Assembly: GCA_022763165.1 (NCBI GenBank)
Contig: JALEGO010000718.1
Span: 1 to 39,473 of the forward strand
Origin: Flavobacteriales bacterium
GTDB lineage: Bacteria; Bacteroidota; Bacteroidia; Flavobacteriales_G; JALEGO01
Reading direction: 5' to 3'
Length of the DNA stretch: 39,473 nt
Shown here: piece by piece, positions 1 to 39,473 of the stretch
Layout of the letters: the number at the start of each line of letters is the position of its first letter
Position numbering within the stretch: the stretch's first letter is position 1
The notes under the pieces: model-generated
Told to the model about the DNA's origin: nothing
Database searches by the model: none
Seen by the model: only the letters and a program-made list of their open reading frames with translations
Made by a program: the position numbers and the translations under genes

Positions 1-2630
1 ACCCCAGCATCTCCTAATTTGATAACAGCTGTCATTAGACTGTTGATGCCTGCAGTATCAAGAGTAATATCCACGATAAGACTCGGGTCAAGAGCATTAA
101 ATTGTGGCGTCTCACCTTTAGCGTGTGTCAAACCATAGTTTAATAGAATGGCACTCAAATCATTTTGATCTATGAGTCCATCACCATTACAATCCGCATG
201 CTTGTAATCAACGCCATTTACAAAATTCGTACCCCAATCGTTTCCAAACTGCCCTACCCAATTGATAGTAGCATTTGGACGTACAGGACCCGTGCTGCCA
301 TAACCAATTCCAATTGGAAGAATATCAACTATATCCGCAACACCATTGGCATCACAATCTCCTGGCCAGATGGTATCGGACAGATTAATGCATGTTGAGT
401 AATGACAAGAATCAACATCAATAACAGTCACACAATAAGTCCCTTGTCCAAGCGGTAAAACAACGGCTGTGTTTTGACCATTAGACCACTGATAGCTATA
501 TGGCGGATTTCCTCCAAATGGCATTGCAGTCAATGTGTTATTCACAGTGTCATGAGTAATGGTCACTGTTAGATTGCAGCAGTTGGTATCTTGAGCAACA
601 TAAACTGTATCATAAATTGAACAACCATTTGAATCTGTAACATACAAGAGAAACCAATCTTGACTTGGGTCTGGGACAGTATCAATTGTAGCGTTCAACG
701 CATTAGGGTTATTGATCACAATCGCAGGGCCTTGTGCATGGTACCACTGGTACGTGAAAGGCGCTGTACCTCCTACGATACTCAACCCTTGTGACAAATC
801 AATACCAGCTGTATCACATGTGTAGATATAGTGTGATCCTGCTGTTCCATTGTTTTGGAATGCAAAGCCAGAACATGGAGAGACATTCACATTGATACAG
901 GCTGTATCACTACAACTAGCAGTATCCAATACAGTCACACAATACGTGCCCGACACTGGAAACGGACCATGATAAGGTTGAGTCAAAATAGATCCATCAC
1001 TCCAAATGTACGTTGGAAATCCTTGATTTCCGCTCACATGAACCAGCGCGTCATTTGCTGTTGTTTGAGTAATACTATCAATTTTAATTGTGCAATTTAA
1101 CGAACCACAGCCGGTATCCTGAACAACATAGACTGTATCATAAATAGAACAACCATTTGCATCCGTAACGTATAATAAGAACCAATCTTGACTGGGATCC
1201 GGAACAGTATCAACTGTCGCATTAAAAGCCGTATCATTATTTATGACTATTGAGGGCCCTTGGGCATGATACCACTGGTAGGTGAAAGGTGCAGTACCTC
1301 CAACAATGCTCAATCCTTGTGATAGATCGATACCAACTGAATCACAAGTATACACCCAATGACTGCCAGCTGTACCATTATTTTGGAAGGCAAATGAAGA
1401 ACAAGGAGAAGAAGATGTATTTAAGCTATCCTGCAATCTGACAAACGGAATGAGTGTAGAACTGGTAGCAGTGTAAATTGTACAATGACCAGCTACCACA
1501 AAACCACCATTTGTTTCATAACACGTAAATGGATGAAATACCGTGTCGGGGTTTCCAATTAATTGATCATTATATTCGTACAAAAGTCCACCATGGCTGT
1601 CCAACTCAATAATTCCCCCATATTGCCCGGTACTTACAATAATCGAATTGTATGAGCTTGTTTTCACATTCGAAATGGCGTTATGCGATCCGTTTGAGGA
1701 GTTAATCGTTACAATACTATCCAAAACAGTATTTCCTGATTGTATTTTTAGCATTCTAGAAAAATTTCCAGGGCCCCCATTGGATGCGCTAATCACATTC
1801 ACCACTACATCCGAATTAATCTCAATAGCAGATAAAGTAGAATACCCAACACCAGCCTGATTATAGATCTTGTGTGTCAAAGTTGAATCACCATTGCCAT
1901 CCAATTCCAGCACCCAATTGAAATGAGTTTGCCATAAATTACTCGTAACCACTTTTGCAGAAAGTAGGTAATTTCCAGATTGGCTTTGAGATACATACTG
2001 ACTCAAAACACTGTATCCAGGAAACCCATACGACTTGTTAACCAAAACATTCCCAGAAATATCAGTTTTAATAAAAGCAACCTCGTCATATGTACCTGAA
2101 CTGTTTATTCTATTGCAAGTAAAAGCTATGTCCCCGCTTTGAGTAAGAACAGAATGTGAAATACGAACATTGTTACTCCACACGCTACTTAAACTAAGAC
2201 CCAAGGTATTCATTGAAATAAGATTACCATTCTGATCTGTTCTCAAGATTAAACCATCAAAAGTTTGGCCTTGTTGAACAAGTGTTAATACTATTAGATC
2301 ACCATTTGTTGGATCTTCATGAATCCTAGGCCCTTCATACCAACCCAAAACAACTGAACTAGCACTGTAATTATAATCTTTAACCCAAATTGTATCACCA
2401 TTTAAATCCACTCTTGAAATCGTGATATCATTTTGTCCAAATCCAGAAACTCCAACATGAGAATTTGATGATGGAATCATATCGAAATAATGCGACTGTC
2501 CATCTCCTAAGTCATGAAGCTTTTCCCATTGCGCGAAGCCAATCTGAGTAAAGACAAGCATAAGTACTAGAAGGTTTAGCACCTTGCTTAAACCTGTCAT
2601 TTTTAAGTATTTGTTGTTTTCAATTTTCAT
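1..2630 (-). CDS. Large secreted repeat protein, 3' end truncated by the window edge: signal peptide, tandem PKD/SprB-like modules, dockerin-like EF-hand loops, start of a cohesin-like domain
   Basis: Not in the ORF track because it has no stop inside the window. Reverse-strand ATG at 2628-2630 gives MKIENNKYLKMTGLSKVLNLLVLMLVFTQIGFAQWEKLHDLGDG... I checked that the frame is constant at about 857, 1385 and 182. It contains GDCDANGVADIVDILPIGIGYGSTGPVRPNATINWVGQ...DYKHADCNGDGLIDQNDLSAILLNYGLTH, closely matching the 4234-6831 protein. Confidence 0.85.
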   Translation of the reverse strand, partial: MKIENNKYLKMTGLSKVLNLLVLMLVFTQIGFAQWEKLHDLGDGQSHYFDMIPSSNSHVGVSGFGQNDITISRVDLNGDTIWVKDYNYSASSVVLGWYEGPRIHEDPTNGDLIVLTLVQQGQTFDGLILRTDQNGNLISMNTLGLSLSSVWSNNVRISHSVLTQSGDIAFTCNRINSSGTYDEVAFIKTDISGNVLVNKSYGFPGYSVLSQYVSQSQSGNYLLSAKVVTSNLWQTHFNWVLELDGNGDSTLTHKIYNQAGVGYSTLSAIEINSDVVVNVISASNGGPGNFSRMLKIQSGNTVLDSIVTINSSNGSHNAISNVKTSSYNSIIVSTGQYGGIIELDSHGGLLYEYNDQLIGNPDTVFHPFTCYETNGGFVVAGHCTIYTATSSTLIPFVRLQDSLNTSSSPCSSFAFQNNGTAGSHWVYTCDSVGIDLSQGLSIVGGTAPFTYQWYHAQGPSIVINNDTAFNATVDTVPDPSQDWFLLYVTDANGCSIYDTVYVVQDTGCGSLNCTIKIDSITQTTANDALVHVSGNQGFPTYIWSDGSILTQPYHGPFPVSGTYCVTVLDTASCSDTACINVNVSPCSGFAFQNNGTAGSHYIYTCDTAGIDLSQGLSIVGGTAPFTYQWYHAQGPAIVINNPNALNATIDTVPDPSQDWFLLYVTDSNGCSIYDTVYVAQDTNCCNLTVTITHDTVNNTLTAMPFGGNPPYSYQWSNGQNTAVVLPLGQGTYCVTVIDVDSCHYSTCINLSDTIWPGDCDANGVADIVDILPIGIGYGSTGPVRPNATINWVGQFGNDWGTNFVNGVDYKHADCNGDGLIDQNDLSAILLNYGLTHAKGETPQFNALDPSLIVDITLDTAGINSLMTAVIKLGDAG
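604..866 (-). repeat. Intragenic repeat copy 2 (period 528 bp)
   Basis: Near-identical to 1132-1394. Encodes FAFQNNGTAGSHYIYTCDTAGIDLSQGLSIVGGTAPFTYQWYHAQGP...-like sequence in both copies; offset is exactly 528 bp and in frame. Confidence 0.85.
1132..1394 (-). repeat. Intragenic repeat copy 1 (period 528 bp)
   Basis: See 604-866. Confidence 0.85.
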
Positions 2631-2762
2631 AATGATACTTTTTCTACATTACAAATATTCAAAGTAATCTGTTCTCAAAAAAATACATTTTACAACTATT
2701 ATACATTTTTTATTATATTTATATAATTAATTATCAATTATTTAATTATAAAATAATACAAT

Positions 2763-4175
2763 ATTTTTAACTCAAAAGGCATAGAAATACTTAGGAAATT
2801 TGACAATATCCAGTTCAAAAAGCTCGGAAAATACATCAGATCAGAGTACTTTGGAGTAAATTCTTCACTTCAAAAACTACACGAGATTGTAGCATCACAT
2901 TTCCCAAGACTCCACCTTCTTCCAAAAAAGGAACTATTGTTTCATCAAATATTCAACGAACCATATGATAACACTAAGTTGCACCTCACTTTGAGTCGCT
3001 ACTATAAGACTATTGAGAACTTTTTATCACACGAGACTTTAATGGCTGATGAAGTACTAAGCAACCTTTTGACACTGGAGTCGCTTAAAACCTTTGATTC
3101 CGAAAAACACTTTTCTGGGAAGAAAAAAGCCATTCAAAAAAACTTGCAAAACCGCGACATACCTTCAAACGTGCGTTTGTACGGCAAACTTACTCTAGAG
3201 GAAAAGTCCTTTGAATACTTTAGCCGACTTCAAAAGCCAGAATCCGTTCAGGATCTTCAAGAGCTGTACGATAGTATTGATGAGCACTTTCTTTATCTAA
3301 AACTTAAATATGCTTGTGAATTATTGTCCAGAAAACAAATATTAGATCAAACCTTTGACCTTTCCTTTTTGGATGCCATTTTGGATTATGGAGCCCAAAA
3401 TTTCAGCCAAGAAAGCAAGCCTTTGATTTATGGTTTTTATCGCTTAGTGGAGCTCGTTATGCATAATAGAGACACGGATTTTAAGTTTTTAAAAACCTTT
3501 GTGCAAAGCAAAGCCTTCAATACATCTGACAAAAGAGTAATCTATGGTTTTCTCATTAATTTTTGCATTAGGATGTCCAATCTAGGTAATGTAATTTATC
3601 TAGAGGAGTTATTCTCAATCTACGTGCAGCTTATTGATGAAGGTCTTCTTGTCCAAAACAACAAATTGTATTTATATGATTACAAAAATGTTGCAACAAC
3701 GGCCATCCGACTTAAAAAGTTCGATTGGGTTAAGGCCTTTACAGAAAACTACACAAATTACATCCCGCACAAGGATCGCCCATCTGCTTTAGCCTATAAT
3801 TTGGCGAGAATTGATTTTTATCAAGAAAAATACAAATCAGCCATTCGCGTATTATCTGGAGTAGATTACTCTGATCTTTACTACGAACTTGGCTCAAGAA
3901 GTTTAATCATCAAAATTTATTTTGAACTGGACGATTATAGCCTTTTCGAAGCCAACTGCAATTCATTCAAAATCTTTTTAAAACGACTTAAAATTGGCTC
4001 AGAATATCAAAGAAAAATCTACAATAACTTTATAAAACACAGCATTCGATTATTCAAAATCAAAGAAGGCAATACTAAAAGTAAATCTCAATGGATTGAG
4101 GAAATTCAAAAGACTCAAGAGATCGCTGACCGCACATGGGTTTTAGAAAAGATGGAAACCCTAAAAGAACCTTAG
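2763..4175 (+). CDS. Alpha-helical protein of unknown function, paralog of 6983-8395; ORF track starts at the internal TTG 2937, but homology reaches 2763
   Basis: In-frame codons 2763-2936 translate to IFNSKGIEILRKFDNIQFKKLGKYIRSEYFGVNSSLQKLHEIVASHFPRLHLLPKKEL and align with the paralog N-terminus MKNKKIIKILQQLSHEDVKELSKFIHSDYFSCPKLARKLYDTIIRYYPNFKESLINKER. In-frame stop TAA at 2754. Confidence 0.75.
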   Translation: MFNSKGIEILRKFDNIQFKKLGKYIRSEYFGVNSSLQKLHEIVASHFPRLHLLPKKELLFHQIFNEPYDNTKLHLTLSRYYKTIENFLSHETLMADEVLSNLLTLESLKTFDSEKHFSGKKKAIQKNLQNRDIPSNVRLYGKLTLEEKSFEYFSRLQKPESVQDLQELYDSIDEHFLYLKLKYACELLSRKQILDQTFDLSFLDAILDYGAQNFSQESKPLIYGFYRLVELVMHNRDTDFKFLKTFVQSKAFNTSDKRVIYGFLINFCIRMSNLGNVIYLEELFSIYVQLIDEGLLVQNNKLYLYDYKNVATTAIRLKKFDWVKAFTENYTNYIPHKDRPSALAYNLARIDFYQEKYKSAIRVLSGVDYSDLYYELGSRSLIIKIYFELDDYSLFEANCNSFKIFLKRLKIGSEYQRKIYNNFIKHSIRLFKIKEGNTKSKSQWIEEIQKTQEIADRTWVLEKMETLKEP

Positions 4176-4183
4176 TGCAAAAA

Positions 4184-4215
4184 AGAAAAGCCCCTTTGAA
4201 TAAAGGAGCTTTTCT
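4184..4215. terminator. Bidirectional intrinsic terminator between convergent genes
   Basis: Hairpin AGAAAAGCcCCTTTgaatAAAGGaGCTTTTCT between the stops at 4175 (+) and 4234 (-), with A/T flanks on both sides. Confidence 0.75.
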
Positions 4216-4233
4216 GAAATGAACTTAAATAAT

Positions 4234-6831
4234 TTATTCTAAAATCAACTTCTTGTGAATCATTTGTTCATCACCAACAATGATCACATTGTAAATTCCA
4301 TTTTCAAGATGATCAACAGAAATGATATTCTCATCTGTAGCTTGAAATTGTAGAACCGCTTGACCAATCGCATTGTAGATATACACATCGGCTATTTGCA
4401 TATTGGTGGTGAGTCTGATGACATCTTTAGCTGGATTGGGGTAGAGCATAACATCCATATTTTCCTGGTAATCAGAGATTCCAAGCGCTGGATCATCTGT
4501 AATTACAATAGAATCATTGATTAAATTAACATTGACAATTGATTCATCATTGGAAATGATTCTAACATTGGATAACATCAATTTAAGTGTTTCGTAAATT
4601 GTTTGCTTACCTGTTAAATCGTCAATTGTAAAGATCTCAATTGAAGCTATTTCGCCCATCCCTGAATTGTTCGCTTGATCAGTTCTAGTTAACCCAACAT
4701 CAACTCTACCTGCACTTGGTAAATTCTTATCAAGAGCAATCATGTTACCAGGATTGCTTATGTTTCCGAGCCATGAGTTGTTATAACTTACAGTTACAGA
4801 ACTTGTATCAATCAATGCTGGGTCGTAATTTAAGGAGAATGTAACTCCATAAATATTATTTGCAGCTTGAACATTATCACCTAGTTTTACAGAAGCCGTT
4901 ACTAAGGCATTTTCACCAATCGTATCCGCTGTTACATCAACAATCAAACTTGGATTACTCATGATAAAATCCTCACTTCCCTCTCCTTTTGAATGTGTCA
5001 AGCCGTAGTTGAGCAAGATCGCACTCAAATCATTTTGATCAACAATACCATTACCGTCACAGTCAGCATGTTTGTAATCAGCACCCGTGATGATTGAAGT
5101 CCCCCAATCTGTAGCCGGCTGCCCGACCCATGTTAAAGAAGCATTTGATCTCACTGGACCTGTTGAGCCATATGCAATACCGATAGGCAAAATATCAATA
5201 ATGCTTGCAATTCCATCTGAATTCGCATCACCTGGCCACACATCGTACGTACAACTTGTATCTAAGACTACAGTATCATGAGCCACGCAACCATTAGCAT
5301 CTGTTACTGTGAGGTAGACCGGAGAAACCGTAGTACAAACAGTCGCTATCGGATTTGAGGCTGTTGTATCATCCAAAGATCCGCAGGTGCCATTAAATGA
5401 CCATTCATATGTGTAAGGAAGTGTACCACCAGTGGCTGTAGGAGACCCTCCCAATTGTGCTGTGTAACCCAAAAGAGAGCTATTTACACAAAGCGTATCG
5501 TTAGCAGCAGCAGCAGCTACTAAATTACAAGGAACTTGATTTACGCAAGTAGTGTCCAAAATAACTGTATCATGAGCCACACAACCATTAGCATCCGTTA
5601 CTGTGAGGTAGACCGGAGAAATAGAAGTACAAACCGTTGCAATAGGATTTGCGGCTGTTGTATCATCTAAAGACCCACAAGAACCATTGAATGACCACTC
5701 ATATGTATAAGGAAGTGTGCCGCCAGTCGCTGTTGGCGATCCTCCTAATTGCGCTGTGTAACCGAAAAGAGAACCATTAACGCATAGTGTGTCTTGTGCA
5801 GCTGCAGCAACAGTAATGTTACATGCCGCAGGATTAGGGAATCTATATACACCTTCAGATCCTGACGGAGACCCATAGTCTGTCCCAATATAAATATACT
5901 TTTCGGTTACGTCAAAGCTTGTTATTGTGTCCTGAAAAAATGGGATTGAATTCCAGGAATTCCCTCCATCAAGAGTGTAAAACACATCAGCACCAGTGAA
6001 AGTTCCATCACATGCAGCGATGAAAAGCTCATCTTCATCTGTCGAAGCCATTTGTTCATTTTTCCTTGGGAAATTATTTGGCAACATCCATAGGACTGGC
6101 TGATTCGTTGAAGCATTCCAGGCAGAACCATTATTAGAAGATATGTACAATACAGAGTTGGGATCATCACTCAAAATGTAAGTTTTATTGTCATCATGAT
6201 GCAATCCCCTAACACCTCCAGAGTTTACCGATGTCCAACTCGCTCCATTATCATTGGAAATTTGACAATCAGTCGCATACAATCCTCCGATCAATGTATT
6301 GGTATTATGATTTTTTTCAATATGTGAAATATCGTTGGGTGTAGTGATACTGCTCCAGGTTAAACCTTGATCAGCTGTTCGAAAAATATGATTCGCGGAA
6401 CTGTGGTGGAATAAAGCTACCAAAGTATTAGGATCCTCAACGAGCAAATCTATTGTAAAGCCACCACCACCAGGCCAACCCAAGTTAATCCCTGCAGAGG
6501 ACCATGTTGAGCCTCCATCACTAGTTTTATATATTTCTCCAATATTACTAACAACAAAGCCAATATTTGCATCTATAAACTCCGCTTGTAACAAGGATCC
6601 ATTAATCGTTCCAGCTGGAGCTAAAACACTCCAATTATCACCATAATCAGATGTGAAATGGATAACGTTCGGTCCAAAGGCCCAACCTAAGCTGTCCAAA
6701 AAAGTTACCTCACTGGTGTTGTCCACAAGTATCTGTGAGAACTGAGCCTTCAGTCCCTGGACAGCCAATAGTACGGTAAGAGTAAGTATTAGTTTTGTCT
6801 TCATATCAATATAATTTAGGGTTGTTTTCAA
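4234..6831 (-). CDS. T9SS-secreted protein: signal peptide, BNR/YCF48-like repeats, two tandem PKD/SprB-like repeats, dockerin-like loops, cohesin-like domain, type A C-terminal sorting domain
   Basis: Likely start is ATG 6804 (MKTKLILTLTVLLAVQGLKAQ signal peptide) rather than TTG 6831. FRTADQGLTWSSI / YTLDGGNSWNSI BNR-type motifs; DANSDGIASIID and DCDGNGIVDQND loops; C-terminus MDVMLYPNPAKDVIRLT...VDHLENGIYNVIIVGDEQMIHKKLILE is typical of T9SS type A sorting domains. Confidence 0.9.
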   Translation of the reverse strand: MKTTLNYIDMKTKLILTLTVLLAVQGLKAQFSQILVDNTSEVTFLDSLGWAFGPNVIHFTSDYGDNWSVLAPAGTINGSLLQAEFIDANIGFVVSNIGEIYKTSDGGSTWSSAGINLGWPGGGGFTIDLLVEDPNTLVALFHHSSANHIFRTADQGLTWSSITTPNDISHIEKNHNTNTLIGGLYATDCQISNDNGASWTSVNSGGVRGLHHDDNKTYILSDDPNSVLYISSNNGSAWNASTNQPVLWMLPNNFPRKNEQMASTDEDELFIAACDGTFTGADVFYTLDGGNSWNSIPFFQDTITSFDVTEKYIYIGTDYGSPSGSEGVYRFPNPAACNITVAAAAQDTLCVNGSLFGYTAQLGGSPTATGGTLPYTYEWSFNGSCGSLDDTTAANPIATVCTSISPVYLTVTDANGCVAHDTVILDTTCVNQVPCNLVAAAAANDTLCVNSSLLGYTAQLGGSPTATGGTLPYTYEWSFNGTCGSLDDTTASNPIATVCTTVSPVYLTVTDANGCVAHDTVVLDTSCTYDVWPGDANSDGIASIIDILPIGIAYGSTGPVRSNASLTWVGQPATDWGTSIITGADYKHADCDGNGIVDQNDLSAILLNYGLTHSKGEGSEDFIMSNPSLIVDVTADTIGENALVTASVKLGDNVQAANNIYGVTFSLNYDPALIDTSSVTVSYNNSWLGNISNPGNMIALDKNLPSAGRVDVGLTRTDQANNSGMGEIASIEIFTIDDLTGKQTIYETLKLMLSNVRIISNDESIVNVNLINDSIVITDDPALGISDYQENMDVMLYPNPAKDVIRLTTNMQIADVYIYNAIGQAVLQFQATDENIISVDHLENGIYNVIIVGDEQMIHKKLILE
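5271..5517 (-). repeat. Intragenic tandem repeat copy 2 (period 294 bp)
   Basis: Near-identical to 5565-5811; encodes AAAAANDTLCVNSSLLGYTAQLGGSPTATGGTLPYTYEWSFNGTCGSLDDTTASNPIATVCTTVSPVYLTVTDANGCVAHDTV. Confidence 0.85.
5565..5811 (-). repeat. Intragenic tandem repeat copy 1 (period 294 bp)
   Basis: Same repeat as 5271-5517, in frame (98 codons apart). Confidence 0.85.
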
Positions 6832-6969
6832 ATTTTCGCTTTTCTACATTACAAATATGACCACTATTACTTGGTAAAAAAATTACATTTAATCAAATTT
6901 GTATGAAAATAATAAAACATTTTTGACACAATTATTGTGTAATTTATTAATAAACAATTATTTGTAAAA

Positions 6970-6977
6970 TACATTTG
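6970..6977 (+). promoter_or_regulatory. Candidate Bacteroidota -7 element (TACATTTG) just upstream of the 6983 start
   Basis: Matches TAnnTTTG; only 5 nt before the TTG start codon. No well-placed -33 TTG found. Confidence 0.35.
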
Positions 6978-6982
6978 TAGTA

Positions 6983-8395
6983 TTGAAAAACAAAAAAATT
7001 ATCAAAATATTACAACAATTGAGTCATGAGGATGTAAAAGAACTTAGCAAATTCATACATTCTGACTATTTTTCCTGCCCAAAATTAGCTCGAAAACTCT
7101 ATGATACCATAATCAGATACTACCCAAATTTTAAAGAAAGTTTAATCAATAAAGAGCGAATATGGGCCAAGCTTTTTGACGAGCATTATAATGATCAAAA
7201 AATGAGGCTGCTTACCAGTGATTTATACAGGCAAGTTGAGCACTTTTTGATCTACCAATCTTTAAAAAAAGATAACCTTTTACAAGATCAGTTACTTATC
7301 AAACGAATCGGTCAGATGAACCTTCCTTCTGCATTCCAATCCACACTAAACAGCCAGAAAAAAAAGCAAAAAAACTCAGGTTATGGTCAAATTGAATTAC
7401 TACACAGCAATCTGATAATAGAAGAAGAGACTTTTGAATTCAAATCAAGAACAGAACCTCAATCTTCGATTCAAAACCTTCAGCGGATTTCAGACCTTAC
7501 TGATGAGTATTTTCTTTCCATGCAATTAAAATATTCATGCGAACTCTTAAACAGAGAGAAAATACTTTCGCAAAGCTACGAATATGAATTGATCAATGAA
7601 TTGATCACATTTATCCCAACGTCAAGTTATATCGATGTTCCTTTAATTCATTCCTACTATCACATATTCTTAATGCTAAAAACTGACGATGAACGGGAGT
7701 TTTTTTATCTGAAAGACAAACTGACCGAGTACCTAATGGTATTGAATTCAAAAGAACTGAGAGACATCTATGTTTTCCTACTTAACTATTGCATTCAACA
7801 ATCAAACAAAGGCAATGCGAAGTACCTTAAAGAGCTTTTTGATTTATACAAGATTCTTCTGGATCATCGTATTATAATTGAGGGTAATTACATGCACCTC
7901 TATGATTTCAAAAACATTTCCACCGTAGCATTGCGTGTGAAAGCATACAACTGGATTTCAAACTTCACTAATGAATACACACCTTATTTAAGTCTTCAAT
8001 ATAGAGAAAGCGCCATTGCCTTTAACATGGCCCGAATTAGTTATCAGAAAGGCGCATTAAAAGAAGCCACGAAATTTTTATTAAACGTAGACTTCGCAGA
8101 TACATATTATGAGATTGGTGCGAGATCTCTTCTTATTAAAATCTTTTTTGAGGAGGATAATTATGACCTTTTCATAGCCAATGTTAATTCTTTCAAACAA
8201 TACATTGACAGAAACAAATCTGTAACAGACCATCAAAACAAGCTACATTCCAATTTTTTGAAATGGATCAAGCGGCTTTATAAAGTGAAAGAGGGTAAGC
8301 GAAGAAATTTTCGAAAATGGCATGATGAATTTAGAAATGACATTTTAATTGCTGACAAAACTTGGCTGGAAGACAAATTCGTAGAATTATCTTAA
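6983..8395 (+). CDS. Alpha-helical protein of unknown function, paralog of 2763-4175
   Basis: 470 aa ORF with TTG start; full-length similarity to the other copy, including C-termini KWIKRLYKVKEGKRRNFRKWHDEFRNDILIADKTWLE vs KHSIRLFKIKEGNTKSKSQWIEEIQKTQEIADRTWVLE. Confidence 0.85.
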   Translation: MKNKKIIKILQQLSHEDVKELSKFIHSDYFSCPKLARKLYDTIIRYYPNFKESLINKERIWAKLFDEHYNDQKMRLLTSDLYRQVEHFLIYQSLKKDNLLQDQLLIKRIGQMNLPSAFQSTLNSQKKKQKNSGYGQIELLHSNLIIEEETFEFKSRTEPQSSIQNLQRISDLTDEYFLSMQLKYSCELLNREKILSQSYEYELINELITFIPTSSYIDVPLIHSYYHIFLMLKTDDEREFFYLKDKLTEYLMVLNSKELRDIYVFLLNYCIQQSNKGNAKYLKELFDLYKILLDHRIIIEGNYMHLYDFKNISTVALRVKAYNWISNFTNEYTPYLSLQYRESAIAFNMARISYQKGALKEATKFLLNVDFADTYYEIGARSLLIKIFFEEDNYDLFIANVNSFKQYIDRNKSVTDHQNKLHSNFLKWIKRLYKVKEGKRRNFRKWHDEFRNDILIADKTWLEDKFVELS

Positions 8396-8408
8396 TTTTT
8401 GACTCAAG

Positions 8409-10262
8409 ATGAGACCTTCATTACTAATATTCAGCTTTATACTATTCCTGTTCTATTCTTGTTCAAATGTTGAAAAGGACAGCAGCCCAAATCTATATCA
8501 TAACCTTATTGCATTTGAAGCTCTTCTTGAGAACTTTCCAGATTCTGCTGCTGTAGTCCTGAAAAAGGACTCTTCCAAAAGCATTTGTTATTTCATTAAT
8601 AGAGCAACTTACTTATCCTACGATTACCGCGAAAATGAAGGCATTTCACTTCTAGATTCTATCATATCAAATAAGAATTACACCCATCAAGAGAGTAGAG
8701 CACTGCGCATGAAAAAAGCTCTTTTCTTGGCACGAGAAGATTTAGAGGACTCCAACACGCTTATTGAAAGTTGTCTGAATGAATTGGGCCCGACTACTGA
8801 CTCTTCTGAAATAATATTTGCAATGTACAAGCGAGCCAGAATTAACGCTGCACAACCTTCAGGTAAGCCTCTAAACACAATCAAACTAGCAAGAAAGGCC
8901 TTAGAAAGAACACCATCTAAGGATTCAGTTATTATATGGAACCTCAATATGCTCATTGCAACCGCCTATGGAGATATTGGTATGTTGGACTCGTGTTTAA
9001 AATTTAGCTTAAATGCAACTAAATCCGTTAGCAATGACCATTATCCGATTTACGTTTCTGGCTCCAGCACCTTACTTGGGGATGTTTTCTTTCAAAAGAA
9101 ACAATATAACAATGCCCTCAGGCACTTAAAAAATGCACTTCTATCAAATGACCAACTTCATCTTTCAGGAGTACACATTAACATAGCATATTGCGCAGCA
9201 GAATTGAACGATTTAAGCCTCATGAAAGAACATTTGTCTAAAGCAGAGGCCATTGTTTCCAAATCCAAAAGCAAATACTTAAAGTCACTTCTGAATATTG
9301 CTCTTAGCCGTTACTATACCAAATCTAAAATGCCAGAAGAAGCTATTTCTTTTGCAAAAAAGTCTGAAGAGATAAACAAAGCAAACAAGGACTCAATCGG
9401 TTTATGCTATGATTATATAGAGCTGGGCAAACTCTATTTAGATCAAAAACTTTTCGACAAAGCAAATTTGTACTTATCTAAAGCACTTTCAATCGCTCAA
9501 AATGTAGGAAGCCTTAGAGAAATTGTTCCTATCAAAGAGTCCATTTTCAAAATGGAAAAGAGTAAAGGCAACTATAAACTTGCTGTAAACATATACGAAG
9601 ACTTAGAACTACTAAAAGATAGTATTACTCAACTAGAGTCTGTTGAGTATACACAGAATCTAGTTACTGCTTATAATGATGACCTTCACAATATACGAAT
9701 GGCAAAAAAACAGGAAGAAATCGTTTCCATAAAACAAAAAAGCAGAATTAAGGATCTTATGATAATCATCTCTTTCTTCGCTATCGCCATCATCATTACA
9801 ATTGGAATTATCATTAGATTGAAGGCCAAGGAGAGACTTATAAAGCAACAACAAAGAATAAAGGAACAAGAGCTTACAACTCAAAACTTAAAGCAAGAAG
9901 TTCTTGCCAAAACCAATATAATCAAACAAAAGAATCAGCTTATCGAGCGAATTTCTGATTCTAGCGAAGAATTCCGTTCAAATATTACTGATAAATTGGA
10001 TTTAGACAAAGACTGGATGCAGTTTATGGCAGAGTTTGAATTACTCTACCCAAGTTTTATCAGTAACCTTGATCAGCATTTCTCAGGAATGACAAATACA
10101 GATAAGAAAGTTTCGGCTCTCATCAAACTGGGCTTATCCAATAAGGAAATTGCAAACCTTATGAGCATTACAGAAAACGGAGCAAAAAAAGCTAAACAAA
10201 GATTGAAATCTAAACTCTCTCAAGAGACCTCTAGCCTAACTGATTTAATTACTAGTATTTGA
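8409..10262 (+). CDS. TPR-repeat membrane regulator with C-terminal LuxR-type HTH
   Basis: N-terminal hydrophobic segment with lipobox-like FLFYSCSN; helical TPR-like repeats; single TM (DLMIIISFFAIAIIITIGIIIRL), coiled coil, and C-terminal TDKKVSALIKLGLSNKEIANLMSITENGAKKAKQRLKSKL. Starts 14 nt after the 6983-8395 stop. Confidence 0.8.
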   Translation: MRPSLLIFSFILFLFYSCSNVEKDSSPNLYHNLIAFEALLENFPDSAAVVLKKDSSKSICYFINRATYLSYDYRENEGISLLDSIISNKNYTHQESRALRMKKALFLAREDLEDSNTLIESCLNELGPTTDSSEIIFAMYKRARINAAQPSGKPLNTIKLARKALERTPSKDSVIIWNLNMLIATAYGDIGMLDSCLKFSLNATKSVSNDHYPIYVSGSSTLLGDVFFQKKQYNNALRHLKNALLSNDQLHLSGVHINIAYCAAELNDLSLMKEHLSKAEAIVSKSKSKYLKSLLNIALSRYYTKSKMPEEAISFAKKSEEINKANKDSIGLCYDYIELGKLYLDQKLFDKANLYLSKALSIAQNVGSLREIVPIKESIFKMEKSKGNYKLAVNIYEDLELLKDSITQLESVEYTQNLVTAYNDDLHNIRMAKKQEEIVSIKQKSRIKDLMIIISFFAIAIIITIGIIIRLKAKERLIKQQQRIKEQELTTQNLKQEVLAKTNIIKQKNQLIERISDSSEEFRSNITDKLDLDKDWMQFMAEFELLYPSFISNLDQHFSGMTNTDKKVSALIKLGLSNKEIANLMSITENGAKKAKQRLKSKLSQETSSLTDLITSI

Positions 10263-10399
10263 TTCTGTATCTCCATAATTGAAAAGAAAACCAATCTGAG
10301 CACAAGATTCACTTGAAAAAAGATTTGACCTATATATTTGTTAATCAAGTTTTTATAAAAAATCAAGATGTGTGTACTCTCTTTGTACTCTATGAAAAA

Positions 10400-10431
10400 T
10401 TGACTTGAGGGACTTTCTCCCAATACTTTTG
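10400..10431 (+). promoter_or_regulatory. Candidate promoter for the 10493 gene
   Basis: TTG (10400-10402), 21 nt spacer, TACTTTTG (10424-10431), fitting the Bacteroidota -33 TTG / -7 TAnnTTTG pattern. Confidence 0.6.
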
Positions 10432-10471
10432 TGATCAAATTAATTAACAACGAAAAGTCGGTGCACAGGCT

Positions 10472-10990
10472 TTGCTACAAACAATTCTAAAAATGAAAAA
10501 GTACTCAATCTTACTATTGCTGTTTATGGCAGTTTCGACATTCAATTTCAGACCTCTTGTTAGAACTATCAATTTATATGAAGGGGAAACTGTTAGTCTT
10601 GAATTAAAGGAAAATTTAACTTCAGGTATAGCCAAGGTAGGCGACATTGTTGATCTTGAGGTTACCGAAGATGTAGTCATCAACGGAGTAACCGTTATTG
10701 AGCGCGGTACCGCAGCAAAGGGAACCGTTACACAATCTCAAAGGGCAAAAATCGCAGGCCAAAAAGGAAAACTCGATTTTACCATCAATTATGTTAAGGC
10801 TGTTAATGGGCGTAACATCAGGTTGTCTGCATCACAATCAGCTGCTGGGAAGGACCATACAGTTGGTGTTATAGCGGCAGCAGCAATCGTTGCTGTTCCA
10901 CTGATATTCATAAAAGGAAAAGACATCACCATGGAAAAGGGAAAAGAATTCACGGTGTTTGTAGCGAAGGACTATGAATTGAATTTATAA
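10472..10990 (+). CDS. Small exported protein of unknown function; likely start ATG 10493
   Basis: MKKYSILLLLFMAVSTFNFRPL... signal-like N-terminus, small beta-rich domain, hydrophobic stretch HTVGVIAAAAIVAVPLIFI. Confidence 0.75.
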   Translation: MLQTILKMKKYSILLLLFMAVSTFNFRPLVRTINLYEGETVSLELKENLTSGIAKVGDIVDLEVTEDVVINGVTVIERGTAAKGTVTQSQRAKIAGQKGKLDFTINYVKAVNGRNIRLSASQSAAGKDHTVGVIAAAAIVAVPLIFIKGKDITMEKGKEFTVFVAKDYELNL

Positions 10991-11010
10991 TCATATTTCA
11001 TTCGTTTAAT

Positions 11011-11034
11011 GGAACCATCAAAAAAGGTGGTTCC
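11011..11034 (+). terminator. Intrinsic terminator-like hairpin
   Basis: GGAACCATC-AAAAAA-GGTGGTTCC followed by TCCTTTAA, just after the stop at 10990. Confidence 0.55.
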
Positions 11035-11109
11035 TCCTTTAACCCCAATCAATCCAATTTATTAAATCATTCAATGCAATTGTTTTTTGCATACCAATAA
11101 AGTTATATC

Positions 11110-11859
11110 ATGAAAAATACTAATAACTCAAACAAAAGAGCAAGGTTCATATCTTTCTCAGCTTTACTATTCACACTTTCACTATCATCATGTTTTAAGC
11201 AGCCAACAGCCTGTTTCGAGCCTTCTAGCACGAACGTTAAGGTCGGGCAAACAGTACAGTTTACCAATTGCTCAGAAAACTCAAACGACTTTGAATGGGA
11301 CTTTGGTGATGGCGCTGTTTCGTCCAGTGAAAACCCCTCACATACCTATTCTAGTGCCGGGTCCTATACTGTTTCACTTGATGCTAATGCCAAGCGAGGA
11401 GGAGATTGGGATGAGGCAGTTTCCACGATAACGGTTACTGCTGATTCAAATGATGACGATAACAATAACAATGGAAATGGTGGTAATGGCAATGGAAACG
11501 ACAATCCATCGGATAAGTTTGACGCTATTTATAGTGTAGATGAAACCGTTATGACTGCCGGAGGCAACGCCTTCAAATCCTACCTTGTGGACGTTGAGAC
11601 GTTTGGAGCTAATAAAGTTAAAGTCACTGAAATGGTTTTAAACGAATTAGTAGATGTTGTTGCAGAAGTTTCAGGTGATTCTTTATACATCAATACTCAG
11701 CTCCTTACATGGCAGACAGACCCAGATTATCAATATGAGATAGAAGGTATTGGTGTTTTAGAGGTGGATCAATTGACTATAAATTATACCATCAAAGAGT
11801 ACTACCTTGGAGTTTATACGGGATTCAGCGGGACTGGCGAATGGATCGGTATTGACTAA
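11110..11859 (+). CDS. Lipoprotein with PKD domain and Asn/Gly/Asp-rich linker
   Basis: Lipobox LSLSSCFKQ; PKD motif FEWDFGDGAVSSSENPSHTYSSAGSYTVSL; low-complexity DSNDDDNNNNGNGGNGNGND. Confidence 0.85.
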   Translation: MKNTNNSNKRARFISFSALLFTLSLSSCFKQPTACFEPSSTNVKVGQTVQFTNCSENSNDFEWDFGDGAVSSSENPSHTYSSAGSYTVSLDANAKRGGDWDEAVSTITVTADSNDDDNNNNGNGGNGNGNDNPSDKFDAIYSVDETVMTAGGNAFKSYLVDVETFGANKVKVTEMVLNELVDVVAEVSGDSLYINTQLLTWQTDPDYQYEIEGIGVLEVDQLTINYTIKEYYLGVYTGFSGTGEWIGID

Positions 11860-11869
11860 AAAATTGACT

Positions 11870-11896
11870 GAGCCGTTCATTACAGATGAGCGGCTC
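11870..11896. terminator. Terminator between convergent genes
   Basis: GAGCCGtTCATtacagATGAgCGGCTC followed by TTTTGTTTT; lies between the 11859 (+) and 11915 (-) stops. Confidence 0.75.
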
Positions 11897-11914
11897 TTTT
11901 GTTTTCCAACTTTA

Positions 11915-14110
11915 CTATATTCTCAAACCAATTATACAAATATCATCAACCTGTTCTGTGTCTTCCATCCATTCTTGAAGCTCCGTAGTAAGGGCATTTT
12001 TTTGCTCTTCCATACTCTTTTGATGAATTTCAAGCAAAAAGGATTTTAACCTTTTGGATTTATACTTTTTGTTTTTGGGTCCCCCGAACTGATCTTGATA
12101 ACCATCGCTTAGAATGTAGATACAATCTTTATCATCTAATTTTATGGTATGCGTGGTAAAAGGAAAGGGATCCGTGTATAGGCCAATGGGTTGTTTGTCA
12201 CCTTTAAACTCTTCAAATACCATGTTATTTCTAATGATCCATAATGGATTATTGGCGCCTGACCATTCTAATTCTTTGGTTTTTCTGTTGAGTTTACATA
12301 AAGAAATATCCATACCGTCACGAACTTCTTGCCCTCCTTTCTCAAGTCTCTTAATGACAATTTCTCTTGTCCTATCCAATAAAGGACCTGTTTCGTATAT
12401 TCCTTCTTCTACCAGAGCTTTTGATAACGCGCTAGCGCAGACCATACTCACCATAGCTCCTGGGACGCCATGTCCGGTGCAATCTGCTGCAGCGAAATAA
12501 ATGGTGTCCTCAATAACCTTTGATTCCATCCAGTAAAAATCTCCTGCAACAATATCCTTAGGTTTATAAAGAATAAAAGCATCCATTAATTTAACGAGCA
12601 TGTCCTTTTCAGGAGGCATTATTGCTTTTTGTATGCGCTCCGCATATTGAATAGAGTCTTGTATTTCATCATGCTGAATACTTAGCTTATTGTGCATCGT
12701 TTTCAATTTATTAGAATAGGACTCAATTTGTCTTTTTTGAATTCGTGTAATTCTCAATCTGTTAAAAACAAACACCAAAAACCCCACAGCACTTAATAGT
12801 CCAAGAACACTGACAAAAATGATTATCTTTTGCTTGCTTTTTTCCGCTTCCTTTTTTGCCAGTTCTATTGCAAAATCTTTCTCCACCTCCGCCTGCTGTT
12901 TTTCATAATTCACCTGGGCCTGATGCTCCCAAACCAACTGCTCATTAAGCATTGTTTTAGAAGAGTCTTCCAGTGTTTTTAATTCCATTAATGTTTGCAG
13001 CGCCTTTTTATACTTGTTTCTTTTCTGATACCATTCAACTTTCACATCCAGTAAGCGAATGGTTGATGAAATGTCAGAATAGGTTTTTGTGATGTTCTCT
13101 GCCTTATCAATGAGGCTTTTTGCCTCACGTAAATCACCCATCTGAATTTCAATTTCTGCCAATAAAATATATGTCTTCAGCATGCCTTTGCTAATAGCAA
13201 GACGCAAGAATAAATCAAGACTTTTATTCAAGTGAACCTTACTCAATTCATACTTTTTTTCATTCAAATAAATCTCTCCTAAGTCGAAATAGCATCTTGC
13301 TAAGTTTCTCTCAGCATTTATACTTTTAAACATGTTTTCGGCCGAGAGCAAATAAATAATGGCCGAGTCAATTTGACCAGCCCTTACAGATAGTTGCGCC
13401 AACGATGATTTTACGAGACCCAAGGTTTTGTAGTTTTCGCTTGCAGTGCATATTTCTTCTGCTCTCTTAAAATACTTTACAGCCTCTAAATCAAGATTTT
13501 CAACTAACATCAATCTTCCCATGTTATTCAAAGTATTGGCCATACCAATAGAATCATTGATACTCTCAAAAAGTCTAAGAGCTTCACTGAAATTGAATAT
13601 GGCCTTTTCCACGTCTCCCACAAAAGGAAGCATGACGCCCATGTTCATTCGATTGTTTGCTAATTGACGCTTATTTCCAATCTCCGAATTCAAGACTATA
13701 CTTTTTTGAAGGTGGGCTATCGCTTTTACCTTGTCTCCCTTTAATTGGTTGAGTTCATAAGCTGCGTCAGAAAGGCAATCCGCTTTATATCCTTTAAGTA
13801 CATTTTGAACTTGATGATTGGATGTCTCAGTTAATTTTTTTTCAACCTTATGAAGTAACCATATATTATATTTAGGCCAAACATTTGCATTCCAAGATTC
13901 TTCCACAATGTGGCGAATAATCGCAAATTTAGCCGTGTCTGAACTCTGTTTATGGTATAAGTCTAGGCATGAATCTAAAAATGAAAGCTCATTTTTATGA
14001 AGCAGACTTAAATCTAAAGAATCAACCAAGTAAAATGCTTTACCATATTCATTCCCATAAAATGAGAAAGACAGAAAACACATGAAGCATATACAAACCC
14101 ACTTTCTCAT
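11915..14110 (-). CDS. TPR-repeat membrane protein with C-terminal SpoIIE/PP2C-type (PPM) phosphatase domain
   Basis: Signal peptide MRKWVCICFMCFLSFSFYG; TPR repeats; TM IIIFVSVLGLLSAVGFLVFVF; phosphatase motifs SIQYAERIQKAIMPPE, YKPKDIVAGDFYW, DCTGHGVPGAMVS, DGMDISLC, LSDGYQDQFGG, QVDDICIIGLRI. Confidence 0.9.
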   Translation of the reverse strand: MRKWVCICFMCFLSFSFYGNEYGKAFYLVDSLDLSLLHKNELSFLDSCLDLYHKQSSDTAKFAIIRHIVEESWNANVWPKYNIWLLHKVEKKLTETSNHQVQNVLKGYKADCLSDAAYELNQLKGDKVKAIAHLQKSIVLNSEIGNKRQLANNRMNMGVMLPFVGDVEKAIFNFSEALRLFESINDSIGMANTLNNMGRLMLVENLDLEAVKYFKRAEEICTASENYKTLGLVKSSLAQLSVRAGQIDSAIIYLLSAENMFKSINAERNLARCYFDLGEIYLNEKKYELSKVHLNKSLDLFLRLAISKGMLKTYILLAEIEIQMGDLREAKSLIDKAENITKTYSDISSTIRLLDVKVEWYQKRNKYKKALQTLMELKTLEDSSKTMLNEQLVWEHQAQVNYEKQQAEVEKDFAIELAKKEAEKSKQKIIIFVSVLGLLSAVGFLVFVFNRLRITRIQKRQIESYSNKLKTMHNKLSIQHDEIQDSIQYAERIQKAIMPPEKDMLVKLMDAFILYKPKDIVAGDFYWMESKVIEDTIYFAAADCTGHGVPGAMVSMVCASALSKALVEEGIYETGPLLDRTREIVIKRLEKGGQEVRDGMDISLCKLNRKTKELEWSGANNPLWIIRNNMVFEEFKGDKQPIGLYTDPFPFTTHTIKLDDKDCIYILSDGYQDQFGGPKNKKYKSKRLKSFLLEIHQKSMEEQKNALTTELQEWMEDTEQVDDICIIGLRI

Positions 14111-16245
14111 ACCCTCACCCCTATAATACAGACATCATCGACTTGCGCATTGGCCCCTTTCCAATCTTCAAAGGCTTCATCCAAAACATCCTTTTGCTCA
14201 GACAGTCTAGTGTTTTGCATTGATATAATGATTTCTCTCAGCCTTTTGTACTTCATTTTCTTTCCCTTAGCGCCCCCAAACTGATCTGCGAAACCATCTG
14301 AGAAGGTATAAAGCGTATCGCCAAATTCTAGCTTGAAAGACCTTGTAGTAAACTCGGGATCATGATCAGAATATCCCACAGGTTTTTTGTCTCCTGCAAT
14401 TTGATATAATTTATGAGTCTCATTTTCTATGGAGGGCTCTAAGATTTCCCCTCTTATCATAACCTCAATCTTTTCCTTTTCACGGACTAAATATAATGGA
14501 TTGTTAGCCCCTGAAAAGTAGAGCATTTTATTCTTGTAGTCAATCGCACACAGGGCAGCGTCCATTCCATCTTTTTGTGAAAGAGAGCCTCCCTTTTGCT
14601 TTAAGGTATCTACAATACCAAGTCTTACTTTTTTGAGGATATCTCCAGGAAGTTGAATTTTTTCAGACATTGCTTCTCCCAAAAGAATAGTATTGATTAG
14701 GCTCATAAACGCCCCTGGGACGCCATGTCCTGTACAATCACCTGCCAAATAATACACCATATTACCCCGTTCTGCAACCCAATAAAAATCACCACTAACG
14801 ATATCTTTTGGTTTAAATAAAACAAAGGATTCAGGTAAAAGACGTCTAAATTGCTCTTCTGCCGGTAAGATTGCATACTGTATTCTTTGAGCGTAGTGAA
14901 TGCTATCGGTGATTTCTTTGTTATACTCTTCCAGTTCTTTCTTTTGTTCCCTTATCTCTTCAGTTCTTTCAGCAACTTGTTTCTCCAATCTTACATTGAT
15001 CTCATCCTTGAGCTGATTCATTTCTTGAAGACGCTTAAGAGATTGTTCTTGTGCGCTCTCTTTTTCTTTCTGAATTTCCTGATACTTTCCGGCCATAGCT
15101 ATCGATAAAAATATAACCTCCAATGCCGACCCAAATTTGATCCCATATTCAGTGATAACATTGTGCTTTACTACATTCACATTTCCAAGAACAAAAAGTG
15201 CAGCACCTACAATTAACGCCACAAAAGCCATCAAAAAGAAAATGCTAATATTTACTTTCTTCCGAATTAAAATAATCACGGATATAATGATCACCATCAT
15301 CGCTGCAAAGCTCATTAGATTCACAAATGGAAAGCAAAACGCGTAAATTTTTCCTGAACCAAATGAAGCTATAAAGCAAAGCGAAATCAAAACCAATAAC
15401 ACATTGCTCAGGCGATAAAGTGCTTTGGAATGAATTTTAACTTGAAGAAACTCTTTACCATAAGTTAATAACACAAATGCCGTGGAGCAAACAAATAAAA
15501 GAATTGAATGATTCCCCATCCACGGAGATTCAGGCCATAGATATTGATAAGCAAATCCGTCAATGGAGAGTTGAAAGAATAACAGGTTTACAACATATAG
15601 GACGTAGTAGAGAAATGAGCGCAACTTCAGGGCTAGGAAGAAGAAGAAAAAAATGATACTGATGAATACCAGCATTCCATAATAAGCCCCCGAAAACAAC
15701 CGATTATTACCATCTGCTTTACTAAATGTCGGATAGTCCCAAAGTGTGATGGGAGCCGATAAAGTCTCACCATCACTTTTAAGTTGTAAAACATATTCCT
15801 TTGTTTCTCCTGCCTCCAAAGATATTGGGAACACCATGTTCTGATGTGCGAAGGGTCGTTCTGCGAATGGCAATTCATCACCATTTTTTTGGACAGACTT
15901 GACACTTCGATCAGCCCAACTTACCTCATAAAGGTTGACAACGTTCGTTAATGGTCTGGCTGTTTCTAATAATAGATTTTGCTTATCATCACTTTCATTG
16001 ACAATCGAAAATTTCAACCAGAAGGTAGAAGTCGTAAAATCCAAATATGGGATTTCCTCTTTGACAATTTCGAAGCTTGCTTTTTTGTTCAGAACATGCT
16101 CAATGGTGTACTTGCTTTCAGCATCCTCGTATATTTCGGCATATTTGGATAAGTATGCTTTCTGAACTTCTGATTCAATTTTGAAAGATTGAGATGCAAC
16201 CCCAATGACTAGAAATAACAGGAATATTGAAAAAGTATACCGCAT
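14107..16245 (-). CDS. 7TMR-DISM-type sensor with SpoIIE/PP2C-type phosphatase domain
   Basis: Signal peptide; extracellular 7TMR-DISM-like beta domain (TSTFWLKFSIVNES...); seven-helix membrane block; coiled coil; SIHYAQRIQYAILP, FKPKDIVSGDFYW, DCTGHGVPGAFMS, DGMDAALC, FSDGFADQFGG, QVDDVCIIGVRV. Overlaps the next gene by 4 nt. Confidence 0.9.
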   Translation of the reverse strand: MRYTFSIFLLFLVIGVASQSFKIESEVQKAYLSKYAEIYEDAESKYTIEHVLNKKASFEIVKEEIPYLDFTTSTFWLKFSIVNESDDKQNLLLETARPLTNVVNLYEVSWADRSVKSVQKNGDELPFAERPFAHQNMVFPISLEAGETKEYVLQLKSDGETLSAPITLWDYPTFSKADGNNRLFSGAYYGMLVFISIIFFFFFLALKLRSFLYYVLYVVNLLFFQLSIDGFAYQYLWPESPWMGNHSILLFVCSTAFVLLTYGKEFLQVKIHSKALYRLSNVLLVLISLCFIASFGSGKIYAFCFPFVNLMSFAAMMVIIISVIILIRKKVNISIFFLMAFVALIVGAALFVLGNVNVVKHNVITEYGIKFGSALEVIFLSIAMAGKYQEIQKEKESAQEQSLKRLQEMNQLKDEINVRLEKQVAERTEEIREQKKELEEYNKEITDSIHYAQRIQYAILPAEEQFRRLLPESFVLFKPKDIVSGDFYWVAERGNMVYYLAGDCTGHGVPGAFMSLINTILLGEAMSEKIQLPGDILKKVRLGIVDTLKQKGGSLSQKDGMDAALCAIDYKNKMLYFSGANNPLYLVREKEKIEVMIRGEILEPSIENETHKLYQIAGDKKPVGYSDHDPEFTTRSFKLEFGDTLYTFSDGFADQFGGAKGKKMKYKRLREIIISMQNTRLSEQKDVLDEAFEDWKGANAQVDDVCIIGVRV

Positions 16246-16327
16246 TCAATCAAATACTTGACCTCTTACGCTATACTGCCATAAAAGTTACTTATTTGTT
16301 TGTTTTCAAAAACTTTACATGATGCAT

Positions 16328-19300
16328 CTATTCCAAATTCGATTGGTAGATAACATAATCCAATTCGTTGTTCTCCAATCTCGCGTTGGGTAGTTGTTTA
16401 CCAGCACTCAAACTGTAGACTCGATTCCTAGTATATTCTAATAACTCCGAAAGTCTGATCAAACCATCTCCGTCCTCATCTGATTGCCTTAGCCCCTCCA
16501 AAAAGGCACTTGTAAAAAGTCCGTTTTCCAATTCATCATGCTCAAAAGCCAATTGTTCTCCACCAGATGCTGCGATCACGTTTGCTCCTGTGCTGTTATC
16601 AATATCAGAAAAAGCTGCATTCATAAAGTTAAATGAATTCAATATCCCCAACTTTGGTTTCAAGGAAGCATTTGTTGACTTGCTCCTATCTGTGGCCAAA
16701 CCTTCTTCAAAATCATAGAGATCTGGATCCAATTCACCTGCGTGGCAAGCATCAAGGATTAACAATTTATTTCTAGATTGAGTTGACCTCAATAGGTTCT
16801 CAAAATCCTCGTATGGCAAACTTCCTGTTTTGGGATCACCGTAATCGGAATGATGTGTAGACAAGTAGTAATTAAAGTCTTTGTCCAAAATTCCGTGTCC
16901 AGAATAATACATTAAAATCATGTCTTCTGGTTTGGCGTCTTCAATGAAATCCGACACCTTATTCAGCAGATCTAAATCCACATCTTCATCTTTGACAATA
17001 AGAGTGTGTTTTTTTGTGTAGTAAGAGTTGTCGTGCATCGCTGAGGCCAAGTCCTGAGCATCTTTGGCGGCAAATTCTAAGTTCATTCTTTCATCTTTGT
17101 AGTTGGATATGCCAACAGTAACCAAATACAAGTTCGGTGATTTTTTAACATTGCAATAGACCGTGTGTACCTGCTTAAAGCTTTCTACTCCTCGGTCATC
17201 CGAACAACCCACTTCAATTAGGTTCTTACCAGGAGTAAGACAAATTGCCAGTTCTTTATGAATATGATTTGATGGTCGAACTGGGATGATGGGCAGGGGC
17301 ACGCTATTCACCGTTACTTGAATGCTTGTCACCTTTCTAAATGATTTTGCTTCAATCTTTATTTTGACACTATCTTCCTCAACTGCAATTGGCAGTTCAT
17401 CGGAGTTAATGGATATAGAAGGAGGCTCATTGATACCAAATTCATTCACATCCTCCTCAGTGTAGCCATATTTCTTCAGCCGTTTCTGATATGCTAAATT
17501 CATGATTTCAATTTGCTTAGCAGAAGCCATATCTAACCTTTCCATTAGAATATCTGGACGATTGTATTTCAAATCAAATTGTTTGAAGAGATGAATCCCT
17601 GATTTTGAACGAAAGGCTGCTCTATTCAAAGAAGACTTTGTGGAATAGTAGTAGTTATCAGGTGTTACCACAAAAAATCCACGCTCCTCTAAAATGAGCG
17701 TAGCAATTCTTTCTCCTTTGACAACATCCCAAAAAATGATGAGATCATCCTCTCCTAAGCTTGCAAGAGTATAAGAATTCGGTTTGAAGTGAACGGAGAT
17801 AACCTCGTCAGAATGACCGTTCAATTCTTTTATGATTTTTCCTGATTTTGGATTGATGATAGTTACTTTATTATTGCGCCCAGAAACGGCTAAAAACTTA
17901 CCATCAAAACTAAAACTCATTTCTCCGAAGTAGTCTTTTGATTTGTCTCCTCCGATTTTATATAATTCTTTAAATTCTGGCACATCTATGAGATCGATGT
18001 TCACTCCTGAAACTGCTAAAATGCTATCGTTTGGGCTGAACTCCAGGTGAAATTCATCCCTGTGATAAAAACCATCACTCGATTCACCATCAAACTGACG
18101 CAGAACGCCTAAATGTTGAGATTCATCAATATCAATGAGATTAACGTAGTGCGTGTACTCATTATGGTGCAGAACTTGAGTTGTAGCGAGTAGTTTCCCG
18201 TTTGTTGAAATTGCCCGAATAGGCTCCTTCTCAGGAAGCTCTCGACTCCATTGTTTCTGGGGTATTAAAGATCCAGAATACATTTTTCTTTCCAAATTGA
18301 AAGAAGAAATGTGTTCTCCTGTTTTTAAATTATGTACTCTCCCGCTTCCAACAATTCGTGTATAGTCTGAAGAAATGGTAAGATATCTACTCCACTCTGT
18401 GTCAAACAAATAATCAAAATGATCTGTCAATTTTCTCACTTTTCCATCTCTCAATTGCCATGCAAAAGAGTAGTTCCGCCTTTTTCCTCCAAAAGCAATA
18501 ACCTTATCATCAGGACTCCAGTATACAGCATCATTTTGCCTAGCCCACGGAACATCATTTAAAACGGGATTGTTAAGATTAGAAGCACTCCAAACTAAGA
18601 CCGACTTTTCACCCACCACAGCAATTTTTCTGCCGTTGTGACTAAAACGGATATTTTTGAAATTGGGTGAGAATTCTGCAAATGATCTTATTTCATAACC
18701 TGTTTTAAGGTTAAAATAGCGCAATTCGTATTCATAATGGTCTTCTTTATTCCGCATTGCAATTGGACCTGTTTCACGATTCAGTTTATAGCGAACCGCA
18801 GCAACAAACCATTTCTTTGTAGGGTTTATTGCTAATGCCGTAATTTGAAAGTTTCGGGAGGACTCAATCCTGTTTTGGCTTTCTTGATTTCGATTGCTGA
18901 TCGAATGTATTGAAAACTCCTTACCATTCGCTACTGCAACTTTATCATCCTCCACACTGAATTTAGTGTGGCGAGCGTCATGATTTACTCCATTCATGAA
19001 ATCAAGGGAAAATCCACCTCGCTTTAGTTTTCCCGTTTCTATATCAAAGCTTTGTATGCTTAAGTAATTGTTACAAACGAAATACGTGTTGCTTTTTAAA
19101 TCGACCCAGGAATGTAAAATTTCAGTTTGATGGGCAAACTCTTTGATTTTACTTTGCTTATTCACATCCCATAGGACAGAATAGTTCTCCATCTCGAGAA
19201 TGAGTTCACCTGAATCAGCTACAGACCTAATACTCTCGACATTTGACATTTCATCAGGAAGATTGATTTCGGTAACTGTGCCCCTTTCAGGTCTCCATAA

Positions 19301-19705
19301 GTTTAATTTCCCTTCATATACTAAAAAAAATATCTCCGCGTGTTTATTGGCTGTTACATGAAAATCTCTTCGGACTCCTCTGTCAATGACTGACAACGAT
19401 TTTCCAGTTTGGAAATCCCACAAAATTGATTCATTTGAAGAAACACTCAAAAGAATTTTTGAGCTCAAGAACTTTGTATAAACCACCGATTCGGTATGAC
19501 CTCTTAACCTTTCTAGAATGATACCTTTTTTAGCATCTCTTACAATGACACTTCGATCTTTAGAACCAGTTGCTAAGAATTTGCCTGTTTCATCAAACGC
19601 CATTACTGTAAGCATTTCAGAGTGACCTGTTTGCATGACTAAGCGATCGTCTTGTGCATAAGACAATTGAGCCCAAATCAACATTACTATTAGCGAAAAC
19701 CTCAT
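16328..19705 (-). CDS. Secreted WD40-repeat protein with C-terminal caspase (peptidase C14) domain
   Basis: Signal peptide MRFSLIVMLIWAQLSYAQ; WD40 motifs (GHSEMLTVMAFDETGKFLATGSKDRSVIVRD, GHSDEVISVHFKPNSYTLASLGEDDLIIFWD); caspase His MILMYYSGHG and Cys LLILDACHAG. Confidence 0.92.
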   Translation of the reverse strand: MRFSLIVMLIWAQLSYAQDDRLVMQTGHSEMLTVMAFDETGKFLATGSKDRSVIVRDAKKGIILERLRGHTESVVYTKFLSSKILLSVSSNESILWDFQTGKSLSVIDRGVRRDFHVTANKHAEIFFLVYEGKLNLWRPERGTVTEINLPDEMSNVESIRSVADSGELILEMENYSVLWDVNKQSKIKEFAHQTEILHSWVDLKSNTYFVCNNYLSIQSFDIETGKLKRGGFSLDFMNGVNHDARHTKFSVEDDKVAVANGKEFSIHSISNRNQESQNRIESSRNFQITALAINPTKKWFVAAVRYKLNRETGPIAMRNKEDHYEYELRYFNLKTGYEIRSFAEFSPNFKNIRFSHNGRKIAVVGEKSVLVWSASNLNNPVLNDVPWARQNDAVYWSPDDKVIAFGGKRRNYSFAWQLRDGKVRKLTDHFDYLFDTEWSRYLTISSDYTRIVGSGRVHNLKTGEHISSFNLERKMYSGSLIPQKQWSRELPEKEPIRAISTNGKLLATTQVLHHNEYTHYVNLIDIDESQHLGVLRQFDGESSDGFYHRDEFHLEFSPNDSILAVSGVNIDLIDVPEFKELYKIGGDKSKDYFGEMSFSFDGKFLAVSGRNNKVTIINPKSGKIIKELNGHSDEVISVHFKPNSYTLASLGEDDLIIFWDVVKGERIATLILEERGFFVVTPDNYYYSTKSSLNRAAFRSKSGIHLFKQFDLKYNRPDILMERLDMASAKQIEIMNLAYQKRLKKYGYTEEDVNEFGINEPPSISINSDELPIAVEEDSVKIKIEAKSFRKVTSIQVTVNSVPLPIIPVRPSNHIHKELAICLTPGKNLIEVGCSDDRGVESFKQVHTVYCNVKKSPNLYLVTVGISNYKDERMNLEFAAKDAQDLASAMHDNSYYTKKHTLIVKDEDVDLDLLNKVSDFIEDAKPEDMILMYYSGHGILDKDFNYYLSTHHSDYGDPKTGSLPYEDFENLLRSTQSRNKLLILDACHAGELDPDLYDFEEGLATDRSKSTNASLKPKLGILNSFNFMNAAFSDIDNSTGANVIAASGGEQLAFEHDELENGLFTSAFLEGLRQSDEDGDGLIRLSELLEYTRNRVYSLSAGKQLPNARLENNELDYVIYQSNLE

Positions 19706-20415
19706 AATTCTTGTAATTGATCAAGTACTTCTTGAAACAAGTACAGCTTGAATTCAGCAGTTCCTAATTTCGTATCCTTAACATCATATACTGACCGGCA
19801 ATACTTAGCACCTACCGTCACCGAAATCGACACGTCATGCGCTCCTTCTTCCAAACGATGGGCTACAGCTTTAAGAAAACCGAATAAAGGAAAATATGCA
19901 TCGGACCGGTAGGCATCTGTGGGTCTGTATCTCATTCTTGATGGAGCATCCCAAATTATGTGATCAAAAGTCTTGGTATTAAGAAAATCATCTTTGTAAA
20001 CCTTTGTTCTCCAACAAGCCGCCAATGAATCATCAAAAACCATTCGATAAGACAAACAAAAGTAGTGGTTTGGATTTTCTTCTAAAGCATCTTTCCATTC
20101 CCATCTATGCTTTGATGTGCTCTCCTCTTTTCTCCACTGATCATAAAACATTCTAAGCGGTTGTTTCAGTGTAGTCACTGCATGTATTTCATCATTTGCT
20201 AAAGCAATTTGGACTAGGGGTTTGAATTCTGCATTTGTGATATACATCTTATTCATGTTCTCCTTAGTCAAATTGTCGGAAACATCAGACCTATCATAGA
20301 AATACTCTGAATTTTGACCGAATACTGGGAATTGCAATATCACACAGGCTAGAAAGATTTTCGCCTTAATATGTCTCATGGTTTTACAGATTGCGCTAAC
20401 GATGAGCGTATGCAA
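19702..20415 (-). CDS. Secreted protein of unknown function; likely start ATG 20379
   Basis: MRHIKAKIFLACVILQFPVFGQ signal peptide; 4-nt overlap with the WD40-caspase gene. The candidate -7 box at 20413-20420 argues against the upstream ATG at 20415. Confidence 0.8.
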   Translation of the reverse strand: MHTLIVSAICKTMRHIKAKIFLACVILQFPVFGQNSEYFYDRSDVSDNLTKENMNKMYITNAEFKPLVQIALANDEIHAVTTLKQPLRMFYDQWRKEESTSKHRWEWKDALEENPNHYFCLSYRMVFDDSLAACWRTKVYKDDFLNTKTFDHIIWDAPSRMRYRPTDAYRSDAYFPLFGFLKAVAHRLEEGAHDVSISVTVGAKYCRSVYDVKDTKLGTAEFKLYLFQEVLDQLQEL

Positions 20416-20420
20416 ATATA
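20413..20420 (-). promoter_or_regulatory. Candidate -7 element (TATATTTG) for the caspase/phosphatase operon
   Basis: Reverse strand reads GACTATATTTGCATACG, matching TAnnTTTG; located 33 nt upstream of ATG 20379. No -33 TTG at ideal spacing. Confidence 0.4.
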
Positions 20421-20459
20421 GTCAAATCCGATTGACCTATTTATTTGCCAACAGGGTCC

Positions 20460-21689
20460 TTACAGTTTCAACAAAACCTCAACAGGTTCTTTTGCCCCAA
20501 AGATCATTTTGACAGGATTCTCCAACATTTCCTTAACCTTATATAAGAAACTTACAGATTCCTTTCCGTCAATTATTCTGTGATCATAACTAAGCGCTAC
20601 GTACATGATAGGGCGTATTTCTACTTTACCGTTAACAGCAATCGGTCGCTCAACGATATTATGCATTCCAAGAATAGCACTTTGTGGAGGGTTTATGATC
20701 GGTGTACTTAGCATGGAACCAAAAACACCACCGTTGGTAATTGTAAAAGTACCTCCGGTCATTTCGTCTAGCGTAATTTTCCCATCCCTTGCCTTTACTG
20801 CCAATCTTTTTATTTCAGACTCTATTTCTGCTAAAGAAAGTGTTTCAGCATTGCGCACAACAGGAACCATTAAACCTTTGGGTGAACTTACGGCAATACC
20901 CATATCTACATAGTCATAACTAACCATTTCCTCTCCATCAATCATCGAATTAACGGCTGGATAAAGTCGAAGGGCTTCACAACAAGCTTTTGTAAAGAAA
21001 GACATGAACCCTAGGCCTACGCCATGTTGTTCTTTAAATTTATCCTTATACTTTTTGCGAATCTCCATGATACCACTCATGTCAACTTCGTTGAAGGTGG
21101 TGAGCATAGCCGTTTCATTTTTAACAGAAACCAATCTTTTGGCTATTTTTCTCCGGAGAGAGCTCATCTTCTTTCGCTCATCATCTCGGGATCCGCCCCA
21201 ACCAACCAGAACTTGGTCATCAGAAATTCCTCCTGCTAGATATTGTTCTATATCCACCTTCTTAATTCGACCTCCCTCACCTGAACCTTTAATTTTAGAA
21301 GGGTTAATCCCATTTTGAGAAATCATCTGCTTTGCGACAGGAGTAGCCTTGACAGCGTTAGATACAGTTGCCTTCTGTGGCTCTTCCTTCTTTTCAACTG
21401 CTGCCGCTACAGGAGCTTTTTCCTCTTTCGGTTTAGTATTTTTTGGAGGTTTTGCAGAGGTGTCAATTTTACAAACCACTGCTCCAACTTCGATCACATC
21501 CCCCTCATTAGCAAGTCTGGTAATGGTTCCTGATTCCTCAGCTGGCAATTCTAGTGTTGCCTTATCAGAATCGACTTCGGCTATAGGATCATCTTTTTCC
21601 ACATAATCTCCATCCTCCACAAGCCATTGGGCTATTTCTACTTCTGTGATACTTTCTCCCGGACTCGGGATTTTCATTTCTAGGATCAT
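20460..21689 (-). CDS. sucB: Dihydrolipoyllysine-residue succinyltransferase (2-oxoglutarate dehydrogenase E2)
   Basis: Lipoyl domain with [13 protein letters not shown], peripheral-subunit binding segment, catalytic [18 protein letters not shown]. Confidence 0.95.
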
Positions 21690-21699
21690 AATCTCAAAA

Positions 21700-24423
21700 T
21701 TATGCGTTTACAACACTATATTTGAAAACGTCTTCTAATAAATTGTTTTGTCTTTCTAAATGTCTTTCTGGAGACCCAGTGGCTGTTACCCCACTTGATG
21801 GTCTAGCAATGACCTCCAAGTCAAAGTCACTAAAATGTCGAAGAATATGAGACCATGCCCCCATATTCTTAGGCTCTTCCTGAACCCAAAGCAATCTTTT
21901 GGCTCCTTTGTATTTTTTGATGATTTTTTCCAATTGAGTAGATGGAAGCGGATAGAGTTGCTCCATTCGCACTAAAGCAATACTCTTATCTCCAATCTCA
22001 TTCCTCTTTTCTAATAAGTCGTAATAGATCTTTCCAGAACAAAAAGCAATGGTTTCAACAGACTTTACAGGTAGCTCATCATCAATAATTTCTTTAAATG
22101 TTCCATTTGCCAATTCATCCATGGTGGATATGCATGTTGGATATCTCAGAAGCTTTTTAGGCGTGAAAATGACTAAAGGCTTTCTGAAGTCTCTTTTTAA
22201 TTGTCTCCTCAAAACGTGAAATAGATTCGCTGGAGTTGTGCAATTAACCATTTGCATATTTCCTTCTGCGCAAAGCTGTAAGTATCTCTCCATTCGCGCG
22301 CTGGAATGTTCTGCTCCCTGGCCTTCATATCCATGTGGCAGCATTAAAACAATGCCACTCATTCTCTTCCACTTTTCCTCTGCACAACTTATAAATTGAT
22401 CAAAAATAATCTGAGCCCCATTGCTAAAATCACCAAATTGAGCTTCCCAAACAACCAAATCATTTGGTGATGCCATAGCGTATCCATAATCAAACCCTAG
22501 CACCCCATATTCTGAAAGCAAAGAATTGTATATCTGAAATCTGCCCTGCTTTTTCTGAATGAAATTCAAAGGTGAATATTCTTCCTCAGAGTCCTCAATT
22601 TTTAATATCGCATGGCGGTGAGAGAATGTTCCCCGCTCAACATCTTGACCACTAAATCTGATGCTGTGGTTTTCAGTTAAAAGTGTGGCATATGCCAAAG
22701 TCTCTGCTGTACCCCAATCCAATCGATCTTCAGCGATCATTGTTCTGCGGTCATTAAAAACCTTTTCAATCTTTTTGAAGAACTTCTTATCGGATGGTAG
22801 TTCATTAATGGTTTTTGCAATTTTTTGAAGCTTCTTCAAGTCCACCTTTGTGTCAACCTCTTTTTCAAAATCTGCAACAGTCCCTTGGCGAAGACCTTTC
22901 CATGACCCATTCAGATGTGAGCCAATTTTTTGAGTATCATTGGCCTTGGCCAAATCCAATTCTCCATCTAGTTTATTTTTTAACTTTCTCTCTATGTCTT
23001 TAGCAAACTCAGCCGTAATTACACCTTCTTCAATCAGCCGCTCAGAATATATTTTCTTGGGATTCGGATGTCTTGCAATTTTCTTGTAGAGAAGAGGTTG
23101 CGTAAACCGTGGCTCATCTCCTTCATTATGACCATATTTTCTGTAACAAAGAAGATCTATGAAAACATCTTTTTGAAACTTTTGACGGTATTCGACCGCA
23201 ATTCTCATAACATGAGAAAGTGCTTCTGGATCATCTCCATTCACATGAAATATTGGGGACAGTGTGACCTTACCAACATCAGTGCAATAAGTACTTGACC
23301 TAGCATCCAAATAGTTTGTTGTAAAACCAACTTGATTGTTTATGACTATGTGAATGGTACCTCCTGTTTTATAACCTTCCAATTGCGCCATTTGAACAAC
23401 TTCATAGACAACACCTTGCCCTGCAATAGAAGCATCACCATGGATTAAAACAGGTACTATTTTAGAATAATCATTATCGTACTTGTGATCTACTTTTGCT
23501 CTGACAACACCTTCCACCACTGGATCTACTGCTTCGAGATGTGAAGGGTTTGCTGCAATACTCAAATGAACATTCTTACCACTTTTAGTTTTTCTATCAG
23601 TAGAAAACCCTAGGTGATATTTAACATCACCCTCGTACATTTTGTCTTCGTAGTCTTTTCCCTCAAACTCCGTGAATATATCACTATAGTTTTTATTGAA
23701 AATATGGGCCAATACGTTTAAACGCCCTCTATGAGCCATACCAAATACAAATTCTTCTGCACCATTATCGGCAGCCGTCTCCACTAAAGTATCTAGCGCA
23801 GGAATTAAAGACTCGGCTCCCTCTAAAGAAAATCTCTTTTGGCCAACAAATTTGGTGTGCATAAAGCTCTCAAAGATCACCGCCTCATTTAGTTTATCCA
23901 AAATGTGCTTTTTCTGATCCGCAGAAAAGGAGGGATGATTACTATTTTCATGCAATTTGGACTTGATCCAATCGACCACTTTAGGAATTCTGATGTACAT
24001 ATACTCTACACCAATTGATTCACAATAGACTAATTTTAGATGCGCTATAATGTCCTCAAGAGTTGCAGGACCAATGCCTACTTCTTTGCCTGCTTGAAAA
24101 ACTGTTTTTAAATCTTTTTCTTCTAATCCAAAGTTTTCTATTTCAAGCGTTGGAATGTATTTGCGTCTTTCTCTTACAGGGTTTGTTTTTGTGAACAGAT
24201 GCCCTCTTGATCGATATCCATCAATCAGATTTAGTACTTTGAACTCCTTATCGAAATTCAAGTCTCCAGAGTAGTCCGTTTCATAGTTTTTTGTGGCTAA
24301 TTCAAACCCTTCAAAAAACTTTTGCCATCCATAATCAACGCTGTCAGGATCTTTTTTATAGAGGTTATATAAATCCTCAATTGCATTCAAATCCCCATTA
24401 CTCAGATAAGAGTGTTTATCCAT
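21700..24423 (-). CDS. sucA: 2-oxoglutarate dehydrogenase E1 component
   Basis: 907 aa; [48 protein letters not shown]-like [40 protein letters not shown]. Confidence 0.96.
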
Positions 24424-24441
24424 TTTTCAGAAGTATTCAAG

Positions 24442-24449
24442 CAAATCTA
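24442..24449 (-). promoter_or_regulatory. Candidate -7 element (TAGATTTG) upstream of sucA
   Basis: Reverse strand TCGTAGATTTGCTTG about 18 nt upstream of the sucA start; matches TAnnTTTG. Confidence 0.45.
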
Positions 24450-24529
24450 CGATTTTTTAACAGCGAAGTAAAGGCCAAAATGTAGCAAAAAAAAGCAATC
24501 ATCAATTTGCAAAAAGCTATTATTTTACG

Positions 24530-24916
24530 TCATTCCAAGTTCTTAAAATAATATCTGGTCAAGACCTTTTTTAGAGCTCTTTCAACGATCATTTTTCCCA
24601 AAATTTCAGAATGATCTTCTATTGGGGTTTTTTCAAAATTTTTCATTAAATCATGCTCATTGACATCTGTTTGGTAAAGAAGTCCCTTTAAAATTTTAGA
24701 ATTACGATTTTCAAGCATTTCGTTAAGTTGATTTTGTAATTCAAACAATAATTCCTTGTAATTTGTTATCTCATTTGATAAGTTCAATTGGAATCCTTGA
24801 AGGAGAGCGTCTTTTTTAAGCTGTTCTTTTGTTTCAGAAAGAAACTGATTGAACAACTCGTAACCATTTATTTCATTTGGTAAGTGAGATGAAATATATT
24901 GCTTAAGATTCATCAT
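24530..24916 (-). CDS. Small alpha-helical protein of unknown function
   Basis: 128 aa ORF (MMNLKQYISSHLPNEINGYELFNQFLSETKEQLKKD...), between sucA and the divergent epimerase gene. Confidence 0.7.
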   Translation of the reverse strand: MMNLKQYISSHLPNEINGYELFNQFLSETKEQLKKDALLQGFQLNLSNEITNYKELLFELQNQLNEMLENRNSKILKGLLYQTDVNEHDLMKNFEKTPIEDHSEILGKMIVERALKKVLTRYYFKNLE

Positions 24917-24917
24917 T

Positions 24918-25811
24918 ATGACAAAGGTATTGATTACTGGTGGTAGTGGATTGGTCGGTAGAAAATTAACCGAGCGCCTTTTAAAACTAAATTATGAGGT
25001 AATTCATTTGAGCCGAACTAAAAAAGAAGGCCCTGTAAAGACTTATCAATGGGATTATAAGAAAAATTACATGGAGCGCGAGGCGTTTCATGAGGTTGAC
25101 CATATTATTCATCTCGCAGGTGCTACGGTCTCCAAGAAATGGACTGAAGCTTATAAGAAAGAGATTCTTCAAAGCCGTGTGAAAACTACTGAACTCTTAT
25201 TTGAAAGCGCTCAAAAAGCCGCTGATTTGAAAAGTTTTATCTCAGCGTCTGCTGTTGGATACTATGGTCTTAGGACTTCGAGTGAAATAATGAAAGAATC
25301 TGTGTTTCCTGCAGATGATTTTTTTGGCGAAGTCTGTGCAGCATGGGAAAAAAGTGTTTCGAGATTCTCAGAAATAAATATCCCAACATCAATCCTGAGA
25401 ATATCAGTGGTATTAAGTGCAGAAGGTGGGGCACTTGAAAAGCTTTTACCTCCAGCTAAACTGGGTTTGAGTGCAGCTGTTGGCTCTGGCAAGCAATGGA
25501 TGCCTTGGATCCATATTGATGACCTTGTTGAAATGTTTGTTTTTGCATTAGAGAACCCTGATAAACCAGGCATTTTTAATGCAGCAGCCGATGAGCACGT
25601 AAACAACAAAGAATTTACAGCACAATTGGCTGCCGCTCTCGGCAAGCCTTATTTTTTACCTAATGTCCCCGCATTTGGGCTTCAAATGATGCTCGGTGAA
25701 ATGGCCCAAATCATCTTAGAAGGTTCAAGAGTTGATAATTCAAAAATTAAAACCGCTGGATTCCAATTTAGGTTTAACAAACTGCAGGATGCTTTACAGG
25801 ATTTAGTTTAG
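24918..25811 (+). CDS. TIGR01777-type NAD-dependent epimerase/dehydratase (YfcH-like)
   Basis: VLITGGSGLVGRKLTERLL Rossmann motif; VDHIIHLAGATVSKKWTEAYKKEILQSR; SASAVGYYG; W(M)PWIHIDDLV. Confidence 0.92.
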   Translation: MTKVLITGGSGLVGRKLTERLLKLNYEVIHLSRTKKEGPVKTYQWDYKKNYMEREAFHEVDHIIHLAGATVSKKWTEAYKKEILQSRVKTTELLFESAQKAADLKSFISASAVGYYGLRTSSEIMKESVFPADDFFGEVCAAWEKSVSRFSEINIPTSILRISVVLSAEGGALEKLLPPAKLGLSAAVGSGKQWMPWIHIDDLVEMFVFALENPDKPGIFNAAADEHVNNKEFTAQLAAALGKPYFLPNVPAFGLQMMLGEMAQIILEGSRVDNSKIKTAGFQFRFNKLQDALQDLV

Positions 25812-26783
25812 TCATTGACGACTGTCGTACAAGTCTTTGATAAATACCGCCAGATAATCAAGTTCAGGATTCAAGGACTCTAAAATATTGAGGGACTTGG
25901 TCAGATATTCATCAGCTTCCTTCGAAACTCTTCCTCGGATATCATATTTATCATAAATCGCCAATGTCTGCCTCACAATCTCAAGATCTTTATTCGCAAA
26001 TAAAGATCTCATGGTATCTTGATCATTTTTATCGGCAAGTTCTAAGGCCTTTAAATAAAGAAAGGTCTTTTTCCTGGACTTTATATCTCCTCCAATTTCC
26101 TTTCCAAATTTAGCGGGATCACCATAAGCGTCAAGATAATCATCCTGTATTTGAAATCCGATTCCTGCTGCGACACCAGCATTGTAAAGCTTTTTCACCA
26201 CTTCAGCCTCCAAACCTGCTACGATGCCTCCGACCTGCATGGAACATCCCAGTAAAACAGCTGTTTTCAGCTCAATCATCTCGAGATACTCGGAAAGACT
26301 GACCTCCTTTCTATCTTCGAAATCCATGTCATATTGCTGCCCCTGACATACCAATTCTGCCATTCTATTGAAAGCTTTATACACAGGAAGCCTATATTCT
26401 TCAGAAATCAAATCCAACATTTGATAGGCCTTGATTAGAAGGACATCACCTGAAAGAATGGCCGTATTTGTTGACCATCTTTCATGAACGGTTACCTCTC
26501 CTCTTCTCAATGGTGAATTGTCCATAATATCATCATGGATCAATGTAAAATTATGGAAGAGTTCTAAAGCGATTGCAGCAGGTAAAACTTCCTCGTTAGT
26601 TCTTTTTCCAAACGATTGATACGCTGCCACCGCCAAAATAGGACGAATCCTTTTGCCGCCAAGGTTTAAAAAATACTCTAGAGGCTCATAAAGTGATTTT
26701 GGTTGCAAGCCTTGAATAAACTCTTGCGAGCGCTTTTCCAGTTCATTTACCAAAGCTTTAAGGCTCGATTTCTGTTCAATCAT
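25812..26783 (-). CDS. Polyprenyl synthetase (isoprenyl diphosphate synthase family)
   Basis: [33 protein letters not shown] first Asp-rich motif, [15 protein letters not shown] second Asp-rich motif. Confidence 0.93.
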
Positions 26784-27640
26784 TGTATAAGACCAATAAG
26801 ATAATCCCCATACCCACTCTTCATCAGTGGTTTAGCTAACTCTGTGAGCTGATCATTATTGATATAATTCATTCGGTACGCACATTCCTCAATGCACCCA
26901 ATTTTAAGGCCCTGCCTTTCTTCTATCACCTGCACAAACTGTGAAGCCTGCATGAGAGATGCAAATGTTCCTGTGTCCAGCCAAGCTGTGCCCCTATCCA
27001 AAATGGCAACACTCAATTCATCTCTTCTAAGATATTCTTTGTTAACATCAGTGATTTCGTACTCCCCTCTAGCACTTGGTTTTAAGTTTTTCGCAATTTC
27101 AACCACATTGTTATCATAAAAATACAATCCAGGAACTGCAAAATTTGACTTGGGGTGCTCTGGTTTTTCCTCAATTGAAATGGCTTTTTGATTGGCATCA
27201 AATTCCACTACTCCATACCTTTCAGGGTCCGAAACATGATATGCAAATACAATTCCGCCTTTAGGTTGATTGAGGCTTTGGAGTTTCTTTGACATACCAG
27301 AACCATAAAAGATATTATCTCCCAAAATTAAAGCTACATCATCATCCCCAATGAATTCTTCTCCTATTACAAATGCCTGAGCCAATCCATTCGGTACTTC
27401 CTGGATTTTATATGAGAATTTACAACCATATTTTGAGCCATCGCCTAAAAGCCTTTCAAACTGAGGAAGGTCATTTGGTGTCGAAATGATCAAAATTTCA
27501 CGGATACCACTTATCATTAATATTGAAAGCGGGTAATAAATCATTGGCTTATCATAAATAGGCATAATTTGCTTACTTATTGCCATTGTGATTGGATACA
27601 AACGTGTTCCTGAACCGCCTGCTAAAATAATTCCTTTCAT
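26780..27640 (-). CDS. rfbA: Glucose-1-phosphate thymidylyltransferase
   Basis: [65 protein letters not shown]. 4-nt overlap with the polyprenyl synthetase gene. Confidence 0.95.
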
Positions 27641-27643
27641 AAT

Positions 27644-29986
27644 CTAATTTTTAGCATTTACAGGTACCTTTCGGTTTTTATGTGTTTTTTTCTTGTCAGA
27701 TTTATGCTGAGATAGTAAAAAGGATGGTAGAATAAAGAGATTGGCAAGCATTGCCACAAGTAGTGTGAAAGAAACTAAGAAACCCAATGATTGAGCACCG
27801 CCAAAATCCGAAGAAATGAACACTGAAAATCCAAAGAACAGGATAAATGAAGTGTACATCATACTTACTCCTGTCTCCTTTAAAGATGTAAGTACGGCCA
27901 TCCCCATATGACCGGTTGCCTTCAGCTCTTGCCGATATTTTGCCAGGAAATGTATGGTATCATCAACAGATATTCCAAAGGCAATTGAGAATACAAGAAT
28001 CGTAGAAGGCTTGATAGGCACCTCAAAAAAGCCCATTGCCGCAGCCGTCAGTATCAAGGGAAGAAAATTAGTGATTAACGAAATGAAAATCATTCTCAAA
28101 GACCTAAACAATAAAGCCATTAACAAGGCTACCGCTCCAATAGCAATTCCCAGACTAATGAACAGGTTCATACTCAGATAAGTTGTACCCTTTAAGAACA
28201 CAAGACTAGGGCCAGTGAAAGCAACATCGTATTTTCTTGGAGAAAAAATTGAGTCTACATCCGATTGGATATCGACTAGGAGCTTATCCATTTCTTTTGT
28301 TCCAATATCTTTAATATTAAAATTAATTCTTGCCCTTTGCCAATTAGTATCTACATAGCTATATAACCAATTGCTATCGATCATATTGTTATCATTCAAG
28401 TAAGAATTAAAAAAGACCTTTTCTCTTTTACTAATTAAGTCATACTTCTTAGGATCACCGTTGTAAAAAGCTTGTTTGATAAACTTCATTCCTTCAACAA
28501 CAGATAGTGGAGCGGAAAATTCCTTTCTTTTGATTAGGGCACTTTGCAATTGATCAATTTTCTTCAAAATATGATCCTTTTTCACATAGTTCTTCTTTCT
28601 AGTATCAACAACTACTTCAAAAGGCATTACCCCTTTGAATTGATTTTCGGCCCATTTCAAGTCATCAATTACTTTATGATTTTCCGGTAAATCATCTGTC
28701 ATATTGCCTGTTGTTTCAATCATTGAAATTCCAATAACTCCGATAATCACAATGACCACGGTTATTAGGTATACGAATTTTCTGTAACTACTAACGGTAC
28801 GAACAAGCAAATCAATAATCGCTTGGACCCATGAATGATCTAAGTGTTTAAGGTGTCTGTCAGTCGGAGGTTTGACATAGCTTAGTATAATGGGTATTGT
28901 GACAATAGAAATGATAAATAAACAAATCACATTAAAAGCCGCGACTATACCAAATTCCTTCAGGATGGTACTCTCGGTAAAAACGAAGGTGAAAAAGCCC
29001 ATCGCGGTAGTCAAGTTGGTAAGTAAAGTTGCACTACCAATTTTCTTAATCATCTTAATAAGGGAGGCTTCCTTATCCTGAGAACTCTTGTACTCACTAT
29101 GATATTTATTAATCAGATAAATACAATTTGGAACTGCAATTACGATAATAAGTGGGGGTATCAAGCTAGTGATTACATTTACCTCATAACCAAAAAGGGG
29201 AAGAGATCCCAAGGACCATACAACTCCAATCAAAACCACTGTCAAAGAAGCGAACACCGGGTTCTTGGTCCTAAAGAAGAGAAATAGAACCAGCGTTGTT
29301 ACTAAAAACGCTAGAATAATAAAAAGCAGCGTTTCTGATTGCACCATGTCTCTCATTACCGTTCGGATATAAGGCAGTCCCGTTAGATGTACTTTCAGTT
29401 CTGTGTCTTTCTCAAATATTTCTACCTGCTCGAATATGGGGACAATCATCTCGCTCCTTTTATTCGAAAGGAATAGATCAGAATCGATTGTCACAAACAT
29501 TAAACTTGAACCAGAGGTGTCGTTATAAAGTCGGTTTTTATAAAAGGGCAAATTGTATACCGCCTCAGCGTATTCTGTGAGTTCAGCTGCCGTTTTGGGA
29601 AGTTCAGTTTTTGAAATTATAGGAGAAAAATCGAACTTTTTTAGGGCAGTATCCTTGACAACAGAAGGAAGATTGTTAGCTACCGATAATACGGTGTCTA
29701 CTCCGCTTATCTTGTTGATTTCTTCTCCCAGCTTTTGCCAACTTGTAAAGAGTCCTATATCCTCCAAAGGATCTTTATCCACTCCTAAAACATAGATCAA
29801 CTTTTGTTCACCAAATTCACTCCTAAAATCTACATAACTTAGATAAGTCGAGTCCGTCTCTGGAAGTAAACGAGGAACACCGTATGAAGCTCTTAAGCCA
29901 ATTTTTGCCTGATAAGCCATAAACACAGTAGCTATGAGCAAAAGTGCTAAGAGTAAGATTCTATTTTTAAGAATGAACTGTGCCAA
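27644..29986 (-). CDS. RND superfamily / MMPL-type exporter
   Basis: 780 aa with two halves of TM clusters, conserved AFGISVDDTIHFLAKYRQEL; TTG start directly after an in-frame stop. Confidence 0.88.
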   Translation of the reverse strand: MAQFILKNRILLLALLLIATVFMAYQAKIGLRASYGVPRLLPETDSTYLSYVDFRSEFGEQKLIYVLGVDKDPLEDIGLFTSWQKLGEEINKISGVDTVLSVANNLPSVVKDTALKKFDFSPIISKTELPKTAAELTEYAEAVYNLPFYKNRLYNDTSGSSLMFVTIDSDLFLSNKRSEMIVPIFEQVEIFEKDTELKVHLTGLPYIRTVMRDMVQSETLLFIILAFLVTTLVLFLFFRTKNPVFASLTVVLIGVVWSLGSLPLFGYEVNVITSLIPPLIIVIAVPNCIYLINKYHSEYKSSQDKEASLIKMIKKIGSATLLTNLTTAMGFFTFVFTESTILKEFGIVAAFNVICLFIISIVTIPIILSYVKPPTDRHLKHLDHSWVQAIIDLLVRTVSSYRKFVYLITVVIVIIGVIGISMIETTGNMTDDLPENHKVIDDLKWAENQFKGVMPFEVVVDTRKKNYVKKDHILKKIDQLQSALIKRKEFSAPLSVVEGMKFIKQAFYNGDPKKYDLISKREKVFFNSYLNDNNMIDSNWLYSYVDTNWQRARINFNIKDIGTKEMDKLLVDIQSDVDSIFSPRKYDVAFTGPSLVFLKGTTYLSMNLFISLGIAIGAVALLMALLFRSLRMIFISLITNFLPLILTAAAMGFFEVPIKPSTILVFSIAFGISVDDTIHFLAKYRQELKATGHMGMAVLTSLKETGVSMMYTSFILFFGFSVFISSDFGGAQSLGFLVSFTLLVAMLANLFILPSFLLSQHKSDKKKTHKNRKVPVNAKN

Positions 29987-30301
29987 ATTAAGTCCTCAAA
30001 ATAATTGAAGGCCGAAGGTATGAAAAAGACAGCACTATTGAAGACTACCTTCCTAAAGAAAACTTAAACTCATGTACTTCAGAATTTATCAGACTGACTA
30101 TGTGCTGCTTGTTACCTAAAATATGGGTCCTTTCTCGAATCCGGATTTTCAGAACGTGTCTTTTTTCTTAATATTTCACGAATTTCATAAACTTTATGAC
30201 AATCAGTCGATAAGAAAGCCTATTGCTTGTATAAAATTGTTTAACAGTTTAATTTTGGTACCATATTTGTCAATGAACTTACTAATGCTAAAATTAGAGT
30301 T

Positions 30302-31453
30302 ATGAAAACACTTGTACATTTTGTTTTGGTTTGTATGATAATGTCAGTGTTAGGGTGTGCCAACAGTCGTTTGGTCAATGGCGATTATGATACTGCGCTT
30401 AGAATAGCGGTTAAAAAGTTAAAAAGGAATCCAGATAAGATGAAATACATCAATATTCTGGAAGAAGCTTATGTCAACGCCAACACCCAGGATGAGAACA
30501 GAATTACCTTCTTGAAAAAGGAGGGTCGACCGGATGTTTGGGACGAAATCTTTGAGCGCTATTCAGCTTTAAAAAGAAGACAGGAGCTTGTGCAAGGCTT
30601 ACCTTTTACTCCCAAAGCCATCACATTTAAGGATTATGATAATGATGTCATCAATGCCAAAAAAAATGCAGCGGAATACTTCTATGCGCATGGAGAAAAG
30701 AAAATGAACGAAGGCGGAAGAGGTAATGCTCGCATAGCATATGATAATTTTCTGAAGGTAAAAAGCTACTATTCTGATTACAAGGACGTGGATCAGAAAA
30801 TTTCAAATGCCCGTTTTGAAGGAACCAGCAATGCTCTTTTCGTGATAAACAATGCCAGCGGGATAAAACTACCACCCAATTTTGAAGCAGAAATTAAAAG
30901 AATGACAGTAGAAGACTTAAGTTCAGAGTGGGTTAATTTTGATTTAAACGAGCAGGAAGGACTGAATTACCATTACAACATCAACCTTAAAATGCAAGTG
31001 CTAAATGTATCTCCAAATCTCCCAAAAGAAATCATTTACACAGATTCAAAGGAAATCAAAGATGGTTGGGAATATGTTTTGGATGACAAAGGAAATGTGA
31101 TGAAAGATTCACTAGGTAATGATATCAAGAAGCCAAAATTTAAGATTATCACCGCTAAGGTTACTGAAAGACAAATGAGAAAAACTGCGAGGATCTCTGG
31201 AATAATTGAATTTATAGATTTAGAAACAAATCAAGTTATGGAGTCTTCCCCGATAGCGGCTGATTCTTTTTTTGAGCACAGATGGGGTACGGCTCAGGGT
31301 GATCTAAGGGCTCTTTCAGACACATCTAGGAAATTGATTAAAATAAAACCTCTTCCTTTTCCTGCTGATCCTGATTTAATTATGGATGCCAGTATCACGC
31401 TTAGAAATATGACCAAAGACATTCTAAGAAGTAAAAGAAGATTGCTGTTTTGA
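30302..31453 (+). CDS. Lipoprotein of unknown function with N-terminal helical repeat region
   Basis: MKTLVHFVLVCMIMSVLGCANS lipobox; helical repeat-like NGDYDTALRIAVKKLKRNPDKMKYINILEEAY. Confidence 0.8.
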   Translation: MKTLVHFVLVCMIMSVLGCANSRLVNGDYDTALRIAVKKLKRNPDKMKYINILEEAYVNANTQDENRITFLKKEGRPDVWDEIFERYSALKRRQELVQGLPFTPKAITFKDYDNDVINAKKNAAEYFYAHGEKKMNEGGRGNARIAYDNFLKVKSYYSDYKDVDQKISNARFEGTSNALFVINNASGIKLPPNFEAEIKRMTVEDLSSEWVNFDLNEQEGLNYHYNINLKMQVLNVSPNLPKEIIYTDSKEIKDGWEYVLDDKGNVMKDSLGNDIKKPKFKIITAKVTERQMRKTARISGIIEFIDLETNQVMESSPIAADSFFEHRWGTAQGDLRALSDTSRKLIKIKPLPFPADPDLIMDASITLRNMTKDILRSKRRLLF

Positions 31454-31540
31454 GTATTTCGTTAGAATCATTAAGGACGCTTGGGCATCGTAACAGTTAA
31501 GTGACTCTTGATTTGTGGCAAAACTTCATAAATTTGAAAT

Positions 31541-32593
31541 GTGAAAGGTCAACAAATCGATTTTCTCAACATTTTTCTAATCGTACTATCCTTAATTGCG
31601 GCTTTAATTATACCGTTTAGGTTGTTTTTATTTTCATATGCTGTTTTAGGGCCGTTGCATTACTTAACTGAGATTAATTGGCTCAAAGAAAAAAACTATT
31701 TTATTCCAGGTAAGCACAAAGGACCGGTCCGTATCCTCATAGCGCTGTCCATTGGCATATGCATTGCACCGGTATTATATGGGTTCTTGATATCTGACTT
31801 GGGCCAAAGCACCATGGACCCTGACCTCAGCAACCATATTTTAAATGAGTTTGTTGTTCCTATTAGCAAAGTGGGAGACCTACTGATTCTGGCTGCTTTT
31901 ATCACTGCCATTTGCTTTTTGTTGTTCAAAGAACTTAAAGTTCGCCTGATATGCTCGGGTCTTGCTATATTCGTTTGTTTCCTAATGTCATACCTCCCGT
32001 TTTACAGGCTCGCCTTTGTGGTGCTGCTACCAACTTTTATTCATGTATATCTTTTCACGGCTGCCTTTATGCTATACGGTGCGATAAAATCCAGTAGTGC
32101 CCCTGGATATGCAAGTGTATTGCTTTTTATTTCAATACCCTTTATTTTAATGTTTATTGATGTTGACTATAAATCCATTGGACTCAATGAATATATTAAA
32201 GACAACATGGTAAAAAGTAATTTTCTCTATGTTTTAGATGAAACTTCAAAGTTCATTGGTATGAACAAAGGGAAAGACTTTTCAATCATTTCTGCTACTG
32301 GTATTAAATTGCAGGTCTTCTTAGCATTTGCCTACACCTATCATTATCTAAACTGGTTCTCTAAAACAGCTACAATCAAGTGGCATAAGATAGCGAAGAA
32401 GCGCATGATCATTTCTATTGTATTATGGCTTGTATTCATTAGCATCTATGCTTATGACTATCATATTGGCTTCATAATGGCCTTTGTCTTAAGTTTCATT
32501 CATGTATTATTTGAGTTCCCTTTAAACGCGAGATCCTTTGAATTCATAGGAAAATGGGTTTATGAAAAGGCATGGGCAAAACGGACAGTTTGA
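31541..32593 (+). CDS. Multi-pass membrane protein of unknown function with conserved-looking TM histidines
   Basis: 350 aa, about 9-10 hydrophobic segments; His in SYAVLGPLHYLTEINWL, LPTFIHVYLF, YTYHYLNWFSKT, LSFIHVLFEFPLNARS. Confidence 0.75.
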   Translation: MKGQQIDFLNIFLIVLSLIAALIIPFRLFLFSYAVLGPLHYLTEINWLKEKNYFIPGKHKGPVRILIALSIGICIAPVLYGFLISDLGQSTMDPDLSNHILNEFVVPISKVGDLLILAAFITAICFLLFKELKVRLICSGLAIFVCFLMSYLPFYRLAFVVLLPTFIHVYLFTAAFMLYGAIKSSSAPGYASVLLFISIPFILMFIDVDYKSIGLNEYIKDNMVKSNFLYVLDETSKFIGMNKGKDFSIISATGIKLQVFLAFAYTYHYLNWFSKTATIKWHKIAKKRMIISIVLWLVFISIYAYDYHIGFIMAFVLSFIHVLFEFPLNARSFEFIGKWVYEKAWAKRTV

Positions 32594-33618
32594 TGGTAAG
32601 CGCTAAACTATATGACAAACTCAACTTGCTCTCCAAACTGAGCTTAAGAAAGGCCATTAACAATCAATTGCTTATTGGAAGCTACTTTTATTCCAAGTTT
32701 AGGAAAAAGTCCTATCATGCAGGCTTGCCAAGAAGCGTAGCATTTGAGCCAACCACGGCTTGCAATTTAGGCTGCCCAGAATGCCCGAGCGGTTTGAAGC
32801 AATTTACCCGTCCGACCGGAAACCTCAAAGAGTCCTTTTTCAAAGAGTCCATTGAATCATTGGAAAAGCACTTGATATATCTGACGTTCTATTTTCAGGG
32901 AGAACCTTTCATCAATCCAAAATTTCTGGATATGGTTCAAATAGCCTCAAGAAAAAAAATATATACTTCCACATCAACAAATGCACATTTTCTGGATTAT
33001 GAAAATGCATTGAAAACTGTTGAGTCGGGATTGGATCGCTTAATCATTTCAATCGATGGAACCGATCAAAAAACTTATGAATCTTACAGAAAAAACGGCA
33101 AGCTAGAAAAGGTAATTCAGGGTATTGAAAATATCACAAAGGCTAAGGCTGAGTTGAAATCAAGAAAACCTTATGTGTTACTTCAGTTTCTCGTAGTTCG
33201 TCCGAATGAGCATCAAATACCAGAGGTTAAAAAATTGGCCAAAAAATACAAAGTTGATCTTGCTCTGAAAACAGCGCAGGTCTATGATTATGAAAATGGG
33301 AACCCTTTGATTCCTGTTCAAGAACGTTATTCAAGATATCGAAAAAACAAAGACGGAAAATACGAGATTAAGAATAATCTCGAAAGTCACTGTTGGCGTA
33401 TGTGGAACTCGTGCGTAATTACGTGGGATGGTAGAATTGTACCTTGTTGTTTTGATAAAGATGCTCAACACCAACTAGGTGATCTAAAACAGTCTTCCTT
33501 CAAAAGCATATGGAAAAGCGACACATATAATCACCTAAGAAACAGCATTCTAAAAGGACGTAGTGAGATTGATATTTGCAAAAATTGCTCTGAAGGAACA
33601 AAGGTTTGGGAAAACTGA
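32572..33618 (+). CDS. Radical SAM/SPASM domain protein; likely start ATG 32593
   Basis: FEPTTACNLGCPECPSG (CxxxCxxC); C-terminal SPASM cysteines CVITWDGRIVPCCFDKDAQHQLGDL...DICKNCSEG. Confidence 0.92.
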   Translation: MGKTDSLMVSAKLYDKLNLLSKLSLRKAINNQLLIGSYFYSKFRKKSYHAGLPRSVAFEPTTACNLGCPECPSGLKQFTRPTGNLKESFFKESIESLEKHLIYLTFYFQGEPFINPKFLDMVQIASRKKIYTSTSTNAHFLDYENALKTVESGLDRLIISIDGTDQKTYESYRKNGKLEKVIQGIENITKAKAELKSRKPYVLLQFLVVRPNEHQIPEVKKLAKKYKVDLALKTAQVYDYENGNPLIPVQERYSRYRKNKDGKYEIKNNLESHCWRMWNSCVITWDGRIVPCCFDKDAQHQLGDLKQSSFKSIWKSDTYNHLRNSILKGRSEIDICKNCSEGTKVWEN

Positions 33619-33630
33619 CCTAAATCAGAA

Positions 33631-34242
33631 TTAAACAGTCATAATATCTTTTTCTTTTGCCGCTACTAGAGTATCTACCTGAGCAATAAAAGAATCTGTT
33701 TGTTTCTGAATGCTATCTTCAGCGTCTTTAGCCATATCTTCTCCGAGACCATCTTTAAGAAGTTTCTTGATCGCATCATTGGCGTCTCGTCTGGCATTTC
33801 TTATACTCACTTTTGCATTCTCACCTTCAGCTTTGGCTTGTTTCACTAAGTCTTTTCTCCGTTCCTCGGTGAGTGCTGGAACATTGATAAGAATTGATTC
33901 ACCATTATTTTGTGGTGCTAAACCTAAGTTTGCGTTGATAATGCCTCTTTCAATTTCTTCGATCAATGATTTTTCCCATGGTTGAATGGTTAATGTTCTT
34001 GCATCTAATGTATTGACATTCGCAGCCTGAGTAAGCGGCACCGTACTTCCATAATAGTCAATTTTCACGCTATCCAACATACTAGGTGTTGCTTTTCCCG
34101 CACGTATTTTAACCAGACCTGCTTCGAGGTGCTGAATGGAATTCGACATTGCTTCTTTGGCTACATCGATTGCAAGATCAACTTCTTCGTTCATGAAAAC
34201 AGAATTTTTGCCACTAATATAAGCATATTCCCAAGAATTCAT
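33631..34242 (-). CDS. frr: Ribosome recycling factor; likely start ATG 34194
   Basis: MSNSIQHLEAGLVKIRAGKATPSMLDSVKIDYYGSTVPLTQAANVNTLDARTLTIQPWEKSLIEEIERGI...PALTEERRKDLVKQAK. Confidence 0.95.
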   Translation of the reverse strand: MNSWEYAYISGKNSVFMNEEVDLAIDVAKEAMSNSIQHLEAGLVKIRAGKATPSMLDSVKIDYYGSTVPLTQAANVNTLDARTLTIQPWEKSLIEEIERGIINANLGLAPQNNGESILINVPALTEERRKDLVKQAKAEGENAKVSIRNARRDANDAIKKLLKDGLGEDMAKDAEDSIQKQTDSFIAQVDTLVAAKEKDIMTV

Positions 34243-34332
34243 GAATTGGATAAAAACTTATTACTGTTTCAAAAAAGCTATGAAATCTTGACAGCTCATT
34301 GAAATTTCGCAATCAAACTTTGGCAAATAAAA

Positions 34333-34356
34333 AAGCCCCTGAATGATCAGAGGCTT
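34333..34356 (-). terminator. Intrinsic terminator after the 34379-34708 gene
   Basis: Reverse strand AAGCCTCTGATCATTCAGGGGCTTTTTTATTT: stem plus T-tract. Confidence 0.75.
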
Positions 34357-34378
34357 CTTTTAAAATATTTTGTTAAGA

Positions 34379-34708
34379 TTAGCTTTCAACATAAGTCACT
34401 GACTCAACCTTGTCTCCGCTCCAGCAAACTTCGCAGTTGCTATCTAAAATTCCGTGCTTTACATTCATCATGTAACACTTCTTTCCACTCTTATCAGCAA
34501 CGCTGCTAACAGTTGGTTCTTTGATTTCATATAGATCTAAATCTGTTTCCATATCAGGATTAGCACCATACTTAGAAATAGCATCCATCATGCTATTAGT
34601 TTTGCTAATCTCATCCATGAAAGCTTTCATATTAGGATCTACTTCTACTGAACCTCCACAAGCAACTAGAAATAATGCAGGAAGAATGAATTTACTCAAT
34701 TTTTTCAT
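34379..34708 (-). CDS. Small lipoprotein of unknown function
   Basis: MKKLSKFILPALFLVACGGSVEVDPN lipobox; contains CYMMNVKHGILDSNCEVCWSGDKVESV. Confidence 0.8.
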   Translation of the reverse strand: MKKLSKFILPALFLVACGGSVEVDPNMKAFMDEISKTNSMMDAISKYGANPDMETDLDLYEIKEPTVSSVADKSGKKCYMMNVKHGILDSNCEVCWSGDKVESVTYVES

Positions 34709-34710
34709 AC

Positions 34711-34738
34711 CAAAATTACGTTAATAAGTGAGTTACAA
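34711..34738 (-). promoter_or_regulatory. Candidate promoter of the small lipoprotein gene
   Basis: Reverse strand TTG-N17-TAATTTTG, with ATG only 2 nt after the box. Confidence 0.45.
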
Positions 34739-34834
34739 AAGTAAATTTATTATGCTAATTTTCAAGAGGTTATTACTTAATTTGGATCTTATGGAAAGAT
34801 CATGATTTTATGTGGGTAATTTCTAAAAAAGAGA

Positions 34835-34853
34835 AAATGATAAAATATCATTT
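34835..34853 (-). terminator. Weak terminator-like hairpin after pyrH
   Basis: Reverse strand AAATGATATTTTATCATTTTCTCTTTTTT directly after the pyrH stop; AT-only stem. Confidence 0.35.
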
Positions 34854-34855
34854 GG

Positions 34856-35566
34856 TTATTGAACATCGACTAGTGTTCCAACTTCCTCTCCTTCTAAAAC
34901 ATTTCTCAAATTCCCAGGTTTATTCATATCAAAAACTATGATTGGCAATCGGTTTTCTTGACATAGGGTAAAAGCCGTCATGTCCATTACGCTCAGGCCT
35001 TTTGAATAAACTTCTTCGAATGAAACTCTATTGTATTTAGTAGCGGATGTATCTTTTTCAGGATCGGCAGTGTAAATACCATCTACTCTAGTCCCTTTGA
35101 GGATTACTTCTGCCTCAATCTCAATTGCTCTTAGGGAAGCTGCCGTGTCAGTGGTGAAGTATGGGTTACCGGTACCTGCTCCAAAGATTACGACTCTATT
35201 TTTTTCTAGGTGTCGTACAGCTCTTCTTCGTATAAAGGGTTCAGCAATTTGCTCCATTTTAATGGCTGTGAGCAGTCTGGTTTGAACTCCTATATTTTCA
35301 AGGGCTGATTGAATTGCCATACTATTAATTACAGTCGCTAACATACCCATGTAATCACCTTGAACTCTTTCAATACCCCCTTCTTCTCCTTGAATACCTC
35401 TAAATATATTTCCACCTCCTATGACCACGGCCATCTGGATTCCTTCATCTGTTGCAGATTTAATCTCCTCAGCGTACTGAATTAGTCTTTTATGATCAAT
35501 ACCAAATCCTTTATCCCCGATTAGTGCCTCTCCACTAAGTTTTAGTAGTACTCTTTTATACTTCAT
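34856..35566 (-). CDS. pyrH: UMP kinase
   Basis: [77 protein letters not shown]. Confidence 0.96.
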
Positions 35567-35587
35567 GCCAAAAAAATAGTCAAAAAA

Positions 35588-35612
35588 AAAGGGAAGTAAA
35601 AAACTTCCCTTT
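35588..35612 (-). terminator. Terminator after tsf
   Basis: Reverse strand AAAGGGAAGTTTTTTACTTCCCTTTTTTTTTG: perfect stem plus T-tract, 8 nt past the tsf stop. Confidence 0.8.
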
Positions 35613-35620
35613 ACAATGGC

Positions 35621-36451
35621 TTAAGCCAATGAATTTCTTTTAAAAGTCGTAATTTGAAGATCTTGATTCGAAGACTTTAAATATTGAGCTACGCTCATTT
35701 TGTTGTCTTTTATGAATGACTGATTCAACAATGTACTTTCTTTGTAGAATTTTTTAAGCTTTCCTTGAGCAATTCTTTCAAGCATGTCTTCTGGTTTACC
35801 TTCAGCTCTTGCTTGTTCCTTGCCTATTTCAAGCTCTTTTTGAATAATGTCATCAGGTACATCTGACTCATCTAAAGCTACAGGCGCCATTGCCGCAATT
35901 TGCATAGCAATATCTTTACCTACGTCTACAGTAGCATCATCTCCCTTGTTTAATCCAACCAAAGAAGCTGTTTGATTCCCTGGGTGGTTATATGCAACAA
36001 CTGTCTCTGCATTAATAAGACCGTAGTAGGAGATATCAATTTTTTCACCAATTTTACCTACTTGCTCCGTAATTTTGTCTTGTACTGAAGTACCATTATC
36101 ATAGGACAAGGACTTTAGCTCGTCAACCGTGTTTGGTTGATTCTCTAATGCTATCTCCGCTATTTTGTTTGCGAAGTCTCCAAAGTCAGCATTCTTTGCT
36201 ACGAAATCCGTTTCACAGTTCAACGTTACAATAATTCCAGAGTTTCCTGAATTATTAGACTTAGCAATCACTAAACCTTCATTTGCGTCTCTGTCACCTC
36301 TTTTTGCAGCAACTTTCTGTCCTTTTTTTCGAAGAATATCTATTGCTTTATCAAAATCTCCTTCTGCTTCAACGAGGGCCTTTTTACAGTCCATCATTCC
36401 TCCTCCAGTAATATCACGGAGTTTTTTTACATCACTAGCCGAAATACTCAT
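35621..36451 (-). CDS. tsf: Translation elongation factor Ts
   Basis: ISASDVKKLRDITGGGMMDCKKALVEAEGDFDKAIDILRKKGQKVAAKRGDRDANEG; NCETDFVAKN. Confidence 0.97.
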   Translation of the reverse strand: MSISASDVKKLRDITGGGMMDCKKALVEAEGDFDKAIDILRKKGQKVAAKRGDRDANEGLVIAKSNNSGNSGIIVTLNCETDFVAKNADFGDFANKIAEIALENQPNTVDELKSLSYDNGTSVQDKITEQVGKIGEKIDISYYGLINAETVVAYNHPGNQTASLVGLNKGDDATVDVGKDIAMQIAAMAPVALDESDVPDDIIQKELEIGKEQARAEGKPEDMLERIAQGKLKKFYKESTLLNQSFIKDNKMSVAQYLKSSNQDLQITTFKRNSLA

Positions 36452-36481
36452 GATTCAATTCTATTAAAATGTTGTTTAAAA

Positions 36482-37306
36482 TTAAGCCTTAACCGCTTCT
36501 GACTCTTTGGTATCAGTGGTTTCTTTTTTTGGCTCTTCTTTAGTTTCCTTTTTTGCCTCTACTTTCTCTTCCGTCTTCTCTGATTTCTTTTTGTCAGACG
36601 TCATTTTGTCTTTATCAGACTTTCTTTCTGAAAGACCTTCGGCAATCGCCTTAGTCATCACATCGATAATTGCTTCGATTGATTTGGATGCATCATCATT
36701 TGCAGGGATTACGAAGTCCACTTTTGATGGATCACTATTGGTATCAACCATTGCAAATGTCGGAATGTTTAACTTCTTCGCTTCTGCAATTGCGATATGT
36801 TCTTTTTTGATATCCACAATAAACAAAGCTGCTGGCAATCTAGTAAGATCAGAAATAGAGCCTAAGTTCTTTTCAAGTTTAGCTCTTTGACGAGAAACTT
36901 GAAGTCTTTCTCTCTTTGACATTGTACTTAATGTACCGTCTGCTTCCATCTTATCGATTTGAGACATCTTTCTAATCGCCTTTCTAATGGTTGCAAAATT
37001 TGTCAACATTCCTCCTGGCCACCTTTCAGTAACATAAGGCATGTTCACATTCTTTACTTTTTCCGCCACAATGTCTTTCGCTTGTTTCTTTGTGGCTACA
37101 AAAAGAATTTTTTTACCTGACTTCGCAATTTGCTTTAAAGCAGCAGCAGATTCTTCAATTTTAGCTACTGTCTTGTTTAAGTCAATAATGTGGATACCAT
37201 TTTTCTCCATAAATATGTAAGGAGCCATATTTGGGTTCCACTTTCTCTTCAGGTGACCAAAATGCACACCTGCTTCTAATAAATCTTTGGTATTTACCTT
37301 TCCCAT
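36482..37306 (-). CDS. rpsB: 30S ribosomal protein S2 with charged C-terminal extension
   Basis: [55 protein letters not shown]; tail [46 protein letters not shown]. Confidence 0.97.
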
Positions 37307-37408
37307 TTGATTAAAGTTTACTTTCCTCGTTTGAAATCAACCGTGCGGTAGTGCTAAGCAATCCTCACAGTTTAGATACTAAACTTCGGTATATTAAAAA
37401 ATAAAATA
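37307..37408 (-). promoter_or_regulatory. Candidate structured mRNA leader between rpsI and rpsB
   Basis: Two consecutive hairpins on the RNA strand: AGTTTAG-TAT-CTAAACT (37369-37385) and GTGaGG-AT-TGC-TTA-GCA-CTA-CCgCAC. Confidence 0.45.
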
Positions 37409-37795
37409 TTAACGCTTGCTGAACTGGAATTTCTTACGAGCCTTTTTCTGGCCTGGCTTTTTACGCTCAACCATTCTTGGGTCTCTTGTAAGAAGTCCTT
37501 CTGCTTTCAATGCCGGCTTGTTCTCCTCATCTAATTGAACAAGTGCTCGAGAAATAGCTAATCTCAACGCTTCAGCTTGACCAGTAATTCCTCCACCATT
37601 CAAGTTTGCCTTGATATCAAACTTTCCAACTTGATCAGTTAAAGCAAAAGGCTGATTGATTCTGTATCTAAGTGGATCTGTAGGAAAATACTCTGTGTAA
37701 TCTTTGTTGTTTACAACAATTTTACCTTTACCCTTAGATAGGTAAACTCTAGCAATAGACTTCTTTCTTCTTCCTATTGTATTTACAACTTCCAT
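37409..37795 (-). CDS. rpsI: 30S ribosomal protein S9
   Basis: NTIGRRKKSIARVYLSKGKGKIVVN...LLTRDPRMVERKKPGQKKARKKFQFSKR. Confidence 0.97.
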   Translation of the reverse strand: MEVVNTIGRRKKSIARVYLSKGKGKIVVNNKDYTEYFPTDPLRYRINQPFALTDQVGKFDIKANLNGGGITGQAEALRLAISRALVQLDEENKPALKAEGLLTRDPRMVERKKPGQKKARKKFQFSKR

Positions 37796-37808
37796 GAGTT
37801 ATATGAAA

Positions 37809-38255
37809 TTAATTAAGTTCAAGTTTTGTTGGCTTCTGAGCTTCGTGTGGATGCTCAGTACCTTCATATACAAATAAGTTTCTATAAACTTCTCTTCCAA
37901 GTCTATTCTTTGGTAGCATCCCTTTGATGGCTCTTTCAACAATAGATTTAGGATTTTTCTCAAGAATCTCGGCAGGTGTTGTGATCTTTTGTCCTCCTGG
38001 ATATCCAGAATGACTCACATACTTCTTTTGAGTAAGCTTTTCACCGCTCAATTTGATTTTTTCAGCATTAATGATAATCACATTATCTCCGCAATCAGCA
38101 TGAGGAGTAAAGCTAGGCTTGTACTTTCCTCTTAAATGCTTCGCCACTTCTGATGACAATCTCCCTAGAGTTTTTCCTTCAGCGTCAACCAAGAGCCACT
38201 TTTTGTCAGCATTTTGCTTGTTAACTGAAACCGTTTTATAACTTAATGTATCCAC
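37809..38255 (-). CDS. rplM: 50S ribosomal protein L13
   Basis: [48 protein letters not shown]...[13 protein letters not shown]. Confidence 0.97.
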
Positions 38256-38288
38256 TATTCTTTATTATTAATGCAAAATTTGGGGGTG

Positions 38289-38318
38289 CAAAGTTAGGAT
38301 TTATTTTTGAGAAGTCAA
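38289..38318 (-). promoter_or_regulatory. Promoter of the rplM-rpsI-rpsB-tsf operon
   Basis: Reverse strand TTGACTTCTCAAAAATAAATCCTAACTTTGCACCCC: TTG, about 19 nt spacer, TAACTTTG. Confidence 0.7.
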
Positions 38319-38329
38319 GTGAAATAATG

Positions 38330-38366
38330 CTTTTTCAACAATTCTCTGTGAAATATTGTTGAAAAG
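38330..38366 (-). terminator. Hairpin between the 38372 gene and the rplM promoter, probable terminator
   Basis: Reverse strand CTTTTCAACAAT-ATTTCACAGAGA-ATTGTTGAAAAAG, 12-bp stem, no strong T-tract after it. Confidence 0.5.
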
Positions 38367-38371
38367 TGGTC

Positions 38372-39473
38372 CTAAGGCTTTATTTTCCAATCAATATCTA
38401 GGTCAAACCCAGGCTTCAGTTCGAAAACGCCATCATACAGATAAACACGCTCAGGTTGTACATGTTCTAAATAGTTTCCTGTAGACCATTGTCCATCATT
38501 ATCGCCATCCAAAATCAGTTTTAACTTGTACTTCCCAGTTTTTTGAAATCCAAAGCCCATTTTATCCTCAACATTTGAGTACCTCACCGTTTTGAGAGGC
38601 TTTTTGAGCTCTTTATCAGTATTGCTGAATAATTCTAACACAGTGGCACCTTTATAGTCCACGTCCAAACTAACCGTTAGCTCAGGAAAATCGGATTTTT
38701 TTGGGATTGTATACTCAAAAGTAATTGAATCAGGATTTTGTGTATCAAAAATCGATTTCAAAGCCCCTGGTAAAAATGTAATTTTATATCTGGTACTCTC
38801 AAACAAACTGTCTGAAAGGAATACTTCCCGAAAACGCCCTTCTCGTATTCCAAATATCGCATTAATGACAATGGTATCCCTTACAATTAAAATTGAATCT
38901 GAAAGAATTTCTTTCATTGGGACATTGCTTTTGAAGGATAACAATTCATAAGGATTAAGGGTTGATTTATCGATAGCACAAGTCACAGACGCATTCAGGC
39001 TGTCCTGCGTAACCAGATTCACAGCAACAGTATCTATTTGATCATCTATTGAAACAATTAGCTCAAGGGTATCGATCGTGGGGAAATCTGTAAACCAAAA
39101 AACTGCAGAATCTGTTTTCTTGTAAATATCACTTACAAACCACTGCTTCTTAAAACTATAATTGATTGGGTCAATATTGATATTCTCATAAGGTTTGTTG
39201 GTCTTTACAAGCAATTTACCTGGCTGGGTGAATTTAAAACTAGACAAGAATTGTTCTTCCAAATCCTCTTGAAATAGTCGTAAACTGAAAGATAAACTGT
39301 CCTGGGGACTCACTAAGCTATCAAGAAAACCAATTTGTTCTACTGGGTCAAATAAGTAATTGCCATTCTTGTCTTCAAGAGCAACAATTTTGTAATTTCC
39401 CTCTCTCAAATATGGAATTTCAAACATTCCCCTTTTATCGGATTTCCCGACATATGTAGGCTTAATTTGGTAT
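38372..39473 (-). CDS. Exported protein with Ig-like domains, 5' end truncated by the window edge
   Basis: Listed ORF begins at an internal Met (39427), but the frame stays open to the window end (YQIKPTYVGKSDKRGMFEIPYLREGNYKIVALEDKNGNYLFDP...). Contains beta-sandwich-like repeats and LILDGDNDGQWSTGNY. Confidence 0.75.
   Translation of the reverse strand, partial: YQIKPTYVGKSDKRGMFEIPYLREGNYKIVALEDKNGNYLFDPVEQIGFLDSLVSPQDSLSFSLRLFQEDLEEQFLSSFKFTQPGKLLVKTNKPYENINIDPINYSFKKQWFVSDIYKKTDSAVFWFTDFPTIDTLELIVSIDDQIDTVAVNLVTQDSLNASVTCAIDKSTLNPYELLSFKSNVPMKEILSDSILIVRDTIVINAIFGIREGRFREVFLSDSLFESTRYKITFLPGALKSIFDTQNPDSITFEYTIPKKSDFPELTVSLDVDYKGATVLELFSNTDKELKKPLKTVRYSNVEDKMGFGFQKTGKYKLKLILDGDNDGQWSTGNYLEHVQPERVYLYDGVFELKPGFDLDIDWKIKP

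Follow-up and report, generated by a model that had tools for sequence, protein, structure and literature searches.

A family of predicted all-helical proteins, here named H, is encoded head-to-head with secreted cargo genes of the type IX secretion system (T9SS). The two genes of a pair are inherited together and share an intergenic region in which a constant element adjoins the partner promoter and a pair-specific word recurs at the start of H. On balance, and reading from sequence, we favour the view that H binds nucleic acid and acts locally as an autoregulatory, pair-specific regulator of its secreted partner. Two such pairs lie in the window, by which we mean the whole 39,473-nt stretch of DNA analysed, from Flavobacteriales bacterium GCA_022763165.1 (5.5 Mb, the source genome in the following).

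The gene calls, for which the longest ORF was taken, agree with the first-pass annotation on two divergent units of the same layout. Secreted partner 1 (3..2630, minus strand) faces H1 (2763..4175, plus strand, 470 aa), and secreted partner 2 (4234..6831, minus strand) faces H2 (6983..8395, plus strand, 470 aa, TTG start). H1 and H2 had been described as full-length paralogs without a nameable domain. They align end to end with 36% identity over 464 of 470 aa (305 bits), far better than chance, and neither showed a match of any weight in Pfam, NCBIfam, PHROGs or PADLOC. The PDB gave no sequence match for H2, defence-system and phage libraries gave no meaningful match for H, and no publication describing the family was found in the openly accessible literature. 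At its expected start H1 has no ATG, GTG or TTG; the frame is opened by ATT 2763, which aligns with the family Met, and a conventional ORF call of H1 therefore begins at 2937. The same situation, ATT at the position of the family start Met and no ATG, GTG or TTG there, was seen in three H paralogs of the source genome (window 2763; L013 near 2073; L014 near 3131), and five other paralogs of this genome start with TTG or GTG. Leaderless or rare start codons were considered as a trait of the family and rejected, ATG being used by 69 of 81 GTDB copies; starts other than ATG, ATT among them, are peculiar to the source genome. One further copy, C345a (L015 6029-7423), is interrupted by an in-frame TGA, which may reflect recent pseudogenization or a fault in the assembly. 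In the window, H2 is followed after 13 nt by a gene on the plus strand (8409-10262) that may share a transcript with H2; its product is a TPR protein that has a transmembrane segment and, at the C-terminus, a weak LuxR-type helix-turn-helix.

An AlphaFold2 model of H based on 61 sequences showed an all-helical solenoid (pLDDT 92.7, pTM 0.83), in line with the label "helical" given to these proteins at first reading. Comparison of the full model with the PDB by Foldseek gave no match below E 0.001; the best, non-significant matches were PPR and TPR solenoids (best E 0.017). The N-terminal 131 residues modelled alone also gave a confident fold (pLDDT 94.5), for which no PDB fold match was obtained (best E 2.7). 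No recognisable DNA-binding domain was detected in H by Pfam, NCBIfam or fold comparison. H thus resembles the PPR and TPR helical-repeat proteins in being an all-helical solenoid with its best fold matches among them, but it lacks a significant sequence or fold match and is unattached to any described PPR or TPR family: H1 and H2 matched none of the repeat families, and TPR models give weak scores for a few members (TPR_1 in 3 of the 61 aligned members). The H proteins are basic, with a median pI of 8.7 versus 6.1 for other cytosolic ORFs, and conserved K/R residues run along the length of the C-terminal half.

Secreted partner 1 (876 aa) comprises a signal peptide, SprB/PKD-like repeats, a dockerin-like module (9-371, minus strand) and the start of a cohesin-like part; its C-terminus is not seen because the gene runs off the contig end. 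In partner 2 (865 aa), the signal peptide of which probably starts at ATG 6804, BNR/sortilin-like repeats are followed by SprB-like, dockerin-like (4867..5250, minus strand) and cohesin-like parts and by a T9SS type A sorting domain (4240..4446, minus strand; TIGR04183, 42 bits against a cut-off of 23). The C-terminal module said to be common to both partners could be delimited: it consists of the dockerin-like part and the beginning of the cohesin-like part (40% identity over 394 aa, about 66% in the dockerin-like part), and its WPGDAN dockerin-like portion is common to many H-paired cargo proteins. Pfam Por_Secre_tail, an independent model, was present in 48 of 48 partners scanned, which had been pre-selected as tail-positive with a home-made model, built from the source-genome partners with one round of iteration. 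The majority consensus of these 48 proteins combines, as in the window, the WPGDAN dockerin-like module with a cohesin-like stretch and the tail. The partners thereby share the tail of T9SS type A cargo (Por_Secre_tail, TIGR04183) and differ from such cargo generally in that the subset next to H often carries a dockerin/cohesin-like module before the tail. Some members match Cohesin and Dockerin_1 weakly; in contrast to cohesin/dockerin systems, however, both modules are fused in one T9SS surface protein, which is not a cellulosome.

In the source genome all 16 H genes stand head-to-head with a signal-peptide gene, as judged by a crude hydrophobicity test. The count of T9SS tails was restricted to complete neighbours with a length of at least 150 aa. 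Among 80 GTDB loci with 65 testable copies, the divergent neighbour of H carried the tail in 61 of 65 cases, compared with 3 of 203 genes located elsewhere in these stretches and not adjoining H (Fisher p 1.7e-51), so that the enrichment beside T9SS-secreted genes proposed as a check was indeed found. The corresponding fractions were 10/12 versus 0/37 other genes in the source genome and 11/14 and 4/5 versus 2/62 and 1/17 in two Phaeodactylibacter genomes. In a distant genome of another family of the phylum (G312; loci L147, L150 and L158) the pairing with T9SS genes is looser and tandem H genes are present (14/29 versus 1/55), and neither the dockerin-like module nor an excess of the constant element was seen there. 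Downstream neighbours of H have a T9SS tail or signal peptide far less frequently than divergent ones. Orthologous H genes retain orthologous partners over the full cargo length; in a Saprospiraceae group, for example, H is about 50% identical and the partners are 34-64% identical.

Two copies of the cassette had been reported, which holds for the window; the copy number in the genome is 16. The impression that other Bacteroidota carry several copies of the family proved correct, with 16 H matches in Phaeodactylibacter xiamenensis, 13 in P. luteus, about 52 in the 3.7 Mb of G312 and 40 in the sister of that genome, a few matches in the latter two being fragments. A GTDB scan reported 313 relatives, of which the best 80 come mostly from Saprospiraceae and Chitinophagales metagenome assemblies; these loci are a similarity-ranked sample, most of it from metagenome assemblies.

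H marks a subset of the T9SS cargo, since the source genome has at least 150 T9SS tails and at most 16 H genes. The dockerin-like module occurs 19 times in the source genome, and 11 of these occurrences are H-paired. A twelfth copy, on C802, begins with TQPYAPQYM, the residues at which the H-paired partner on C549 is cut, and is therefore probably the rest of that partner gene; for four of the remaining copies the upstream DNA is intact but contains no H, and the other three are truncated at a contig end. Genes with the module lie inside H loci in 7 of 7 cases in P. luteus and in about 7-8 of 10 in P. xiamenensis.

Anchoring the intergenic regions on the partner promoter revealed the constant element. 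In the shared divergent regulatory regions of pair 1 (2631..2762) and pair 2 (6832..6982), TACAAA-N28-TACATT adjoins the partner promoter at 2650..2689 and 6850..6889, respectively. The spacing from TACAAA to TACATT is exactly 34 nt in 35 of 54 anchored, well-scoring regions and is conserved across species. The exact pattern occurs four times in the 5.5 Mb of the source genome, each time at an H pair and twice in the window, and the reversed control pattern has two exact matches. A second form of the element gave six exact matches, all at H pairs, to which one mismatch adds two more H pairs. When one mismatch was allowed in a search of four genomes, the counts were near the reversed-pattern background in the source and 52-copy genomes and above it in both Phaeodactylibacter; from this search exact matches alone were used. 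The element was not found before module-bearing cargo genes without an H neighbour. Separately, both Phaeodactylibacter genomes have an exact copy (L191 6292; L192 6047) upstream of an orthologous exodeoxyribonuclease-like gene with no H nearby.

Each pair has a word of its own, located about 12-15 nt past the beginning of TACATT, and this word is repeated with unchanged orientation at the start codon of H or shortly ahead of it. Examples are TTTTTGGATTTTTTA (L088) and AATCGTGGAAT (L061), and in the source genome TTTCTGTATGAAA, ATTTGTCCT and AATGTAGCA. With the two compared segments kept non-overlapping, the match score is 8.9 within pairs versus 6.8 across pairs (permutation p about 5e-5), and 14 of 49 pairs exceed the 97.5th percentile where 1.2 are expected. 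The within-pair match is also significant in the source genome alone (p 6e-5). About one pair in three shows the twin word clearly; in the two pairs of the window it is weak. In pair 1 the partner-side word TATTATACA (2697..2705) is matched loosely by AATAATACA (2752-2760), directly ahead of the H1 start; in pair 2 ATTTGTA (6897..6903, 13 nt after the TACATT start) is found again at 6960-6966 and 6973-6979, immediately before the H2 start. Because the word is short in pair 2 and loose in pair 1, the window alone would not have sufficed to reveal it. Word similarity correlates weakly with H similarity (Mantel rho 0.11, p 0.03).

Taken together, the divergent arrangement, the element at the partner promoter and the repeated word particular to each pair support the earlier suggestion that the helical protein works with or regulates its partner, and allow it to be narrowed to "probably regulates". 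A role as local autoregulator is suggested by the constant core at the partner promoter and the pair-specific word beside both genes, and a nucleic acid as the probable target by H being a pair-specific, basic product that stays in the cytosol. H, a basic cytosolic solenoid, would recognise the pair-specific word in the shared intergenic DNA. At the copy located at a fixed place upstream of the partner core promoter it would act as an activator (or repressor), and the copy at its own start would limit H synthesis. With many pairs per genome, each with a different word, every cargo gene could then be controlled separately. Counting against this reading are the missing DNA-binding domain and PDB fold match, the weakness of the twin word outside about a third of the pairs, its slight correlation with H similarity, the looser pairing in G312, and the two element copies remote from H in Phaeodactylibacter. 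This arrangement recalls the divergent local autoregulators of LysR-type logic, in which a single intergenic region serves both regulator and target and has sites close to either promoter (the H sites being candidates); H differs from these in being a long helical solenoid without a helix-turn-helix or named DNA-binding domain.

The target could instead be RNA. H would then be a PPR-like RNA-binding solenoid that binds the start-codon word in its own mRNA and feeds back on its own and perhaps its partner's translation, which we consider unlikely. Such a protein would fit the designed PPR RNA-binding proteins found as best, non-significant fold matches (E about 0.02, TM about 0.3), the H-side word that touches or overlaps the start codon, and the unusual start codons of the source genome. 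Foldseek similarity of this kind is, however, generic for helical repeats, and the partner-side word is fixed relative to the partner promoter and upstream of it, so that it is not part of the partner mRNA. DNA is therefore the likelier target of H.

We think it quite unlikely that H serves in the cytosol as a dedicated chaperone or export pilot of its T9SS cargo, with the shared promoter merely balancing both products. TPR-like solenoids often bind peptides, H and cargo are co-inherited, and the H-linked cargo proteins are large and diverse, all of which would favour a chaperone. Yet all that the partners have in common is the T9SS tail, joined in many of them by the dockerin/cohesin module, and at most 16 H genes would face the at least 150 tails of the source genome. 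Chaperones are moreover usually co-directional with their clients, and the pair-specific twin word would be left unexplained. That word could also be accounted for if the twin copies were duplicated H promoter elements read by sigma factors and the function of H were unrelated. In pair 2 the H-side word does overlap a TAnnTTTG-type -7 box (6970-6977), and both pair 2 copies point towards H. This origin nonetheless seems very unlikely to us, as the words differ among pairs of one genome but match within a pair, and many of them (AATCGTGGAAT, TTTATCGGA, TTTTTGGATTTTTTA) misfit any common -7 box. Finally, a selfish or horizontally spread cassette, its layout a passive outcome of descent and duplication, would suit the patchy distribution of H, which was found in 0 of 40 relatives belonging to this order and in 12 of 396 genomes sampled across the phylum, but is barely credible, because different H genes often have partners that are unrelated apart from the T9SS tail, so that the layout must have been kept or re-formed many times, and because the conserved divergent orientation and geometry argue for selection on it.

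Returning to H as a regulator of its own partner, a more far-reaching proposal, which we put forward tentatively and rate as possible rather than probable, is that H represents a new class of sequence-specific DNA-binding helical-solenoid regulators without helix-turn-helix, with tens of paralogs per genome, each reading its own word and controlling its own T9SS surface protein, which would amount to a private-switch system for the surface repertoires of Bacteroidota. Secreted surface proteins are very numerous in Bacteroidota that use the type IX secretion system, and, to our knowledge, little is known about the switching of individual ones. The H family offers a one-to-one regulator candidate for many of them, and its words form a visible candidate operator code. 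Should H bind DNA, the natural variation of H and word over hundreds of pairs would allow a new recognition code to be derived from sequence.
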